64,000 nt of DNA from a virus (IMGVR_UViG_3300032431_000003:1-64000), one strand, 5' to 3'; counted from the stretch's first letter, positions 1 to 64,000 are shown. Numbers and translations are program-made. The notes: generated by a model from the sequence alone, not told the origin.

Positions 1-159
1 AGTGGATATTACGGTAAGCAGTGCCTATTCGGAACAGTCTGGTTCAAGGATGGGACTTGGGCGGACAGAGAAAGCGATGGCGGACTAGAGTGGTGGGTTC
101 ATCATGAACGTCCTGAGATTCCAGAGGGGCTTGCTGGCGAACCCAAGATAGCTAACTAG
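1..159 (+). CDS. Partial hypothetical protein, paralogue of the next gene (C-terminal part)
   Basis: The first 53 codons are open in frame 1 and end at TAG 157-159. The peptide matches the C-terminal half of the 108-residue protein encoded just downstream: both share LFGTVW, KDGTWA, a WW..HH stretch and end in GEPKIAN. The 5' end lies outside the window. Function unknown; this is one copy of a tandemly duplicated, Trp- and acid-rich small protein. Confidence 0.75.
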   Translation, partial: SGYYGKQCLFGTVWFKDGTWADRESDGGLEWWVHHERPEIPEGLAGEPKIAN

Positions 160-189
160 TGCTAGTAATCTCCTTGGAGGAAGAAACCC

Positions 190-220
190 ATTCTAACCAG
201 ACAAGTAGTGGTAGCATATT
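190..220 (+). promoter_or_regulatory. Repeated promoter-like element, copy 1
   Basis: The core ATTCTAACCAGACAAGT, followed by AGTGGTAGCATATT, recurs at 5237 and, core only, at 31582. Each copy lies upstream of a gene start in a non-coding gap. It does not look like a standard -35/-10 pair, so it may be a phage-specific promoter or a regulator site. Confidence 0.45.
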
Positions 221-274
221 TCAAGAAGTAAAAACATGTCAAATAATGACTGCTAGAAATATTGAGGTAGAAAA

Positions 275-601
275 ATGAACGCAAAAACCGAGTTTATTGA
301 ATTAGTCGAAGGCAAGGAAGTTAAATGTGCAGCAATCAATTATCAAGAGTGTTGGGACAAGAGGAACCCAGACTCATTACTACCTATAGGGTATGATCAG
401 GAACAATATAATCAGTTTATCGAAAGTCTTGATTACGACTACGACAATGGGTATGGTGGGCAAAGTCTATTTGGAACAGTTTGGCTTAAAGATGGAACTT
501 GGGCGACCAGAGGAGAGTATGACGGTTCGGAATGGTGGGATCATCATGATTGCCCTGAGATTCCAAAGGAGCTTATCGGCGAACCCAAGATAGCTAACTG
601 A
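275..601 (+). CDS. Hypothetical acidic protein (108 aa)
   Basis: Full-length copy of the family seen truncated at the window start. It is rich in Asp, Glu, Tyr and Trp, with no signal peptide or membrane segment. ATG at 275 follows GAGGTAGAAAA. A remnant of the same upstream spacer (AGCATATTCCAAGAAG) appears again after its stop, which marks a tandem duplication unit of gene plus spacer. Function not recognised. Confidence 0.7.
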   Translation: MNAKTEFIELVEGKEVKCAAINYQECWDKRNPDSLLPIGYDQEQYNQFIESLDYDYDNGYGGQSLFGTVWLKDGTWATRGEYDGSEWWDHHDCPEIPKELIGEPKIAN

Positions 602-676
602 TGCTAGCAATCCTCGTGGAGCCAGCATATTCCAAGAAGCCAAAGCATGACAAACAATAACTAGTAGGAGAGAAAG

Positions 677-1231
677 ATGACTCAAATTGAATTAACTCAA
701 ATCTCGGATGAGCCGATAATTCGGGCTCTTGAAGCTATGCCTGCTAGATCACAATTCTCCATTCGTTGTCTTGCCGCAACGGAAATCGACCGTAGATGGG
801 ACTGGATTCAGACACATTATTATAACGGGGCTGAAGTGCCTTGTAACGATCTGTTTGACTATCGAGACTGGCAGGTAGTTGCCTACTCAGGAGACACACG
901 GGTTACTGTCCATGAAGTTACGGGGCTGGCTATTGACAGCACCAATTCCCTCTTGACTGTTTCTTCGGGCGACTCGACTGCGCTTGATGACGGCTTGATT
1001 GATTCACTAGGCTTACTTAACAAGCAGCGAAATGAAGAAATGGGAGCAGCAAAAGTTGATCCAGTCTTTGTGGCGAAGAAAGGCGCGCCAATCGGACTTA
1101 TTAAAGTTCAATTCAAGGCTCTCATCACAGACCGCACAATGCGTGATCTAATGGCATCCACTAAAGCCCTGCACGAATCAAGAATAAGAGCGAATAATAG
1201 GTATCTAACTGAGCAATTCGGCGATGGTTAA
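677..1231 (+). CDS. Hypothetical protein (184 aa)
   Basis: Good ribosome site AGGAGAGAAAG before ATG 677. Mixed alpha/beta composition, no recognised motif, no membrane segment. The last codons overlap the start of the next gene by 8 nt, which suggests translational coupling in the early-type operon. Confidence 0.7.
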   Translation: MTQIELTQISDEPIIRALEAMPARSQFSIRCLAATEIDRRWDWIQTHYYNGAEVPCNDLFDYRDWQVVAYSGDTRVTVHEVTGLAIDSTNSLLTVSSGDSTALDDGLIDSLGLLNKQRNEEMGAAKVDPVFVAKKGAPIGLIKVQFKALITDRTMRDLMASTKALHESRIRANNRYLTEQFGDG

Positions 1232-1583
1232 TAACCAGGATGTCTTCGCCTATGGACAATGTTATCGATGCAATCAAGGTATCCGCTATCCCGGCAACAA
1301 CTACGGCTGTTCTTCGGGGGCATGGGTACTCAATGGAACCGTTGCTGACGCAGTGGCTCAGTTCAACTTCATCCTTGGTGGCAAGGGCATTCCTGAAAAA
1401 TACAAGAAGGAAGCCCACAAGGAATCTCGTGCTTACGGGCTACTCATAGACAGTAAAGGAACTAAGTATTCTGCAAAACTCGGCACAGAATCAATGCTGC
1501 TCCGAGACGTAGAATACGACGCAACCCAACGGAGGCTCCTTGAGCGTCTGTGTACATCAAAGAAAACGGAGAGAGACGTATGA
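1224..1583 (+). CDS. Hypothetical protein (119 aa)
   Basis: Starts at ATG 1224 inside the end of the preceding gene and ends with TGA in an ATGA overlap with the following gene. The N-terminal part has a CYRC pair and a later single Cys, which is too little to call a zinc finger. The C-terminal third is charged and basic. Function unknown. Confidence 0.65.
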   Translation: MVNNQDVFAYGQCYRCNQGIRYPGNNYGCSSGAWVLNGTVADAVAQFNFILGGKGIPEKYKKEAHKESRAYGLLIDSKGTKYSAKLGTESMLLRDVEYDATQRRLLERLCTSKKTERDV

Positions 1584-1984
1584 TAAGACTCATTGATTTG
1601 AGAGCCTCAAGTATTGGGGATTACGCATTTGCTTGGATTATCGAAGAGACGGATTGCTTCCTTGTGATCAATGGCAGTCAAGCATGGGATGGGTGGATCG
1701 ATTTCGCCCAAGACTGTAGGAGTGCAAACAAAGAAGAGATACTAGCGACTCTGCGACCACTTTGCCCTGAGTGGCTAGAGCAAGAAATACGGAGCCACGA
1801 CATAAGGCTCATAACGAACAGCCTAGGAGCAGACACAATGATTATCGATGATCCTCTTGCAAAGGAACTCGTCCCTAATGAATACGGACTGGCAGAGCTG
1901 GCTGAATGGTGGGAAGGCAGCGGGGTCTATAAAAAAAGAAGACAGGAAAACAACGAAGGGAGTGTAGATTGGACAGGAGCCTGA
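1580..1984 (+). CDS. Hypothetical acidic protein (134 aa)
   Basis: I choose ATG 1580, which shares ATGA with the stop of the upstream gene, over an earlier in-frame ATG at 1550. The protein is Trp- and acid-rich. Function not recognised. It is followed by a hairpin that may end this transcription unit. Confidence 0.65.
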   Translation: MIRLIDLRASSIGDYAFAWIIEETDCFLVINGSQAWDGWIDFAQDCRSANKEEILATLRPLCPEWLEQEIRSHDIRLITNSLGADTMIIDDPLAKELVPNEYGLAELAEWWEGSGVYKKRRQENNEGSVDWTGA

Positions 1985-1996
1985 CCCTAAACGAAT

Positions 1997-2019
1997 GGTC
2001 TCTCAAAACCCCTGAGACC
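1997..2019 (+). terminator. Hairpin, possible weak terminator
   Basis: GGTCTC at 1997-2002 pairs with GAGACC at 2014-2019 across an 11-nt loop and is followed by CTTTC. It lies in the 129-nt gap after the 1580-1984 gene. There is no proper U-run, so termination activity is uncertain. Confidence 0.3.
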
Positions 2020-2113
2020 CTTTCGTGGTAACGATTCAAGGCTTATAACGAAGCAGCTAAAAGGAGGCACACTGAGGGGTCTTCAAAAAGAAACGACAAA
2101 ACGGAGGGAGACG

Positions 2114-2422
2114 GTGACTAAACAGTATCGAGTAACATTCTTTGAGCATCCACCGTTATCTGGGCGGGTTCCGGGATTAGGACGATTTGACGAAGAAAAG
2201 CTCTTGGGTCGAATCAAGGATGACACTGGCTGGACAAAGACCATTACGAAGCCCTTCACCGACCGCCCTGAGAATCGGCAATGGGTATTTCTGATTGACT
2301 CCGAGGTAGTGGTCAACAAGGTGTTGGGAACTCTAATGTGGGGCACACCCAGTATCGGTGGATTGGCAATGGAGTTGATCGAAGGAAGCGAAGAAAAACA
2401 AGGAGAAAGCAATGACTTATAA
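2114..2422 (+). CDS. Hypothetical protein (102 aa)
   Basis: The start is GTG 2114, chosen because GGAGGGAGAC lies just upstream and no ATG precedes the conserved-looking reading frame. Overlaps the next gene by 11 nt. No recognised domain. Confidence 0.6.
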   Translation: MTKQYRVTFFEHPPLSGRVPGLGRFDEEKLLGRIKDDTGWTKTITKPFTDRPENRQWVFLIDSEVVVNKVLGTLMWGTPSIGGLAMELIEGSEEKQGESNDL

Positions 2423-2972
2423 CGAAAGAAAGAAGGCAAGGGCTGACCACTTTGAGCTAAAGGTAAAGGGCTGGAAGCAGCGAGACTGCGAAGGTGGTGG
2501 CAAAGAAAGGTACAAGCCAAACTCCGTAGAGGAATTGAGTAAAAAAGATTGCGTGGTCAATCCTGAGAAGATATCAAAGGTACTTCAGTCTCGGAGAGTC
2601 AAGGAAGTCCTTTGTGTTATCGATGAGTTACAGAGTACCGATGATGACGGGCACGTAGCTCAAGCGATCACTCAGATCGAAAGGTTGAAGCCCATTGAAA
2701 TCGCCCTAGTGGATATCTTCTGTCGAGAAGACCATCCACAACTTAAGCACCTGACATACCTACTATCTTGTGCCCTCGATCACCAAGAGGTTTTCCGTGG
2801 GCATAATCCACTGCTCTTCGCTCACGCTGAACTGCTGGATTCTTTAGGCGAGGACGGTAGCGTGTCGCATGGGCGACTAACCCTAGACCAGCTAGAGGAA
2901 GGTCGCCAACAATGGAAGAAAGCGGGTATCGACCCGTTGAAAGTTGCGCTGGAACAAGGAGAGACATCGTGA
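2412..2972 (+). CDS. Hypothetical protein (186 aa)
   Basis: ATG 2412 follows AGGAGAAAGCA. Lys/Arg-rich N-terminus (about 50 residues), then a predicted helical domain. The stop TGA overlaps the GTG start of the next gene. Function unknown. Confidence 0.65.
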   Translation: MTYNERKKARADHFELKVKGWKQRDCEGGGKERYKPNSVEELSKKDCVVNPEKISKVLQSRRVKEVLCVIDELQSTDDDGHVAQAITQIERLKPIEIALVDIFCREDHPQLKHLTYLLSCALDHQEVFRGHNPLLFAHAELLDSLGEDGSVSHGRLTLDQLEEGRQQWKKAGIDPLKVALEQGETS

Positions 2973-3394
2973 CGATGACCAATAAGCAACGGGCAGAAGC
3001 AAGACACCTGATCGCAGTTAGGGCACAGAAGTCTCTGGTGAAGAACGCAGCGAAAGTCGAAGCTCTTTCCGAGGATGGGACGGTGGTATTCACCTCCTCT
3101 CAGTTCGAGATAGGGCTAGGCAGGTGCGGAGATGTGGCTTATCGCCTACAAAGAGAGCAGTACGGATGGGATAGATTAGGCTTAGTTACTGACGCTCCAC
3201 TTAAGGACAGACAGATGGAGGGATGGAAGCAGGTCTCATCGAGAGGCAAGACGACTATACAGTACACATACCACTTCACCATTGACTGCAAGGACATACC
3301 CAGTCCGCTCGTCCCTTTTTGTCGCTACCGAGTGATTGATAGCGAAGGGACTGAGTTATACGAGACTAACGTTAATTGGAGGAGCTTTCTTTAG
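2969..3394 (+). CDS. Hypothetical protein of the 'SEDG' paralogous family (141 aa)
   Basis: Starts at GTG 2969 (GTGA overlap) or ATG 2975; GGAGAG is upstream. After a basic helix it carries a short segment (KVEALSEDG, then TSSQFEIGLG) that is also recognisable in the proteins at 4010, 4445, 10952, 11515 and 12042. That suggests one small beta-domain family expanded in this region. Function unknown. Confidence 0.65.
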   Translation: MTMTNKQRAEARHLIAVRAQKSLVKNAAKVEALSEDGTVVFTSSQFEIGLGRCGDVAYRLQREQYGWDRLGLVTDAPLKDRQMEGWKQVSSRGKTTIQYTYHFTIDCKDIPSPLVPFCRYRVIDSEGTELYETNVNWRSFL

Positions 3395-3433
3395 GCACAG
3401 GGGTTCTTAGTCAATCTTTGATAGTATGTACCC

Positions 3434-3766
3434 ATGCGAAAAGGCAAACTCCCGAAAACCAAGTCTCTCCAAATCCAGACCGGAGCTATTCTCTGGTTTG
3501 GCGAAGAACACACAACGAATGCCGAGTTCAATCCATCGTTGCTCAAGGATGGCGATGAGCTTTTTTGGGTTCAAGGAGAGACAAAGACTCGCATGGGTTT
3601 CATCAAGGGTTATGGTAGCGGGAAGCACTATTACAAAGAGTCAACTAGACGCTATGTAATCTTGCCAAGGTGGTGGTACAGCCAGGTAAAAGCGACCCCC
3701 GGTGAGGTCGCAATCTGTGTCGGCGGGAAAGCTATTCCTTCGACAATTCTCGATCCGCCTCTCTGA
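3434..3766 (+). CDS. Hypothetical basic protein (110 aa)
   Basis: ATG 3434, positively charged N-terminus, Trp/Tyr-rich centre. Its last 35 nt overlap the end of the convergent ribbon-helix-helix gene at 3732-3905. No domain recognised. Confidence 0.55.
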   Translation: MRKGKLPKTKSLQIQTGAILWFGEEHTTNAEFNPSLLKDGDELFWVQGETKTRMGFIKGYGSGKHYYKESTRRYVILPRWWYSQVKATPGEVAICVGGKAIPSTILDPPL

Positions 3767-3905
3767 CGAGCTTGCGGAATAAATCGGAGAAGCTAGTGTC
3801 ATGGTGAGCCGCAAGCCTTTCTAGAGCCTTTTTATCCGTGGGGCTGAAATACGCCTTGACTTCTTCGGTTCTCTTCACGTTAGCTGCCTTTCGTTGTTGT
3901 GCCAT
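3732..3905 (-). CDS. Ribbon-helix-helix DNA-binding protein (57 aa)
   Basis: A short gene reading leftward from ATG 3905, preceded by GGAGAGAATT, to TAG at 3732-3734. The protein begins MAQQRKAAN and contains a basic beta-strand-like stretch (VKAYFSPTD), a helix (KKALERLAAHH) and a second helix beginning SFSDLFRKLV. This is the strand-helix-helix order of CopG/Arc/MetJ repressors. It is the only leftward gene in this block and diverges from the 4010 gene across a near-palindrome, which suggests autoregulation. Antitoxin or repressor; no obvious toxin partner apart from the unknown convergent 3434 gene. Confidence 0.7.
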   Translation of the reverse strand: MAQQRKAANVKRTEEVKAYFSPTDKKALERLAAHHDTSFSDLFRKLVREADRELSKE

Positions 3906-3933
3906 AATTCTCTCCGTGTTCCTTGTTTAGTGC

Positions 3934-3948
3934 TATACTGTCACTATA
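3934..3948. promoter_or_regulatory. Near-palindromic operator candidate between divergent genes
   Basis: TATACTGTCACTATA has arms TATACTG and CACTATA that match in 6 of 7 positions. It sits between the ribbon-helix-helix gene start (3905, leftward) and the 4010 gene. On the + strand TTGTTT at about 3923 with TATATC downstream is promoter-like; on the - strand TTGTTA with TATAGC at 18-bp spacing is too. A repressor bound here could control both directions. Confidence 0.45.
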
Positions 3949-4009
3949 TCAGGGATAACAAAGAAAAGCAAGGAAGAGTCGGACAATACTAAACCAATGG
4001 AGAGAAAAG

Positions 4010-4354
4010 ATGGGAATACCAAAAGAAGAAAGAGGAAACGTTCTACCAAAAGAAGTAGCGAGGGCTCTCAAAAAGAAGGGAGCAAAGATCGAGTACCTTT
4101 CCGAAGAGGGTGGTAAAGTAATCTTTTCCACCGATGATTATAAGCCCATGAGAACCTCTGAAGGCACTAAAGTATGGAGGCAGGAATGTGCGGAATCAAC
4201 TCAACTACCTACATACTTTCAGATAGTGGACGAGCATGGAGAGAAAATCTTTGGAGGGCAAGTTCATCCGATTCTCCAATACGAAGATACGACGATCCAA
4301 TACTACCCTGACGACGACTCTAACGATCTAACATTAAGTTTTTCAAGCCTTTAA
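4010..4354 (+). CDS. Hypothetical protein, 'SEDG' family, tandem copy 1 (114 aa)
   Basis: ATG 4010 follows GGAGAGAAAAG. Nearly the same as the next protein over the first 50 residues (LKKKGAKIEYLSEEGG), with diverging C-terminal tails. The basic first half and the SE(E/D)G turn link it to the larger family at 2969, 10952, 11515 and 12042. Function unknown. Confidence 0.65.
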   Translation: MGIPKEERGNVLPKEVARALKKKGAKIEYLSEEGGKVIFSTDDYKPMRTSEGTKVWRQECAESTQLPTYFQIVDEHGEKIFGGQVHPILQYEDTTIQYYPDDDSNDLTLSFSSL

Positions 4355-4444
4355 GGAGGAAAGAAGGTATAGCAACCTTCATGGGTGCAGACTTCCGCCC
4401 AACAAGAGAAAAAGTCCAGCAATACTAAATCAATGGAGAGAAAA

Positions 4445-4804
4445 ATGGGAACACCAAAAGGAAAGAAAGACGTTCTATCAAAGAAAGTAGCAAAGGCTCT
4501 CAAAAAGAAAGGAGCAAAGATCGAGTACCTTTCCGAAGAGGGTGGTGAAGTAATCTTTTCCACCTCTAATTCCAAGATCAAAAGAACCGCCGAAGGTATC
4601 AGAGTAAGAAGGAAGGAGTTTGCGGAATTGACCCAAGTACCTACCTACTTTCAGATAATTGACGAGGATGGAAAGAAAATCTCTGGAGGGCAAGTTCATT
4701 TGATTTGCGGTGATCCGATACCTGTCTTGACGGTATTTGAGCCGACTGTCAACCCTGGCGATCTAACATTTAACATCGCAAAATTTAGCATCGCAAAACT
4801 ATAA
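4445..4804 (+). CDS. Hypothetical protein, 'SEDG' family, tandem copy 2 (119 aa)
   Basis: Start set at ATG 4445 by alignment with copy 1, although in-frame ATG 4433 and 4385 also exist. Upstream DNA (AATACTAAATCAATGGAGAG) repeats that of copy 1, so the duplicated unit includes the ribosome site. Confidence 0.65.
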   Translation: MGTPKGKKDVLSKKVAKALKKKGAKIEYLSEEGGEVIFSTSNSKIKRTAEGIRVRRKEFAELTQVPTYFQIIDEDGKKISGGQVHLICGDPIPVLTVFEPTVNPGDLTFNIAKFSIAKL

Positions 4805-4813
4805 GGAGGAAAG

Positions 4814-5209
4814 ATGGAAATAACGAGAATCAAGGGTACGGATTGGAAAATCACAGAAAATGAAGACATTTTCACGATCCTAACTAGAGACTTCGCAGCA
4901 AGCCCTTGGAAATGGCATGTAAAGACAATGGATTTGGACGAAGCAGTGATTCAGATGGCGGTGGGTTTAACCCACGTCCCCATTGTGAATATCAAGGATC
5001 ACCCCGACTTGACCTTCGTTAGTCGCAAATCGTTCACCCTATTGCTAGGCGGTTTGTGGCGAATCGCAAAGTACCTAGATATCTACTTCGTTCAGATCAG
5101 AGAAAACCCAAGCCAATCGTGGGACTCTGCGACTCTCTCTGGAGCGTTCCCCAACGTAGAAGGTGCTGTTCGATGGGTAGCAAAGTTGTCCGAAGGGAAC
5201 AAGGCATAG
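4814..5209 (+). CDS. Hypothetical protein (131 aa)
   Basis: Very strong ribosome site, AAGGAGGAAAG, immediately before ATG 4814. Globular alpha/beta composition, no motif recognised. The same ribosome-site sequence followed directly by this gene's 3'-end sequence is found at 4353-4376, which looks like a deleted extra copy of this gene. Confidence 0.65.
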   Translation: MEITRIKGTDWKITENEDIFTILTRDFAASPWKWHVKTMDLDEAVIQMAVGLTHVPIVNIKDHPDLTFVSRKSFTLLLGGLWRIAKYLDIYFVQIRENPSQSWDSATLSGAFPNVEGAVRWVAKLSEGNKA

Positions 5210-5236
5210 CAACCCTCTCTTTCGCAAAACAAACTC

Positions 5237-5267
5237 ATTCTAATCAGACAAGTAGTGCTAACATATT
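5237..5267 (+). promoter_or_regulatory. Repeated promoter-like element, copy 2
   Basis: ATTCTAATCAGACAAGT, followed by AGTGCTAACATATT, differs from copy 1 at only a few positions over 31 nt. It lies 16 nt before the start of the 414-residue gene of the DNA module. Confidence 0.45.
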
Positions 5268-5282
5268 CAAAGAGGTGAAAAC

Positions 5283-6527
5283 ATGACAGCAAAACTAGAA
5301 GGATACGATTTCGATGATGGCGATTTCGCTACTTCCAATGACTTAGCTACGTGCCAATGGATCAATCCCCAGAAAGATCACTTCGGCTTGGCTATTTCTC
5401 CAGAGAACGCAACGAAGGCAATGTTCAAGCCCGACACTGCTGGCTGGGAATACAAGGAAATCAAGTTCCCGAAGAAGTCGGAGGGAATGTGGATGACGCG
5501 CAACCCCCGAATCCTCGTCCTCAACGGCTCCAGCGTTATCTCCGCCGAAAGGAAAGAGGAAGGCGATGCTTGTCCTCGTTATATGTGGGCTTTGAAACCC
5601 AAGTTTGACGATGATGGTCGTCCTATCTTCGATAGCAACAACAAACAAGAAGTCGAGACGTTAGGCGTTATCCCCTACGACGACTCTAAGTGGGCTGACA
5701 AGGAACACTATGCTTCCTTTAGTCGCTTTGTTTTCTTGGTTGTTGACGAGAATAATCAAGTGGTCTCGAATCCCATTGTGCTTCGTACTCAAAAAGCTTC
5801 GGAGCTAACGATTGTCAACTTGTTCCGCAAGGAATTTATTCCCGGTGTACTCAACGTGTACGAGAAAGCCGTAGGGAAAAAACTACCCAAGGAAACCCCT
5901 ACCTGTAAGTTCCTCGCTCGGTTTGTATTTCAACCTATCCTGACCGCAGGTAAGGCTGGCGCAGGAGCCGCCGCAACCCGTGCTGATTCCTTCGTGCCAT
6001 TGACTGCCGAGAGATTCGCTGAGTTTGCCTTGCAGTCAAAGACCCACGCTGACACCATAGCCACCGTTGCTTCTCACCTAGAGAATCTCTTGGATTACGT
6101 CAGCGAACCCTTGATGGCAATTCCCTCGGAGCCTGAGCCTGCCGAAGTTGAGGCGGTAGCTCCTAAAGCAGCACTCAAGGCAGCATTAGGAGAAGAGACT
6201 CCTTTGTCAGCCGATGATATCAGGTCGTTGATGGACGAAATTGGTCGAGCAGAGAAAGAGCTCCATCTCTCTCCTGTAGAGATAAGAACTCTTCTCCTTG
6301 AGACCTTTAAGAAGAGAGTGAAGCACCTCTTGACCACGGATGATCTGCTTGCCTATCTCGACCTACTCAAAACGATTCGACTAGAGATAGAGATGGGGGT
6401 CTCCCCTGAAGAGATGAGGGTTATTCTCCTTGAGACCTTTGCTAAGGCAGAGAAGAATCTCTTGACCACGGAAGAGCTAAGCGACTATCTCGAAATACTC
6501 AAAACAATGGAAATGGATGAAATCTAA
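5283..6527 (+). CDS. 414-residue protein, possibly DUF5895-like, first gene of the DNA-metabolism module
   Basis: ATG 5283 follows AGAGGTGAAAAC. Residues 1-280 form one conserved-looking domain of the kind I associate with cyanobacterial DUF5895 proteins (recalled, not searched). An Ala/Pro-rich linker (about 285-305) follows. The C-terminus holds two tandem copies of a helical repeat of about 44 residues, each with LLETF, LLTT(D/E) and (D/E)YL.(I/L)LKT. It is followed, with a 1-nt overlap, by a gene that overlaps ssb, so a role with single-stranded DNA in replication or recombination is a reasonable inference. Confidence 0.7.
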   Translation: MTAKLEGYDFDDGDFATSNDLATCQWINPQKDHFGLAISPENATKAMFKPDTAGWEYKEIKFPKKSEGMWMTRNPRILVLNGSSVISAERKEEGDACPRYMWALKPKFDDDGRPIFDSNNKQEVETLGVIPYDDSKWADKEHYASFSRFVFLVVDENNQVVSNPIVLRTQKASELTIVNLFRKEFIPGVLNVYEKAVGKKLPKETPTCKFLARFVFQPILTAGKAGAGAAATRADSFVPLTAERFAEFALQSKTHADTIATVASHLENLLDYVSEPLMAIPSEPEPAEVEAVAPKAALKAALGEETPLSADDIRSLMDEIGRAEKELHLSPVEIRTLLLETFKKRVKHLLTTDDLLAYLDLLKTIRLEIEMGVSPEEMRVILLETFAKAEKNLLTTEELSDYLEILKTMEMDEI

Positions 6528-7147
6528 TGCCCAGAAAAAAGCCCTACCCAGTCGAAGACAAATATTGTCTGTTCATCGGGAATCATTATCCCAGAGAGTC
6601 GGGGCTTCCCCTGCCCATTGATCGTGTTTGGCACGATCTTCTCTCCGAAAACAACGAAGACAGGGTTAGCCAAGATGTCCTGTCTTCGGCTCTGCATTCC
6701 TCGCGAGACTTAGCGCGCCATGCAAACTTGGTGAAGCTACGGAATCTTTGTCGTAGATGGTCTAGCCAACCTGAGCTAACTGTCGATAACATTCTCTTTA
6801 CCGTTACTGAGCTAGATGCCGCCAGGATCGAATCTGGCATCAACCCAGACTTCTTTAAGAAGAGGTCGATTATCTCCACGAGACACCGAGAAGCCCTGAT
6901 TCTCGTTCGGCTGATCGGTGAAGGCAATGAAGCCGATGAGTGGACTCAGGGACTCAGAGAAGCTGCAATGTCTATCGCCGACGCTCGGAACCACACTGCT
7001 GCTACCCTCTTCTTGAGGAAGCACAAATACGTCTGGGATAGGGACACCTGCACTTATACCCCCAAGACTGAATTGCGAAACCTGTTGATCGAGAACAACA
7101 AAGATAGAGTAATTAACTGGGTTGGCAAGGAGGCTGGCAATGAATAA
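6527..7147 (+). CDS. Hypothetical protein in the SSB/exonuclease module (206 aa)
   Basis: ATG 6527 overlaps the stop of the 414-residue gene, and its own stop overlaps the ssb start (8 nt), so the three are likely translationally coupled. The protein is alpha-helical and charged, with no signal or membrane segment. Function not recognised; context suggests DNA replication or recombination. Confidence 0.7.
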   Translation: MPRKKPYPVEDKYCLFIGNHYPRESGLPLPIDRVWHDLLSENNEDRVSQDVLSSALHSSRDLARHANLVKLRNLCRRWSSQPELTVDNILFTVTELDAARIESGINPDFFKKRSIISTRHREALILVRLIGEGNEADEWTQGLREAAMSIADARNHTAATLFLRKHKYVWDRDTCTYTPKTELRNLLIENNKDRVINWVGKEAGNE

Positions 7148-7598
7148 TTCAACGTTTTCTGTGACTTTTCTCTCTGATCCTGAATTGAAGCATCTTGATA
7201 TTGGCGGGAGAGAAACTACCTTCGTCTCATCGCTAGTGGGCTTGAAGGATATTAAAGGTGTTGAGTCCCAACTTAGGGTCGAGGCTTGGGGCAAACTTGC
7301 CGATGACCTCTCCGCCGAGCTTCGTCAGGGAGATGAGGTGATCTTGATTGGTCGCTTGCAGATCAAGGTAAGGGAGACCGAGGCTGGTGTTCGCAAATCG
7401 GCAGAGGTGATCGTCACTCAATTCCTTAAAATAGGAAGTACTACCCCCGGAGCAACCAGCGACATCCCTGTTACTCAGTGGAACCAATTGGACGCTATTC
7501 CTATGAAACCTAAGCCTGCTGGTAAGAAGGTCGTCCCTGTTATCGACGACACTGACCCTGACGATGGAGACACTAACTTCGACAATATCCCTTTCTGA
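7140..7598 (+). CDS. ssb: Single-stranded DNA-binding protein
   Basis: I choose ATG 7140, overlapping the upstream stop, rather than an upstream start in the same frame. Residues 1-100 have the OB-fold pattern of SSB (FLSDPELKHLDIGGRET, then VEAWGKLADDL, then GDEVILIGRLQIK). The C-terminus is the diagnostic acidic tip: a run of Asp residues ending in FDNIPF, like the E. coli SSB tail that recruits partner proteins. 152 residues is in the usual range. It should coat single-stranded DNA during replication or recombination of this element. Confidence 0.85.
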   Translation: MNNSTFSVTFLSDPELKHLDIGGRETTFVSSLVGLKDIKGVESQLRVEAWGKLADDLSAELRQGDEVILIGRLQIKVRETEAGVRKSAEVIVTQFLKIGSTTPGATSDIPVTQWNQLDAIPMKPKPAGKKVVPVIDDTDPDDGDTNFDNIPF

Positions 7599-7613
7599 CT
7601 CACCGATAAACCT

Positions 7614-8231
7614 ATGCAAAAGAGCATCATTTACGACGTTGAAATTATCAGGGCTATTCCGTCCAAAGACCAGCCGAGAGACCTTAGCTTGGAATACTGT
7701 AAGGGGTGGGGTGACTACCTGAACATGGGCATATCCATTGTCACGGTTTACATCTCAGAAGGCTTTTCTTCTTACCCAGCCGGAGTCAGAACCTTCATCA
7801 ATCAAGAGAGTAAGATACCCTACGACTTCCCCGACTTTCGGCTACTGCTGGAGGAGCAACCAATAGTCTTGGGTTTCAACTCTCTTCGGTTCGATGACAA
7901 AGTGGCAGCAGCGAATGGTATCGAAATTACCACTAACTACGATATCTGCGCTCAGATCAAGAAAGCGGCACAAGGGGCAGGGACTTACCCACTGAGGAAT
8001 ATCGCCATAGCCAATGGACTCCACAAAGGCGATGGAGCCCTTGCTCCCCTCCTCTGGCAGATGGGCAAGCGAGACGAAGTGATTGCTTACGGAAAAGAAG
8101 AAATGGAGTCCCTAGTACGGATACTCCAGCTTGGGCTCCGAGGGGAATTAAAGAATCCCAACAATGAAAGCCTGATTAATCTACCCCAGACCAATCTGGA
8201 CATGAGCTACTACAGCGAGGTACAACTATGA
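7614..8231 (+). CDS. DnaQ-like 3'-5' exonuclease (RNase H fold), predicted
   Basis: The protein opens with the Exo I motif (YDVEI, giving D and E), has an Exo II-like motif (GFNSLRFDD) near residue 85-95, and a possible Exo III site (YGKEEMES) in which Glu stands where Asp is usual. About 205 residues fits a free-standing exonuclease domain. It follows ssb and precedes a RusA-like gene by about 2 kb. It could be a proofreading or recombination nuclease. The Exo III assignment is uncertain. Confidence 0.6.
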   Translation: MQKSIIYDVEIIRAIPSKDQPRDLSLEYCKGWGDYLNMGISIVTVYISEGFSSYPAGVRTFINQESKIPYDFPDFRLLLEEQPIVLGFNSLRFDDKVAAANGIEITTNYDICAQIKKAAQGAGTYPLRNIAIANGLHKGDGALAPLLWQMGKRDEVIAYGKEEMESLVRILQLGLRGELKNPNNESLINLPQTNLDMSYYSEVQL

Positions 8232-8440
8232 CTGGTTTTTGGCTAAAGCTACATGATCGGGTCGAACATGTAGGGGATATCGGAATCGCTGGAACCGTTG
8301 TCCATATCGACGAGAATCTCATTGAGAGTCACGGCATCACAACGTGTCTCGTTCGGTGGGATGACGCAAAGGATGATTTCATTGATATCCAGTGGACGAA
8401 TAAAATGCAACTAGTCGAAGCTCCCACCGACACTCAGTAA
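8228..8440 (+). CDS. Small SH3/KOW-like protein (70 aa)
   Basis: Starts in an ATGA overlap with the exonuclease gene. The pattern 'HDRVEHVG...GTVVHI...CLVRWDD' is typical of small beta-barrel phage proteins. The C-terminal end (EAPTDTQ) and its DNA recur inside or at the end of the next two genes, a sign of local duplication. Function unknown. Confidence 0.6.
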   Translation: MTGFWLKLHDRVEHVGDIGIAGTVVHIDENLIESHGITTCLVRWDDAKDDFIDIQWTNKMQLVEAPTDTQ

Positions 8441-8469
8441 GCAACGAAATGACCAAAGAGGAAAACACC

Positions 8470-8820
8470 GTGAAGATAATATTCTCCGAAGAAGTCAAAG
8501 CTGGGCTAAGAACCCTCTCCAAGGAAGATCGAAGGGAGTACATTGAGAACGCTGTAGCCGAGCAACTAGCGAAGGATGGGCGGAGCTCAGTTGTCATCAG
8601 CAGAGTAGATGATGTAGAGGATGTCTCTTCTGCTTCTGGCTCTGGCTGGGTTGTTGGTGGCTATGACTATAGTCATGGTTGTGATTCAAGCAAAGAACTG
8701 AAGCTATCTGGACAAGAATGGCTGCAAGCTATGGTTCATGACCAGAAAATCCCCTTCCGTACTCGTGAGGGACTCTCTGGTTCTGTCCAAATCTCCTTTG
8801 AAGGCTCCGACACTCAGTAA
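8470..8820 (+). CDS. Hypothetical protein, tandem copy 1 of the 'RTLSKEDR' pair (116 aa)
   Basis: I choose GTG 8470 over ATG 8449: the ribosome site and start region AAAGAGGAAAACACCGTGAA is repeated exactly before the paralogue at 8851, where GTG is the only sensible start. The N-terminal helix (F/L SEE..A.LRTLSKEDR) is shared; the remainder differs. Function unknown. Confidence 0.55.
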   Translation: MKIIFSEEVKAGLRTLSKEDRREYIENAVAEQLAKDGRSSVVISRVDDVEDVSSASGSGWVVGGYDYSHGCDSSKELKLSGQEWLQAMVHDQKIPFRTREGLSGSVQISFEGSDTQ

Positions 8821-8850
8821 ACAACGAGATAACACAAAGAGGAAAACACC

Positions 8851-9573
8851 GTGAAGACAAGACTCTCAGAGGAGATCGAAGCCGCCCTAAGAACGCTCTC
8901 CAAGAAAGTGAGAACACTCTCCAAGGAAGACCGGGGGGAGTCCATTGAGAACGATGTAGCCAAGCTACGAGCACAGGATGGTCGGCTTATTACACCAGAG
9001 GACGAAGTTCCCACCGATACTCAGGGCTCAGTTGTTATCAGCAGAGCAGATGTAGGGTATGTCTCTTCTTCTGCTGACTCTGGCTGGATTGGCGGTGGAG
9101 GTGGACAGTCTTTCGGATTGGGTGTTGACTATGCTGGCGGGGGTGGCGGTCGTGAGATGACTCACGGAGCGGGGTTTGGTGGTTATGGCTACGATCCAAT
9201 AGAAAGGAGAAAACCAATGCTGAAGCCAAAGAAAGCAAGGATCGAGTTCACTCTAAGGGAAGGAGTCCTGAAGGGGGCGATTGAGCGTATTCAGTCTCGA
9301 CTGGAATCTGAGTTTGATTGGGATGACAAACATGCGCCACTAGTACTCTCCAAAGTGTTGCCAGTGAGACTCCTTGAAGCCTACAACGAGGAGTTGAATG
9401 AACGTGACTTAGAGGCTCTTGAGGATGCTGAGTATTGGGCTGGGTTAACCTCTGGAGATCAAATGAACAGACTAATCACTGACTCTATCGTATTAATGAA
9501 GGGTATTGACAGCCAAGGACTCCTTGAATACCTAATCAAAGACTACTACGATCAGCACGGACAGTTTCGCTAG
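8851..9573 (+). CDS. Hypothetical protein, tandem copy 2 of the 'RTLSKEDR' pair, Gly-rich middle (240 aa)
   Basis: Starts at GTG 8851. Residues 1-45 resemble the preceding protein, with an internal doubling of the RTLSK segment. Residues 70-115 are a Gly/Ser-rich low-complexity linker, and residues 125-240 form a separate helical domain. The VPTDTQ end motif of the two upstream genes appears here inside the frame, so this gene probably arose by fusion across a former stop. Confidence 0.6.
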   Translation: MKTRLSEEIEAALRTLSKKVRTLSKEDRGESIENDVAKLRAQDGRLITPEDEVPTDTQGSVVISRADVGYVSSSADSGWIGGGGGQSFGLGVDYAGGGGGREMTHGAGFGGYGYDPIERRKPMLKPKKARIEFTLREGVLKGAIERIQSRLESEFDWDDKHAPLVLSKVLPVRLLEAYNEELNERDLEALEDAEYWAGLTSGDQMNRLITDSIVLMKGIDSQGLLEYLIKDYYDQHGQFR

Positions 9574-9584
9574 AAGGTTCTCCC

Positions 9585-9725
9585 ATGAAACCCCACTCCC
9601 GATGGAAGGAGGGAGACACTGCTCAGTTCTTCCCCCACTACTTCAACAATCCGATTCCTTGTACCATCATCGAGGTTGATCCCTGTGGGGTCGTAGTCCT
9701 CATCGTTTACCACGAACTTCCCTGA
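9585..9725 (+). CDS. Small hypothetical protein (46 aa)
   Basis: A short frame from ATG 9585 to TGA 9723-9725. It starts MKPHSRWKEGDTAQFF and ends with a hydrophobic beta-like stretch (CTIIEVDPCGVVVLIVY). This reads like a small SH3-type phage protein. It fills an otherwise empty gap. Confidence 0.5.
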   Translation: MKPHSRWKEGDTAQFFPHYFNNPIPCTIIEVDPCGVVVLIVYHELP

Positions 9726-9740
9726 AAGCCAGAGAGACAC

Positions 9741-9848
9741 TTGACTCGCTGGTTAAATAGATACCTAGAACCCTTCGTTCCTCGCATTGTTTTCGTTGAG
9801 GACGAGGAGGACAACAAAGATAACGAGGACAATGATGCAATTAATTGA
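9741..9848 (+). CDS. Possible small TTG-start protein (35 aa)
   Basis: TTG 9741 follows AGAGAGACAC. The peptide is plausible (LTRWLNRYLEPFVPRIVFVE and then an acidic tail) and overlaps the next gene by 17 nt. Evidence is only the composition and position, so this is tentative. Confidence 0.25.
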   Translation: MTRWLNRYLEPFVPRIVFVEDEEDNKDNEDNDAIN

Positions 9849-10422
9849 ACCCATGCACAAGAACGAAGTCCCAGAAGTACCTATTCTCAAGGAAGATGTT
9901 GAGATAGTTATTGAGACAAAAGACCTATTCAGAGTAGGTGGATACTACTACCTAGAGGAGGGAGTTGCCAGAGAGCGTGGCTCAACCCATGATTATTGTA
10001 TGTGCGGAAACATCAAAAGCAAGATGACATCTTGTTGTGTCTCCTGCGAACAGACATATCAATGGGCAAGATATAATGAAGCTCAAAAAGTAGAGTGGAA
10101 TGGAGAGCAGGTTTATTCTGATGCCTATGATCAATGGTTTAACAGCCCCAGTGAAGCTATTGATTGGGCGGAGTCTTCCTTTGATGAAGAATTTACCATC
10201 GATGAGATGAGGCTCTATCAGTCTCAACCCTTATATCTAGAGGAACCTAGCTGGAGCGAAATAGATGAACTGCCTGACGGGGCTGAAAGCGTAATGGACG
10301 TACTACCCCAAGATGTCAGGGAAAAGTATGATGAGCTAACCGCCTTAATTAGAGAAAAGAAGATTATTTCTTGCTATAGGGTGAGTCGGGTTGGCATTGC
10401 GGAAAGCACTGGAGACCAATGA
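9832..10422 (+). CDS. Hypothetical acidic protein with a Cys cluster (196 aa)
   Basis: ATG 9832 or 9835, after ACGAGGACA. A CMC ... CC..C cluster around residues 60-80 may bind zinc. The C-terminal half is acidic and helical. The stop overlaps the RusA-like start as ATGA. Function unknown. Confidence 0.6.
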   Translation: MMQLIEPMHKNEVPEVPILKEDVEIVIETKDLFRVGGYYYLEEGVARERGSTHDYCMCGNIKSKMTSCCVSCEQTYQWARYNEAQKVEWNGEQVYSDAYDQWFNSPSEAIDWAESSFDEEFTIDEMRLYQSQPLYLEEPSWSEIDELPDGAESVMDVLPQDVREKYDELTALIREKKIISCYRVSRVGIAESTGDQ

Positions 10423-10934
10423 ATAACTACGACTTACGGAGAGATCGAGACCTACTAAATTACATGATTGACCGCCAAATCGCCGAACTCGAAGCAGCAA
10501 GGTCGGCAATGCTATTCCGACTAGAAGGAGTGGTTGTTCCGAAGGCTCGTCCTAGATCAACCACGACTGGTCACGTTTACACCGAACCTTCCTACGCTGA
10601 ATGGAAGTCGATGGCAACCAATGCTTTCGAGGAAATCAAAACGCTGTACCCCGACTACACCTATCCATTACAGAAGTGCAACGCCTTCTATGTTCTCGAT
10701 GGCAAATATAGTCGCAAAGGTGACGGGGATAACATTGCTGGATCGATCAATGATGCCCTCGTTGATTCCAGTGGTAAACAAGAGGCGAAGAAATTGGCGG
10801 AGAAAAGGGGACTCACTGAATACGAAAAGCCGGGGATACTCAGGGGTGACAACATAAACTGTATCCCCAGTCAAACAATCACCTTGAACTACGACAAGAA
10901 GCGACCACCGAGCTTACTAGTTTGTCTTTATTAA
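10419..10934 (+). CDS. RusA-like Holliday junction resolvase
   Basis: A coiled N-terminal helix of about 30 residues is followed by the RusA pattern: VVPKARPRSTTTGHVYT (basic, substrate-contacting strand), Y..WK, then GDGDNIAGSINDAL, which carries the catalytic Asp pair typical of the family. RusA enzymes resolve branched DNA, which fits with SSB and the exonuclease upstream. The N-terminal extension is unusual for the family. Confidence 0.75.
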   Translation: MNNYDLRRDRDLLNYMIDRQIAELEAARSAMLFRLEGVVVPKARPRSTTTGHVYTEPSYAEWKSMATNAFEEIKTLYPDYTYPLQKCNAFYVLDGKYSRKGDGDNIAGSINDALVDSSGKQEAKKLAEKRGLTEYEKPGILRGDNINCIPSQTITLNYDKKRPPSLLVCLY

Positions 10935-10951
10935 TGAAAGGAGTGAAGAAT

Positions 10952-11458
10952 ATGATAGCTATGACTAATGGTTCAGAAGAAGCTCAACGGGCTTACCAGC
11001 AAGCCTGTCTTGATCTGATAAAAGAGCGAGGAGTAAAGATCGAGATTTACCAAGAAGATGGTAAGACTGTCATTGGAACTTCATACGAGTTTCATGTATT
11101 TCAAGATAGCCAGCTTTCGGTCAACGTAAACATATATAGCGGCGAAGGAGAAGCATTCCCACCTTATTCTCCTTGGAGAGTCTTCGATGCGAGTGGGAGT
11201 GTCCTGATCGAGGAGATGGCTCCAGTCGAAGAAGCCAAGGCAAGAGAAGCCAGACTGCGGAAAGAGTCAGAGCGCAGCAAGATGCTGCACGGTCGCAGGG
11301 TCAGGAATCTCACCGAGCTTTGTCAATACTCCGACGAGGAAGAATTCGTCATCTTCAGCCCCAGAGAAGCTACTTTCATCTGGGAGGATGCTGCCGAACA
11401 AGTCGTGGAGGACAACTACTTCGTGGTATCTGCCGATGAAGTCGAACTAGTTGATTGA
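10952..11458 (+). CDS. Hypothetical protein, 'SEDG/ADEVELV' family copy 1 (168 aa)
   Basis: I choose ATG 10952, preceded by AAGGAGTGAAGAAT, over upstream ATG 10934. Order: helical segment EEAQRAYQQAC, beta module (VKIEIYQEDG..VIGTS.EFHVF), SPWRVFDASG, a charged helix, and a C-terminal SH3/KOW-like module from GRRVRNLTEL to ADEVELVD. The next protein is closely similar throughout. Function unknown. Confidence 0.7.
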   Translation: MIAMTNGSEEAQRAYQQACLDLIKERGVKIEIYQEDGKTVIGTSYEFHVFQDSQLSVNVNIYSGEGEAFPPYSPWRVFDASGSVLIEEMAPVEEAKAREARLRKESERSKMLHGRRVRNLTELCQYSDEEEFVIFSPREATFIWEDAAEQVVEDNYFVVSADEVELVD

Positions 11459-11514
11459 AAAGAACAACCAAGGAACGAGAAATAATGAATAGCGGAATAA
11501 AAGGAGTGGAGAAT

Positions 11515-12018
11515 ATGGCAGCTACAACTAATGACTCAGAAGAAGCTCAACGGGCTTACCAACAAGCCTGTATTGATTCGATCAAAGGGCGGGGAGTAAG
11601 GATCGATATCTACGATGAAGACGGCGAGACTGTCATTGGAACTTCAGATAAGTTCCATCTATTTCAAGATAAGCTCTCGGTCAATGTCAATGTATATAAC
11701 AACGAAGGAAAAGCATTCCCATCTCATTCTCCTTGGAGGATATTCGATGCCAGTGGAAACGCTTTATTCGAGGAGATGGCTCCGGTCGATGAAGCCAAGA
11801 TAAGACGGCAGAAAGTACAGGAACTCAAGGAACGCAGCAAGATGCTACACGGTCGCAGAGTTAGGAATCTCACTGAACTCTGGGAATATTCCGATGACGA
11901 AGCGTACCTCATCTTCAATCCCGGCAAAGTCACCTTCATCTGGAAGGATACTGCCGAACAAAGTGTGGATGATAACTACTTTGTGATGTCTGCCGATGAA
12001 GTCGAACTAGTTGATTGA
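11515..12018 (+). CDS. Hypothetical protein, 'SEDG/ADEVELV' family copy 2 (167 aa)
   Basis: Start placed at ATG 11515 by homology and AAGGAGTGGAGAAT upstream. Same order of modules as copy 1, differing mainly in the charged helix around residues 100-120. The 3' end and following spacer (CGAACTAGTTGATTGAAAAG) are identical to copy 1, so the duplication unit spans gene plus spacer. Confidence 0.7.
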   Translation: MAATTNDSEEAQRAYQQACIDSIKGRGVRIDIYDEDGETVIGTSDKFHLFQDKLSVNVNVYNNEGKAFPSHSPWRIFDASGNALFEEMAPVDEAKIRRQKVQELKERSKMLHGRRVRNLTELWEYSDDEAYLIFNPGKVTFIWKDTAEQSVDDNYFVMSADEVELVD

Positions 12019-12041
12019 AAAGAACAACCAAGGAACAAACA

Positions 12042-12569
12042 ATGAATAACGAAGAAATCAAGGAAACACTTCTGCTTCCACTTCTTGATCGGCTGGCAAA
12101 ATTCGCCACCAGAGTTGACATATTGAGCGAGGACGGGAGCCGCTTGTTGGGTACGTCTCACAGCTTTGAATTTTCTCTTGGGCAATCAATCGCAGCAGGG
12201 AGGGAAAGGTACGGGCTGAACTTAGTTCTAGGGGACTGGACTGGGAATGGCTTCTCTAGTATTTCTCCTTACAAAGTTTACGACGAAGGGGGAGAGCTGT
12301 TATTTCACGAACCCAGAGAAGAGGCGAGAATAATTCTAGAGTCTCTCCTCACACTTTCCAAGGAAAGGAGCGCAAAAGGCGAATCTTTTGATGGTAAAAG
12401 AGTGCGAGTCACAACCCAGTACCATAGTGCGCCCGGAGGCATTGTCATTGAATCGGGAACTGTTTTTGTATGGCAAAATGATCGACTAGAGCAGGAAGTG
12501 GGTGGTCGATTAATTGACATCCCTGCCGATGAAGTCGAACTAGTGGAGGGCAAAGATGAGCAAAGTTAA
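12042..12569 (+). CDS. Hypothetical protein, 'SEDG/ADEVELV' family copy 3, diverged (175 aa)
   Basis: ATG 12042. It keeps the skeleton of the two upstream paralogues (RVDILSEDG, GTSHSFEF, SPYKVYDEGG, GKRVRVTTQY, ADEVELVE) but little else. This is an older duplicate. The stop lies inside the start of the next small gene. Confidence 0.65.
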   Translation: MNNEEIKETLLLPLLDRLAKFATRVDILSEDGSRLLGTSHSFEFSLGQSIAAGRERYGLNLVLGDWTGNGFSSISPYKVYDEGGELLFHEPREEARIILESLLTLSKERSAKGESFDGKRVRVTTQYHSAPGGIVIESGTVFVWQNDRLEQEVGGRLIDIPADEVELVEGKDEQS

Positions 12570-12690
12570 GCGATGGAGATCGAAGAAAGCATCGAAGATA
12601 AAGGTCCTCCTTAGGAGGGCTGGTGCGACACTGATACGCTCAGGAGAAGTCCACGACTGGCTAACGAAACTACTGAAGGAGGAGAATTAA
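12556..12690 (+). CDS. Small basic protein (44 aa)
   Basis: ATG 12556 overlaps the preceding gene by 14 nt, and the frame ends at TAA 12688-12690. The N-terminal half is Lys/Arg-rich (MSKVKRWRSKKASKIKV). A strong ribosome site for the next gene is embedded at its end. Possibly a nucleic-acid-binding peptide. Confidence 0.5.
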   Translation: MSKVKRWRSKKASKIKVLLRRAGATLIRSGEVHDWLTKLLKEEN

Positions 12691-12692
12691 CC

Positions 12693-13190
12693 ATGACCAA
12701 TGAAAGTCTCGACGCAATCTCTGAAAACATCAAGGCACTCAAAGAGCAGTACACCGCTACAGTGAAAAAGGGTATCTCTGACGCTGTGACTAGTTTCCTG
12801 ACTGAGAACGAAGAGGTCAGGGCAATTCAGTGGACTCAAGAGACCCATTACTCCGAAGAGGGTGATCCATCCGGCTTTAGCATCTCTGCCTTCACTTTCT
12901 TTTTCAAGTCGCCACTAGACACAGAAGACCTGTTAGACGACTTGGATAACTGGGACGAAGGCTTTTATGAATACAGCGACTTCAAGCGAGACTACCTTTT
13001 GAGATGGTTAGATCGTTTTGGGGTCAACATCCCCCTTTCTCGGCTCACAGAAATCCAACTTAGCTTCGGGCTTCTATCGGGTTTTTTGATGGATATTGAG
13101 GGATACGTTTATCTAAGTCTATTCGGATACAATACCCAAGTAACCGTGACCAAGGACGGATTCACTATAGCCGAACATGACCCCGATTGA
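12693..13190 (+). CDS. Hypothetical protein (165 aa)
   Basis: ATG 12693 follows GAAGGAGGAGAATTAACC. Globular, acidic, aromatic-rich. No recognised family. Confidence 0.65.
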   Translation: MTNESLDAISENIKALKEQYTATVKKGISDAVTSFLTENEEVRAIQWTQETHYSEEGDPSGFSISAFTFFFKSPLDTEDLLDDLDNWDEGFYEYSDFKRDYLLRWLDRFGVNIPLSRLTEIQLSFGLLSGFLMDIEGYVYLSLFGYNTQVTVTKDGFTIAEHDPD

Positions 13191-13212
13191 TTTACCTAAA
13201 GGAGAGAAAATA

Positions 13213-13527
13213 ATGACTAAGGATAAAGATCAGCCAGAGAAAACAGAGTTTGTCGTTGGTAAGCCATGCTGGATCACAAAGTTCGCATTGGGCAGAGGTA
13301 TCGAGGAGAACATCATAGCCAGTGTCTCTGAGGGCTTTGCTTGGATCAAGGCTTATCCAGATACGGGGAGTCCTTTTGATCACGAATCCATTAGAGCTTT
13401 CTGTGCTGGAACCGAAGTGTTCGCTACTCGCAAGGAAGCCATCGAATATGCCGAAGGAATGAAGACAAAGAGAATCGTTGCCCTTCAGCGAGAATTCGAC
13501 AAATTAAAAGCACTGAAGTTTAACTAG
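13213..13527 (+). CDS. Small beta-barrel/helix phage protein (104 aa)
   Basis: ATG 13213, with AAAGGAGAG upstream, is preferred to the in-frame ATG 13177. An N-terminal beta segment precedes a C-terminal helix beginning FATRKEAIEYAEGM and ending REFDKLKAL, a layout common in small phage and plasmid proteins of unknown role. Its last codons and the following ribosome site are the left copy of a 42-bp direct repeat. Confidence 0.6.
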   Translation: MTKDKDQPEKTEFVVGKPCWITKFALGRGIEENIIASVSEGFAWIKAYPDTGSPFDHESIRAFCAGTEVFATRKEAIEYAEGMKTKRIVALQREFDKLKALKFN

Positions 13528-13546
13528 ATTAGTAGGAGAGATTATG
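13505..13546. repeat. 42-bp direct repeat, left copy
   Basis: Identical over 42 bp to 14075-14116. It covers the 3' end of the 13213 gene, its spacer, ribosome site and the ATG of the 13544 gene. The two copies flank that gene and mark the duplication junction. Confidence 0.85.
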
Positions 13547-14077
13547 ACTGAGAACATTGATGTGTCGAAGGAAGACAATGAACCCATAGCATACGAAGTG
13601 GCAATGAAGAGACTCTCAAAAGCCAGAGGAAAGGCTGCTTGTTATTACTCAGTCACAGAGGTTCTTTGGAGTAGAGAACTCGAAGAAAAGGCTACTCAAC
13701 CCGTATTCCTTGAATCACTACGCCGGAAGATCGAGGTAATCTCCCCAAGGACTCTGAACAAGGGACTGCCTATGGGTTACATGATGCAGTGGCACGAGTC
13801 GTGGACAAGATTGAGGGAGGAATTGTACAACCCTTACTCTTACGAGTATTCCTTCAATGAATTCTTGGCTATTCGTGGAGACGGACATGTTCTGGAAGCT
13901 CTCGCTATTCCACTCGAAATACCCAACTCTCCTAGTTCTGCTCGGCAAGATACGGAGGGAGGCAAGCCAACGATTTACCACGAAGATCACTGGCAGACAC
14001 TGCGGCATCTTGAAGAAGGAGGCTGGGATATTTCCTTGGTGGAATCGTCGAACTTCTTTTTCGGCTCGACAAGGTAA
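13544..14077 (+). CDS. Hypothetical protein, family of three, C-terminally truncated copy (177 aa)
   Basis: Paralogue of the 14114 gene (YEVAM.R.SK..GKA.C.YS.TEVLWSRELEEKA) and, more distantly, of the 21560 gene (P..LN...P..M..Q.H.SW..LR). It ends about 50 residues early, at the very first base triplet of the right-hand 42-bp repeat, so the truncation was probably made by the duplication. Function unknown. Confidence 0.65.
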   Translation: MTENIDVSKEDNEPIAYEVAMKRLSKARGKAACYYSVTEVLWSRELEEKATQPVFLESLRRKIEVISPRTLNKGLPMGYMMQWHESWTRLREELYNPYSYEYSFNEFLAIRGDGHVLEALAIPLEIPNSPSSARQDTEGGKPTIYHEDHWQTLRHLEEGGWDISLVESSNFFFGSTR

Positions 14078-14116
14078 AAGCACTGAAGTTTAACTAGATT
14101 AGTAGGAGAGATTATG
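14075..14116. repeat. 42-bp direct repeat, right copy
   Basis: Same sequence as 13505-13546. Here the part that codes for the end of the 13213 protein is untranslated; only its ribosome site and ATG are used, by the 14114 gene. Confidence 0.85.
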
Positions 14117-14800
14117 TTTGCAAACATTAATGAGTGGAAAGAAGAGTTGAAGGAAAACAGCAAGCGCATCGCCTACGAAGTGGCAATGGAAAGACCCTCA
14201 AAGGACACCGGAAAGGCTGGCTGCTCTTACTCAACTACAGAGGTTCTTTGGAGTAGAGAACTCGAAGAGAAGGCTGTTCAAAGGATATTCATTAAATCGC
14301 TGGGCAAGGAGATCGAGGTAATTTCTCCCAAGGTTCTCAATGAGGGATTGCCCCTGGGCTACAAGATGCAGTGGCATGAGTCGTACAGGAAGTTGAGGAA
14401 GGAGGTTTACAATCCATATTTGCGTAACTATTCTTTTGATGAATTCTTGGTCATTATCGAAGACGGCAAATTACTGGAAGATACAATGGATATCTGGCTG
14501 GAAATACCAAACAACCCCAATGATTACTATTCGGATGAAGATGGTAACAGCCCAGCAGTCTGCCACGAAGAGTACTGGGAAATCCTCTGGGGCATTGATG
14601 ACTCTTGGGACAGTTGGCAAGAGGCTGTCCGAGAGTTCTTCCATTCAAAGGTAGATGAGGCAATGAAGGCGAGGCTGTCCTCAAGGGGAGAGTTAGACCG
14701 ACCTGAAGCTCTTGAAGTGGAGATTGAGAAGCTGGCAAGGCTGATTTATACAGAAGCCCAGTCTAGATCGTCTTCCACCAAATCCCCCCGACTTGAGTAA
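14114..14800 (+). CDS. Hypothetical protein, family of three, full-length copy (228 aa)
   Basis: Same N-terminal 170 residues as the 13544 protein, plus a charged helical C-terminus. The last 38 nt overlap the convergent glycosyltransferase-like gene. Last gene of the rightward early block. Confidence 0.65.
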   Translation: MFANINEWKEELKENSKRIAYEVAMERPSKDTGKAGCSYSTTEVLWSRELEEKAVQRIFIKSLGKEIEVISPKVLNEGLPLGYKMQWHESYRKLRKEVYNPYLRNYSFDEFLVIIEDGKLLEDTMDIWLEIPNNPNDYYSDEDGNSPAVCHEEYWEILWGIDDSWDSWQEAVREFFHSKVDEAMKARLSSRGELDRPEALEVEIEKLARLIYTEAQSRSSSTKSPRLE

Positions 14801-15758
14801 ATTCGTCATCCAGAGGGTCAACCCAAGTAGCAACAATACCCCCGCCCTTGAGCGTCCTTGCCCACACGAGGACATCTCTGGCGGGGTTATCTGTGATTAG
14901 AGCTTGAAAGAAGTTTGGGTAGTATTCGTAATGTAATGGCAATTTGTCAACCGTGTCGCAGGTATCGCAGCCTACAGAGTGGATCAGTGTTCCTCCCAGC
15001 CATTCAGGGCAGTTGATCAGCATCGCCCGACCCCAGACACTCTCTTGGAGGAAAGCCATAGCACTCCAGTCCCACGCACTGCTTCCTGCGATAGCGTTGA
15101 ACCCATCGGCTTGACGTTGACTCAAGATAGATTGGTGTTGATAAAGTAGATCGCCAATGACTGACTTAGCAAAAGGTAGAGACGACAACCGTGTAGAACT
15201 TGCTCGAAGTGTTGAACTACTGATTCTCGTAGAACACATTGGATAGTCAACGTGAGCCAAGGTGTCAAGGATTAACCATCGATCAGTTCCTCCTAGTAAT
15301 CTCCGCCCCATCCTTGCTAGTCCTTGAGGAGCTTTGACAACCATCTGATAAAGTAAGTGCCGACTAAATAGAGCGGCATCAATAGTTACCGGACAGGCTC
15401 CCGTAGCAATCTCTTCAATAACCGTCCGGTTCGATTCACAGTTGATGACTACCTCCGTCTCTCCTTGTCGCTGAGAATCTAAGTACATTGGTCTCAGAGA
15501 AGCATTGAGACAGTCGAAGTTCTTCGTTGGATAAATCCGGCTCCCCGGTGTTATAAACTGAACGTAGTCGTCTCGAATGTCGGCAATAACTTCAGCCAAG
15601 GGCTTCTCAACGCAAACTTCGCCATCAAAGCTTCCTTTGCCCCAATTGAGAACCAAGACGTTCACCGGAATCACTGACTCCTTGGCGTTAACAATGCGTG
15701 ACTTCGTTTCTGCTTCGTTTTGCCAATGTGGAATACAAACCGTAATACTGTAGCTCAT
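14763..15758 (-). CDS. Glycosyltransferase-like protein (331 aa)
   Basis: Start chosen at ATG 15758 (an upstream in-frame ATG is at 15782). It begins SYSITVCIPHWQNE, the first strand of a family-2 GT-A fold, and contains LVLNWG and VQFITPGSR where the nucleotide and acceptor loops would be. A clear DxD metal motif is not obvious, so the enzyme may be divergent or inactive. It is paired divergently with a second GT-like gene; both could modify virion proteins, DNA or the host surface. Confidence 0.55.
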   Translation of the reverse strand: MSYSITVCIPHWQNEAETKSRIVNAKESVIPVNVLVLNWGKGSFDGEVCVEKPLAEVIADIRDDYVQFITPGSRIYPTKNFDCLNASLRPMYLDSQRQGETEVVINCESNRTVIEEIATGACPVTIDAALFSRHLLYQMVVKAPQGLARMGRRLLGGTDRWLILDTLAHVDYPMCSTRISSSTLRASSTRLSSLPFAKSVIGDLLYQHQSILSQRQADGFNAIAGSSAWDWSAMAFLQESVWGRAMLINCPEWLGGTLIHSVGCDTCDTVDKLPLHYEYYPNFFQALITDNPARDVLVWARTLKGGGIVATWVDPLDDEFTQVGGIWWKTI

Positions 15759-16470
15759 GGATATCCCCGTAACAATCGTCATTCCCTGTCATAATAGCTC
15801 AGAGACAATAGCCAAGACTATATCCGCAGCGATAGGGCAGGGCTTCTCTGAGGTTATCTGCGTGAACAACAATAGCACCGACGATACTGTTATTAAGTTG
15901 GAAAAACTCCCAGTGCTTATCGTAGAGGAAAAGCGACAGGGAACTACCTGGGCAAGGAGAGCCGGAGTTGCTTGCGCCGAAACTCAGTGGGTTGCAGTGA
16001 TTGACGATGACATCGTGTTGGAGACTGGTTGGTTGAAATCTATGAGGGATTTCATTGAGAACGTGGCTCCTACTGCCGTGGCTGTTACTGGACACGTCTA
16101 TACTCCATTGCCTCCTCATCTGCTTTGGGCGAGGTCTGTGCTGGCTTGTAATTGCTCAATAGATACCCAAGAATACTATCGACATTCACAACCTTTGGGG
16201 TCGGCTACGTTTGTTCGCCGTGACATTTTTCTAAGGCACACTCAGAATCCAGTGCTGGTAGGCAGGGACGACATCAATGGCACTCTCATTGGCTGCGGTG
16301 AAGACATCGAAGTTTTTACAAAAATAATGAGAGCCGGAGGCAGGATGTTCCATAACGCAGAAGCCAAAGCTCTCCATGAAATCGAAGAATGGCGCAAGGA
16401 TTACAACTACTTGATGAGGCTAAAAACAGCCTATTCAAACAGGAAATACCTTGACACTTATTGGACCTAA
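15757..16470 (+). CDS. Family-2 glycosyltransferase (237 aa)
   Basis: N-terminus VTIVIPCHNSSETI and NNNSTDDT are the nucleotide-binding strands of GT2 enzymes. VIDDDI near residue 85 is the DxD-type metal site, and a later GCGEDIEVFTKIMRAGG matches the conserved ED motif region. About 237 residues equals a bare catalytic domain, with no membrane segment. No ribosome site is evident upstream: its ATG shares CATG with the opposite-strand gene start. The 3' end overlaps the convergent 830-residue gene by 4 nt. Confidence 0.75.
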   Translation: MDIPVTIVIPCHNSSETIAKTISAAIGQGFSEVICVNNNSTDDTVIKLEKLPVLIVEEKRQGTTWARRAGVACAETQWVAVIDDDIVLETGWLKSMRDFIENVAPTAVAVTGHVYTPLPPHLLWARSVLACNCSIDTQEYYRHSQPLGSATFVRRDIFLRHTQNPVLVGRDDINGTLIGCGEDIEVFTKIMRAGGRMFHNAEAKALHEIEEWRKDYNYLMRLKTAYSNRKYLDTYWT

Positions 16471-18959
16471 AACCATGCGGTCGTTGAATGAACAATAAAG
16501 GTTGAATCCCCTCGCTCCTTGCCTAATGGGTGGATATCCCTCGTTTCAGGGTTATTCCACGAGAAGCTTCCTGATCCGGTAAATTTTCCCGAAAGAATGA
16601 CCCCTATCCCTTCCCGATAGCAATAACTTGCCTCGCTGCTGGGGAAGGCGGAAACAAGTATTCTCCCGTTGTCGTAAAAGCAGTACGCTGGATCACCCAA
16701 AGGTCTAATTACATTAAGGAATGGGGTTTGATATTTGTTGGCGGTATCAGGCTGTGGTTGCTGTATTGACATCGATCTAGTATATGGATCAGCTAAGTCA
16801 GCGTACCCCAGAGACGGCAAAGTTAAAAGCCCAGTAAAGCCGTTCAAAGAAAGAGCGAGTGAGGTTGCTCCAGTGTTGTCTATTTTCCCAGTGAAAACTG
16901 CCGAGCCAGTGAGAGGCTTTGGCTGCGCTGCCTCACTAAAAGACATGGATTGAATTGAGATAACGCCTGATGACTTGCCGCCTACTACCGCAGCAGAGGC
17001 AGCGGAAACAGAGTGAATCGTTCCCAGCGTAAATACCGAAGAAGGGACTCCCGGAACCGAGGAAGGATCGGGTAAGAAGGAGGCTGAAGGCATCTTAATT
17101 AACAAGGTTGGCAACCCGTTGAGTTCACCGATAGACCTGCTGTATTTTGGAGACTCAGGATACTCCCCTACTCCAGAGTATTCAGACTCAGCAGTAAAGA
17201 ATGATGGGCTTGAGTAACTAGTTCCAACTTGACTTAGTACAGACACAAATCCTAGTGGAGTTTCAACGTTAACCCCATTCCAGTAAATTTCCTCTTTGCG
17301 ATCATTGTCCATCTGAGTGTATCGGAAAGTTAGCCGATCTCCTCCGTTAATGCCGACGGCGAGGCACACTTCTCTACTTTCCCTTGCAGACAACGTTGGT
17401 GGATCGACATCAACTTGCGTTGAAACGTCGGTAGAAGAGCAGGAAGCCGTTGCTCCACGGTCAACCCAAGACTCGCCTCGATAGCTGTAAGTAGATACAG
17501 TTGTCATTGTCAATCCAAGCGCACCACTGGCGACTCCAGTACCAACAACCTTGAGACTGATAGTCCCCGGTCTGTCCGAGTATTCCCCATTGTTGACAAG
17601 GAACGACAAAGTGGTCAGATCGTAGCCACCAGAAATTGTTCTCGTGACTCCACCGGGGATTACAGTGTCGTAGGAAGGAACCGCACATGACACAATCACT
17701 CGCACAGGAGTTGCTGGCTGGCAAATACGTGGTCCGGGTACGCTTTCCTCAGAGGGAGTCGATGGACTTCTCTGCCATCCCCATCCCGAAATGGCGTAGG
17801 TAGTACCGTAGTTAGTCAAAAAAGGGGCGGCATATTCTAAAGACCAAAGAGTATCCCCTACTTGCCACGACACAACCCCCGCATACAGGTTACTAACCTT
17901 GCTTGAACCCATGCTCGGAGAATTAAACCGTCCATCTCGAACTGTGGTTTCCCCAGTCACCGGAGGTATGTTCCCCAAAGGCAGCAATGAATCAATCTTT
18001 GATTGAGGGATGTCATCGATCCAAGATCGTCCCCCTGCGCGAATAATTGCATCCCTGTAGTCCTTGACTTTTTGCCAAGCACCCTTGTCACCATGTAAGC
18101 CAAGGGATGTCTCCGAACTACGATGCACTGTCACCGTTGTCATGGGACCATTCACGCACTCACCAGAACGCATCCGAGTGTCGTAACAGACCTCCGCCTT
18201 CTTTATTGTCCGACTCTTTGAAATGTTTATATCCTTGACCTGCCCAGTTCCCAAAACGAAGCTAGGTCTATTTACCGTAAATGTAGATGTCTTTATTACG
18301 GACTCCCCTACCGACTCTACCACTTCAGACGTATCCATTGTTGGCGCAATGAACGTCCCCGCACTCCACATCCCGAACCCGTTGTAAGTTAATAAAGGGA
18401 ATATCTCATCCGTTGTATCCGTCCAACTCCTCTTTCCTGACTCTGTAGCGGTAATATGCCAGATGGTAACTGCCGTACCTGCCTGAAGAGCCAATGCTAC
18501 CACCCACTTGTCTTCGCCTTCTCCGGTAGCACTGATATACGCTGCCTTGACTACGCTAGACTCGCTGGTTTCATGGACTTTCTTTGGCGACAATCGATCA
18601 CCGCCAATATAAAATACTCGACTGCCGCCCACTATCTTAGAAAAAAGTACTTTTATGTACTTTCCACTCTTAGTGGGATTGTTTGCTCTTGATTGGCGGA
18701 AGGTCGTTGTTTGCTGGGAAATCAATGTACTAGCGTTTCCCGACATGGCAATGTATGTGCCGTCCTCAAGTCGGAATAGAGAACACTGCCCACCAGAGCA
18801 GTCATTGCCAGCCTTGGCGGTCACTGTCTTGCCATTGGGTAACTTTGCTGTCACCGTTCCCCCGGTACTCGCTGAACTGGTTAGTTGCCCTAGCTGAAAG
18901 TTGCTTTGAGAATCAATGAGCTCTTGGAGCTTCCGGGCTACGCTATCTTTGCTTGTCAT
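16467..18959 (-). CDS. Large virion-associated (tail or fibre-like) protein (830 aa)
   Basis: A Ser/Thr/Gly-rich, beta-strand-rich protein with few helices apart from an N-terminal one of about 20 residues. The composition is that of tail-tip or fibre proteins. The N-terminal part carries a KLPNGKTVTAK beta motif followed by a short Cys pair (CSGGQC). It lies on the same strand as the tail-tip and fibre genes further right. No enzyme motif recognised. Confidence 0.5.
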   Translation of the reverse strand: MTSKDSVARKLQELIDSQSNFQLGQLTSSASTGGTVTAKLPNGKTVTAKAGNDCSGGQCSLFRLEDGTYIAMSGNASTLISQQTTTFRQSRANNPTKSGKYIKVLFSKIVGGSRVFYIGGDRLSPKKVHETSESSVVKAAYISATGEGEDKWVVALALQAGTAVTIWHITATESGKRSWTDTTDEIFPLLTYNGFGMWSAGTFIAPTMDTSEVVESVGESVIKTSTFTVNRPSFVLGTGQVKDINISKSRTIKKAEVCYDTRMRSGECVNGPMTTVTVHRSSETSLGLHGDKGAWQKVKDYRDAIIRAGGRSWIDDIPQSKIDSLLPLGNIPPVTGETTVRDGRFNSPSMGSSKVSNLYAGVVSWQVGDTLWSLEYAAPFLTNYGTTYAISGWGWQRSPSTPSEESVPGPRICQPATPVRVIVSCAVPSYDTVIPGGVTRTISGGYDLTTLSFLVNNGEYSDRPGTISLKVVGTGVASGALGLTMTTVSTYSYRGESWVDRGATASCSSTDVSTQVDVDPPTLSARESREVCLAVGINGGDRLTFRYTQMDNDRKEEIYWNGVNVETPLGFVSVLSQVGTSYSSPSFFTAESEYSGVGEYPESPKYSRSIGELNGLPTLLIKMPSASFLPDPSSVPGVPSSVFTLGTIHSVSAASAAVVGGKSSGVISIQSMSFSEAAQPKPLTGSAVFTGKIDNTGATSLALSLNGFTGLLTLPSLGYADLADPYTRSMSIQQPQPDTANKYQTPFLNVIRPLGDPAYCFYDNGRILVSAFPSSEASYCYREGIGVILSGKFTGSGSFSWNNPETRDIHPLGKERGDSTFIVHSTTAWF

Positions 18960-19006
18960 AAATAGTTTAAGTTGTTCAATCCAAGAAGACGAAGGAATCG
19001 AAGATA

Positions 19007-19342
19007 TCAGTTTTCCAGATTCGATATCTGAATTGAGCCGGAAATCGAAACTTGAATATCTTCTTTTGGCTGATCACTTGCTTTCCATCCGCAAATCCTC
19101 AAGCCTTCGGCTGAATATTCGATCATTCCCTTAGCTCTGAATTTGTCCAAAGCATAGTCCCAAGTCTCTGTCGATATTCTTATTCTCTCGCAGATAACAC
19201 GAGGCTTTAAGTCAACCGTCCCTTCGGGTTGTCCTTGACTAGCTAGGCACAAAACCTTGAACCAGATAAGTTGTTCAGAATCGCTCATTGTATCCGTCAC
19301 CGGATTATCAATGAATTCTAAGTATAGCTGCGACCATCTCAT
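19007..19342 (-). CDS. Small winged-helix-like protein (111 aa)
   Basis: The segment SEQLIWFKVLCLAS, followed by ICERIRISTETWDYALDKFRAKGMIEYSAEGLRICGW, resembles the winged-helix N-terminus of phage replisome organisers (DnaD-like), without the rest of such proteins. Might be a DNA-binding regulator. Preceded on its strand by a GC-rich hairpin. Confidence 0.45.
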   Translation of the reverse strand: MRWSQLYLEFIDNPVTDTMSDSEQLIWFKVLCLASQGQPEGTVDLKPRVICERIRISTETWDYALDKFRAKGMIEYSAEGLRICGWKASDQPKEDIQVSISGSIQISNLEN

Positions 19343-19362
19343 AGGAAAACCTTGTTAAATTA

Positions 19363-19403
19363 GAAGCCCCGCATCTTCAGATCGGGGAGTGCCAAGGGCT
19401 TCA
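19363..19403 (-). promoter_or_regulatory. Competing GC-rich hairpins between two leftward genes
   Basis: GAAGCCC and GGGCTTC at the ends can pair, and an inner stem CCCCG/CGGGG with ATCT/AGAT uses some of the same G residues, so two folds exclude each other. It lies between the 57-residue gene and the 111-residue gene and may act as a partial terminator or processing site. Confidence 0.3.
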
Positions 19404-19574
19404 TCTCCAAGTTGAACTTTGACTAGAGATTACTTGCCCTGAACCCAGTGGGATTTCTCGGACAACGTTGCCATCATAGAGTATCTGTACCTTGTTGCCG
19501 AGATCTTTGTAAGTAAACCTGTCTTTGGTTATATAGTCGAACTTCTTTATCAGTGAATCAGGGGTGATATTCAT
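19401..19574 (-). CDS. Small hypothetical protein (57 aa)
   Basis: Reads leftward from ATG 19574 to TGA 19401-19403. It begins MNITPDSLIKKFDYITKD and has a central VQILYDGNVVREIPLG beta stretch. Diverges from the 19686 gene across a palindrome. Function unknown. Confidence 0.5.
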   Translation of the reverse strand: MNITPDSLIKKFDYITKDRFTYKDLGNKVQILYDGNVVREIPLGSGQVISSQSSTWR

Positions 19575-19586
19575 TGGGAAACCTCG

Positions 19587-19604
19587 GTGGTATAATTAAA
19601 CCAC
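19587..19604. promoter_or_regulatory. Palindrome with an embedded TATAAT between divergent genes
   Basis: GTGGT at 19587-19591 and ACCAC at 19600-19604 flank ATAATTAA. The left arm and loop together spell TATAAT, a perfect -10 hexamer for the rightward gene, so a protein bound here would block that promoter. No convincing -35 is present. Confidence 0.4.
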
Positions 19605-19609
19605 TAGTC

Positions 19610-19678
19610 CGGCGAAGGATGTTTGACTCATCCCTGCCGTTAATCAACTAGCAATATTTTCACCCGTAAGAGGCGGGT
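19610..19678 (+). promoter_or_regulatory. Structured 5' leader of the 19686 gene
   Basis: First stem: CGGC/GCCG and GGATG/CATCC nest around TTTGACT (19610-19639). Second stem: ACCCG/CGGGT at 19662-19678 holds the likely ribosome site (AAGAGG) in or beside its loop, 8 nt before ATG 19686. Translation of the DNA-binding protein may be controlled by this fold. Confidence 0.4.
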
Positions 19679-19685
19679 TACTTCT

Positions 19686-20426
19686 ATGACTAATATAGTA
19701 CGCTTTGATGACTTTGTTGACCCTGAAATCGAAGTTAGCGATGCTGGTAATCTGGATAGTCGCTACTGGACCAAGGAAGAGTCTGACTTTTTGGAATCTT
19801 TAGTGGGAGAGTATCCCATAGAACTCTTGATGGGCAAGCTGCGGGAATACTGGCAAAAAAATGGAATGCGAACCCGAACGAGAGGTGCGATCAGGGTCAG
19901 GATTCATAATAAAAAACAGAGCACAAGGAGCCAATTAGACAACTACTCCCAGAGGCAACTAGGCGCACTGCTAGGAATAGGGCGCAAACGATTAAGCAGG
20001 ATATTGGTTGAGGTGAAGGGTTTGGTTAAGCTCTCTAGCTGCTCCGCTATCTCTCGGAAGCAACTGAAGAAACTAATAATGGAACGTCCCGATTTGTTCG
20101 CTGAACTGGACGCTGACGCTCTCTATTTCACGATAGGGGGAGAGAAAGAAAGCCCAACATTTTTTAATTACTGCAAGCAAGTATCTTCTCTTCTCTATAC
20201 ACGCCCCAACACCCCAAGGCGGGTGAGGCTCCTGAATACGGGGGAAATATTTGACAGCCTGAGTTTGGCATCCGCAGCTTCATTCTGCTCTAGACATTCC
20301 ATTAGCAGGGTGTTAGCTAAGAAAGTAGAAAGTTCTTGTGGGCTGAGGTGGGAATATGTTGATCGCACCCAAGCGGACAAACCAAAGATTGATACAATCT
20401 CATCAGCAACCAAGGTCTCCTTATGA
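19686..20426 (+). CDS. DNA-binding protein with Myb-like and NUMOD1-like segments (246 aa)
   Basis: Residues 25-75 begin YWTKEESDFLESLVGEY, a Myb/SANT-like or MarR-free helix set. Residues 80-125 look like another helical DNA-binding unit. The C-terminal 45 residues (LLNTGEIFDSLSLAS, then LRWEYVD) follow the pattern of NUMOD1 modules found at the end of homing endonucleases. No nuclease motif (HNH or GIY-YIG) is visible, so this is probably a regulator built from such modules. Confidence 0.55.
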   Translation: MTNIVRFDDFVDPEIEVSDAGNLDSRYWTKEESDFLESLVGEYPIELLMGKLREYWQKNGMRTRTRGAIRVRIHNKKQSTRSQLDNYSQRQLGALLGIGRKRLSRILVEVKGLVKLSSCSAISRKQLKKLIMERPDLFAELDADALYFTIGGEKESPTFFNYCKQVSSLLYTRPNTPRRVRLLNTGEIFDSLSLASAASFCSRHSISRVLAKKVESSCGLRWEYVDRTQADKPKIDTISSATKVSL

Positions 20427-20680
20427 ATTTATTAGAGGTATTGATATTAATAAATTCAGGGCTTTCTAGTAACGACAAAAGCTCTTTGCTTATTTATCAT
20501 AGTTGTGATCAATCCGTACCAGCAGGGGCAATTCCCTATGGGACTGGGTTCCCAAAGTTACCTTGGTACTGCCCTTTATGTAAAAAGTCTGTAGATAATT
20601 ACGCTGAGTTGTCTTTTGATATTACGGTCGAAACACTTGATCTAGAGGTGGGTGCGATTGTCCAAGAAAACAAAGACTAG
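20423..20680 (+). CDS. Small protein with a CPLC pair (85 aa)
   Basis: Starts in an ATGA overlap with the upstream gene. It contains YHSCDQ and WYCPLCKK, possibly a half zinc ribbon. Function unknown. Confidence 0.5.
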   Translation: MNLLEVLILINSGLSSNDKSSLLIYHSCDQSVPAGAIPYGTGFPKLPWYCPLCKKSVDNYAELSFDITVETLDLEVGAIVQENKD

Positions 20681-20754
20681 CCTCGTTCCCCAAGGACAAT
20701 TATCTCTTTCTTGGTTATGCTTTGGGGTCGTAAATTCTGGTAAAATATTAGAGC

Positions 20755-20777
20755 GCAGATGCCTGACAAGCATCTGC
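20755..20777 (+). promoter_or_regulatory. Perfect 8-bp hairpin in the leader of the 20806 gene
   Basis: GCAGATGC and GCATCTGC pair exactly around a 7-nt loop, 28 nt before ATG 20806. TAAAAT at about 20741 could be a -10. With no U-run it is more likely a leader structure or an operator than a terminator. Confidence 0.45.
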
Positions 20778-20805
20778 TAACCAATCAACCTAAAACACAG
20801 GTATC

Positions 20806-21504
20806 ATGGCTAAGAATAATTCTACATCAAGAGCAGTCGTAGCTCCAGTTAAGATTGGACACATCAAAATCAAAGGGTTGATGCTTCCAGATGGGAGCTT
20901 TGCGATTGGAGTTTCACAGGTTGCAAGCCTGTTTCTGATCGACAGCGAACAAGCCTCTAGACGATTCAAAGCCTTGCTGGGAGGGGATTTCCAGTTCGAC
21001 AAGGCTGCTAGTGAACTGAATCCCAAGGCTGTTAATATCTTGACACTCCCTGAGTTTGAGTTACTCATCCAAAAGCTCGATCGGTCAGGGAATATCCCCG
21101 CACAAGAGTTTAGAGACTCACTAACTGGTCTCGCTCTTCATCAACTTTACTGCGATGCTTTCGGCGTGAAGTTTGAACAGCAAGATCGACAGCTATGGCT
21201 AAAGGAGCGTCAAGATGGCAAGTTCTATCGCCGATCACTCACCGACGCTACGAAGTACCTCATCGATCAGGGTGAATCATTGAATTACGGCTACATTACC
21301 TTGCAGACCTATGAGGCGTGCCATCTCCTCCTTGAATACCGTGCTTACAGAAAGGAGATCAAGGACAGTCGCTTCCGAGATACCCTAGGTGATATTGATC
21401 TGCGGAAGATATCAAAATTCGAGGAATTAACGGCTGACTATGTTTTGGTGGACAATCTACCGATTGATCAGTCAATGGCAAAAGCTGCCAGGTACATTCG
21501 TTGA
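20806..21504 (+). CDS. KilA/BRO-like phage antirepressor-type protein (232 aa)
   Basis: Residues 15-80 (IKIKGLMLPDGSFAIGVSQVASLF, then ASRRFKALLG and NILTLPEFELLI) resemble the N-terminal DNA-binding segment of KilA-N/BRO/antirepressor proteins. The C-terminal 110 residues form a separate domain with LTDATKYLIDQGE. Such proteins often tune phage development. The family match is from memory and moderate. Confidence 0.5.
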   Translation: MAKNNSTSRAVVAPVKIGHIKIKGLMLPDGSFAIGVSQVASLFLIDSEQASRRFKALLGGDFQFDKAASELNPKAVNILTLPEFELLIQKLDRSGNIPAQEFRDSLTGLALHQLYCDAFGVKFEQQDRQLWLKERQDGKFYRRSLTDATKYLIDQGESLNYGYITLQTYEACHLLLEYRAYRKEIKDSRFRDTLGDIDLRKISKFEELTADYVLVDNLPIDQSMAKAARYIR

Positions 21505-21559
21505 CACTACAACAGCAACGTAACCAAAGCAAAGGCTAAGAAAATACAGGAGCAAAAAA

Positions 21560-22225
21560 ATGACAGTAGTACAAGTAGTACGACATGAAGGCAGCCACTG
21601 GACAAAGACTTTTACAATAGTATCAATGGAAGGGGCTGAAGATGTTATCCGCACTGACAGAGATGGGACATACAGGGTTAAGTGGACTGAACAATTAGAG
21701 CTAGACAACACCATCCAGATCGAGCTTCCCGGAATCCCTGAACCCATCTCTGTGATCGCACCAAAGATTTTAAACGCTCGATTCCCGTCCAGAATGAGAA
21801 TGCAGTTTCACCCCTCTTGGCAAAAGCTCCGAGACAACTTCTACGACCGAACCAAGCCCGATTACACTAATCACGAACTTTACCAGATTAGTGGGTACAA
21901 CTCACTTATTTGGGAGGCGACCGGAATTCTCCTATATATGCCTAGCGGTGGTACGCCGGGAATGTGGGCGGGTGACTACAAGGAGATCGTTGTAGTCCCT
22001 GAACACGAAGAGTTCTGGGAAGAAGGCGGCGGAAGGTACTATGTTTGGGATAGATGGGGCGATCTTCTGCAAGACCTTATCTCAGGAGAGCTCAGAGACT
22101 TGATTGACGAAGAGAAACTCCCTAGGAGTTATGACGGCAAGCCCCCGGACATCGAGGCTACGTTTCAACTTTTGGCAGAGAGAGTTAAGGACAAGGTAGC
22201 CATGTTGGACGAGTGGGAAGACTAG
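21560..22225 (+). CDS. Hypothetical protein, family of three, distant copy (221 aa)
   Basis: ATG 21560 after ACAGGAGCAAAAAA. Distant paralogue of the 13544 and 14114 proteins: PKILNARFP..M.MQFHPSWQKLRDNFYD aligns with PKVLNEGLP..KMQWHESYRKLRKEVYN, and both continue to a (L/I)(Y/E)(M/I)P turn. It lies 7 kb from them, beyond the glycosyltransferase and fibre block. Function unknown. Confidence 0.6.
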   Translation: MTVVQVVRHEGSHWTKTFTIVSMEGAEDVIRTDRDGTYRVKWTEQLELDNTIQIELPGIPEPISVIAPKILNARFPSRMRMQFHPSWQKLRDNFYDRTKPDYTNHELYQISGYNSLIWEATGILLYMPSGGTPGMWAGDYKEIVVVPEHEEFWEEGGGRYYVWDRWGDLLQDLISGELRDLIDEEKLPRSYDGKPPDIEATFQLLAERVKDKVAMLDEWED

Positions 22226-22231
22226 GGGGCA

Positions 22232-22267
22232 GATTCTGCATACCTCATATCTGAGTAATGTAGAATC
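22232..22267 (+). terminator. Long interrupted hairpin after the 21560 gene
   Basis: GATTCT/AGAATC, CAT/ATG and CTCA/TGAG stack around a 4-nt loop with two small internal mismatches. It is followed by CCCTC, not by a U-run, so it could be a terminator without a U-run or an RNA stability element. Confidence 0.35.
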
Positions 22268-22316
22268 CCTCGAAATCAAGGAATTCCCGCAACAGCTAAA
22301 ACAAGGAGAGACGAAG

Positions 22317-22784
22317 ATGACCACTAACGAATTAATTCAAGAAATAACTTCCCGTTTCGCTGAACTCAAAACCCTTCCGGTGACTAATACATCCGCAGTA
22401 ACTATACTACGAAGATGGCTAGGGCAACTCAATGCTTTGGATAACAATGCCGAAGCTAACAGTCTAAAGGCTGAGATTGACAGTAGAATTGCCTTGTATC
22501 TGTACGTTGGGCAGAAGGTTTCTCTCAGAGGACAGTTCAACTATGACGGCGAAGTCATAGATATCTTAGTCACTATCACTGAATTCAGGGAAGACCCAAG
22601 CAAGAGAGATCAGATGCTTGTTGACTACCGAATGGATAAAAGAAGTGTCGGCTGCACCCTTCTCGATGGGGCGGAGACCATGCTCTCGCTGGGCAAGGGG
22701 TGGAAGATCGTTTATCACGTTGAAACCGAAAGAGATGCTAACCCCGTCCTAACTGTAGAGCGAATAGTTCCACCTCAAAGTTAA
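22317..22784 (+). CDS. Hypothetical protein (155 aa)
   Basis: ATG 22317 after AAGGAGAGACGAAG. An N-terminal helical part (about 60 residues) precedes an SH3-like beta part starting YVGQKVSLRG. It ends 2 nt before the convergent 1366-residue gene ends. Confidence 0.6.
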   Translation: MTTNELIQEITSRFAELKTLPVTNTSAVTILRRWLGQLNALDNNAEANSLKAEIDSRIALYLYVGQKVSLRGQFNYDGEVIDILVTITEFREDPSKRDQMLVDYRMDKRSVGCTLLDGAETMLSLGKGWKIVYHVETERDANPVLTVERIVPPQS

Positions 22785-22786
22785 CT

Positions 22787-25700
22787 TCAAGGTAAATTCC
22801 GCCTCGTAATCACCCCGTCTCCAATGATCTCGCCGAGGGGATAGCTCCCTGAGAACACCCTGCTTGTAATGACCTTCTCCTCCTTCTGCCCCTTCTCTGG
22901 AACTCTGACCTTGCGGAAGGTGTCCATAGGGAAAGGTCTGTCTAAGCCAACGGATAACTGTGTAGCGGCATTGGGGACGGTGAGTACAACGCTTCCTCCG
23001 AAGCCATCAATGTTTACGGTGTTACTGATTGAGAGTATCCTTCTTTGTCTAGAAGAATAATTGCAGGCATAAATCAACCTGTCTCCCGGTCGGTAGGTAG
23101 TAGAAAATGGGACGCTGAAGTTCTCCTTAGTCCCGCCATTCCAGTTTTCAATAGTTGCTTCAGTTCTGACCCCTACAAGAGCTTGCCCCAAATTCTTTGC
23201 ATGGGGATAAGAAAGTGAGCCACCTTCAAGGTCTCTCTTGTTTCCATAGTAATCATCGATACCAGAGAAGACAAAGTGGTCGAAAGTATTCTTCTCCTTT
23301 TGAGCGGCAACCTTATCATCGCCACCATTCTTCGCTTCCGACTCAACCTTCTCCCATAGCGGCGGCAACTTAGTGCCAATGGGTGGTCTTCCTTCCTTTA
23401 GGCTGAAAGTAGTGTCCTGAAGACTGTTAACAAATTGCGAGTCTTGGGAACTGAATTTAGCCATATACTCCCTGTACTTGTCGTCTTCTTTGCTGTTCAA
23501 TGTATCCGGTGACTCTTGATGAAAGGACTTTGCTCCCAGTGCGGAAAACAGTCCCGGACTACGGAAGCCCTTGGGGAACTGAGTGTTCTTGCTCGTCAGG
23601 ATAAGTAAGCTCCGCCGATGAAACTCTTCCTTTCCGCAAGTCAATGGAGGCAGTGGTCCTCCTTCTCCTCCTGTGAGTGGATTGCGAATCCATGCTAGAG
23701 AATTTGAGTGCATCGTCTCAAAGAGAACTATGTACGGCTCAACAAACATAGGATCAACAGCAAAACGCCATTCTGAACGACCACCAGGAAGGCAGACCTT
23801 GTAGTTGGTCTGGGTATTGATTTCAATATCCTTGTAGTAATCCCGCATGGGTTCAAGGTAATTACGCTGCTGGACTCGGACTGGGTTCCGGAAGAAGATG
23901 TATAGGTTAAATTCCTCACTACCAGTGGTAGTGTCGCCTCCTAGCTCTATTGTTTCAGGTTTTGTGGCACTTTCTTGCTTGTAACGACTCAACTCCCAGC
24001 CATCGGTGTCATAGCCTAGTTGGTAGCCAGTGTCAGGGTCATAGATATATTTAGTGGTACTAGACCGAATCTGCTGCCAAAGAGGTGCACTATCGGCTCC
24101 GGTCAGCATTCCGGCAGCGTATATCTGCCAGCCATAAACCACGAAACCCCACTCTTCTACATAGTCTTCCAAGGGCAAACCGTCGAGAGTCGTAGTCTTT
24201 TTGTAGGTTTTCCGTGGACCCGACAGATCAAAGCACACGGAGATATCTTTGATGAAGCCACTGTTTGCTGGGGGTGCATTCACTGCGTCATCCCCTTCTT
24301 CTGTTATTGACTTAACTCGTGCTTTACGTTTCCATCTGGGGACTGTGTACTCATCGCTTAATTGGGTATCTTCTTTCTTGGCTTCATCCCCAGAATCGGA
24401 GGTATCACCCCACTCCAACTTGTAAGGTGGATCGTAGAGTTTAGCCCACTTGTAAAGCTGAGTATTCTCGGCATTCGCTGTAGGCACAGGGGCAGGGATG
24501 GGAACGGCGGGGATGATCGATCCATCTGGGTGGGGGTGAAACGACCCGCCTCCACTAAATGTTCTCGGTCCCATACTGCCAGCCAAGGTAGTCTGAATGT
24601 CCGAGAGTAGCCTTCCCTCACTCAGAAAATGTTGAGGAACAGAGTTGATACCTATAGCTTCCACGCAGCCGGGGTTGTTGTAATTAGCGAAGCAACCATT
24701 CCCAGTGATTCGTAGCCTTGAAGTGAATTCGCTGCTGAACGTTGTCATCGCAGTTGTCGGTGTGTCTCTGGGAATCTTGACTGCTAAACCTGGTCCACAA
24801 TAAGCTCCTCTAGCAGAATTAGCTATAGCCCCCAGCGATGTCTCCGAAGCTAAGCCTTGAGAGCTTCCTTGTCCACTTGAGTTGTTAAGCAGCAAGCAAT
24901 TAGGATCAATGCCTGAGACAGATTCCGAACTCTGCATTTCCCCACCCCGAAGCCTTACTTGGCGATCCACCCATACCTCATGGCGACCACCTAGGGATAC
25001 ATTGACTTCAAGGAGTCTCTGAGGACTATTGCTTGCCATCGTTTCCTTGAAAGACAATCCATTTACCCTGTAACCAATGCCAAACACAGTAAACTCTGTC
25101 CCTTCGCTAAGCTGCGCCATTGCTAAGTCACGGTACTGGGCGTAGGTAACAAAATTGAAACTTGCTGATGGATGCCCCTCGAAAGATAGGGTCCAGCTAA
25201 ATTGACCCTTGACGGGGAAGCGATAAAACAAGTCGGGGTAAGGCGGACTTAAATAGTTGGTAGGTAAGAATGTCTGAGGCGGAATCACAACCAGAGCTTC
25301 TGGAGGCGGTAGATTCCCTGGAGGCAAAGCAATGGAGATCGAAGGAATCCCTGGAGTCGGAGATAGCCCTGAGCCAACGGGGTTATAGATGAAAGTCCGA
25401 GGTGGAATAACGGGGACTCCGCCAGAGATGACAACTTCTCCTCCGTAAAGAGTGTAGGTAATCCCTGCAATAGTGATTGAAGTTGGGCTGGGAGTATTGT
25501 CCGGTAGTGGGACAACAACCGTAGTTCCCACGTAAGGAGGCAACTCTACCACCAGAGGAATTGCCGGGACTTCTCCTGGGGGAATGTCTTGAATTATGTT
25601 TACGAGCAATCCAGTGAAGGGGCTTGGTAGTTGGCTATTTAGTGGGCTATTGCAAACTTGTACCTCTATCGGTAATGGTGGCTGCTCCATTCCGTTTGCA

Positions 25701-26887
25701 TAGTGACCAACGGCTATCTCTGGGAGATTCGTTGTTACGGGGATACTCACGGCAGTATCAATGAGTTTCAATCCCCGATAGATTAGTCCATCACCGGAGA
25801 GTGTAACATCGAGAGTTGTTGCCCCAGTGACAGCTTGGAAGCCAGTGAATATTCCTGTAGAGCCATCACCAGCAATCCTAGCAAGAATACTTCCTGTCCC
25901 AGCCACGTAAGGTATCTGAACAAGAGTTCCTTGCCCTGAGATACCAATGGCAATAGCCCCAGTCCCAGCCACGTAGGGTATCTGAACTAGGGTTCCCTCG
26001 CCAGCTAGGATTAGGTCAATGTTTCCCGACCCAATAGCCGCTATCCCCAAGAGGATATTGCCAGTCCCATTTACCTGAGCAACTAGGCTCCCTGTTCCGT
26101 CCACGTAGGGTATCTGAGTCAGAGTTCCCTCGCCAACCAGGGCTAGGTCAATGTTTCCCGACCCAATAGCCGCTATCCCCAAGAGGATATTGCCATTCCC
26201 ATCTATTTGAGCGGCTAGTTCCCCTGCTCCATTTGCGTAGGGTATTTGAACAATGCCACCAGACCCAGCTACGGAAGCATCGATCACCCCTGATCCAGCA
26301 ATGACGTTCCCTAGGAATATTCCTCCAGTACCATCCGTTGTTAGATCAAGTACTCCAGAGCCAGTCAATTCAGGGACTAGGACTATCCCGCCGTTTCCAT
26401 CAATCCGTAAATCAAAGACTCCTATTCCATCTATCTGCGGTACGAAGGTTATGCCACCTTCTCCAGTAATTACGAGTTCACCAATCCCTGACGCTGAAGA
26501 GACAAGGACTAGTCCACCACTGCCTTCAATGATTACCTCGCCCGTGCCAAGGAGCCCGTTGCCAAGGAATATTCCGCCATCCCCCATCAGGGTTAATTGC
26601 CCCTCGCCGGAAACATTGACTCCAACGAAAAGATTCCCTTCGCCTAGAATCGGAATGCTGGTAGTCCCACCAGACACCTGTAATCCCGTGAAAAGAACTC
26701 CTTCCCCTAGGGCAGTAACAAGAATGTCAGCAGTTCCCCCGGATACCCGTAGTCCCGTAAAGAGAGTTCCTTCACCTGCCGCAAGAATCTCTCCACTACC
26801 TGAAACGGTGGAAGTGTCGTCTGACAGCCACCAATTCTCAAATGGGTCAAGACCAAGACTGAATGGTGAAGCGAAGTTGAGCATCAA
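22787..26887 (-). CDS. Tail-tip/spike protein with Gly-x-Gly beta repeats (1366 aa)
   Basis: Order: residues 30-385 are about 15 tandem repeats of 20-22 residues, each starting Gly-x-Gly followed by three hydrophobics, a PYV/GxxxxGxG turn and a hydrophobic strand, as in a beta-solenoid. Residues 400-540 are Pro-rich. Residues 560-650 (QFSWTLSFEGHPSASF, YAQYRDLAMAQL) form a compact domain. The remaining 700 residues are mixed. It heads the fibre block downstream of the tail genes. I infer a trimeric spike or tail-tip protein; the attachment domain is unknown. Confidence 0.55.
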   Translation of the reverse strand: MMLNFASPFSLGLDPFENWWLSDDTSTVSGSGEILAAGEGTLFTGLRVSGGTADILVTALGEGVLFTGLQVSGGTTSIPILGEGNLFVGVNVSGEGQLTLMGDGGIFLGNGLLGTGEVIIEGSGGLVLVSSASGIGELVITGEGGITFVPQIDGIGVFDLRIDGNGGIVLVPELTGSGVLDLTTDGTGGIFLGNVIAGSGVIDASVAGSGGIVQIPYANGAGELAAQIDGNGNILLGIAAIGSGNIDLALVGEGTLTQIPYVDGTGSLVAQVNGTGNILLGIAAIGSGNIDLILAGEGTLVQIPYVAGTGAIAIGISGQGTLVQIPYVAGTGSILARIAGDGSTGIFTGFQAVTGATTLDVTLSGDGLIYRGLKLIDTAVSIPVTTNLPEIAVGHYANGMEQPPLPIEVQVCNSPLNSQLPSPFTGLLVNIIQDIPPGEVPAIPLVVELPPYVGTTVVVPLPDNTPSPTSITIAGITYTLYGGEVVISGGVPVIPPRTFIYNPVGSGLSPTPGIPSISIALPPGNLPPPEALVVIPPQTFLPTNYLSPPYPDLFYRFPVKGQFSWTLSFEGHPSASFNFVTYAQYRDLAMAQLSEGTEFTVFGIGYRVNGLSFKETMASNSPQRLLEVNVSLGGRHEVWVDRQVRLRGGEMQSSESVSGIDPNCLLLNNSSGQGSSQGLASETSLGAIANSARGAYCGPGLAVKIPRDTPTTAMTTFSSEFTSRLRITGNGCFANYNNPGCVEAIGINSVPQHFLSEGRLLSDIQTTLAGSMGPRTFSGGGSFHPHPDGSIIPAVPIPAPVPTANAENTQLYKWAKLYDPPYKLEWGDTSDSGDEAKKEDTQLSDEYTVPRWKRKARVKSITEEGDDAVNAPPANSGFIKDISVCFDLSGPRKTYKKTTTLDGLPLEDYVEEWGFVVYGWQIYAAGMLTGADSAPLWQQIRSSTTKYIYDPDTGYQLGYDTDGWELSRYKQESATKPETIELGGDTTTGSEEFNLYIFFRNPVRVQQRNYLEPMRDYYKDIEINTQTNYKVCLPGGRSEWRFAVDPMFVEPYIVLFETMHSNSLAWIRNPLTGGEGGPLPPLTCGKEEFHRRSLLILTSKNTQFPKGFRSPGLFSALGAKSFHQESPDTLNSKEDDKYREYMAKFSSQDSQFVNSLQDTTFSLKEGRPPIGTKLPPLWEKVESEAKNGGDDKVAAQKEKNTFDHFVFSGIDDYYGNKRDLEGGSLSYPHAKNLGQALVGVRTEATIENWNGGTKENFSVPFSTTYRPGDRLIYACNYSSRQRRILSISNTVNIDGFGGSVVLTVPNAATQLSVGLDRPFPMDTFRKVRVPEKGQKEEKVITSRVFSGSYPLGEIIGDGVITRRNLP
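25762..26800 (-). repeat. In-frame tandem repeats (60-66 bp) inside the 1366-residue gene
   Basis: Several neighbouring units are nearly identical at DNA level (for example around 25960-26050 and 26100-26190, which share GGTCAATGTTTCCCGACC). Unit length is a multiple of 3 throughout, so gain or loss of units keeps the frame. Confidence 0.8.
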
Positions 26888-26890
26888 AAC

Positions 26891-27409
26891 CTAGGGGATA
26901 GGGGGAGTTGGAGGATTTACCTCATTGCTGGCGTAAGTAAAGAAGTTGGGATTGAAGCCACAGGACTCAAGGAGAGCTTCGGCTTCTGTGATTTCGGCGG
27001 GAGTAATGGGAGCATTCATTTGATCTAGCGTTACTTGTAATCCGAAGATTGCAAAGCCCAGAGACCGCTGATCCTGTCCGATGCCGATTACTTCGGATAT
27101 CTGCCCCATGATGCCATTAATTGCCAATGAAGTTACACGGAGCCCTTGCATTCTTTGAAACAACGAATTATCTTTCATTCGTTTTCCCAACTTGTCCCAG
27201 TAAGGAGGTGGATCATTTCTAATAATCAATTGCCCATTAACGTATTCAATGTCGAATATCTGACCCCACCAGTCGGGGATAACACCTTTTACCCAGCCAA
27301 GAGAGTCTAACTCTACGCTGTTCAAGGCATCTGCATTGGGGAGGGTTTCCTTGATCGCCTCCGAGCCACGATGCAAACCTGTTGAGAGTTCGTAATAGAT
27401 GGTAGCCAT
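26891..27409 (-). CDS. Hypothetical virion-associated protein (172 aa)
   Basis: Immediately upstream of the spike gene with 3 nt between. Contains WGQIFDIEYVNGQLIIRND and a Pro-rich end. The position suggests a tail-fibre accessory or chaperone. Family not recognised. Confidence 0.6.
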   Translation of the reverse strand: MATIYYELSTGLHRGSEAIKETLPNADALNSVELDSLGWVKGVIPDWWGQIFDIEYVNGQLIIRNDPPPYWDKLGKRMKDNSLFQRMQGLRVTSLAINGIMGQISEVIGIGQDQRSLGFAIFGLQVTLDQMNAPITPAEITEAEALLESCGFNPNFFTYASNEVNPPTPPIP

Positions 27410-27411
27410 AA

Positions 27412-28254
27412 TTAACCAAAGAATCTTAGATGAATAAACCCATGCCCAGCCTGATCGTTGTTTGTGTTGCTAGTTCCCACGCCACCGCCGGGGTATCGAG
27501 GATCGGTATTGAGAGGGGGTGTTGCTCCTACGCCTTGACTGGTAAGCGCAGAGGTTCCCCCGGCAAACCCAGAGCCGCCAGCACCGCCAGAGGAATTACC
27601 ACCACCACCACCACCAAAGAGACCACCGCCACCAGAGCCTCCATAGAGTGATCCGTTACCGCCTTGGAAAGCGGAGCCAGCAGTCCCACTCAGGGAACCT
27701 GCACCACCAGCAGACTGAGTGCCACCACCGCTAGTTCCCTGCCCTACTCCACTTCCTCCAGTGGTTCCCCCGCCTACACCGCCCGTCGATCCTGCATTGT
27801 AACTAGCACCACCCCCACCACCCGCCGTAGCTAATTCGGTGGAGGTTCTACGAATTGCGCTTCGACCACCTCCTCTGCCGGAAAAGGAGCTACCATCCCC
27901 AGAGCAAGACCCAGAGCCGCCGTAGCCACCCGCTCTGCTTTGGATTGAGGCAGTTGTACTTAAGCCACCCTGCCCTATGATGGCAATCAGTGACTCCCCG
28001 CCAGTGACAGTAAGGATTCCCGTGGTCGCCCCGCCAGCCCCGCCTCTGATTGGGGTAATATTAGTTGCCCGACTCCCCGCCGCACCCCAAATAATATATT
28101 CACAAGAACTGTACCCAGCAGGAACCAAGATATCCTGATCTGCCCCCGTGTAAGCATAAGTCTGAATAATCTCAGGTAAAGGGGGCAAGTCCTGACTGCT
28201 GAATAGCGAGACTGTCCGTGTGCCACTCTGTTGTCCAAGGCTATGTCTAAACAT
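27412..28254 (-). CDS. Glycine-rich fibre-like protein (280 aa)
   Basis: Start set at ATG 28254, as MFRHSLGQQSG, rather than the TTG/ATG extension. An N-terminal beta strand set (YTGADQDILVPAGYSSCEYIIWGAAG) leads into about 180 residues of Gly/Ser-rich sequence with many GGxGG runs. This is the layout of glycine-rich receptor-binding or adhesin-tip domains in phage fibres and bacterial surface proteins. Likely an outer tail-fibre component. Confidence 0.6.
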   Translation of the reverse strand: MFRHSLGQQSGTRTVSLFSSQDLPPLPEIIQTYAYTGADQDILVPAGYSSCEYIIWGAAGSRATNITPIRGGAGGATTGILTVTGGESLIAIIGQGGLSTTASIQSRAGGYGGSGSCSGDGSSFSGRGGGRSAIRRTSTELATAGGGGGASYNAGSTGGVGGGTTGGSGVGQGTSGGGTQSAGGAGSLSGTAGSAFQGGNGSLYGGSGGGGLFGGGGGGNSSGGAGGSGFAGGTSALTSQGVGATPPLNTDPRYPGGGVGTSNTNNDQAGHGFIHLRFFG

Positions 28255-28972
28255 AAATAGCCCCCACTGCATAAATATTCACTACGCTTGCCACGGAAGC
28301 CCTCGCCCTGATTGATCGAGCCAAGTCTTCATAGCAAACTTGGAACGGATAAGAGAAGTCAAGAACCGCCCCAGCCGCTAAAGTTATCTCTAGGAATTCT
28401 TCGGCAAGAGCAGGAGTCCCTGGGCTATTGCCACTGGGATTAACCAGATGCCAGATTTCTACAAGTACGGCTGCCGTGTGGGTATTTGAGATGGATATCC
28501 CAGTTATGAAAGTTTTCTGGGATGCAGGGTTTTGGAACACGATGGAGGTACTAGCTCCCGTTCCTGTGCCGAGCAAGATCGGTTCTGCTAATCGAGTGGA
28601 GAAAGTTAGTTGGGATGCTACCGTGGATTCGATTGACCCGCACACCGTAGCCGTTACCACGTTATTCACTGTTGCCGAGGCGATTAAGGCTCGATTGGTT
28701 TCGGGGTAGCAATTAACTTGAGGAATTATCCAATTAAGAGTTGCCTTTGAAGCCAAGGTAAACTGAACTCGATAAGCCAGACTGGGGGAGCCAACATTCC
28801 CACTACTAGGAGGAATCCCATTCCAGAGGGTGACAGTCACGGGGGCTGTGTGGGAATTAAACAGAACCACCCCAATCACATAGCTAATCTGGCTGGCGGG
28901 GTTAGCCAATAGGGTCGTGTTGCTTGTCCCAATTAAGGCAGGTAAAACTAATTGTTTTTGGGCAATTGCCAT
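28247..28972 (-). CDS. Hypothetical virion protein with duplicated domain (241 aa)
   Basis: Two similar halves: NPASQ.SYVIGVVLFNSHTAPVTV.LW and NPASQKTFITGISISNTHTAAVLVEIW, each ending with an L-W/SYP...Y(P/E) stretch. A beta-sandwich duplicated in tandem is likely. Fits a fibre or decoration component next to the glycine-rich protein. Confidence 0.6.
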   Translation of the reverse strand: MAIAQKQLVLPALIGTSNTTLLANPASQISYVIGVVLFNSHTAPVTVTLWNGIPPSSGNVGSPSLAYRVQFTLASKATLNWIIPQVNCYPETNRALIASATVNNVVTATVCGSIESTVASQLTFSTRLAEPILLGTGTGASTSIVFQNPASQKTFITGISISNTHTAAVLVEIWHLVNPSGNSPGTPALAEEFLEITLAAGAVLDFSYPFQVCYEDLARSIRARASVASVVNIYAVGAIYV

Positions 28973-28980
28973 GAAAGACC

Positions 28981-29373
28981 CTAGATGTTTGCAATATTAA
29001 ATACCAATAACCCAATCCCAATGGGTGCGCCGACAACTGCGACATTCGATGGGGTCATCACAAAGTCAATCCCCGCACCCGCAGCATTGGATACGTTGCA
29101 TCGCCACTGCCCCGTCCCTGCCGCATTAAAAAAGACTCCGTGGCTAATTGCCCCAGCATTAATAGCTGAAGCATTCAACCCAATTGCCGCCATTTGCACT
29201 TGCCCATTATTGGCTACGGTTCCCGCTGGTCCACCGAGAGCATGGGAGGAGACGTAGTTATTCGCTGAATTAGCGGAGTTGCTAAATAATCTGAATGTGC
29301 CGCCGGGGATTCTGCCAAGGAAGGCATCTCCTAGGGCAACTCTGGCTCCGGGGTCTACTGCTGAAACTGCCAT
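28981..29373 (-). CDS. Hypothetical Ala/Gly-rich virion protein (130 aa)
   Basis: Rich in Ala, Asn and Gly with many short strands. It has the small-fibre-protein composition of its neighbours. No family recognised. Confidence 0.55.
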   Translation of the reverse strand: MAVSAVDPGARVALGDAFLGRIPGGTFRLFSNSANSANNYVSSHALGGPAGTVANNGQVQMAAIGLNASAINAGAISHGVFFNAAGTGQWRCNVSNAAGAGIDFVMTPSNVAVVGAPIGIGLLVFNIANI

Positions 29374-29377
29374 ATAT

Positions 29378-29707
29378 TTAACAAATTCCTATAATAATTT
29401 GATTGCCCGTTTCATCCCAAAAGAATTCTCCGGGCTGTAGATTTGACGGATTGGAACTAGCTCTGTAGCGAACCCCTGAGATATCTAGGGCTGCAACGTT
29501 TTTCAACGACAGTCCAGTCGTATCAATTGTAGCTAAGTTTCCAGAAACTCCGTTAATAATGGTCTTAGTAATTAAGGCTTGAGAAAAACCAATCATACAA
29601 AGTAGTCCACCCCCACCTGATCCATCTACCATAGCAAGAAGTCCGCCTCCATCTATAAAGGGGACAACTCTTGCTGCATATAGGATATCATTAGCAATAA
29701 CAAACAT
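29378..29707 (-). CDS. Hypothetical virion protein (109 aa)
   Basis: An N-terminal hydrophobic strand, a GGGLL turn and a C-terminal FFWDETGNQIIIGI. Ends 5 nt before the next gene and overlaps the upstream stop by 1 nt. Likely part of the fibre set. Confidence 0.55.
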   Translation of the reverse strand: MFVIANDILYAARVVPFIDGGGLLAMVDGSGGGGLLCMIGFSQALITKTIINGVSGNLATIDTTGLSLKNVAALDISGVRYRASSNPSNLQPGEFFWDETGNQIIIGIC

Positions 29708-30075
29708 TAACCGTAGAATCCATAAATATTCAAATAGGTCTCGGCGTTAGGGTTGGTTGTATTCCAGTTTCCAGCGCAAAGGAACATAAGCTGTATTGCG
29801 TAGATACCCTTGAAGTCAAGGATAGATACACCGCTTGTCCCCGGAGCCAGTGTTGCCAAAGCAGCACCTTCAGCCCTGACAAGCAAGCTTCCCGTCAAGG
29901 AACCATTCCACCACTCCCCCTGGGGATGGTACTGAACCTTGAGAGTCGTTGAAGCCAAAGCCACGCTGCCCACATTCCTGATTTCTAGGCTAAGGAGCCG
30001 ACCGCCAACTCCCAACTCAAATACCTCCGGGTAAGGAGTCGCCTTAACTAAAAGGTTTTCTTTTGTATATACCAT
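29707..30075 (-). CDS. Hypothetical virion protein (122 aa)
   Basis: I choose ATG 30075, which has GAGGAAAATTTGGC just upstream, over the TTG at 30093. The protein has a beta-sandwich pattern (LEIRNVGSVALASTTLKVQY). Its start codon overlaps the divergent portal-like start in a shared CATG. Confidence 0.6.
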   Translation of the reverse strand: MVYTKENLLVKATPYPEVFELGVGGRLLSLEIRNVGSVALASTTLKVQYHPQGEWWNGSLTGSLLVRAEGAALATLAPGTSGVSILDFKGIYAIQLMFLCAGNWNTTNPNAETYLNIYGFYG

Positions 30076-31534
30076 GCCAAATTTTCCTCGCAAGACTACT
30101 CCTTACTATAACTCAACCACCAACGCAGTATCACCCCCAATCGAGGGCAGTACAGCTTCTAAGTTGTCGTTCCTGACCAGTGAAGTGATCCAAGAGTTTC
30201 AGCGGAAAGGAAAGCACTCCATCTCTGAGCTACTAAAAACAAGGGAGTTGGATGAAGGAGTTGCCGCTTCCATTGCTTTGATGCAGTTAAGGGTAATGGC
30301 TAGGCTAGGGGATTACACTCATCCTATTCCTGAGATAAAGAAGTGGGTCAGGGGTAACTTCACTGACATGGAGGGGACTCTAGCCGAAACAGTTCATCAC
30401 CTAGCCTTGGCTCCTTGGATTGGTAGCACCGACGCCGAAATAAACCCAGTGGCAACAGTAAGGCAAGGAAGACCTGAATGGCGGCTACAAGGCTTGCAGC
30501 CAATCAGTCCCGACAAAGTAAAATATGCGGGTTCGAGAAGGCTGGGGCTAACTCACGTCATTGACATGAGCCATCCGAATCCGTCAAACAGATGTAATTG
30601 GATACCAGTCAGCAAAGTGCTCCACGTTGACCTCGGTAGCTTTGACGGTTCGCCCTATGGCTACGCTTTGGCAAGGAATATAATGCCCTACGTGAAGGCA
30701 AAGCAAGTATTGATGACTGAGTGGATTGTTGCTGGCAGGAATCAATCGTCTGGCTTGCTCATTGGTAAAGCCGATTCTAACCAATCCGTGAGTCTCCTTG
30801 ATCGGGCAGGGCAACCTCTCAAAAACCCTGATGGAACTCCACGTATCGCCTCTGCCGTAGAGCAACTCACTAAGCAGTTGGAGCAATTGGATAGCACCAA
30901 CTTCCTTGTTACCGATCCACAAAATAACGTCATGTGGCAGCCAATGTCTGTAGATTCTGGATTCTTCCAGCAAGCTATTCAGTATGTTGATGGAGCTATT
31001 CTGCTGGGATTGGGAATACCCAAGTTAACTTTCAATGAAGGCAGTGGGCAATTTGGAAACACCTCGGTAGCGATGGTTCAGAAGACTATGCTTGATACCC
31101 GACTGGGGATTATTGCCGACAAGATTGAAGATCAGATCATTGAGCGAGTAATTAGACCCTTGCTTGTCTTTAACTTTGGGTTGACAGCCGAAGATGGCTG
31201 GGGACACTTTGAATCCGACGTATCCAGTGACCCAATCATGGCTCAGTCTCAGCTTCAGATGCTCATGCAAGCTGTAGCCATGCAAGTCATTCCGGCAACC
31301 GATCCTGCTGTCATGGATTCTATTCGTCAACTCCTGAAACTCCCAGCAGTCACCGAAGAAGATGCGTTGGGCAATATTCGCAGGGCTGCGGATATCCAAG
31401 CTCTTCAACAGACAACAGTAATGAAGGCACAGATGGAAGTCCAAAACAAATCTCAGCTAGAGATGATGGAGAAACAATCTCAGATGCAGCAAGAGCAACA
31501 AGCCAAGGAACAACAGCAACCCCAGCAGCAATAA
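30074..31534 (+). CDS. Phage portal protein, Mu gp29/DUF935-like (486 aa)
   Basis: Residues 130-240 show the wing/clip pattern; residues 310-385 (GIPKLTFNEGSGQFGNTSVAMVQKTM, DKIEDQIIERVIRPLLVFNFG) match the stem helix and IGxxL-type pattern of portal proteins of the DUF935 type. The C-terminus is a Gln-rich tail (QQQ..QQPQQQ). The portal ring is the head-tail connector and DNA entry pore. It is on the + strand, about 20 kb from the capsid genes, which is unusual. Confidence 0.7.
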   Translation: MPNFPRKTTPYYNSTTNAVSPPIEGSTASKLSFLTSEVIQEFQRKGKHSISELLKTRELDEGVAASIALMQLRVMARLGDYTHPIPEIKKWVRGNFTDMEGTLAETVHHLALAPWIGSTDAEINPVATVRQGRPEWRLQGLQPISPDKVKYAGSRRLGLTHVIDMSHPNPSNRCNWIPVSKVLHVDLGSFDGSPYGYALARNIMPYVKAKQVLMTEWIVAGRNQSSGLLIGKADSNQSVSLLDRAGQPLKNPDGTPRIASAVEQLTKQLEQLDSTNFLVTDPQNNVMWQPMSVDSGFFQQAIQYVDGAILLGLGIPKLTFNEGSGQFGNTSVAMVQKTMLDTRLGIIADKIEDQIIERVIRPLLVFNFGLTAEDGWGHFESDVSSDPIMAQSQLQMLMQAVAMQVIPATDPAVMDSIRQLLKLPAVTEEDALGNIRRAADIQALQQTTVMKAQMEVQNKSQLEMMEKQSQMQQEQQAKEQQQPQQQ

Positions 31535-31581
31535 AATATATCCGCTTCACCTTGAGCATTTACGTTGTCAGTGTTAAACTG

Positions 31582-31598
31582 ATTCTAACCAGACAAGT
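31582..31598 (+). promoter_or_regulatory. Repeated promoter-like element, copy 3 (core)
   Basis: ATTCTAACCAGACAAGT again, 31 nt before thyX, but without the AGTGxTAxCATATT tail of copies 1 and 2. Its recurrence before thyX links control of this gene to the early block. Confidence 0.45.
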
Positions 31599-31628
31599 TA
31601 AGATTGCTTTTCCTTAAGCCCAAAAAAC

Positions 31629-33203
31629 ATGAACCAAGATCACCTCCTATCTCCGTTTTTAACCAACTTAGACAAGCCTGTATTCTGCTTGAAAAATCTC
31701 CCTGAAGTTGTCAAGGGAGCCCTTTTCTCTCGTTATAGCCGTAGCGAAAAGGGGCTTCGAGAAATATTGCTCGATGAATTTATCAACGCTCCCGAAGCGT
31801 ATTTCCAAGAACTCTCTGGCGACGCTGAAATCCTCGTAAACAAAGAGCAAGCCGAAGCTTTCTATGACCGAGTACTCTTAGGTTACGGAGATGACTCCAT
31901 CGCTGAGCTTGGCGGCGCACACATTGCTTGCGAAGGCATTAGCAACATTGCGGCAAAAGCCCTAGAGGACTGTCGAATTGGTATTTCACCACTAGAAAAA
32001 TCAACTAGATATGTCCGGTTCGACCAGAAAAAGGATGGCAAGTATCTGTACTACCGAGAACTGCTGATAATGGCATCGATCCACTCCGATCTCTACGAAG
32101 AAACAATGGACTTGCTATTCAAGACTTACTCAGACTTAATCGCTCCTCTTTCTGAGTGGCTGAAGACTAAGTACCCCAAGAATGAGTCAACGAAAGAGAA
32201 ACCTTACCTCAATAGCATCAAAGCAAAAGCCCTTGATATTCTGCGAGGATTACTGCCAATGGCTACATTGACAAACGTGGGACTCTACGGCAATGGACGG
32301 TCTCTTGAGTACCTGCTGGTGAAATTTGCAGCTTCACGCCATATCGAAGTTCGCCAGCTAGGGGTGGATATGCAAGAAGAACTAAAACAAGTTATTCCAT
32401 CTTTTATCAAAGGAGCCACTACGGAGCGGGGGCAAAGGCAGTCTCAGCGAATCATAGATAGTCTAATCGCAACAAGGGAAACAGCCGAGGACTTGGTTGG
32501 TGGGCTGGCTCGTTGTGAAAGGACAGATACGGTTTGCTTGACTGATTACGAACCCTACGCTGTCACCCAAGTTATCACAGCTATCCTTTACCCACATAGT
32601 GACCTTTGCCTAAGTCGAATTGCCGAAGCCGTCATAGGTATGGCTCAGTGGGACAAAGAAGCTGTTATCAATGAATACGTGGGTGATCGACACTCTCGGT
32701 TTGACAAAGTAGGCAGGGCTTTCGAGGAGGTCTTCTATACCTTTGACATCCTTGCCGACATCGGAGCCTACCGAGACTTACAGAGACATCGCTTAATGAG
32801 CCAAGAGCACCAAGATTACACGGTTAAACATGGGTACGATGTTCCCGATGAACTTGTCGAAGCTACACTCGACGAACCGTATCGGAGGGCTATGAACGCC
32901 GCCTCCTTTGCCTTCGAGATCGTAGAATCAAGCTTGCCCATTGCCGCTCAATACATGGTTCCTTTTGGTTGCAAGATTCGATGGAAGATAAAGCTAAACT
33001 TGAGAGAGGCTTATCATTTCATCGAATTACGCAGTCAGAGACAAGGGCATTCTTCGTACAGGGAAATTGCCCAGCAAATGTACCTTGCAATCAACGATGT
33101 TCACCCAGAGTTGGCAGCGCACATGATCATCGACATGAAAGATTACGACCTAGAACGGCTTGCTGCCGAACAGAAAACCGAAGCAAAAAGAGGAGAAGCA
33201 TGA
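31629..33203 (+). CDS. thyX: FAD-dependent thymidylate synthase, duplicated-domain form
   Basis: Two ThyX-like halves. The first has YGDDSIAELGG at about residue 88 and STRYVRF near 135. The second has ADIGAYRDLQRHRLMSQEHQDYT around 380, the RHR signature of ThyX with the catalytic Ser position, and RSQRQGHSSYREIAQQM near the end. Total length about 524 residues is twice a single ThyX. ThyX makes dTMP from dUMP with FAD. The gene ends in ATGA with the next one; the repeated promoter-like core lies upstream. Confidence 0.8.
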   Translation: MNQDHLLSPFLTNLDKPVFCLKNLPEVVKGALFSRYSRSEKGLREILLDEFINAPEAYFQELSGDAEILVNKEQAEAFYDRVLLGYGDDSIAELGGAHIACEGISNIAAKALEDCRIGISPLEKSTRYVRFDQKKDGKYLYYRELLIMASIHSDLYEETMDLLFKTYSDLIAPLSEWLKTKYPKNESTKEKPYLNSIKAKALDILRGLLPMATLTNVGLYGNGRSLEYLLVKFAASRHIEVRQLGVDMQEELKQVIPSFIKGATTERGQRQSQRIIDSLIATRETAEDLVGGLARCERTDTVCLTDYEPYAVTQVITAILYPHSDLCLSRIAEAVIGMAQWDKEAVINEYVGDRHSRFDKVGRAFEEVFYTFDILADIGAYRDLQRHRLMSQEHQDYTVKHGYDVPDELVEATLDEPYRRAMNAASFAFEIVESSLPIAAQYMVPFGCKIRWKIKLNLREAYHFIELRSQRQGHSSYREIAQQMYLAINDVHPELAAHMIIDMKDYDLERLAAEQKTEAKRGEA

Positions 33204-33685
33204 CAACTGAACAATTTGACCTATATAGTAGCTTGAGAAGATACGCTAGCTACTATATAGGTTTTCCCTCCGACCTCGACTTTTACAGCAACGACTGCTT
33301 TGATGAGGTCGAAGGAAAAGACACCAAGCAACTTGTTAGAGAGCTATTGGAGGCTGTATACGAGAAGGGACTGATAAACCCATCCTTCCCTTCTCGTATA
33401 TCGGAGCTACTAAAAGAGTGGGAAAAGCTAAATGATTTTCCGAGTAGCTTTAACCCGGTTGAACTCAGAGAATTGCTCTCGCCCTTGGTTGCAAGAATAT
33501 TTCCTCCCGTGATAGAAATTTCGGGAGATGTTCGAGGTAGTTATGGATGCTTAGTTTCCCGATCTGAAGACACGCTAACCTTCAAGACTTTCAGTGGGGA
33601 AGAGGAATTCTCAATTAGAGAGTTCCTTCTTCGCATGAGAATCAACATTTCTGATTTTAATGAAGCAAAAACAGGAGAGACATGA
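33200..33685 (+). CDS. Hypothetical protein, tandem copy 1 (161 aa)
   Basis: ATG 33200, overlapping the thyX stop. A C-terminal domain with LREFLLRMRI(D/N)ISDFNEAK is shared with the following pseudogene. Mixed composition; function unknown. Confidence 0.6.
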   Translation: MTTEQFDLYSSLRRYASYYIGFPSDLDFYSNDCFDEVEGKDTKQLVRELLEAVYEKGLINPSFPSRISELLKEWEKLNDFPSSFNPVELRELLSPLVARIFPPVIEISGDVRGSYGCLVSRSEDTLTFKTFSGEEEFSIREFLLRMRINISDFNEAKTGET

Positions 33686-34148
33686 CAACTGAACAATTTG
33701 ATCTAGAGAGTAGCTTAAGAACATATGTTGACCTCTATGTAGGGTTTCCCTTTGACCTCGACTATAGTAATGACTGCTTTGATGAGGTCAAAGGAAAAGA
33801 CACTAATCAACTCGTCAGAGAGCTATTGGAGGCTATAGAGGAAAAGGGTTAGTAGATTCATCCTTCCCTTCTCAGGTATCCGAGCTACTAAAGGAATGGG
33901 AGCCAACTTGGAGGGTTAACCAGGTTAAACTCAGAGAATTGCTCTCGCCCTTGGTTGCAAGAATATTTCCTCCCGTGATAGAGATTTGGGGCGATGTCCG
34001 AGGCAGCCATGGGTGTTCGGTTTCCCGATCTGGAGACACGCTAACCTTCAAGACTTTCGGTGGGGAAGAGGAATTCTCAATCAGGGAATTCCTTCTTCGC
34101 ATGAGAATCGACATTTCTGATTTTAATGAAGCAAAAAGAGGAGAGTAA
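33682..34148 (+). pseudogene. Frameshifted tandem copy of the 33200 gene
   Basis: The start region MTTEQFDL is the same as copy 1. The frame stops at TAG TAG at 33849-33854 after EEKG. The homologous second half resumes in another frame (33939-34148) with VARIFPPVIEIWGDVRG and the same C-terminal end. Comparison shows one base missing near 33845-33860. Broken gene, or a sequencing error; a programmed shift is unlikely because of the double stop. Confidence 0.7.
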
Positions 34149-34149
34149 G

Positions 34150-34725
34150 ATGTCAATTTTGAACGACAGAAGAATCATCGAAAATGAGTCAATGATCAGG
34201 GGCTTCAATGCTGGCAACGTAAACCCCGTTTCCTACGATGTAACCCTCCATCACGTCATCTTGAGGGAGAGGCATCAATGGCAGTCTTGGCTCATGGATT
34301 CGCTTTGCCGACAAAAGCACTGGGGCAGAATGGACTCCCCCAATAGGTTTCAGAGAATTGATATTTCCAAGCACTCCAGAAAAGACCCGTTCTGGATGAA
34401 GCAAGGAGACTTCATTCTCGCTGCTACCCAAGAAATCTTTGACTTGCCCTTGAATATCTCCGCTGAGTTTGTCTTGAAGTCTAATTCAGGAAGGCTGGGT
34501 TTTGGGCATCAACTAGCTGGACTTTGCGACCCCGGCTGGCATAACTCTCGGCTAACCTTGGAATTATTCAATGTATGCCGATTTGGCTTGCCACTCTACC
34601 CCGGACTGAAGATTGGGCAGATGGTGTTCCAGTTCGTTGAAGAACCATCGAAAGGCTATGGAATCACTGGGCATTACAACGGAGACAAAGAAGTTCAGCC
34701 GTCTCGTGTTGCTATTATTGACTAA
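34150..34725 (+). CDS. dcd: dCTP deaminase/dUTPase-superfamily enzyme
   Basis: Start chosen at ATG 34150 after GGAGAGTAAG. The trimeric dUTPase fold motifs are visible: SYDVTLH near residue 30, KSNSGRLGFG near 110 (SxxGR), AGLCDPGWHNSRLTLELFN near 128, where Glu is the likely catalytic base of dCTP deaminases, then KIGQMVF and a C-terminal YNGDKEVQPSR. It would supply dUMP for the ThyX encoded upstream, a linked pathway. Confidence 0.8.
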   Translation: MSILNDRRIIENESMIRGFNAGNVNPVSYDVTLHHVILRERHQWQSWLMDSLCRQKHWGRMDSPNRFQRIDISKHSRKDPFWMKQGDFILAATQEIFDLPLNISAEFVLKSNSGRLGFGHQLAGLCDPGWHNSRLTLELFNVCRFGLPLYPGLKIGQMVFQFVEEPSKGYGITGHYNGDKEVQPSRVAIID

Positions 34726-34751
34726 TTATTACAAATGGAGAGGTACAGCTA

Positions 34752-35003
34752 ATGGATTCGCCTGACAAAATATTCTTACTGGCTAGAGAATTGGCTAATG
34801 GAAGCGATACAGATAAATTTGCTTCTAGCATCCTAATGATTGTAGGGGGAGCCCTTCTATCTAGCAACGAGCTAGGATTCGACCACATAGAAAGACTAAC
34901 TATGGCAGTGATTGCTACTTCAAATGAATTCCGGGCTGAATTAATCCCTGAAGAGGAACGAGGTTCACTCGAAGAGTTTAAGCGCAAACTATTCGGAAAC
35001 TAG
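34752..35003 (+). CDS. Hypothetical helical protein (83 aa)
   Basis: ATG 34752 after ATGGAGAGGTACAGCTA. All-helical acidic small protein. The stop overlaps the convergent gene's end by 4 nt. Function unknown. Confidence 0.55.
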   Translation: MDSPDKIFLLARELANGSDTDKFASSILMIVGGALLSSNELGFDHIERLTMAVIATSNEFRAELIPEEERGSLEEFKRKLFGN

Positions 35004-35584
35004 TAAATCTCACTCCGAATATATTCAAGGAATTTCACCGAGAACCCCGTGCTAAATCGTTGGTACGGGGTATTTATTGGGACTTCAGTGATTGTCGGTG
35101 GGTTCGTTGATTCGTTACAATTCATGCGTCCTGAGCGTACCGTACCGCCGACTCCATCGAAGACTTTGATTTTACCGACTCTTTGAGTAAAGCCTTGTTG
35201 ATATGCTTGCCAAAGACTACCAGTACCACAATCTACTCGGTGATAGTCAAAGCAGGTAATCGTGGCATAGTTTGCGTAGCCAGTAGAAGTAGAGAGCGTA
35301 GCAAGTTCCTTGAGAGCTAAGTAGATTTCTTCTCGCTGATCCTTGATTTTCAATGTAAATCCATAGCGACGAGTATTCAACGTGACCCCAGCAAGATTCG
35401 GCGAGAAGTAGTCATAGTAGTCTGATTCAGAGCCTTCACTGACAGCAGAGTAGTCTTCGGCGGGAGTGCGGATTACGAGGTGTCCCTGGGCATTGAACAT
35501 CGGGGCAATCTGAGTCGTTGCCCACGTTGTCATAAAATGCGGTGGGCAAACAAAAACTACTTTATTAGGGATTAATCTAGTCAA
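35000..35584 (-). CDS. Tail protein downstream of the tape measure (194 aa)
   Basis: It is the first gene after the tape measure, the usual place for a distal tail (gpM or Dit-type) protein. Contains a beta-rich region with TRRYGFTLKIKDQREEIYLALKEL and four or five scattered Cys. I do not recognise the fold; function inferred from position only. Confidence 0.5.
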   Translation of the reverse strand: MTRLIPNKVVFVCPPHFMTTWATTQIAPMFNAQGHLVIRTPAEDYSAVSEGSESDYYDYFSPNLAGVTLNTRRYGFTLKIKDQREEIYLALKELATLSTSTGYANYATITCFDYHRVDCGTGSLWQAYQQGFTQRVGKIKVFDGVGGTVRSGRMNCNESTNPPTITEVPINTPYQRFSTGFSVKFLEYIRSEIY

Positions 35585-35585
35585 G

Positions 35586-38500
35586 CTACCTCCTCTGATT
35601 CAGCGTTGTCAGCACCCCATCTAGGGACTGAAGCACCTGTTGCTCTACATTCTGCCCTATTTCGCCATTTTGGTCAGCCTGTAGAGTTATGTTAATTGTA
35701 TTCTGCATAGAGACATCGTTAGTGGGTCTATTGGCTTGAGCTTGAAGCCCATCCCTAATCTCTGCCATTGCTGGATCATTGGCTTGTCGCTGTCCGGCAA
35801 CTCCTCCCGGAGCTTGGGGAACTCCAAATTCTTGCATCTGAGCTTGGAAGTTTCGGCGAATGTAGTCCAAGTCAGGCGGAGTGATCTGGGGCATGACTCC
35901 CTGCGTATTGGTGTTTAGGTTGAGTCCTTGCAGTTCTCTAAAGTTATTCCGGGTAAGCCCATAATCAAGTGCACCTCCACTACTTAATCCCAAATCAGCG
36001 AGGACTTGATTCCTGACACTGGCAACCAATCTAGCTTGCTCCTGCCCTTCAGGGAGGGTCTCTGCAACTTCTAGGAGAGCATGTCCCCTCGCTGTGGACT
36101 GAGAAGCCACTATTGCTTGCCGTTCTTGGACGTTGAGCATCTCTGTGAGTTTGGCTTGATTGGATTGAATCTCAGTAGCATATTGAAGATAAGTTCCTTG
36201 CTCTACCTTGGCTGAGAGGGCATCTAGTCGAGCTTGAACCATCTCAGGAGAATCACCCTTAGCAATGGACTCACTGACCTTTGCCTTGGCATCGGCAATG
36301 TCAGCCTTGTTCTGGGCTTGCTGCATTCGTAGCCGAATTCGCTCTTGCTCCATCGTTGCCTTTTGTTGAGCTTGATTGAGATCAAGAAGCTTCAACTCCA
36401 TCTCTTGTTGGCTCAATAAGGACTGGTACTTGATCCGAGCAGTAGCTTTAGCGATAGCATGTTTTTCCGCCTCCCCGTGAAGAGTTTTGGAAAGTAGATC
36501 AAGTTGTCCAGCAACTTGACTGCTCCTAGATTCCATCAACCGCTTTTGTTTTTCAAGAATGTCTTTCTGGAAGTTCATCTTCTCAGTAATTAAGGCAGTT
36601 TGTTCAGCTTGCTTTGCCAAGAGTACATTTAGTCGAGCTTCAGACTTCTCTTGGTCTTGGCGGATTTCAAGCTCAACAGCAGCCCGAACATTCATCTCTT
36701 GCTGTTTACCAATCATGGAAGTCTGACCAGCTAGAAATTCTCGCTGTTTCTGGAGTGAAGTAATTCGAGACTGAGCCATTCCCTGCTCTTCTTTGCTAGA
36801 TGCCCTAGTCAGGTCAAGGTTAGCTTGGTTGATCAGTCGCTCATTCTCTTTAAGCTGCAAAACGTTGGCATATTCTTGCCCTTCAAGAGCCAAAGCATTA
36901 ATCCTTTCCTGATCTTTAGCCGACTCCTTTTCTAGTTCTTGTTTTCTTTCCAAGAACCGCAAGGAAGCTTGCTGACTCTTAGATTCAACGGTAGCCTTAA
37001 CCAACTCGCTATTGGTCAACTTCGTAACCATGTTGATCTGCTGCTGGTAATACCCCAGCATTTGTTGACCCAACTTAATCTCTTGGTTTCTCTTAGCTTC
37101 GCTCTCAGCTTGTTCGGCAAGTAATAAGTTAATCCTAGATTCAACAAGAGCCATAGATTGCTTAATCTTTAGCTCTTCTATGGCACTCTGCATAATCATC
37201 TCTTGTCCACGAAGCTGTAGCCGCTGATTCTGGAGTTGTTCTTGTTGAATCTTCAAGGCATCTACCCTGAGTTCACCGGAACGGACATCTTCCTCGGTCA
37301 ACTTGGCATTCACTTGTTGCTTGGCTATATCCGCCTCAGCGTCAGCAATGGCTCTTTGGTTTTCCTTGAGCGCAATGTCCGATTCGGTTTGTTGTTTCTC
37401 ATTGGCTATTCTTTGCTGAGCCTGAGACATGTTTAAGCTCTCAACCTCGGCTTCTTGAGTTCTTTCCAAGATTGACAACTGTTGACTTGCTGAACGGGTC
37501 TGAATTTCCGCCTTGATAGTTTCGTCCTTGATCTGGCGGCTGAGATTGGTCAAGGAAGCCTGAGACTGAGTTTCAACAAGGCTGAGTAGTGAATTCCTTG
37601 CCTCCAACACTTTCTGCTGCCGACCTAGTTCGTCACCAATCTTAGTTAGAGCATTAATCTGTATCCTTAAGCCTTGGTTTTCTGCCTCAATTTGATTGGA
37701 AAAAATCTTCTGACTTTTTTCAATGGCAATAACCTTCCGCTTAATCTCTCGATTTTCTTTTTGGGATTCCAACTCCATCTCTAGCTTGTTTACTTCAAGC
37801 TGGGCATCCATATAAGCCCTAGAACTTTTCCCTTGGAGCTTGGCAATCTTCTCCAGGGTTTCCTTGGCATCCTTAAGACGCTTATTATTCATCTCAATAT
37901 CAATACCCGCCATCTGATCCGCAGCTTCTTGAGCCGTAATCAACCCTTTCGTTTGGAGTAACTGAACTTGACGATTGGACTGCTCATCTAAACGTAGCTT
38001 CTGATCTAAGACATTTTTGCGAACAGCGATTTCTTGGTTTCCCATCTCAATCTGCTGCCCCTTCAAGTCCTGCTCCATCTTCACGATTTCAGCCTGCTTG
38101 TCCCTGTACTCTTGGGAGTCCTTGCCCTTCCCAACTTCCTCAATGAGTGCTAAGGTCTCTTTGGCGTTAGCTAGACGCTTTTTGTTTTGCTCAAACTGTA
38201 TTTGGGTGATCTGCAAAGCCGACGCTTCAGCACTGATAACTGTCTGCTTCTCCCTCAGTCGCACCTCCCCAATAGCTTTCTCGTCCATTGCAAAAGACCG
38301 CTCCAGAGCAGTCTTCTTCATTTCAATGATCATCGCCACGTTTTCTTGAATCTGACTAGCAGAAAGAATAGATTCAGCTATCCCGTTCTGCCCAATCGGT
38401 CCTTTCTGGCTCTGAAGTCCCTCAAGTAGCTCCGTGGCAAACTCTACTCCAATAGCCCCTCCATCAAAGGACTTCTTAATCTGATCCATTGCCGAATCAG

Positions 38501-41500
38501 CGTTAGAGCGAAGTATGGATAGATCAACAGTCCCAACATTAGCCATGTCTTGAGAGAGCTTGTCGTAAGTGCTAGACAAAGCTAGAAGCTGCCTTCTTTG
38601 TGATCCAGAAGCAGCGTTTGCCATCGTTGAGCTAAACACCCCAAACTTGGTCATCGATTCCTCATAGACCTTCTGGGCAGTCTCTGAATCAACTTGAGCC
38701 TGAGCGATTATTTCCTGAGACTGCCCATCTCGCCCCATCTTGGCGATTCTTTCTGCGTCTAATTCCTGAATCTTTTTCAGCCCTTCTTCGGTTTTCTGAT
38801 TGAGAGAATCAAGGAATTTCTCGGTCGATTTAGCCGCTTGGTTACTAGCTTGAGCATTGGCAATAGCCGCTATATTTGTCTGATACAGTGTCTCCGCCTT
38901 TGCTACTTCAGCCAGCAATGACGTTTGCTTGGTTAGATCGTCAATCTGGCTCTGCCTAGCCTTTTTTCTACCTGGATCATTTTCATTCTTGTTTGCCTCA
39001 GTCAAGTCGGCAATTGTCTGATCGTTTGTAGCCTTCAACGCATCAATGGCTTTCTTTTCTGCCGCTAAGACCTTGGCTAAATCCTCAGAACTCAACGCCT
39101 TTCCTTGGTTTGCCTTGACAATTGCCTTGGCTTCATCGGTGATATAGTCGTGGTTCTTTAGCTTCTGTCTATACTGGAGGGTCTTCTCGTAAAGACGTTG
39201 AGTTTCAGCTTCGGCAGCATTTCTGGCAGAGATAAGCCCCTCGGAAGTCGTTGCTGCTTCAGTGAGTTCTTGAATAATCTCAACACTCTGCCCAGCCCGA
39301 TCTTTTACCCAGTTGAAAGCATTACCTACAGAGTTCATTAAATCTCCAATGGAACCAAAGATAGCCTTAAACATGGGACCAAGAACGGGAACGTTGCTTA
39401 GTAACCAAGGGATGAAGCTGGTAATCCCTCCCATCACCCAGAGGACTCCCTTGCCCAAATCCCAGATATTACTGATAGTGCCAGCTAAAAGCCAGATTAA
39501 CCCTTGCATATTTCCCTTGTATGCCTTGCCCTCCTTTGTTCCCTCCTTCTGTTTCTCTGTCAACTCCGAAGTTGCCCCCGCCGCTTTAAGTAAAGCCTTC
39601 TCCATCTTTTCGCTTTCAGCAGCCGCTCCACCAAGGGCGGGAATGAAATCCTGGAGAACGAGGAGCACCGATCCTAGAACTGCTACCACCCCAATGACTG
39701 ACCCAATTAAAACAACCCAGAAAAGTGCTGCGGCTGAAGTTGCCCATGTCAACGCCGCCGTAATTCCGTTAATTGAGAGCGTGTACACTGCATTCGCAAG
39801 TGCCCCCAACTTCGTAGCAAAAGTTGTCCGCCCTGTTGCTACGAGATGGAACTCGGTGAGAACGGCGTTTGTCGCAAGGGCAGCAGTGTCGGCGTTCTTA
39901 GCTGCGGTAGAAGCTCCAATCTCGGCAATCTCTCCTATAGCTCTCTTCCCCTCGGCTTCTTTCAGGGCTAGCAATTTCGCTCTAGCTGCCAGATTAAATT
40001 CTATGGCAGCAGTTTCCGCCGCCATTTGCTTCGTCATGGGTCGAGGGAGGTCTATGTTTGCTAATTTAGTCTGAGCTTCCTGTACCGAAGACAAGGTTCC
40101 CTTCACATCGCCCAAGCCTAGCAGTTCAGCCATTAGCCCCTTAGTTTTCTCACTCTTATTGCCTATCGCAATCTGCTTGGTTAATTTCTCAGCTTCCGCC
40201 TTGACTGAGGGGGTGGCATTGGCAAAGCCTTCTTTTATCTTCGATCTAATTTCATCTTGGTTTCCACCAAGAAATATTTCCTCTATGCCCTGAAAATTCT
40301 GCACCCGTTTTTTCTTGCTAGCTATTGCGGATTGCTTATCTAAATCAACAAGCATTTCCGCATTCATTACAGCCAAAGCTTTTCTTGAAGTTAAATTGCT
40401 CTTAATAGCCTTGACTTCCGACTCCATTGCAATCTTTAGTGGAGTATCGTCAGGATACTTAGCCAGCACAGTGTCTTTGAAGTTCTTAAGCCGATCTTCA
40501 GCCTTTCCAATGCTCTCCAAGGATGATCCCGCCTGATCTAACCCCATAGCCTTAGCCACGTTCCCCTTAGCGATAGCGGGATCAAGTCCTCTAAGGTTCG
40601 TAGTGATTCTGCTAATTCTATCCTGGACTTCAGGGGAAGTTATTGAGTAGATGCTTTTGAACAAGTTCTCTGACTGCAAGGTAAACTTTGATAAGTCAAG
40701 CTGATCAACTTTCCTAATTGCCGCACCCAGGGTTTCGTAAGAGCCAATCATCCTGTCAAAAGCCTTTGCGGGAAGCAATGTTTTCTGCTGGGCGGACAAG
40801 AGCATGGGAGCAAAATCCTCAGCCCATCCATTTAGAGCTTTTCGGCTATTGGCAAAACTATTCATCAGTCCATCATTGATGTTCTTAAGCCCCTCCAGCC
40901 CCATGATTTGCCCTGCCCTAGCTTTTTGCACCACCTGTTCAACGCCAAGCACTCCCATCAGAGCCTTCTGGTAGCCCTGCTTCGCCATTATTGCTTGTCT
41001 TATCGCCTCAACGTGAGTGCGTATCTCCCCAGTCATGATCAGTTGACTGCCACGAGTAATAAGGTAAGCTTTACCCAGTCCCAGCACAATATTCGTCAGA
41101 CTCTGACCTGCCTCGGTAACTCGCCCAAACTGCATGGAAAGCATTGCCGTTCCAGCGATAACATCCTTAAGTGGTTCTGGCAAGTTTTGGAAGTACTTGA
41201 GTAATCCTTCCAACGACTTCAACCCCGGCTCAATGGCTGGCAGAGTTCTCTTGCCCAAGTCAGTCATTACTTCGTTGAACCCATTGGTTACTGCGGTCAT
41301 TCTTTGAGTTGCAGACTGTCTTCTATTGTCAAACAAGGTGTCCAAGCTCTCCGAGCCGACCGTGCCCATGTCTTCCATGTTTTGCTTTGCATCCTTAGAA
41401 GCCGTAGTCATTAAACTCAGAGCCGTACTGAAGGCTAGGGAGTCGGGAATAATCTCTTTAAGTTTATTGGTACTACCACCAGTCGCTTTCCACAAGTCCT

Positions 41501-43406
41501 GCAATGAAGCAAGCAGTCCCTTCGTTTTAATTGTATTTGTGTCAAATTTAATTCCCAATTCTTCAATCGCCTTGGCTGACTGGGCTCCCTGTCCGGCGAT
41601 GCTACTCAATAGAGATGCGTAACCTGTCATGGCATCGTCGGCACTCAAGGTCTGGGTTAGGGCTGAGATAGAACCATAGAGTTCGTCGATACCCACGCCG
41701 GAAGCCTTGGCAGACTCAGAAACCCTAGCAATACCTCCTGCTAACTGAGGAAAGGTGACAATACCTCTTTCAACCACTTGGTTCATCTTGGCAGCAACCA
41801 AAGCTGAATCCCGATTCTCAATCTTGTAAACCTTCATTGATTTGGCGAGGGCTTCAATGGTCGTCCCGGCATCGGTTCCCGTAGCTGAACTGAGCTTCGT
41901 GGCTGCTTCCATGAAATTCGTTGTTTCGGCGATGGAACCTACGCCAGCCGAGAGAGCATTGTACATGCCCTTTGCTGCTTCAACAGAGCTAATAGCATTT
42001 TGAAGTGGACCATTAACTAAGTTAGTCAGAGCGTCTCCTAACTTGTCTTGCCCAGCGGCTGCCCCGACACTCAAGGTAGCCAAGTTAGCTAACTGATCTT
42101 GGAATCCTGCAAACCTCTGAAAAGATACGTTGACAAACTTCTCTGCTGCTTGAGAACTGAGCAAGAGTCCTTCCCCCATCATGCCAAGAGAGACCGCCAT
42201 CTCCGAAGTGGTGGAGTCAATCCCTATCGACTGCATTGCTTGAAAAGCTGTATTCAATCCCTGCATCTTCATGTAGGCATCCATAGCAGCCACACCAAGA
42301 GCATTTAGCATATCTAGAGATTGCTTTAGCGCAAGAATTCCCAGGAATTTTCCTGCGACATCGTTCAGTCCAGCCTTTTTGAAATTCTCTCCAACTCCCT
42401 CAAGAGAGCGACCCGCTTTAGAGGACTTGTCCGTCAAGTTCTCTAATCCGTCCGCAAGTTTCTCGGTCTGCTTAGTTAATCCTTCAGGTAGGTTGACCTT
42501 TGACATTCCTTGACCGAGAAGCCTTATAGCCGAAGCACCCTTTGAGCCAAGGGCATCAAGGGTCTCCTTAAGTAGGTTGGCATTCTTGGTTAAAGCTCCG
42601 TAAGAGATCGTAATTGCTCTGGCAGAGGTCGTAGCAAGAGCCATAGGCGTACTGATCATTGGTATGACTTTTTGAGATACCGTAGTCAAGGCAGTCCCCG
42701 TTGATTCCAAGACTCCTGACAAGTCTTCTTCGGCAAACCTTTGAATTCCTTCACTAAGCCGATGGATATCTCCTACTTGATCGGCAAGATTTACTGCATT
42801 CGAGAATTTAATCAGTCCACCAGATAGTTGGTTGACTACCTTTGCTGCTCCTTCGCCGACAATTCCCATCTGCTCTAGTCGTTCCGCAAAATCAGAGGTT
42901 GCCTTTGCGGCAGTCCTCAAGCCCGAAGACAGCGGCTTCTGTGCTATATCGAGAGTTTTGAATATTTTCCCTGCAACAGTACCTTGTTCCATTACTGAAG
43001 AGAAGGAATCAGCGACTGGTCCCAATGTTGAGTTTAGAAAATCAACTTGCTTTCCCATTCCCAAGAATTTAGAACCAAGTTGGACAGCCCAGTTCCCTGT
43101 AACATCCGTAACTTTCACTGTTGTTTTCAGTGCAGAGTTTGTTCCTTCGATGGTATCGGAAACATCACCAAAAGCTCCACTAAGCCCACTGACAGCCTTT
43201 CGTGAATTACTAGCAGTTCCGCTAAGTTTCCCTAGTAGCTTCTCAGCGATGCCCGACTGCTTACCCATCTCGGTGATGTGTTCAGAGCCATCGGAGACCC
43301 CTTCGTTAAGCTTTGAGAAACCTACGCCCAGTTTCTTGAGAGTGGACTCTAGCTCACTCCCGTCTCCTCTAAAATTAATAACTGCATCAGTATTTAGCAT
43401 GGTCAA
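35586..43406 (-). CDS. Tail tape measure protein (2606 aa)
   Basis: Residues 1-430 are helical. Residues about 440-680 match the TP901-type tape measure core (VGAAAGQDKLGDALTNLVNG to ATKLSSATGTDAGTTIEALA and SVSESAKASGVGIDELYG-like positions). Residues near 1230-1260 hold a hydrophobic membrane-like segment (FWVVLIGSVIGVVAVLGSVL). About 1650-2450 is a long Gln/Glu/Lys-rich coiled coil. The length of this protein sets tail length; by the roughly 0.15 nm per residue rule the tail would be near 390 nm. It is cotranscribed with the tail chaperones just upstream. Confidence 0.9.
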   Translation of the reverse strand: MTMLNTDAVINFRGDGSELESTLKKLGVGFSKLNEGVSDGSEHITEMGKQSGIAEKLLGKLSGTASNSRKAVSGLSGAFGDVSDTIEGTNSALKTTVKVTDVTGNWAVQLGSKFLGMGKQVDFLNSTLGPVADSFSSVMEQGTVAGKIFKTLDIAQKPLSSGLRTAAKATSDFAERLEQMGIVGEGAAKVVNQLSGGLIKFSNAVNLADQVGDIHRLSEGIQRFAEEDLSGVLESTGTALTTVSQKVIPMISTPMALATTSARAITISYGALTKNANLLKETLDALGSKGASAIRLLGQGMSKVNLPEGLTKQTEKLADGLENLTDKSSKAGRSLEGVGENFKKAGLNDVAGKFLGILALKQSLDMLNALGVAAMDAYMKMQGLNTAFQAMQSIGIDSTTSEMAVSLGMMGEGLLLSSQAAEKFVNVSFQRFAGFQDQLANLATLSVGAAAGQDKLGDALTNLVNGPLQNAISSVEAAKGMYNALSAGVGSIAETTNFMEAATKLSSATGTDAGTTIEALAKSMKVYKIENRDSALVAAKMNQVVERGIVTFPQLAGGIARVSESAKASGVGIDELYGSISALTQTLSADDAMTGYASLLSSIAGQGAQSAKAIEELGIKFDTNTIKTKGLLASLQDLWKATGGSTNKLKEIIPDSLAFSTALSLMTTASKDAKQNMEDMGTVGSESLDTLFDNRRQSATQRMTAVTNGFNEVMTDLGKRTLPAIEPGLKSLEGLLKYFQNLPEPLKDVIAGTAMLSMQFGRVTEAGQSLTNIVLGLGKAYLITRGSQLIMTGEIRTHVEAIRQAIMAKQGYQKALMGVLGVEQVVQKARAGQIMGLEGLKNINDGLMNSFANSRKALNGWAEDFAPMLLSAQQKTLLPAKAFDRMIGSYETLGAAIRKVDQLDLSKFTLQSENLFKSIYSITSPEVQDRISRITTNLRGLDPAIAKGNVAKAMGLDQAGSSLESIGKAEDRLKNFKDTVLAKYPDDTPLKIAMESEVKAIKSNLTSRKALAVMNAEMLVDLDKQSAIASKKKRVQNFQGIEEIFLGGNQDEIRSKIKEGFANATPSVKAEAEKLTKQIAIGNKSEKTKGLMAELLGLGDVKGTLSSVQEAQTKLANIDLPRPMTKQMAAETAAIEFNLAARAKLLALKEAEGKRAIGEIAEIGASTAAKNADTAALATNAVLTEFHLVATGRTTFATKLGALANAVYTLSINGITAALTWATSAAALFWVVLIGSVIGVVAVLGSVLLVLQDFIPALGGAAAESEKMEKALLKAAGATSELTEKQKEGTKEGKAYKGNMQGLIWLLAGTISNIWDLGKGVLWVMGGITSFIPWLLSNVPVLGPMFKAIFGSIGDLMNSVGNAFNWVKDRAGQSVEIIQELTEAATTSEGLISARNAAEAETQRLYEKTLQYRQKLKNHDYITDEAKAIVKANQGKALSSEDLAKVLAAEKKAIDALKATNDQTIADLTEANKNENDPGRKKARQSQIDDLTKQTSLLAEVAKAETLYQTNIAAIANAQASNQAAKSTEKFLDSLNQKTEEGLKKIQELDAERIAKMGRDGQSQEIIAQAQVDSETAQKVYEESMTKFGVFSSTMANAASGSQRRQLLALSSTYDKLSQDMANVGTVDLSILRSNADSAMDQIKKSFDGGAIGVEFATELLEGLQSQKGPIGQNGIAESILSASQIQENVAMIIEMKKTALERSFAMDEKAIGEVRLREKQTVISAEASALQITQIQFEQNKKRLANAKETLALIEEVGKGKDSQEYRDKQAEIVKMEQDLKGQQIEMGNQEIAVRKNVLDQKLRLDEQSNRQVQLLQTKGLITAQEAADQMAGIDIEMNNKRLKDAKETLEKIAKLQGKSSRAYMDAQLEVNKLEMELESQKENREIKRKVIAIEKSQKIFSNQIEAENQGLRIQINALTKIGDELGRQQKVLEARNSLLSLVETQSQASLTNLSRQIKDETIKAEIQTRSASQQLSILERTQEAEVESLNMSQAQQRIANEKQQTESDIALKENQRAIADAEADIAKQQVNAKLTEEDVRSGELRVDALKIQQEQLQNQRLQLRGQEMIMQSAIEELKIKQSMALVESRINLLLAEQAESEAKRNQEIKLGQQMLGYYQQQINMVTKLTNSELVKATVESKSQQASLRFLERKQELEKESAKDQERINALALEGQEYANVLQLKENERLINQANLDLTRASSKEEQGMAQSRITSLQKQREFLAGQTSMIGKQQEMNVRAAVELEIRQDQEKSEARLNVLLAKQAEQTALITEKMNFQKDILEKQKRLMESRSSQVAGQLDLLSKTLHGEAEKHAIAKATARIKYQSLLSQQEMELKLLDLNQAQQKATMEQERIRLRMQQAQNKADIADAKAKVSESIAKGDSPEMVQARLDALSAKVEQGTYLQYATEIQSNQAKLTEMLNVQERQAIVASQSTARGHALLEVAETLPEGQEQARLVASVRNQVLADLGLSSGGALDYGLTRNNFRELQGLNLNTNTQGVMPQITPPDLDYIRRNFQAQMQEFGVPQAPGGVAGQRQANDPAMAEIRDGLQAQANRPTNDVSMQNTINITLQADQNGEIGQNVEQQVLQSLDGVLTTLNQRR

Positions 43407-43445
43407 TTAGGGGGTGTTGAATGTGCAAGCCATTTCCGTTCTCCA

Positions 43446-43898
43446 TTATTCAGGCATTTGTTTTAAGATGAAACTAACCAATTGAACAAAGGCATCGTCG
43501 TTCAACGCTTCGGGCTCAGTGAGATCAGGGAAGCTAAGTCGAATAGCTTCCAGCAATAGTTTGTTTGCGCTAGGGTTGAGAAACATTTTACCCATAGCTG
43601 TATTGCGTTCCTGAGTCAACTCGTCGTCTTCGCTGAGTTCCCCCATCGCCTTCAGGTGGGCAAAGACTTTCTCGTAAAGTTGATCCGCAGTGAGCTTCTG
43701 CTGCTCTTCAGGGGTGACAATTAAGTCTTTCACCACTGCGACCAAGAAGGTGTAAACAAGTCCATTAACAGGAATGTTAGGTGGACGATAGCGAAGATTT
43801 TTTCCCAGGATAGTAACGCCTTGCTCGATTTGGTACAAACCAGTCAAGTCAGTGTCGAAGATCGTTCCAGGGATTACGTTTCTTTTCGTTGTTGCCAT
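43446..43898 (-). CDS. Hypothetical tail-assembly protein (150 aa)
   Basis: Between the chaperone pair and the tape measure. Acidic and helical (TPEEQQKLTADQLYEKVFAHLK). Could be an extra tail assembly chaperone. No family recognised. Confidence 0.5.
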   Translation of the reverse strand: MATTKRNVIPGTIFDTDLTGLYQIEQGVTILGKNLRYRPPNIPVNGLVYTFLVAVVKDLIVTPEEQQKLTADQLYEKVFAHLKAMGELSEDDELTQERNTAMGKMFLNPSANKLLLEAIRLSFPDLTEPEALNDDAFVQLVSFILKQMPE

Positions 43899-43904
43899 AG
43901 TTAA

Positions 43905-44102
43905 TTAAAAGTCATTAAGGAAGTTCTCTAGTTCAGGGTGGCTTGCCATGTGATCCTCTAAGCCCTTGCTTGCTACTTCAAGTCTCCTTTCTTCTGGGTC
44001 TCTTCTTATTTCGACCGTGGAATTAATTAAGTCTTGAATAGCTTGCCCATCCCAGTTTTGCCAAATAATCCAAGGCATTTGGGACTTGGGATAGAGTTCC
44101 AT
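43905..44102 (-). CDS. Tail assembly chaperone, -1 frame extension (T part of G/GT)
   Basis: This frame lies in -1 relative to the preceding 169-residue gene and is open back across its stop: reading in -1 before ATG 44102 gives KETNPDADTLALL, then MELYPKSQ. So the likely product is a fusion (GT) made by slipping on the A-rich run at 44131-44143, as in lambda. The 65-residue frame alone begins at ATG 44102 and may not be made separately. Confidence 0.6.
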   Translation of the reverse strand: MELYPKSQMPWIIWQNWDGQAIQDLINSTVEIRRDPEERRLEVASKGLEDHMASHPELENFLNDF

Positions 44103-44110
44103 CAGTAAAG

Positions 44111-44620
44111 CTAAGGTGTCGGCATCGGGGTTTGTTTCTTTTCGATCTCTTTCTTGAGAACTTTCTGCTTGCCCTTGATCTCCTGGATGAAGCTCTCCCT
44201 GGCTTTGTCCATCAACCCCTGACCGTCGTAAAGAAAAAAAGCGAAACCATGCAACTTAGCTATTCGAGAGGGTAGATGACTCTCTTCCTTGCTCTCAGGG
44301 ACAATGGCTCCATCCTCGTCTTGGTGAGTCGTTCCAGTAAAGAAGACCTGCATAATCTCATCGCTGTCCATTTCATCAAGTTCAAGGGGTTCCCCTGAGA
44401 TCGTGGGCAAGAGAGTCACCGCTTGCTGAAGCAAACTCCAAGCTTTCTTGTTAGAAGGAACAAGTAGAGTTCCCGCCATTAACCCAGAAAGGAAGAATTG
44501 CTCCAGCAAGGATTGTTGTAATTCCATCATATCAGCCCACTTAGCGCGGGGTAATGGCTTAACCTTAACCACTGCCCCGTCTAAGTAAGTAACGTCAAAA
44601 TAACGTTCAGCCATTAGCAA
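44111..44620 (-). CDS. Tail assembly chaperone, G part (169 aa)
   Basis: Follows the tail-tube gene (overlap of 7 nt) and precedes the T frame and tape measure, the lambda V-G-GT-H order. N-terminal VKVKPLPRAKW, middle helical segment, charged C-terminus with KQKVLKKEIEKKQ just before the slip site. Expected to bind the tape measure during tail assembly. Confidence 0.6.
   Translation of the reverse strand: MLMAERYFDVTYLDGAVVKVKPLPRAKWADMMELQQSLLEQFFLSGLMAGTLLVPSNKKAWSLLQQAVTLLPTISGEPLELDEMDSDEIMQVFFTGTTHQDEDGAIVPESKEESHLPSRIAKLHGFAFFLYDGQGLMDKARESFIQEIKGKQKVLKKEIEKKQTPMPTP
44131..44143 (-). promoter_or_regulatory. Candidate -1 frameshift site
   Basis: On the coding strand GAAAAGAAACAAA, codons GAA AAG AAA CAA in the G frame. 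The heptamer A AAG AAA allows a -1 slip with imperfect A-site pairing. The -1 frame stays open upstream and downstream, through the G stop at 44111. Confidence 0.45.
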
Positions 44621-45411
44621 GCCACCTTTCTTCCTGTGTATTTAATCTTGTAGGTAGAGCAACCGCCAAGGGACTGGTCTAGTCGGAACTTGATGGGTAC
44701 ATCGGCTGCGCTTGGATCAAAGGAGTTCCCGGAGATCGTTGGCGATACGTTGTCAGCTTCAAAGGTCACGATGGTATTATCCACTGAGTGAACAAGGATA
44801 GCTTTAAGCCTGTAAGCTCCGACGGGTAAGTCGCCTAGTTGCAGTCCTGCTACAATAGGCTCCTCAGTGATAACAGTAACAGTTTCGCCAGCCAAGGCAA
44901 CAGGGAATCTAAGAGCCCCAGCCGCCCCTATCATCCAAGAATTTACGGCAACTGCCCCAGAAGCAGTCCAAGGAACTCGTATTAGCTGCTGGGAGACCCC
45001 AAAGGTTCCCTTGACAGCAGCCTTGGCATTGGGTTCATCGACAACAACACCGAAACCCTCAATGTCAATGAGTACGGGGGGAACTTCTCCGGTGGCGGGA
45101 ATTGTCAACTCTCTAATGACCGGGGCAACCAAGCCCGTAGCTTGGAATTTGCGTCCAAAAAGTAGCTCCAAAGCCTCCGGTTGGCGATGCCCAAAGGAGA
45201 TAGACAAGGTAGGCTTCTCTGAGGACTGATAGGAACCCATTGTTACCATCTTAGCCAAGGGGTTCATCCCTTCTTGGATTACTTCTTCAACTCCTAGATC
45301 AAGCTGCATCGACTTTGGAGTGGGAATGTGAAGAATGTTTCCGGTGGCTAATTCTTGGAGGCGAATTTTACCAGCCCCTTTGATAGTGTTCTGAAACTTA
45401 GCTAGAGTCAT
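44614..45411 (-). CDS. Major tail tube protein (265 aa)
   Basis: The N-terminus (GKIRLQELATGNILHIPTPKSMQL) and a central beta-rich region (GSYQSSEKPTLSISF, LLFGRKFQA) follow the pattern of siphovirus tail-tube proteins. Location between the head-connector genes and the chaperones supports this. The C-terminal quarter has the extra beta-domain that often decorates tubes. Confidence 0.65.
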   Translation of the reverse strand: MTLAKFQNTIKGAGKIRLQELATGNILHIPTPKSMQLDLGVEEVIQEGMNPLAKMVTMGSYQSSEKPTLSISFGHRQPEALELLFGRKFQATGLVAPVIRELTIPATGEVPPVLIDIEGFGVVVDEPNAKAAVKGTFGVSQQLIRVPWTASGAVAVNSWMIGAAGALRFPVALAGETVTVITEEPIVAGLQLGDLPVGAYRLKAILVHSVDNTIVTFEADNVSPTISGNSFDPSAADVPIKFRLDQSLGGCSTYKIKYTGRKVAC

Positions 45412-45614
45412 GGATTTTTACCTTTTGGTTTTGGTTGAATCGATTCACCCTCTGTCCCTTGGGGTGGCTCGGACTTGGGAGAGTCAGGGGGGACATATAC
45501 AAACCCAAGAATGAAAGCTGCTGGAGGAATTTCCTCTCTGTCGTACCAGCCAGGGGGCAGGACAGACCCGTTGGCGTGTTCAGTTGGATATAGTAAGTTA
45601 ACTTTTTTGCTCAT
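45408..45614 (-). CDS. Small Pro-rich protein (68 aa)
   Basis: Start overlaps the tail-tube gene in ATGA style. N-terminal globular part then a Pro/Lys/Glu-rich tail. Unknown; sits between connector and tube genes. Confidence 0.5.
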   Translation of the reverse strand: MSKKVNLLYPTEHANGSVLPPGWYDREEIPPAAFILGFVYVPPDSPKSEPPQGTEGESIQPKPKGKNP

Positions 45615-46046
45615 TTAACCGCTTTGTTTTATGTTGAAACTAAAATCTGCTTGGTATATTAATTCGCCCAACTGAAACATCGGACGATACCGACTACTGA
45701 CTCTCCCCGTAAACTCGACACATCCTGCTTTCGCAATAGCCATCTCTCTCAAAGCGTTTGCTATATTCAGCGCAAGGAAATTATTTATCCCCGGTAGCTC
45801 ATCCATCGACACATTGGCTAAGGCATGGGTGAGCTTGATGTCTGACTGCCGAGCAGCCGTCTGAAGATCAAGGTAGTCAGACTCACGAAAACCTTTAAGT
45901 AATGGGTAGTCGGAAATAGGGATATTGAAAGCGTCATAGTAAGCCACTCGCCGAACAACCGTGACCCCATCGCCAGCCTTGTTTAAGAAAGTAGCCACCG
46001 TGTCTGTAATTTCCTTAATTAATGGGTCGTGGAATAAGCTGGTCAT
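45615..46046 (-). CDS. Putative tail-completion or connector protein (143 aa)
   Basis: Acidic helical start (DPLIKEITDTVATFL) then a beta-rich C-terminus (FTGRVSSRYRPMFQLGELIYQADFSF). Position upstream of the tube gene fits a tail terminator (gpU-like). Similarity is by pattern only. Confidence 0.45.
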   Translation of the reverse strand: MTSLFHDPLIKEITDTVATFLNKAGDGVTVVRRVAYYDAFNIPISDYPLLKGFRESDYLDLQTAARQSDIKLTHALANVSMDELPGINNFLALNIANALREMAIAKAGCVEFTGRVSSRYRPMFQLGELIYQADFSFNIKQSG

Positions 46047-46459
46047 TTGTTGAGTGATCCCAATGTTCGTTTGGTAGTGTTGATTAGTGGTGGTGCTGAT
46101 ACCTTGGGTTGAGCCATCTTTGCAGCCATTTTAGGGTTCCACTCAACAATCTTTACCTTGCGCCCTATAGTTCGTGCTGGCGGAGGACTCCTGACTCCCT
46201 TGAGGGAAGACAAGACTTGTTTCTTACCCTGTGTCAGTGCAGGAAGTACTTTTGTTTTGGCCTTTCTGTACGCTCCAACTATCTCTGACTTATTTTTGGT
46301 ATTCATCCAGCCAACCTCACGGGTATTCACAGCTTTCCCGGAGGTCGAAGGCACTCCCATCGCTTTGTTATATTTGGCTCTAGCCTTATTTGCCTTGGCT
46401 ACCTTCTTTTTGAGTCGATAGTTTTTGGCTACTTTTGTTAATTTTGCTGTGATCGCCAT
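46043..46459 (-). CDS. Highly basic protein (138 aa)
   Basis: Lys/Arg make up roughly a quarter of the residues, in blocks such as RLKKKVAKANKARAKYNKA. It has no acidic or leader segment at the N-terminus. The composition is histone-like; nucleic-acid binding inside the virion is a guess. Confidence 0.5.
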   Translation of the reverse strand: MAITAKLTKVAKNYRLKKKVAKANKARAKYNKAMGVPSTSGKAVNTREVGWMNTKNKSEIVGAYRKAKTKVLPALTQGKKQVLSSLKGVRSPPPARTIGRKVKIVEWNPKMAAKMAQPKVSAPPLINTTKRTLGSLNK

Positions 46460-46463
46460 GTGC

Positions 46464-46946
46464 CTACCTAGCTGGTCGTGGAATAGGATTCCGATTATCT
46501 TGCAGTAAGGATTCTTGAATTAGTTTTGCTATCTTTTCAAGAAGTTCATTGTGCCAAAATACGATAGGTCGTAGCTTCTGAAGTTCGTCAACGTTTTTGG
46601 CGGTCAGTTCAAAGAAGAAGGTATCGCCGTCAACGTGGTAAACATTCTGAGCTCCTGGGGTAATAGCTCCTCTCCAGAGAGTTCCAGAGTCTATATGTAT
46701 CTGCCCAGAGAGTCGGCGAGGATTTTGGCGAAAAGCCATGTTGGATAGCTTGCGATATTCAATCCCTCCGTGAGCCATGCCACCCGTAGTTGTCACTGGA
46801 GATAACAAGAAACGAGTGTTGATGTCATCTCGAATCAATTGAGCCACTTGATCGGAGATCGGGGTTAAATCACCGATCCTGTCCTGAGCCGTCTCGATCC
46901 GATCCGTCATCTGACTCAAGCCAGTAGTCGTAATCTTTATTTCCAT
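46464..46946 (-). CDS. Neck/virion morphogenesis protein (160 aa)
   Basis: The pattern AQLIRDDINTRFLLSPV....GIEYRKLS..A.R......LSGQIHIDSGTLWRGAI is that of the phage virion morphogenesis / HK97 gp10-type neck proteins. Placed with the other connector genes. Confidence 0.6.
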   Translation of the reverse strand: MEIKITTTGLSQMTDRIETAQDRIGDLTPISDQVAQLIRDDINTRFLLSPVTTTGGMAHGGIEYRKLSNMAFRQNPRRLSGQIHIDSGTLWRGAITPGAQNVYHVDGDTFFFELTAKNVDELQKLRPIVFWHNELLEKIAKLIQESLLQDNRNPIPRPAR

Positions 46947-47013
46947 AACGAATCTCGTACCAGATGGTATAGCGGTTAATAGCCTTTCTCAGTAATTCCT
47001 TAGTTAGAACCAT
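46870..47013 (-). CDS. Small protein overlapping the neck gene (47 aa)
   Basis: Leftward frame from ATG 47013, preceded by a strong ribosome site (ACAAGGAGACAC), to TGA 46870-46872. It overlaps the start of the neck gene by 77 nt in another frame, so translation may couple the two. The N-terminus is basic (MVLTKELLRKAINRYT), then acidic. Confidence 0.45.
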   Translation of the reverse strand: MVLTKELLRKAINRYTIWYEIRYGNKDYDYWLESDDGSDRDGSGQDR

Positions 47014-47027
47014 GTGTCTCCTTGTAT

Positions 47028-47540
47028 TTATCTAGGTCGTCTAGGTGGTCTTCGAGGAGTCGTGCTGCCTCTACGAACTCGTTGACCTCTGGGTTTTGCC
47101 TTGGGTAGAGACTGAAGCCTCTTCTCGGCTGCATTCCGCTTGAGTCGGTTTGCCTCAAGCTGGGTTCTGTACTTGGGAACCTCTACTGCATCTTTTGCAC
47201 TTCTGATCTTCTTGCCTGCTCTAGCGGCTAAACCCCAACGACCAGAATCTTCCTTGTTAATATGATGGATGACTGCTTTATTCAAAGGTTTAGCAAGTCG
47301 CTTATTAGTAGCCTGAACCCTTTGGTAGTAGGATTTTGGCTTTCTAGCAGGAGTGCTCTTTGCCGAAGAAAGTAACTCTGGTGCAGAAACCTGAGAGTCA
47401 AAAGTGCTACTTCCAGGAGTCCTTCTTCGGGAAGCCAAGTATCCTCCCCCTCCAAGGACTCCCGCCAAAGCTGCGGCTCTAACAATTCGCCCCTTCCTTG
47501 TTTTTCCTAGCAACTTTCGCCGCAAGTTACCCTTTGCCAT
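47028..47540 (-). CDS. Basic protein with Gly-rich hydrophobic segment (170 aa)
   Basis: Arrangement: basic N-terminus (KGNLRRKLLGKTRKGR), one hydrophobic Gly-rich helix (AAALAGVLGGGGYLAS), then a long Lys/Arg/Pro-rich tail ending RRPPRRPR. The same basic-hydrophobic-basic layout is seen in the leader family at 54195-57829, but here there is no leader. Possible virion DNA-binding or membrane-inserting protein. Confidence 0.5.
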   Translation of the reverse strand: MAKGNLRRKLLGKTRKGRIVRAAALAGVLGGGGYLASRRRTPGSSTFDSQVSAPELLSSAKSTPARKPKSYYQRVQATNKRLAKPLNKAVIHHINKEDSGRWGLAARAGKKIRSAKDAVEVPKYRTQLEANRLKRNAAEKRLQSLPKAKPRGQRVRRGSTTPRRPPRRPR

Positions 47541-48458
47541 TTAAGACCCCCTAACTCCGCCCATTAATGTGAAACTTCCCGGCTCAAAGGTAAACCGTTC
47601 GCTGAGTGGATCAATCAGTTCTAGCTCGTAGTAAACAGAGCCTCCGGCAACATCACGAGTATCGCTAGGATAGATGCGTATTTGTGCCTTCAACTCTTGG
47701 AGAATCCCATGAGTAGTTGTTGTAATATCCGTAGTAGAAATCACCCCGATACCCGAATAGGGCTGAATGGTTGATTTCTTAAACAGAGTTGATACATCGG
47801 AATCACTGGGATTCTTCTTGACCGTGAATAGCAAGGATGGACCAACGCCTTCAGTGAGAGCATCAAGGCGATAGCCCCTCACCGTTAGATTGATTCGGAA
47901 ACTGTCTCCCGCATAAATCTTGGCTCCATGAAGAGGTATCTCTTCGTAGGAAGTGACCAAAAACAGGGAAGCCATTGGGGGCGGGGGCAAGAACTCTCGG
48001 TGTACCGTAGTAACCACGAGCTTGGAGACATCGAGTTGCCCAGCAGTTTTCACTGCCAAAGCAATCCGGGGAGCCGCTTTAGACTTTGGGCTAGGGAATA
48101 ACCCACTGGTGTCAATCGCCTTGACTGCTCCCGGTCTTCCTACGGCAGGTACATGGGAGACAAAAGCATTGACGGACAGGCTGGTATGTTGCCTTGGGGA
48201 GGCTGTAACTCTCGACCTGTCTAGGGTTCCGCTAGCAACTAGTCCCCTGGCAATGATTACCTCCGCAGTCGGAGGAGTCGAGGGGAGGTCGGGGCTAGCA
48301 ACTAAAGCTCTGACAAAAGAAGGGGCTAGACCCACCGCCATTGATTGATCTAGCTTGCTACTAACGTCAAGGCTCCGAGAGTAGCGAAACTCAACGATCT
48401 TCATTGCTGAAGCGTCAAGGTGTCCATTGGTTTCAATTGAGATCGAAGGATTAGCCAT
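47541..48458 (-). CDS. Putative virion protein with BppU-like C-terminal domain (305 aa)
   Basis: Residues 1-160 are of unknown kind. Residues 165-300 (DSFRINLTVRGYRLDAL, TTHGILQELKAQIRIYPSD, YYELELIDP, FEPGSFTLMGG) follow the pattern of BppU-type N-terminal baseplate/fibre domains. Confident only that it is a virion component. Confidence 0.45.
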   Translation of the reverse strand: MANPSISIETNGHLDASAMKIVEFRYSRSLDVSSKLDQSMAVGLAPSFVRALVASPDLPSTPPTAEVIIARGLVASGTLDRSRVTASPRQHTSLSVNAFVSHVPAVGRPGAVKAIDTSGLFPSPKSKAAPRIALAVKTAGQLDVSKLVVTTVHREFLPPPPMASLFLVTSYEEIPLHGAKIYAGDSFRINLTVRGYRLDALTEGVGPSLLFTVKKNPSDSDVSTLFKKSTIQPYSGIGVISTTDITTTTHGILQELKAQIRIYPSDTRDVAGGSVYYELELIDPLSERFTFEPGSFTLMGGVRGS

Positions 48459-48465
48459 TTATCTC

Positions 48466-49314
48466 CTACTCGTAAACTTCTAAGCCAGCAATGGGGATGA
48501 TGATGTTATCATCTCGACGAATCAAGATGTTGCGCTCAGGAGGGAATCCACCAAAGTACCAAGGAGTCCCACCACTCGCCGTAGTGTAAATCCCAAATGA
48601 CTTAGCCAACTCCCAGTTAGCTGTAGCATCTGCAAATTTAATCTCAACCAAGTTAGAGATTTTGCGATTTACACCGGGAGGCGTAAAGGTTCCTGCGGCT
48701 GCGGGAAGTTGAACCCGTGCATAGCCAGGGGCGTTAGCACTAGTTAGTTCTCCAATGTCTCCAACCCCTAGCTGAGAAGTAGGCTTTGTACCCAATCCAA
48801 TGTAGATACTGTTTCCGGGGAGGCTATAGGATTGCCCAAGAAGTAGCGACAGTTGTTTTCCTGCCAACTCATCGGACTTCCCTGTATTCCCAGAATCCAA
48901 AGTAAGCATCAGGCGGTTAGGCGGGAACTTAACATAGTTACCTTGAGGGCAATTCTGTCCAGTCACCAAGTGCATGAAGAACCAAGGAATCGTGCCAGCC
49001 AGAGTAGGAAAGATGCCAGCAGACTTAACTTCTTCATCCCAGTTGACCGTTGCGGGACCAAAAAGTTGAGTCTGAGTGTTGAAAGCACTCCGACCGCTGA
49101 CTACCCATGCAGATGCGGCGGAAGCACTGTTGATATTGAAACGAGCATAGCCGTCTCCGACAAACTCAATGCCAGCGAAGTCTCCAGTGTTAGGCGGTAA
49201 GTTTTTACCTAGCCCAATATGGAAGCTGCCAGTCCCGTAAGGAGAGTCACAGGCTTGTCCACGGAGGACATTCAAGAAATTAGCTGCAAGTGGTTGAGAG
49301 ATACCTTCTGCCAT
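48466..49314 (-). CDS. Duplicated-domain virion protein (282 aa)
   Basis: Two tandem domains of about 130 residues: each has a GTG/SIYIGLG-type strand, GYAR, a N-x-W-(D/E) turn (VNWDEEVKSAGIF and ANWELAKSFGIY) and a GTPW(F/Y)F end. This domain type is found in phage fibres and head decoration proteins. Lies between connector genes. Confidence 0.55.
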   Translation of the reverse strand: MAEGISQPLAANFLNVLRGQACDSPYGTGSFHIGLGKNLPPNTGDFAGIEFVGDGYARFNINSASAASAWVVSGRSAFNTQTQLFGPATVNWDEEVKSAGIFPTLAGTIPWFFMHLVTGQNCPQGNYVKFPPNRLMLTLDSGNTGKSDELAGKQLSLLLGQSYSLPGNSIYIGLGTKPTSQLGVGDIGELTSANAPGYARVQLPAAAGTFTPPGVNRKISNLVEIKFADATANWELAKSFGIYTTASGGTPWYFGGFPPERNILIRRDDNIIIPIAGLEVYE

Positions 49315-49331
49315 AAAAGCTCCTTATATTT

Positions 49332-49940
49332 TTAGTAATCTATGGACTCTCTTTGATCAGAAAGTCTTCGTCTTTCTCGAATAGTGCCAATACCAAAATC
49401 GATATCGGCAAGCTCTCCTGAAACTCTTCGCCGCCCAATGATTGCCTGGTTTCGACTCAGGGTATCTGGCGGTCGTAATTGAAGTTGCTCCCCCGGAAGG
49501 ACAACTGCTTCCATCCCCGGCTGTTGAGCATTAACTCCTGGAATAGCAAGATTGTGTCCGGCACAGTACATACCAAGCAATTGGCTAGCTCTACTGGCGG
49601 AATTCGTTCCCATCCCTGAGACATCATTGCCTAGTTGAGGGGAAGGACTTGACTGGTAATAAACGCCCATGAGATCAGCGACAATCAAGTTTTCAATGAT
49701 CTCAGAGAGGATAGCCCTAGTGTCTTGCTCAACGAGAGCAAGGGGAAACACGTAGATTCTTCGGAGAATCGAGTTGACATAGGCTTCTTTCTGTTCGCCA
49801 ATCTGTCCAATCAACTCTTCATTGGCAACCATCTCCCCTAAGTTCTTAGCCCAAGGTTCACTGAAACCATTGGTAGGCACATTGAGCCGACCTTGGAGTC
49901 TTCGAGCTATTGCGTGGGTGGTTGTGTAAATCAGGGGCAT
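49332..49940 (-). CDS. Putative head-tail adaptor protein (202 aa)
   Basis: Helix-rich start (THAIARRLQGRL, EAYVNSILRRIYVFPLALV, ILSEIIENLIVADLM) with the layout of HK97 gp6-type adaptors. Position between capsid and neck genes supports it. C-terminal 90 residues are less typical. Confidence 0.5.
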   Translation of the reverse strand: MPLIYTTTHAIARRLQGRLNVPTNGFSEPWAKNLGEMVANEELIGQIGEQKEAYVNSILRRIYVFPLALVEQDTRAILSEIIENLIVADLMGVYYQSSPSPQLGNDVSGMGTNSASRASQLLGMYCAGHNLAIPGVNAQQPGMEAVVLPGEQLQLRPPDTLSRNQAIIGRRRVSGELADIDFGIGTIRERRRLSDQRESIDY

Positions 49941-49955
49941 TGATTATCCTCTTGG

Positions 49956-50462
49956 CTATTTAGATGATCTAGCTTTTCTAAGTTGAAGTGCTTGAGCCGT
50001 TAGTTCGAGCCCTCTCTCCCTAAGTCCCAGTCCTCGATCTCTGATGTCCAGTCCCCTGTTGGCAGAGGCAATCCGACCGAGTACGCCCATCCTTCCCGTC
50101 CTACTTTTGCTTATTCGTGATCCAATTCGAGAGGTTATATCCCCTCTCCTGAGTCCAGAATCGAGGAACCCTCCGACTAGACTTAGCCGACTTGATGACG
50201 GCACAGGTCTAGAGGCAATCTCACGAGCCATTCTGTATTTCTTGACCAGTTGAAAGTCCTTAGCTCCCCTAGCTACGTTGTAGTAAGCCTTGGTCAAATT
50301 GTTAGCCGAATTAGCCAGGTGAGTGGTTCTCAATACCGCCTTGTCAAGGGCTTCGCCAGCATTGAAGGGCACTGCGTTCCGCTTCCTCAAGGAGTTGCTA
50401 ATCTTCCGCTTGTGAGCAGCCGATAGCTTCTTCCTGAATTCTGCGATGTAAGGAGTGTTCAT
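49956..50462 (-). CDS. Basic protein with leader-like start (168 aa)
   Basis: Starts MNTPYIAEF, reminiscent of the T4 capsid targeting sequence end (FIAE) and of the Ala-Glu-Phe junction of the 54195-57829 family. The next 25 residues (RKKLSAAHKRKISNSLRKR) look like a NUMOD3 DNA-binding motif. A C-terminal RDRGLGLRERGLEL repeat follows. Strongly basic overall. Confidence 0.5.
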   Translation of the reverse strand: MNTPYIAEFRKKLSAAHKRKISNSLRKRNAVPFNAGEALDKAVLRTTHLANSANNLTKAYYNVARGAKDFQLVKKYRMAREIASRPVPSSSRLSLVGGFLDSGLRRGDITSRIGSRISKSRTGRMGVLGRIASANRGLDIRDRGLGLRERGLELTAQALQLRKARSSK

Positions 50463-50821
50463 CTTTGCCTTGCTTTTTTATACCTTTGGAGCAGTCGAGT
50501 TCCCTTGTTAGCAATGACTCTGGCTTGAGCTTCTGTTCTAGGAACAGGCTCTCCCCAAGCCTTTGCCGTCAGAGCTAGACGTGTAGGGCGACCCTTTTTA
50601 TCTACGAGAGGAGGTAGAACCTTTCTCCCATAGAATCGCCTAGCCCAAGAACCCTTTCTTCTCAGATCGGAGACCGTCATCTTCTTACCATGTCGCATAA
50701 CCCCAGGGCGGAGTTTGCTGCCAGTCTTCTGTGCATAGTATTTTCGACCTGCGGGAGTTAGACCTCCATTCGGGCTGTGATACTTTGCGGCAAAATTAGC
50801 TAGCGACAGGTGCTGAGGCAT
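50459..50821 (-). CDS. Basic protein (120 aa)
   Basis: Starts MPQHLSLANFAAKYH, with an ANF like one leader of the right-hand family. It continues GGLTPAGRKYYAQKTGSKLRPGV, a pattern I recall from small basic phage proteins of unknown function. Overlaps the upstream small gene by 26 nt. Confidence 0.5.
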   Translation of the reverse strand: MPQHLSLANFAAKYHSPNGGLTPAGRKYYAQKTGSKLRPGVMRHGKKMTVSDLRRKGSWARRFYGRKVLPPLVDKKGRPTRLALTAKAWGEPVPRTEAQARVIANKGTRLLQRYKKARQR

Positions 50822-51074
50822 TGGCTTTCTTTGTAGGCGTAGATGCAGGAGTCGAAGTGTCGATGATTACCGCTTCAGCAGGGGGAACAACAACTTCGGG
50901 GAAAGCAAAGGACTGCTTTCTGCCGTTGTCATTGGTCAGGTATTCATCATTACGAAACTTCTCTGGGATTGCCTCTGCTCTGTAATAGCGATCCATGTCG
51001 ATAGGGAACATGCACTGAGTAGCCATATCCAATATCTGTTTCTTGACATAGACGGGTTTTGTTAAATCAAACAT
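50796..51074 (-). CDS. Hypothetical small head-region protein (92 aa)
   Basis: Directly downstream of the capsid gene. Short globular part then a Thr/Pro/Ala-rich tail. Role unknown. Confidence 0.5.
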   Translation of the reverse strand: MFDLTKPVYVKKQILDMATQCMFPIDMDRYYRAEAIPEKFRNDEYLTNDNGRKQSFAFPEVVVPPAEAVIIDTSTPASTPTKKANASAPVAS

Positions 51075-52220
51075 CTAAGCAGCCCTCCGTGCAAATAACA
51101 ATTTAGGATTAGGGATTACTGGCAACATTGTCGCAACGCCTTGAGTGGCATCACGAGGAGGGAACTTAGTAACTTCTCTAGTGACCACAAAGGGACCAGG
51201 GGCTCCTTCGTTTTCTAGGGTTGGACCCATAGCTTGTTCGCCCATGCCTTGAGTCAAGAAGACGTAACGATCTGGGTTGAAGAAGCGCATTTTCCCACCA
51301 CCATTAGGCAGGTTGTACATTTCATCACAGATAATAATTGGGGGTAAGCCCATGTCTTCAAAGAGACGATCAAGCATGAGGTTGGAAACCACTCCCACAT
51401 TGGAGACAACGACAGACGCTGCGGAGTTGGAGATCGAAGAGAATGAACGCTTCGTGGACTCTTGATTTCGCAAGTGAAGCCGCAACTTGTGGGACATGAG
51501 AATTGCCGTAGGCATGTAGCCGTTAGTGTCTCGGAAGACCTCTACGTCATTCTCTAAGTTTTGCAATCCATCGGCAGTGACGTATTGATTCCACGCTTGA
51601 GGAGTCGCAGTCAGATCGGGTGGAAAGTGAGCAAATTTGCCATTAGGGGCATAGCCATAGGTGGCATCGGCATCACGGTAGTCCAAGGGCAATCGAACAC
51701 TGGTTCGAGTATCTTCGTAATTGACGAAGCCAAACTGGACTGCTTGAGCCGCAATTAGATAATTAAGGTCAGTCAAGGCTCGTGCCATGTCAGCAATAGT
51801 GCCAAACAAGTAATCAGCCAAGGTGGAGTTAGCACCGGGGATGACTGCTCCATTGGGCAATACTTGTGACTGAACAGTTAGCCCTTTAGCCGAAGCCTTC
51901 TCAAGGGCTTCACGCATTTGCCATTGACGTTCTTCGGGGTAGTCAAAGGAAAGCCCAGCCTTGAATAGATCACCAGTAATCTTGTTGAATTTACCAACTT
52001 GAGTGGTTGGTAGTTCCGCACCATAGGCAACTAAGGAAGCCACTGGGCTTACCTTGTCCACCACGTAGGCGAGGAAGTCCCGCGTATCATACATTCGTGG
52101 AGGTAAGAAAGCATCAAGAGCCCGTTTTCGCTGATTAAGATAGTGGAGAGTGTCGTCCACCATAATGTTCGCTTCGGCAGCTTGTTGCTGTTCACTTAAC
52201 CAGCTTGCAATTTGTCCCAT
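51075..52220 (-). CDS. Major capsid protein, lambda gpE/HK97-fold type (381 aa)
   Basis: N-terminal arm about 60 residues, then VAYGAELPTTQVGKFN and a spine-helix-rich centre; an A-domain-like region (GYMPTAILMSHKLRLHLRN, ICDEMYNLPNGGG, VFLTQGMGE) and a C-terminal TREVTKFPPRD typical of the E-family. Size and location after scaffold and decoration genes agree. It builds the icosahedral head. Confidence 0.75.
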   Translation of the reverse strand: MGQIASWLSEQQQAAEANIMVDDTLHYLNQRKRALDAFLPPRMYDTRDFLAYVVDKVSPVASLVAYGAELPTTQVGKFNKITGDLFKAGLSFDYPEERQWQMREALEKASAKGLTVQSQVLPNGAVIPGANSTLADYLFGTIADMARALTDLNYLIAAQAVQFGFVNYEDTRTSVRLPLDYRDADATYGYAPNGKFAHFPPDLTATPQAWNQYVTADGLQNLENDVEVFRDTNGYMPTAILMSHKLRLHLRNQESTKRSFSSISNSAASVVVSNVGVVSNLMLDRLFEDMGLPPIIICDEMYNLPNGGGKMRFFNPDRYVFLTQGMGEQAMGPTLENEGAPGPFVVTREVTKFPPRDATQGVATMLPVIPNPKLLFARRAA

Positions 52221-52228
52221 TTATCCTC

Positions 52229-53086
52229 CTAGAACCGTGTTCCGTATGTAATATTAGGGGTTGCGCGCTTGATACCCCCGTCAATATAGGGAAGGTTTTG
52301 TTCCCAAACGCCCTTAGCTCCAGTAACTAAAGCCAAGGTCTTTTCAGGGTCCACAGTCCAGTCGGTTCCGAAGGGATGTAAACCACCAATCTGATCAACG
52401 TAAACCCCGACCTTGCCACCGACCGGAACGGGGTTCGTTGCCGAAGCCGTCAAGGTAATTAGGCTAGGATCAACCTCGTCAAACATAGAGATGGTTCCCA
52501 CTGGGGTCTGAGCAGTCATGATTCCGTTAGCTGGGCTTCGAGTAACCGTGCCCCCAACCAAGGTAATAGTGTGGCAAGTAACTCCATCGCTGGAGAACAA
52601 GTGAACATTGGAGCCACTTGCTACAGCCCGAATCATGGAACTCAGGATGCCGCTTGCATTAATGAAAGCAGCCATTTCAGTTGCGGCATTCTGAACTGTG
52701 CTACCAAGAGTTCCCAAGAAGGTGAAGACGTGAGTGTTGCCAGCTACGGTAATGGCTACTGTAGCGTTGACCGCCAAGGCAGTAACTCCGAGCATCAGGT
52801 AGGGCTCAACAATTGTTAAGATATCGCCCACTTTGAATAGCTGATAGTTCTTCAGTTTTCCAGTAGTTCCCGTGATTGCCTGAGTAAGCTCAGTCCGAGG
52901 CAGGGGATGCCATAGATTGCCGATTCGAGCGAAGAATAACCCTGCGGGTAAGCTCCATTTTTTCCGTTCATTTAACTTAATTCGATCCCGGACAGCCGTG
53001 ATCGACATCGTGGTGTCAACGCCATCTACAAAGGCTAAAATTGGCAAGCCTTCGCCATAACGATCTGAGTGACGAACCCAAGACAT
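52229..53086 (-). CDS. Putative head decoration or minor head protein (285 aa)
   Basis: Beta-rich protein just upstream of the capsid gene (9-nt gap). Includes VNATVAITVAGNTHVFTFLG and VGVYVDQIGGLHPFG. Position suggests a decoration protein (gpD-like); fold not recognised. Confidence 0.45.
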   Translation of the reverse strand: MSWVRHSDRYGEGLPILAFVDGVDTTMSITAVRDRIKLNERKKWSLPAGLFFARIGNLWHPLPRTELTQAITGTTGKLKNYQLFKVGDILTIVEPYLMLGVTALAVNATVAITVAGNTHVFTFLGTLGSTVQNAATEMAAFINASGILSSMIRAVASGSNVHLFSSDGVTCHTITLVGGTVTRSPANGIMTAQTPVGTISMFDEVDPSLITLTASATNPVPVGGKVGVYVDQIGGLHPFGTDWTVDPEKTLALVTGAKGVWEQNLPYIDGGIKRATPNITYGTRF

Positions 53087-53091
53087 ACTTT

Positions 53092-54159
53092 CTACCTTCC
53101 AATGTTTTGTAGTCTCAATTCGGCATTGCGCCGAGCTTGAGCTTGAATAGCATTTTCTTCAGCTTCCTCGTTGGGATTCAAGGGTTCATCGTAAGCGAAG
53201 GAATTGAAACTAATCATTCCCCCACATTTTTGAAACATTTCAAGGGTCTTCTGCATGGCATATAGCTCAGTGTCTAAACTGGAGCCATTTGATTGACATA
53301 CAGAAGAAAATGCAGCCAACTGATCGTCTTGGCTCTCGAAGTTACCTAGGAGCTCACGGTGAACCACTGGAGGTAGCCATCCCTGATTGAACCCAGCATC
53401 GGCTAAACGATTTAGTTCGTTCAAGCGACTAGAGACCTCTTGCTGAACTTGAGCTTCAGTAAACTGAGCTTCTAATTCTTGCAAGCGGAAGTCCTTGTCT
53501 TGAATGGCTCTGGCGTAGCTTTCAAGGACTTCCTCGGTTTCGCCCTCGTCACCTTCGTCCTCTTCGTAATCGCCTTCTTCCATCGCATCATCCTCAGCCA
53601 AGACAAGCATCCCATTGAGGACTTCTTCGTCATTAGCCGAATCAAAGGCTTGAGCCAGTTCTAGTACGAGGTCTTGGTCTGGGATGTATTGCCCAACAAG
53701 GATTCCGGCAATAGATTCTGCATCGTAACCAGTGACTTCACAAAGAGCCGCAATGCCTTCTTCAAGGTCGCCGTAGTCTTCATTGATCAACTCCATCAGA
53801 GCTTGTCCAATCCCACTCTCAGAAGAACCACGAAAGAAGTTAGCAGTGTTTCCACCACGGGAATAATCCTCTTCGTCATCCTCTTCGTCGTCTTCGTCAT
53901 CTTCATCGCCTTCTTCGAGTTCTACGATTTGTTCGTATTCGTCGTAAGCTTGGGCACGAAGTTCTTGGGCTTCTTCGTAAGTCAGAAGTCCCTCTTCTTC
54001 GCCGTCATCAATGCTGTTGATGGTCGCTTCGTAAACTTCGTCGATGTTTTCAATGGCAGTGGCAAGAATCTCTTCTTCGGAGAGTTCTTCCTCTTGGTTG
54101 TCATCGTACTCATCGGCATATTGGTTTGCGTAGCGAGTTGGTCTTTCTTTTGTGTACAT
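53092..54159 (-). CDS. Very acidic scaffold-like protein (355 aa)
   Basis: Residues 20-110 and 195-215 are runs of Asp and Glu (EEGDEDDEDDEEDDEED). A coiled-coil stretch (QDKDFRLQELEAQFTEAQVQQEV) lies near 225. Scaffold proteins are acidic and helical and sit next to the capsid gene, as here. It may instead be an internal head protein, or a charge partner for the basic proteins just to its right. Confidence 0.5.
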   Translation of the reverse strand: MYTKERPTRYANQYADEYDDNQEEELSEEEILATAIENIDEVYEATINSIDDGEEEGLLTYEEAQELRAQAYDEYEQIVELEEGDEDDEDDEEDDEEDYSRGGNTANFFRGSSESGIGQALMELINEDYGDLEEGIAALCEVTGYDAESIAGILVGQYIPDQDLVLELAQAFDSANDEEVLNGMLVLAEDDAMEEGDYEEDEGDEGETEEVLESYARAIQDKDFRLQELEAQFTEAQVQQEVSSRLNELNRLADAGFNQGWLPPVVHRELLGNFESQDDQLAAFSSVCQSNGSSLDTELYAMQKTLEMFQKCGGMISFNSFAYDEPLNPNEEAEENAIQAQARRNAELRLQNIGR

Positions 54160-54194
54160 TATTTACTCCTTATTTAGTAAGTTCAAAAACGGGC

Positions 54195-54578
54195 TTATCT
54201 GTATTTCCGCTTCTTAGACCTCCGAATCTTTCTACCAAGAGCCTTGGCTCCTCGGTAGGCTCCATAGCCAAGAGCAACGGTTCCCGCAGCTTTCAAGGCA
54301 TTACTCGTACCACTCAAAACGCCCCCACCAACGGCTCCAGCAGCACCGCCTGCAACAGGGTTAAACCCCATCCCTTTTGCTGCGGCAGCACTCGCTGTTC
54401 CACCGATTATTCCACCCCTAAGCAGTCCCAGTCCTCCACCAGCGAGAGCCCCGTACTTGACTGCCTTACCTAGTCGGATACCTTTTCGGCTTTTCTTGCC
54501 ACCCAAGGGAGAGGCAAATTCAGCCCGAAGAGGCTCGTCGTAATACATTGAGAAAGCTGCGTCCAGCATTGTGTACAT
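54195..54578 (-). CDS. Leader-family basic protein A (127 aa)
   Basis: Leader MYTMLDAAFSMYYDEPLRAEF, then a Lys/Arg-rich part and a long Gly/Ala-rich hydrophobic section with glycine-zipper spacing (GGGLGLLRGGIIGGTASA and on), ending GRKIRRSKKRKYR. By analogy with T4 internal proteins I infer cleavage after AE, and packaging in the prohead. Confidence 0.6.
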   Translation of the reverse strand: MYTMLDAAFSMYYDEPLRAEFASPLGGKKSRKGIRLGKAVKYGALAGGGLGLLRGGIIGGTASAAAAKGMGFNPVAGGAAGAVGGGVLSGTSNALKAAGTVALGYGAYRGAKALGRKIRRSKKRKYR

Positions 54579-54590
54579 TGTTTACTCCTA

Positions 54591-54968
54591 TTAACCTTTA
54601 GTGCCTCTACGTCGTTTCAAGCCAATCTTTCGACGAGCTCGATGTCCAGTAGCTTTGATAGAGCGAACAGCCCTGTAGGCTCCGTAGCCAGCAAGTCCTC
54701 CTGCTAGACCAGTTGCGGCTCCCTTTAGACTCTCCGAAGCTATTGGTCTGACCATTCCCTTCGCTACATCCGTTGGGCTCCGTCCAGCCTTTCTGCTGAT
54801 GTATTGACGAGAAGCTTCACCGAGCCCAAGTCCAACGGCTCCCCCAAGGACACTATTGCGAATACCCTGCTTTAGAGCCCTTTTATTTTTCTTTGACATA
54901 CCAAACTCAGCTTGGAGAGGCTCGTCGTAATACATTGAGAAAGCTGCGTCTAACATCGAATATTCCAT
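54591..54968 (-). CDS. Leader-family basic protein B (125 aa)
   Basis: I choose ATG 54968, as MEYSMLDAAFSMYYDEPLQAEF, ignoring a longer frame to 55046. The leader is almost that of protein A. The mature part is basic with a Gly/Ala-rich hydrophobic centre and an RARRKIGLKRRRG end. Confidence 0.6.
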   Translation of the reverse strand: MEYSMLDAAFSMYYDEPLQAEFGMSKKNKRALKQGIRNSVLGGAVGLGLGEASRQYISRKAGRSPTDVAKGMVRPIASESLKGAATGLAGGLAGYGAYRAVRSIKATGHRARRKIGLKRRRGTKG

Positions 54969-54972
54969 GTCT

Positions 54973-55374
54973 TTATATCTTGGGGAATTTGAGTGCATTC
55001 TGGGCGGCAGTAACGTTGGCAGAGGCTCCAGCCTTGGCTCCAGCAAAGACTGGCTTGACTAGTCTAGTTCCCCTAGCCCCAGAAGCATAGGCTGTCTTGC
55101 CAGCACCGTAGCCACCCTTGCCTGCCCCGTGAAGCCCAGCCCCAATGACTGATGCCTTTATTGGGTTCTTGGCAACAAAGGCTCCGACTTTTTTGAGTTG
55201 CGTATTGGCAGCCCCAGCTAGCCGACCAGCCCCTCGCCTAGCCAAGAGAGCGGCGCGTTTCGCCTTCCTCCCTGCCCGACGAAGAAATCCTCGCTTACCA
55301 GGGGGAGCAGCGCCTTCGTTGAAATTGGCGGAAGCGTAGAGTTCGTGGGCTGAGTCGATTAGTGTGTATGCCAT
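54973..55374 (-). CDS. Leader-family basic protein C (133 aa)
   Basis: Start ATG 55374 (longer frame to 55473 rejected by leader alignment). Leader MAYTLIDSAHELYASANF, the only member with Asn in place of Glu. Mature part is basic (RRAGRKAKRAALLARRGAGR) with Ala/Gly-rich helices. Confidence 0.6.
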   Translation of the reverse strand: MAYTLIDSAHELYASANFNEGAAPPGKRGFLRRAGRKAKRAALLARRGAGRLAGAANTQLKKVGAFVAKNPIKASVIGAGLHGAGKGGYGAGKTAYASGARGTRLVKPVFAGAKAGASANVTAAQNALKFPKI

Positions 55375-55387
55375 GTTGATCCTTGAT

Positions 55388-55747
55388 TTATCGGGGCATT
55401 CTTTGACTATTTCTGAAGTTCTTGGCAGATTGAACGGCTTGAGCCCTATTGGTGGACTTTGGACTGTTGGCAACTCGCTTAGCTACAGAACCCGCATAAA
55501 GTCCACCAGCCCCAAGAGCTAAAGCCCCGCCAGCCCCAAGAGCCACCTTACCCTTGTTTCGCATGGCAACTCCGCCAGCCCTTCGAGCTAAAGACCCTGC
55601 GCCTCTACCTGCTCGTCCAGCCATCTGTCCAGCCCGTCCTGCAAAAACTTTAGCTTTTCGCCCTGCCTTACGAAGCATTCCTGCCTTAGAGAATTCTGCT
55701 TCGGGGTAGTACATTTCGTAAGCGGCATCTAATAATGTGTAAGCCAT
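55388..55747 (-). CDS. Leader-family basic protein D (119 aa)
   Basis: Leader MAYTLLDAAYEMYYPEAEF, then SKAGMLRKAGRKAKVFAGR, an Ala/Gly hydrophobic helix (GKVALGAGGALALGAGGLYAG) and a short basic tail. Leader DNA is nearly identical to that of F and G although the mature part differs. Confidence 0.65.
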   Translation of the reverse strand: MAYTLLDAAYEMYYPEAEFSKAGMLRKAGRKAKVFAGRAGQMAGRAGRGAGSLARRAGGVAMRNKGKVALGAGGALALGAGGLYAGSVAKRVANSPKSTNRAQAVQSAKNFRNSQRMPR

Positions 55748-55768
55748 CTGCGGTTTCCTCTGTTTCGT

Positions 55769-56044
55769 TTATTTTTTGCGGAAGGGGTTCATTCGTCGAA
55801 GCCCACCGCCAATGTCCTTTTTAATCCGTTGACCAACTCCGTAGGCAAAGGCTTCATCGGGAGCACGGGGTTGTCGTTTTCGAGGCTTTGTTTCTCGGTG
55901 CATCGCTCTTTCCCCAGCGTTGAGGTATCGATACTTTGCTGCCTTGAGCCTCGTCTTAACTTTCTTGAATGTCCGCTTACCCATTGCAAACTCAGCTTTC
56001 TGGGGGCGAAATTCAAGTGCAGATTCTAGTAGTGTGTATGCCAC
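55769..56044 (-). CDS. Leader-family basic protein E (91 aa)
   Basis: Leader MAYTLLESALEFRPQKAEF then a strongly basic tail (KRTFKKVKTRLKAAKYRY). No Gly-rich hydrophobic section, so this one is a pure basic cargo. Confidence 0.65.
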   Translation of the reverse strand: MAYTLLESALEFRPQKAEFAMGKRTFKKVKTRLKAAKYRYLNAGERAMHRETKPRKRQPRAPDEAFAYGVGQRIKKDIGGGLRRMNPFRKK

Positions 56045-56059
56045 TTGTTTCCTCCCTGA

Positions 56060-56377
56060 CTATCTTCTTCGTGGAAGAGCTCTTCGTGCAACCTTGTCAG
56101 TGCTCATCTCTCTCATCAGCCCTCTCATTTCGGGGGTTTGGCGAAGCATTGCTCCTCCACCCTTATTCCACCGCTTAGCCGCCGCTTCCGTTCTGCCTGT
56201 CTTGTACCCTAGCCTGAAGTTTTTCTTATATTTCTTAGCCTTCATTCCACCTAGCCGGGCGTAACTCTTGGCTTTCCGACCAACTCCGCTAAGCGCAGCC
56301 CTACCTCTGTCTAGCAATCCGAATTCTGCTTCGGGGTAATACATTTCGTAAGCTGCATCTAATAATGTGTAAGCCAT
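56060..56377 (-). CDS. Leader-family basic protein F (105 aa)
   Basis: Leader MAYTLLDAAYEMYYPEAEF, then GLLDRGRAALSGVGRKAKSY. Highly similar over its length to protein G, an evident recent tandem duplication. Mature part basic, ends RRALPRRR. Confidence 0.65.
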   Translation of the reverse strand: MAYTLLDAAYEMYYPEAEFGLLDRGRAALSGVGRKAKSYARLGGMKAKKYKKNFRLGYKTGRTEAAAKRWNKGGGAMLRQTPEMRGLMREMSTDKVARRALPRRR

Positions 56378-56426
56378 CTGTGGTCTCCTTAGTCGTGTTT
56401 ATTTTTGCGGGTTAGTTTCTCTCTGG

Positions 56427-56744
56427 CTATCTTCTTCGTGGAAGGGCTTTTCGCCCAACCTTGTCGCTGCTCATCCCTCTCACAGCCGCCCTAACGTCGG
56501 GGTCTATCCGAAGTATTGGTCCCCCAGTCCGATTCCACCGCTTAGCCGCCGCTTGCGTTGCACCTGTCTTATACCCTTTCTTAAAGTCTTTCTTAGCTTT
56601 CCTAGCCTTCATCCCGGCTAGACGGGCGTAACTCTTGGCTTTTCGACCAACTCCGCTAAGCGCAGCCCTACCTCTGTCTAGCAATCCGAATTCCGCTTCG
56701 GGGTAATACATTTCGTAAGCTGCATCTAATAATGTGTAAGCCAT
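56427..56744 (-). CDS. Leader-family basic protein G (105 aa)
   Basis: Same leader and mature start as F; several substitutions in the middle and C-terminus (RIDPDVRAAVRGMSSDKVG versus RQTPEMRGLMREMSTDKVA). Ends RKALPRRR. Confidence 0.65.
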   Translation of the reverse strand: MAYTLLDAAYEMYYPEAEFGLLDRGRAALSGVGRKAKSYARLAGMKARKAKKDFKKGYKTGATQAAAKRWNRTGGPILRIDPDVRAAVRGMSSDKVGRKALPRRR

Positions 56745-56770
56745 TCGTGGTCTCCTTTGTTTTGTACTTA

Positions 56771-57829
56771 TTAACGTTTGCCAGGTCGAAATGTCGAAAG
56801 AGAAGACGAACCCAGGGTTCTTGCCGTTACATCGACAGTTTTCTTGCCAGCGGGAACGCTAGATTCCTTCTTCCTCAGTGCATCTCGATACCTTGCACCT
56901 TGAATTAAATTGTGTCCTGTCTTGTACAGTCCCAACGCAAGTACCGTAGAGCGGATGGGGTTTTGAGCCATAGTCTTGAGTTCTCGCCCTATCACCCGAC
57001 CAGCGGCTCCGGCTCCCCTTCTCAGTCCTCGACCAGCTCTTCTTCCCCCAATCTTCGCTTTCCTCAAGACTCTAGATTCCGATCTCTTGAAGTCAATTAC
57101 TGAAGATCGGGATCGAAGTCTTCGTTGATTAAATCGAACGACTCCTCCTCTACTAGCTCGAAAACCAAGCCATCTTTTCCGAGTGGCTATATCTCTAGCA
57201 GCCTTCTCTTTAGCCCAGTTCTTGCCCTTCTCGATTGCACTACCTGCCACCTGGGAAGCCTTACTAGTCAACTCTCTTCTTTTTGCTATGTCCTCTTCGG
57301 CAATTCCCTTGAGTGCTTGCTTGACATTCTTTAGAACAGGCTTCGCTTTTCTTCTCACCAGTCGAACACCAGCTTCAACTCTCTTGCTTTTCTTTTGAGT
57401 CCAAATCCCGACATTCTTCTTGACTCCTTTGACGGTCTGAACAGCCTGCCCTGTTAGCTCTTTTCTCTTCGCAATGTCCTTGGTAGCTCTGTTGTTGCCC
57501 CAGTCTTTTGCCTTTTGGATTTGCTGATTGGTTTGCTTCTGGACTTGTTGATTGGCTCCCACAGGGATACCCTTGCCGAATTCCTCTCCAGCAGTATTAA
57601 ACCCCTGCTTTACCCTTTTCCCCGATTCATTCTTGATGGCGGAAATAGTTGCCCCAATTTTCTTGCGGTTCAAGTAAAGCCCAGCGGCTCCAGCGGCAGC
57701 AAGGCGAGTCCCCATCCCTTTCTTTGTCCTGCCTATAGCAAGCCTGCCTATCCGCTTTAGTCCAGCCCTAACTTTGCCGGACTTAAATTCAATTCTGTCG
57801 GGGGTAATGTCACCCATTACTACTAGCAT
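56771..57829 (-). CDS. Large leader-family-like basic protein H (352 aa)
   Basis: Start MLVVMGDITPDRIEF, a shorter leader with an Ile-Glu-Phe end. Residues 15-350 are mostly Lys/Arg/Ala/Gly with a hydrophobic GTRLAAAGAAGLYLNRK stretch near 45 and repeated ATxDIAKRKELTGQAVQ-like segments (three or four copies of KxxARDIAxRK). Virion DNA-binding or ejected protein is inferred. Confidence 0.55.
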   Translation of the reverse strand: MLVVMGDITPDRIEFKSGKVRAGLKRIGRLAIGRTKKGMGTRLAAAGAAGLYLNRKKIGATISAIKNESGKRVKQGFNTAGEEFGKGIPVGANQQVQKQTNQQIQKAKDWGNNRATKDIAKRKELTGQAVQTVKGVKKNVGIWTQKKSKRVEAGVRLVRRKAKPVLKNVKQALKGIAEEDIAKRRELTSKASQVAGSAIEKGKNWAKEKAARDIATRKRWLGFRASRGGVVRFNQRRLRSRSSVIDFKRSESRVLRKAKIGGRRAGRGLRRGAGAAGRVIGRELKTMAQNPIRSTVLALGLYKTGHNLIQGARYRDALRKKESSVPAGKKTVDVTARTLGSSSLSTFRPGKR

Positions 57830-58762
57830 TTATCTAGCCCTCCGTCCCGAAGCCCTCTTCAGTATTTTGGCAAAATTAGCCAATTTACCTGCATTGGCGG
57901 ACATCTTTGCTTGAGACAAGTCTTGCTGCCTTGTGACGTAGCTAGGGTCTTGCATCCCACTCATTCCTGGGTAGCCATCGGGGGCATCTTCGCCACCATC
58001 TAATCCCAAGAGTTCAGCGAGACGATCCGAGAGACCACCAATGGCATCTTCGACAAGCATCGCTGGGTCTTCGCCCATCAAGGTTGATTCGTCTGCCTGA
58101 GAAATACAGGTAACAATCTCCCAGAATTTCTCAGTGATTTCTTCGTACTGTTCCTTGAGTTCGTCGATTTGGGTTTGCTCCTCTTCTGCATCATCCCAAG
58201 TCAGCGAAAAACGAGCATCACTGTTGTGCTGCCTGAAAATACTCAGTCCAACAATGGCTGGCTGAGGAGTTGCCGAGATTTCCTTGATAGTATTCGTAGC
58301 TACATCGATACCGGGAGAAAGAGTCTTGATTCTTCCCGACATTACCTGAGCTACAATATCTTCGCCCTTGGCTACTAACTGCCCAAAAGCTCCCAACTTA
58401 CCGACCAGCTTTCTTAGTCGGGGATTAGGAAGGTCATTTTCAGTAATGATGCGGATTTCCAACTCGCCTTCTAAGTCACCAATGTTGGCACTCTGAGTCT
58501 TGTCGTGGTCTTTTTGCCAAGGGATTCTGCCGCCAGCCCGAAGGAAGGCATTGGTTTTCTCAACTAAATCACGAAGTCTTTCTTGGGAGAAGGTGTGGGG
58601 TCGCTTCTGGGAGTCGTGGTGATTGCCTTCAATCATCAGCAAGGCTTCCTTGATTAGAACACCGTCTTCTTGGTCTTCTTCGGCAAAGCTGGCGGGAGTA
58701 AGCCCCAGTCCAAATGGGGAAAGAAATTCTAGTCGTTTTGACCGAGGTTTTGGTTTGGGCAT
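57830..58762 (-). CDS. Prohead protease (310 aa)
   Basis: Catalytic pattern of caudovirus prohead proteases: IPWQKDHDKTQ (His near 85), VAQVMSGRIKTLSPGID (Ser near 150), then a TIKEISATPQPAIVGLSIF end of the fold (E-S-x-x-PA). A C-terminal 100 residues is acidic then Lys-rich, perhaps a scaffold-like or self-targeting part. The start contains SKRLEF and, later, ASFAEED, which may be self-cleavage sites. Beside the leader family that would be its substrates. Confidence 0.7.
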   Translation of the reverse strand: MPKPKPRSKRLEFLSPFGLGLTPASFAEEDQEDGVLIKEALLMIEGNHHDSQKRPHTFSQERLRDLVEKTNAFLRAGGRIPWQKDHDKTQSANIGDLEGELEIRIITENDLPNPRLRKLVGKLGAFGQLVAKGEDIVAQVMSGRIKTLSPGIDVATNTIKEISATPQPAIVGLSIFRQHNSDARFSLTWDDAEEEQTQIDELKEQYEEITEKFWEIVTCISQADESTLMGEDPAMLVEDAIGGLSDRLAELLGLDGGEDAPDGYPGMSGMQDPSYVTRQQDLSQAKMSANAGKLANFAKILKRASGRRAR

Positions 58763-58874
58763 TTTGGACAGAATAGAAGGTGCTCATTCCAGACTAATGG
58801 AGCTTAACTACCTTTTTCTTTAAGCCAAAATCCCTAGCATTACATTTTCGTTGTTAACTCTAGCTTTGTAATAA

Positions 58875-59105
58875 CTACTTCATCCGAGGTTTGGAAAGGT
58901 GCTTGAGAGTGCCTAGCCGAGGAATAACTCGACGATAGGAATTGGGTATCTTGGGCAAAGTATTCTTCGCTCTCGTCGCTGCCTTGCCTAGTTTCCTGAG
59001 ACGACCTCGAATATGCCCTGTCTTTTGGAGCTTTGTCATCCCCGTTGGCATCTGAAGCTCTGCGTATTTCGTTGCAAACTCAATGAGACTATTGTAGTGA
59101 TTCAT
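58875..59105 (-). CDS. Leader-family-like basic protein J (76 aa)
   Basis: Starts MNHYNSLIEFATKYAEL, with two possible junctions (IEF or YAEL), then a basic Lys/Arg/Thr-rich part (TRAKNTLPKIPNSYRRV). Directly upstream of the protease gene. A 112-nt non-coding gap separates them. Confidence 0.5.
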   Translation of the reverse strand: MNHYNSLIEFATKYAELQMPTGMTKLQKTGHIRGRLRKLGKAATRAKNTLPKIPNSYRRVIPRLGTLKHLSKPRMK

Positions 59106-59164
59106 GGCTAAGCCCTTGCAGAGCGTATATTATGATAGTTGATATAAAAAACCCTTGATTTTCC

Positions 59165-59632
59165 ATGACACAGAAAACTGCAACTCGACGAGGTAAATTT
59201 GGACGACCCAACGGGATTAGTCATAACAGCTTTCTTGCCCTACTTCGACTTGAATCGAGGATTAGTCAGAAAGAAGTTGCCATAGCAACCCACGTCTCGC
59301 AGCCCCTGGTTAGCAATATCGAGAAAGGGAAAACCCCAGCAGACATATTATACTTATACAGACTAGCTGAACTTTATGCCGTTCCATCCTTCGGTGAATT
59401 TTGTGAGAAGTACCTCCAAGACCTCATTAGCCACCTTTCGCCGCAGTCTATCAAGGCAGCATCGGCGAAATATCAGTCAATCTCTCCGGCGCAGGGGAAT
59501 CATGAGCAGCAAAAACCCAGCCCGACCCCATCTGAGACCGAGGGCAGTCAGATTGACGAACGGCTCAATTCTGATAATCAAGCCCAGACCCCTTTAATAA
59601 AGAATGAAGACCTTCACCCCGCTATTTTCTAA
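59165..59632 (+). CDS. XRE-type HTH regulator (155 aa)
   Basis: Residues 20-75 (ALLRLESRISQKEVAIATHVSQPLVSNIEKGKTP, RLAELYAV) form an XRE/lambda-repressor HTH. C-terminal 70 residues are Pro/Ser/Glu-rich and unfolded-looking. Begins the antisense signalling cassette and overlaps the kinase start by 29 nt. Diverges from the late operon gene at 59105. Confidence 0.75.
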   Translation: MTQKTATRRGKFGRPNGISHNSFLALLRLESRISQKEVAIATHVSQPLVSNIEKGKTPADILYLYRLAELYAVPSFGEFCEKYLQDLISHLSPQSIKAASAKYQSISPAQGNHEQQKPSPTPSETEGSQIDERLNSDNQAQTPLIKNEDLHPAIF

Positions 59633-60590
59633 GCTACCAATTCCTTGCGCCCTGATTAACGAAGACAACGTAGTCACTATGGCTTCCGAAGCAGCTATAG
59701 AAATAGGATATTGTATTGGCAAAAAGATTGAGTCAGACTGGCTCGACAACTTTAACAACTTAAAAGAGACTAAAGGGAGGCTAGAGGTCTTTTGCAGCCA
59801 AAACTGGTGGCTCGTTCAATTAGAAAGAGTCGAAAAGGGGGTGGTGCTTATTGCCACGAACATCTCAAAGGAGAAGTCGTTAATCGAGGTACTAGAGTCG
59901 AGGAATCAAAAGCAGACCGATCTGGGTCGTCAAATATTCCATCACGATGCCATTACATTCCTTAACGGTATTGACTTTTGGGTAGAAGAGGCATCTGACT
60001 CATCCCCCGACAATAATGCAATAAAAAGAATAGGCAGCATATCCCTAGAGCTTCGGAATTTGATGGAAGGAAGTTCATATCTTTATGGGGCAGGAAAAAC
60101 TCCTCTGAGAGCATTGGTTCTCAAGGAGTTGGTTGAGCATGTACTGGAAATACTGGAACCTCGCATCAAGGAGAAGGAAGCAATTGTAACAGTGGAAGGT
60201 AATGGAACTATTGTTTGGGGTGATACGAATCGACTAGGGCGAGTACTGATGAATCTGATCTCTAATGCACTTAATTATCAACCTCTCAGGAAATCTCATA
60301 TCCCAGTCGTAAAAATATCAATAAAGCCAGAGTCAGAGCAGGGGCTTGTTACCTTAGAGGTGGAGGACAACGGAATTGGTGTGTCAGCAGAGTATCAAGA
60401 GCGGATATTCTCTCCGCTATCAAGGCTGCACGGGAGTCAGGATTACCCAGGTTCAGGGCTGGGGCTGGCTATTGTGGAACGGATTATATTGGAACACAAT
60501 GGAAGTGTAGGAGTATCCAGTGAAGGAGACGGATCAACATTTTGGATTAAAATACCAGGGCATCAGGCACGTTCTGCTAGTAGAGGATGA
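59604..60590 (+). CDS. Histidine kinase (PAS-like sensor, HisKA and HATPase_c; 328 aa)
   Basis: Residues 5-95 form a PAS-like sensor without membrane segments, so it is cytosolic. H-box: IFHHDAITFLNGIDFW with His113/114 as phospho-acceptor. N-box near 215 (NRLGRVLMNLISNALNY), G1 near 265 (VEDNGIGVSAEYQERIF), F and G2 (GSGLGLAIVERII). All ATP-site motifs are intact, so it is likely active. Confidence 0.8.
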   Translation: MKTFTPLFSKLPIPCALINEDNVVTMASEAAIEIGYCIGKKIESDWLDNFNNLKETKGRLEVFCSQNWWLVQLERVEKGVVLIATNISKEKSLIEVLESRNQKQTDLGRQIFHHDAITFLNGIDFWVEEASDSSPDNNAIKRIGSISLELRNLMEGSSYLYGAGKTPLRALVLKELVEHVLEILEPRIKEKEAIVTVEGNGTIVWGDTNRLGRVLMNLISNALNYQPLRKSHIPVVKISIKPESEQGLVTLEVEDNGIGVSAEYQERIFSPLSRLHGSQDYPGSGLGLAIVERIILEHNGSVGVSSEGDGSTFWIKIPGHQARSASRG

Positions 60591-60987
60591 CTTGAGTGCA
60601 ACTGAGATGGTTCGAGTTATTTTTGCAAGAATGCAGAATAGTTCAACGATCAACACCGTTCAACACTATGCACTCTGGGAAATAAACAATGGGAAAAGTG
60701 CCGTGCAGACTCTCAGGGAGATGCCTTTCGATCTAATACTTCTAGACATCTCGCTACCCATTATGTCTGGGTTTGAGGTCTTAACTCTTGTTAGGGCAAT
60801 GCACATTTATACTCCAATATTTATGTTTTCCTCGTCAAGCAATACCTTGGATGTTCACAAGGCATACGATCTGGGAGCCAATGGATTCATATTAAAATCC
60901 GAAGGAAGAAGGCAAATAGAACTTCGCATAAGGGCTGTTTGTGACTGTTATTTTAATTACTTACTACTGCCATGCCCTCTATATTGA
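60520..60987 (+). CDS. Stand-alone receiver protein (response regulator, 155 aa)
   Basis: GTG 60520, with AGGAG six bases before, starts 71 nt inside the kinase gene. Acidic pocket E22/D23/D24, phospho-acceptor D76 in LILLDISLP, Lys126 in ANGFILKSEG. No output domain follows. Confidence 0.75.
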   Translation: MKETDQHFGLKYQGIRHVLLVEDDLSATEMVRVIFARMQNSSTINTVQHYALWEINNGKSAVQTLREMPFDLILLDISLPIMSGFEVLTLVRAMHIYTPIFMFSSSSNTLDVHKAYDLGANGFILKSEGRRQIELRIRAVCDCYFNYLLLPCPLY

Positions 60988-62072
60988 TTATCGATGACAC
61001 CCCCGAAAACTGTGAAGCTCTAGCGATGAATCTCGATGCCCTGGGTATGTCCAGTGAATCAAGGATAGTCGCTTACTCAATAGACAAAGGGCTGGAAGCC
61101 ATTCAAGAGTTCCCCAGTATTCGGACTATTTTGCTTGATCTTCGATTGCCGGGGATAAAGATGGGCGAAGTAGTCGGCAAGGTGCAGGAAGTGTTGGAAT
61201 TGTGTGGAAATACTAAGGCAGTCATCATTCCCATCTCAGTAGGATCAACGAACCCTTCCGTTGTCAATACCACGGAAATCGCTAATTCTATAACAGGCCC
61301 AAAAGCGTTGTCGAAAGTGCTGCAAATAGCCGACAACCATGTAGAGCAGAACATATCAAGGGAAGATAGGGAGGACATTCGAGGTGGGGCAACAAGGCTA
61401 GAGGGAAAGGTTGAGAAGATAGAAGCAATGCTCTTGGCTTTCAAGGAAGAAAACAGGGAGTTAAAACTTGAATTAAAGGAAGTCAAGTCCGTCTTGCTTG
61501 CGCTCAAGATGGTAGTAGATGATCCCCTACTTCTATGGAAGCTAATCCTTCGACACCCCGCAATTCAAGTAGCCGTAATAGCAATTGTTATCAGCAATAT
61601 GGATTCAATGTTCGAGGCGTGGCAGAAAGCCAAGAAACTTTGGGACTCAGGGGCAGAAAACACTAGCCATCTGTCTCGCAATGTTGTCGCCCAGTCCTTC
61701 AAAGAGCCTACCGTCGTCGAGTCCAATGACCAAAAACCCAACCTCGCAATTTACCGCAGCAACTCCACTTTCTTGCAGGGCTCCATCAACAATGGTGATT
61801 GGCGCAATCCGACTTCCCCGCTCTCCAGTTGTAATCTTGGCTGGATCGACAAGGATAAAGCGAGTGTCGGACAGAAATATCCGAACCTCGCCACTACCCT
61901 GAGCACACGATGCCATGTATTCATTGGGTACTTGGGAGCCAACAAGAGAAAGCAGCCTACCTCGATAACCTACGAGTCTTGCTTCCGAGCTTGGGGCGAC
62001 CCTCCGCATCTGATCTACGATACCGACGGCTCCTGTCCAGTTTTGGGAGCAAACGGCGACCTGAAGGCGTGA
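60972..62072 (+). CDS. Receiver domain with coiled coil and membrane segment
   Basis: Receiver residues: Asp8/Asp9 (LIIDDTPEN), D56 (TILLDLRLPG), Lys111. Then a coiled coil (KVEKIEAMLLAFKEENRELKLELKE), and a membrane segment (PAIQVAVIAIVISNM). After about residue 225 the reading frame is antisense to the 61647-62123 gene and looks like a shadow: its composition is unlike the first part. The authentic protein may end earlier, so the long C-terminus is doubtful. Overlaps the receiver gene by 16 nt. Confidence 0.6.
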   Translation: MPSILIIDDTPENCEALAMNLDALGMSSESRIVAYSIDKGLEAIQEFPSIRTILLDLRLPGIKMGEVVGKVQEVLELCGNTKAVIIPISVGSTNPSVVNTTEIANSITGPKALSKVLQIADNHVEQNISREDREDIRGGATRLEGKVEKIEAMLLAFKEENRELKLELKEVKSVLLALKMVVDDPLLLWKLILRHPAIQVAVIAIVISNMDSMFEAWQKAKKLWDSGAENTSHLSRNVVAQSFKEPTVVESNDQKPNLAIYRSNSTFLQGSINNGDWRNPTSPLSSCNLGWIDKDKASVGQKYPNLATTLSTRCHVFIGYLGANKRKQPTSITYESCFRAWGDPPHLIYDTDGSCPVLGANGDLKA

Positions 62073-62123
62073 ATTTAGATTCGACGTGTTGATCGATGCG
62101 AGTAAAACTAGCTCTGGAATCAT
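61647..62123 (-). CDS. Hypothetical late-type protein (up to 158 aa)
   Basis: Protein-like sequence, especially from residue 70 on (GEVRIFLSDTRFILVDPAK, APITIVDGALQESG, EVGFLVIGLDDGRLFE). Codons start mostly with G or A, as in genuine genes. The frame overlaps the 680-residue gene by 167 nt if started at 62123; ATG 61916 would avoid this. It runs antisense to the receiver/membrane gene for 426 nt. Function unknown; a beta-domain virion or head protein is possible. Confidence 0.5.
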   Translation of the reverse strand: MIPELVLLASINTSNLNSRLQVAVCSQNWTGAVGIVDQMRRVAPSSEARLVGYRGRLLSLVGSQVPNEYMASCAQGSGEVRIFLSDTRFILVDPAKITTGERGSRIAPITIVDGALQESGVAAVNCEVGFLVIGLDDGRLFEGLGDNIARQMASVFCP

Positions 62124-63999
62124 GGGGAATGGTGAATGTGGCTAAGGTTTTTCTGACCAAGAACTGAGAGAGTCGATCACTTTGGGAGAATCCGATCTGG
62201 AGTAACCCAAGCTCTATTGATTCTAACTCAGTCCGCCGCCGACCAAGGAGAACTCGGACACCAGAGTAGTTCTTCTCCGAAACGTTGAGTGGACTATCCA
62301 CTTCGTCAATGCCCAGTATCCCTCTTAGCTCCGCCAAGGGCTTGCCCAACCTCGCTTCCGCCGCAGGGATTCCTCCTCGAAAACGATCAGGGTTGTCAAC
62401 GTAGCGGGGATTCGACAAGGTGATTCTAGAGGGAAAGGATAGTCCAGCCGCAGTGTCTTCGGTTACGGACACGTCAACTTGGAAGCCCGTCTTTACTCGA
62501 ATGTCTTCAACCTTGCTCAAGACTTTACCCCAAGCCTTGCCTCGAAGTCCTTCAAGTCTATTAACTTCGGCTATGGCTTTGTTTCGAGCAAAGAACAGTT
62601 CCAGTCCACCGCTTCTTTGAGCCGCAACGACAACATCGATCTCTCCTTGAGTTAACCTCTGAATATATTCATGCTCCGCAGAAGTAAGTTGACCACCCGA
62701 TACGTGCTTATTGATAATTCCAAGGGCGGACTTTTGATTCACAGAAGTCAATAATCCCCTATGAGCCAAGGAGGTAACTGTGTTTCGGTCTTGGCTAACC
62801 AGGCTACTTGCCTTTGTAGCCGACCTTGCCTGAGCTATGTTTTCCTTGAGTTCCGCCGTAGTCTTCGCTACCCCGCCAATGCTGACGGGCTTGGCTATCT
62901 CTGCTTCAATCAACCGTTTAGCCTCTTGAAGCTCAGTAATAGTCTGGCTTGATTTAGCCAAGTAAGTAGCTTGCTTCTTCTTGATCTCATTGCGAATCTC
63001 TGGCGCAACTTCGGTGTAGTAGTTCAGATGAGCGTCCCTCAGTCCCGTGGTCTGAATTGTCCCATCAGGTCTCCTGACTCCTTCGAGCCCTTTCTCAATC
63101 TTGGCAGCGTAATCATCGAAAGCTTTTAGTCCTGCCTGCTGGTTAGCAATCTCTTGAGCAAGAGCGGTGTCTGCCTTCTCTAGTAGTGGAGCAAGGTTCC
63201 TAGTCTTGGTGTCGTAATCAATGACCCTTTCTAAAGTAGGGATTGCCCCGACCTTTGTGACAACTCCATTGACTACTACTTCTTTTTCCAGCTTGTTTCT
63301 GACGCTCTCGAAGATGCGCCTACGAAAGGCGGCGGCACTCTCCGCACCGATAGCAGACTTACCTGCCGAGCCAAGTCCAGCAATGATTTCTGGATCGTTG
63401 ATCGTATCAATGACTCTTTGCATGTTACGAAACACGTAGTCAGCCCCTTCTGGTCCAGAGACAAGACTGAGCAAAGAAAGATTGTCGTTAACGGTTTTCT
63501 GGGCTGAAGACAAACCCATCGTTGCGGTTCTCTCAATGCCGGACAATTCCTCCTGGAATAAAGTCGTCCCATCCGTTCGGGGACGAAACTTGTCAAGAAC
63601 TGTCTCAGCGTTGGAATTAACTCGAACCCCTTCACTCTTCGCTAGCTCCCGGAGATTCTCTAGCGGCGGACTGATCCTCTGAAGAGCAACGTTTCTTTGC
63701 TTGTCATCCCCAAAAGTCTGCTTGTACCTCTTGGACTGGAGGGCAGACAAGTCACCTTTTTTCTTTGGCAATTTCTGTAAATCTTTCAGCATTGCCTTTA
63801 GTTGATCTCTCGAATTAGCTAAACGAGCCAATGTATCTGGCTGATTTGCTCTAGCCAAGCGAGAAATAGCTGCCTCAGTGGCCGCTAATTGAGAGTTGAT
63901 ACTTTGAACTAATGGAACGTCATCTAGCGAGGGAATACCGAAATCATTATTGCCAGAAGCCCTGATCTGCGCCCTGACCTCGCCAAGCTGAGAGTTCAT
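61957..63999 (-). CDS. Large late protein at the window edge, possibly partial (680 aa)
   Basis: Helical, charged, with a series of coiled-coil like segments (QTITELQEAKRLIEAEIAK). The C-terminal 60 residues are strongly basic (RLLPKLDRSRRYRRSD to SKTRRLSR). It may start at the ATG at the very end of the window, or extend beyond. Could be a minor head or internal virion protein. No family recognised. Confidence 0.5.
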   Translation of the reverse strand: MNSQLGEVRAQIRASGNNDFGIPSLDDVPLVQSINSQLAATEAAISRLARANQPDTLARLANSRDQLKAMLKDLQKLPKKKGDLSALQSKRYKQTFGDDKQRNVALQRISPPLENLRELAKSEGVRVNSNAETVLDKFRPRTDGTTLFQEELSGIERTATMGLSSAQKTVNDNLSLLSLVSGPEGADYVFRNMQRVIDTINDPEIIAGLGSAGKSAIGAESAAAFRRRIFESVRNKLEKEVVVNGVVTKVGAIPTLERVIDYDTKTRNLAPLLEKADTALAQEIANQQAGLKAFDDYAAKIEKGLEGVRRPDGTIQTTGLRDAHLNYYTEVAPEIRNEIKKKQATYLAKSSQTITELQEAKRLIEAEIAKPVSIGGVAKTTAELKENIAQARSATKASSLVSQDRNTVTSLAHRGLLTSVNQKSALGIINKHVSGGQLTSAEHEYIQRLTQGEIDVVVAAQRSGGLELFFARNKAIAEVNRLEGLRGKAWGKVLSKVEDIRVKTGFQVDVSVTEDTAAGLSFPSRITLSNPRYVDNPDRFRGGIPAAEARLGKPLAELRGILGIDEVDSPLNVSEKNYSGVRVLLGRRRTELESIELGLLQIGFSQSDRLSQFLVRKTLATFTIPHDSRASFTRIDQHVESKFTPSGRRLLPKLDRSRRYRRSDAEGRPKLGSKTRRLSR

Positions 64000-64000
64000 T

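Follow-up and report, generated by a model that had tools for sequence, protein, structure and literature searches.

What are seven small, basic, leader-bearing proteins doing when their genes stand in an unbroken row beside a phage head maturation protease? The question is raised by a 64-kb window, the whole stretch of DNA analyzed here, which comprises bases 1-64000 of a 77,925-base IMG/VR virus record. The original prediction placed at least seven consecutive genes of this kind at 54195-56744. All seven were found there on the minus strand, with the starts of two of them (B and C) corrected. The head cluster reads, in the direction of transcription, 58875, 57830, 56771, the array genes G-F-E-D-C-B-A (56744-54195), 53092, 52229, 51075, 50796, 50459 and 49956, and a purine-rich ribosome-binding sequence precedes most starts. 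Its main features are the following.

58875..59105, minus strand: small basic protein of 76 aa, with LIEF at residues 7-10
57830..58762, minus strand: head maturation protease homologue (Mu I type), with KLANF near the C-terminus
56771..57829, minus strand: very basic protein of 352 aa (charge about +65), its start segment ended by RIEF at residues 12-15
56427..56744, minus strand: array gene G, 105 aa; leader MAYTLLDAAYEMYYPEAE followed by F, basic body of charge +21
56060..56377, minus strand: array gene F, 105 aa; leader the same as in G, 78% identity to G
55769..56044, minus strand: array gene E, 91 aa, GTG start; leader VAYTLLESALEFRPQKAE followed by F
55388..55747, minus strand: array gene D, 119 aa; G-like leader, different body with a Gly/Ala-rich hydrophobic stretch
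54973..55374, minus strand: array gene C, 133 aa, start corrected to 55374; leader MAYTLIDSAHELYASAN followed by F
54591..54968, minus strand: array gene B, 125 aa, start corrected to 54968; leader MEYSMLDAAFSMYYDEPLQAE followed by F, GxxxGxxxG stretches
54195..54578, minus strand: array gene A, 127 aa; leader MYTMLDAAFSMYYDEPLRAE followed by F, four overlapping GxxxGxxxG matches
53092..54159, minus strand: scaffold, acidic (charge about -80) and homologous to those of the PA-SR01 group
51075..52220, minus strand: major capsid protein, with no A[NE]F site
50459..50821, minus strand: DUF6321 basic protein, with LANF at residues 7-10
49956..50462, minus strand: basic protein of 168 aa, starting with MNTPYIAE followed by F

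Small proteins related to the DUF6321 protein are also present in marine cyanopodoviruses and pelagiphages.

The array leaders are 17-21 residues long and end in A-[E/N]-F (AEF in six of the seven, ANF in one), and the residue before A-E/N is E, Q, R, K or S. G, F and D have the leader MAYTLLDAAYEMYYPEAEF in common, and the leaders of E, C, B and A are VAYTLLESALEFRPQKAEF, MAYTLIDSAHELYASANF, MEYSMLDAAFSMYYDEPLQAEF and MYTMLDAAFSMYYDEPLRAEF, respectively. Peptides spanning A-[N/E]-F are, for example, MAYTLLDAAYEMYYPEAEFGLLDR and IRKSANFQDPA. Leader charges of -1 to -5 contrast with body charges of +19 to +22 in the seven proteins, which have a net charge of about +17 each and a pI of 10.7-11.5.

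Pairwise similarity within the array is mainly confined to the leader. The pairs G/F (78%) and A/B (39%) are exceptions, being similar over their full length, and in D/C and G/D the similarity extends to about residue 45-54. At the DNA level, 54 of 57 leader positions are identical between G and D, and their bodies soon diverge. G and F are identical at 56 of 57 leader positions and at 215 of 261 positions in the remainder, with a dN/dS of 0.06 over codons 1-44 and of 0.79 over codons 45-105. With the leader as its best-preserved part at the DNA level and this dN/dS pattern in G/F, the array appears to have arisen by duplication in which the leader was kept and the bodies came under little constraint. 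As paralogues of one another, the seven leaders do not count as seven independent observations. Positive selection on the G and F bodies, suspected from a crude count, was dropped at the dN/dS of 0.79 over codons 45-105.

The gene at 57830 had been taken for the head protease, and profile matches bear this out. All 12 of the 12 aligned members of this protease family match phrog_976 (best E 2.5e-5), and the accessible text of the PA-SR01 paper gives an HHpred match of the orthologous protease to PF10123 (4.5e-18). The window protease alone matches phrog_976 weakly (E 0.003) and has no match to Pfam PF10123. H56, H86 and S149 are shared by all of the aligned proteases. Judged by its sequence, the product of 57830 is a head maturation protease homologue of the Mu I type. 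Searching PDB sequences with the protease profile returned nothing useful, and the AlphaFold model (mean pLDDT 37) was too poor to confirm the fold.

The closest relatives are the Pseudanabaena phages Pam2 and PA-SR01, both in culture, which were found by tblastn with the window major capsid protein (30% identity, E 5e-40) and with the protease (36% identity, E 1e-26). The Pam2 portal matches the window portal (26%, E 5e-29), and scaffolds of the PA-SR01/Pam2 group match the window scaffold (phmmer E 7.6e-17). From these capsid protein, protease, portal and scaffold homologies, the window virus is a distant relative of the PA-SR01/Pam2 lineage. Searches of viral contigs with the window capsid protein alone or the window protease alone retrieved no relatives. 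Related viral loci were obtained only with alignments that include Pam2/PA-SR01 as the query, and the protease profile had no confirmed match in genome contigs.

The ending of the leaders recurs in other head proteins. All tripeptides were ranked by comparing head genes with the rest of the genome in Pam2, PA-SR01 and the window. Under head module bounds that, like the choice of A[NE]F, were set after the motif had been seen in the same sequences, ANF is the top tripeptide in Pam2 (12 in 2,971 head positions versus 10 in 35,395; p=1.4e-8) and in PA-SR01 (11 in 4,269 head positions versus 6 in 33,293; p=2.6e-7), two enrichments that are not independent tests because the phages are related. A[NE]F is enriched 12.7-fold in the head genes of Pam2 and 10.8-fold in those of PA-SR01, with 17 occurrences against 1.5 and 18 against 2.0, respectively, in composition-keeping shuffles. 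The top places in the window go to AGR and RKA, which are driven by composition. A[NE]F in window head genes gives p=3.6e-6 with the array paralogues included, and with the array collapsed to one copy it is found 5 times against 0.8 expected (within-protein shuffles, p=9e-4). Non-head proteins also carry A[NE]F at a low rate.

Across Pam2, PA-SR01 and 41 related IMG/VR loci, many of which overlap or are closely related, 53 non-redundant A-[N/E]-F sites were collected, a few of them from other ORFs of those loci. The site-bearing proteins are the protease, the scaffold, a MuF-like protein, small basic proteins and long inner proteins. The window scaffold (53092) has a TANF site, and diverged scaffolds keep the positions of sites with an N/Q exchange, the window having LEAQF and LLGNF where relatives have LEANF and LIGNF. 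The C-terminal tails of the proteases read KLANF in the window and KLAQF in the PA-SR01 type, in a loose alignment that puts them in different columns. An AEF at residue 142 of the window MuF-like protein was considered as a conserved site; it is misaligned with the AEF of the PA-SR01-group MuF proteins and was left uncounted.

Starts related to the array leaders had been claimed for 58875, 56771 and 49956, and they are present as IEF, IEF and AEF; a YAEL also named for 58875 falls outside the pattern. With the ANF of 50459, which that claim did not include, four genes that are not paralogous to the array thus have [AI][EN]F in their first 22 residues, that is, four of nine head genes versus three of 85 other ORFs (Fisher p=0.0013). 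It had also been expected that the leader would turn up beside proteases elsewhere. The A-[N/E]-F site does, and none of the other viruses searched gave a match to the leader sequence itself.

A motif spread in this way across unrelated head proteins is what a protease site would be expected to look like, and we infer that A-[N/E]-F is the site of the maturation protease. The T4-style cut after Glu assumed in the original prediction does not hold up, as L/I-X-E is seen only in 49956 (YIAEF), the sole leader of the cluster that also obeys the T4 rule, and N is commoner than E at the middle position in relatives. With N mostly in place of E, the sequence does not fix the scissile bond, which is predicted to lie either after E/N or after F.

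The bodies behind the leaders are of two kinds. G, F and E are plain basic proteins and, together with the 352-aa protein 56771, look like candidate DNA-binding proteins. D, C, B and A have small-residue, Gly-zipper-like hydrophobic stretches, and by these Gly/Ala zippers they look like putative membrane-active or channel-type ejected proteins. Of the earlier description of the bodies as DNA-binding or ejected proteins, plain DNA binding does not suit A-D. The array proteins had no significant match in PHROGs, Pfam, NCBIfam or tblastn searches, the set of libraries varying by protein, and for A and G a tblastn threshold as loose as E 1 still brought up no relatives among phage records. A query with A and B gave no confirmed relatives. 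Two contigs retrieved with G (L051 and L052) proved to be a chance match of WNRTGGPI within a DNA methyltransferase-like protein. A profile of the Gly-zipper hairpin of the PA-SR01 group reached at best E 0.024 among the array bodies (B, with all filters off) and otherwise nothing notable. The likeness to the modules of the PA-SR01 group is therefore one of layout. The AlphaFold model of protein A (mean pLDDT 54) was too poor for a fold search.

The array is probably a set of capsid cargo proteins whose leader is cut by the neighboring maturation protease, with cleavage, targeting, packaging and ejection proposed by analogy with T4. In this scheme, the short, acidic and probably helical leader would carry each array protein into the core of the procapsid, and the acidic scaffold may also retain the basic bodies there; scaffold and array proteins differ sharply in charge, the one strongly acidic and the others strongly basic. 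During maturation, the Mu-I-type protease would cut the leader at A-[E/N]-F, and the sites shared with the scaffold and the protease suggest that it may cut these two as well. Once freed, the basic bodies would stay associated with the DNA in the head and would probably be ejected together with it during infection. The array itself would have expanded by tandem duplication, keeping the leader while the bodies diverged.

Because the leaders are paralogous DNA copies, conservation of the leader alone is no proof of a signal, and the same copies could be a never-removed N-terminal segment, such as a scaffold- or capsid-binding helix, of recently duplicated minor head or DNA-condensing proteins. 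We consider a permanent leader unlikely, given that the motif is enriched in non-homologous head proteins of the window and its relatives, in scaffold and protease also at internal positions, and that [AI][EN]F closes unrelated N-terminal segments of other proteins from this cluster. The array proteins could alternatively be co-scaffold or core components that pair with the acidic scaffold and, once cut at maturation, are lost without delivery to the host. Their opposite charges (-80 for the scaffold, about +17 for each array protein) and the position of their genes between protease and scaffold agree with such a role, and T4 IPIII affects head assembly too. However, each array protein has a single predicted site, at the leader, whereas scaffold-type proteins of relatives have three or four; the single site suggests that the body survives, and disposal of the whole protein seems improbable.

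The layout of a shared leader, a variable body and an adjacent protease is also that of RiPP-like natural-product or bacteriocin precursors and their dedicated protease, a system common in cyanobacteria, and the closest relatives of the window virus infect cyanobacteria. We reject this origin as extremely unlikely, since no RiPP precursor model of NCBIfam matched, the protease belongs to a head-maturation family, the genes lie within the head operon, and A-[N/E]-F is found in the scaffold and the protease as well.

Read as protease-matured capsid cargo, the array resembles several known systems. The basic internal proteins of T4 carry a 10-residue CTS, which is removed by gp21, and are injected (PMC9026906, PMC12373910), and T-even relatives have at least 10 kinds of leader-tagged internal proteins (PMC12373910). 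The principle of leader-tagged internal proteins is therefore already known. Like the array proteins, T4 IPI, IPII and IPIII are small and basic, with a shared N-terminal leader, diverged bodies and a head protease, and the T-even internal proteins are likewise a variable set of several genes. The T4 site is L/I-X-E instead of A-[N/E]-F, and the T4 leader has 10 residues against 17-21 in the array. Unlike in T4, the seven array genes are uninterrupted, some bodies are Gly-zipper-like, the phage lineage is different, and PHROGs and Pfam searches gave no match to T4-type families.

In phiKZ and SPN3US, many head proteins, among them inner-body or ejection proteins, are served by one protease (gp175 and gp245, respectively), as proposed for the array; the features compared include multi-site propeptides and DNA-associated ejected proteins. 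These giant myoviruses differ from the array in their mostly long propeptides and in the S/A-X-E site, which is cut after E. S/A-X-E (P3-P1) is absent from the array sites, where C (SAN) alone has S at that position, without E. The Dar proteins of P1 are capsid-delivered and co-ejected, as suggested for the array; DarB has an N-terminal targeting signal and DarA is cut by Pro. In contrast to the array, they are mostly large anti-restriction proteins and have no shared leader array.

What appears to be new is the occurrence in this lineage, with A-[N/E]-F as the site, and the arrangement of seven genes in an unbroken array, in contrast with the polyprotein cargo of PA-SR01/Pam2. Keyword searches of open-access papers and of the accessible text of the PA-SR01 and Pam2 genome papers gave no description of such an array or site. 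If the proposal is true, leader-tagged, protease-matured cargo sets exist beyond T4-like and giant phages, the motif offers a sequence rule for reading from genomes which proteins a little-known lineage of phages carries in its capsids, and many hypothetical genes of Pseudanabaena phages become testable candidates for injected proteins.

The inner proteins of PA-SR01 and Pam2, annotated as hypothetical, are like the array proteins in being basic, in carrying an A-[N/E]-F site and in being encoded between protease and scaffold. They are also Gly-zipper-rich, a likeness that concerns A-D only. They differ in having fewer and longer genes with internal sites (a polyprotein form), much shorter leaders, and bodies without detectable homology to the array. 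A Gly-zipper hairpin module is repeated in four copies in PA-SR01 and two in Pam2, and in the PA-SR01 group such repeats often lie within polyproteins. The modules begin 1-33 residues after a site, with [AG][SQ]F variants counted besides A[NE]F, and one hairpin protein of the group comes near the cut-off of Pfam Gly-zipper_Omp (23.8 bits versus 25).

A wider possibility, which we put forward tentatively, is that this cyanophage lineage has a delivery code of its own, independent of T4. A-[N/E]-F leaders would direct proteins to the head, the protease would free them, and they would be injected, from a tandem array in the window virus and from polyproteins with membrane-active hairpins in the PA-SR01 type. 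The cargo might include diversifying counter-defence or host-takeover proteins. SDS-PAGE is the only virion protein analysis reported in the accessible text of the PA-SR01 paper, and the Pam2 paper presents structural proteins identified by MS in a figure. In PA-SR01/Pam2, a short leader, MxHFANF, precedes several unrelated bodies, one of which, in PA-SR01, includes a Snf2-type helicase region.

Outside the protease, array and capsid genes, the following features of the window virus were also recorded.

46043-46459, very basic protein (pI 11.5), downstream tail-side region
47028-47540, very basic protein (pI 12.0), downstream tail-side region
50459-50821, DUF6321 protein
59165-62072, plus strand, helix-turn-helix gene, histidine kinase (HATPase) and two response-regulator-like ORFs
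61957-63999, extending beyond the window to record position 67368 (L007:1957-7368), 1803-aa MuF-type protein

Neither of the two tail-side basic proteins carries an A[NE]F leader. The DUF6321 protein has relatives among podovirus records of Synechococcus, Prochlorococcus, Pelagibacter, and Methylophilales. The regulatory genes, flanked by the head cluster on one side and the MuF-type gene on the other, represent an unusual cargo for a phage. Besides its N-terminal Phage_Mu_F domain, the MuF-type protein has a hydrophobic stretch rich in Gly, a helix-hairpin-helix region, and an extended, unassigned C-terminal part.

Two paralogous proteins of the Pseudanabaena phage Pam2 (ON014754), encoded at L049:3526-4185 and 5869-6369, begin with MQHFANFGYVKQANKQLKRL and MEHFANFGYVKQANKQLKRL, respectively. 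Both genes are located outside the head cluster, close to a tail fiber gene. These paralogues are candidate capsid cargo.

Within the head cluster of the Pseudanabaena phage PA-SR01 (MT234670), a gene for a helicase of the Snf2/DEAD type (L002:11252-13048) lies on the strand opposite to that of the cluster. Its product possesses two RRxFLK (Tat-like) stretches, one of which matches TIGR01409 with a score above the cut-off of that model. These stretches are followed by MEHFANF, directly ahead of the helicase region.
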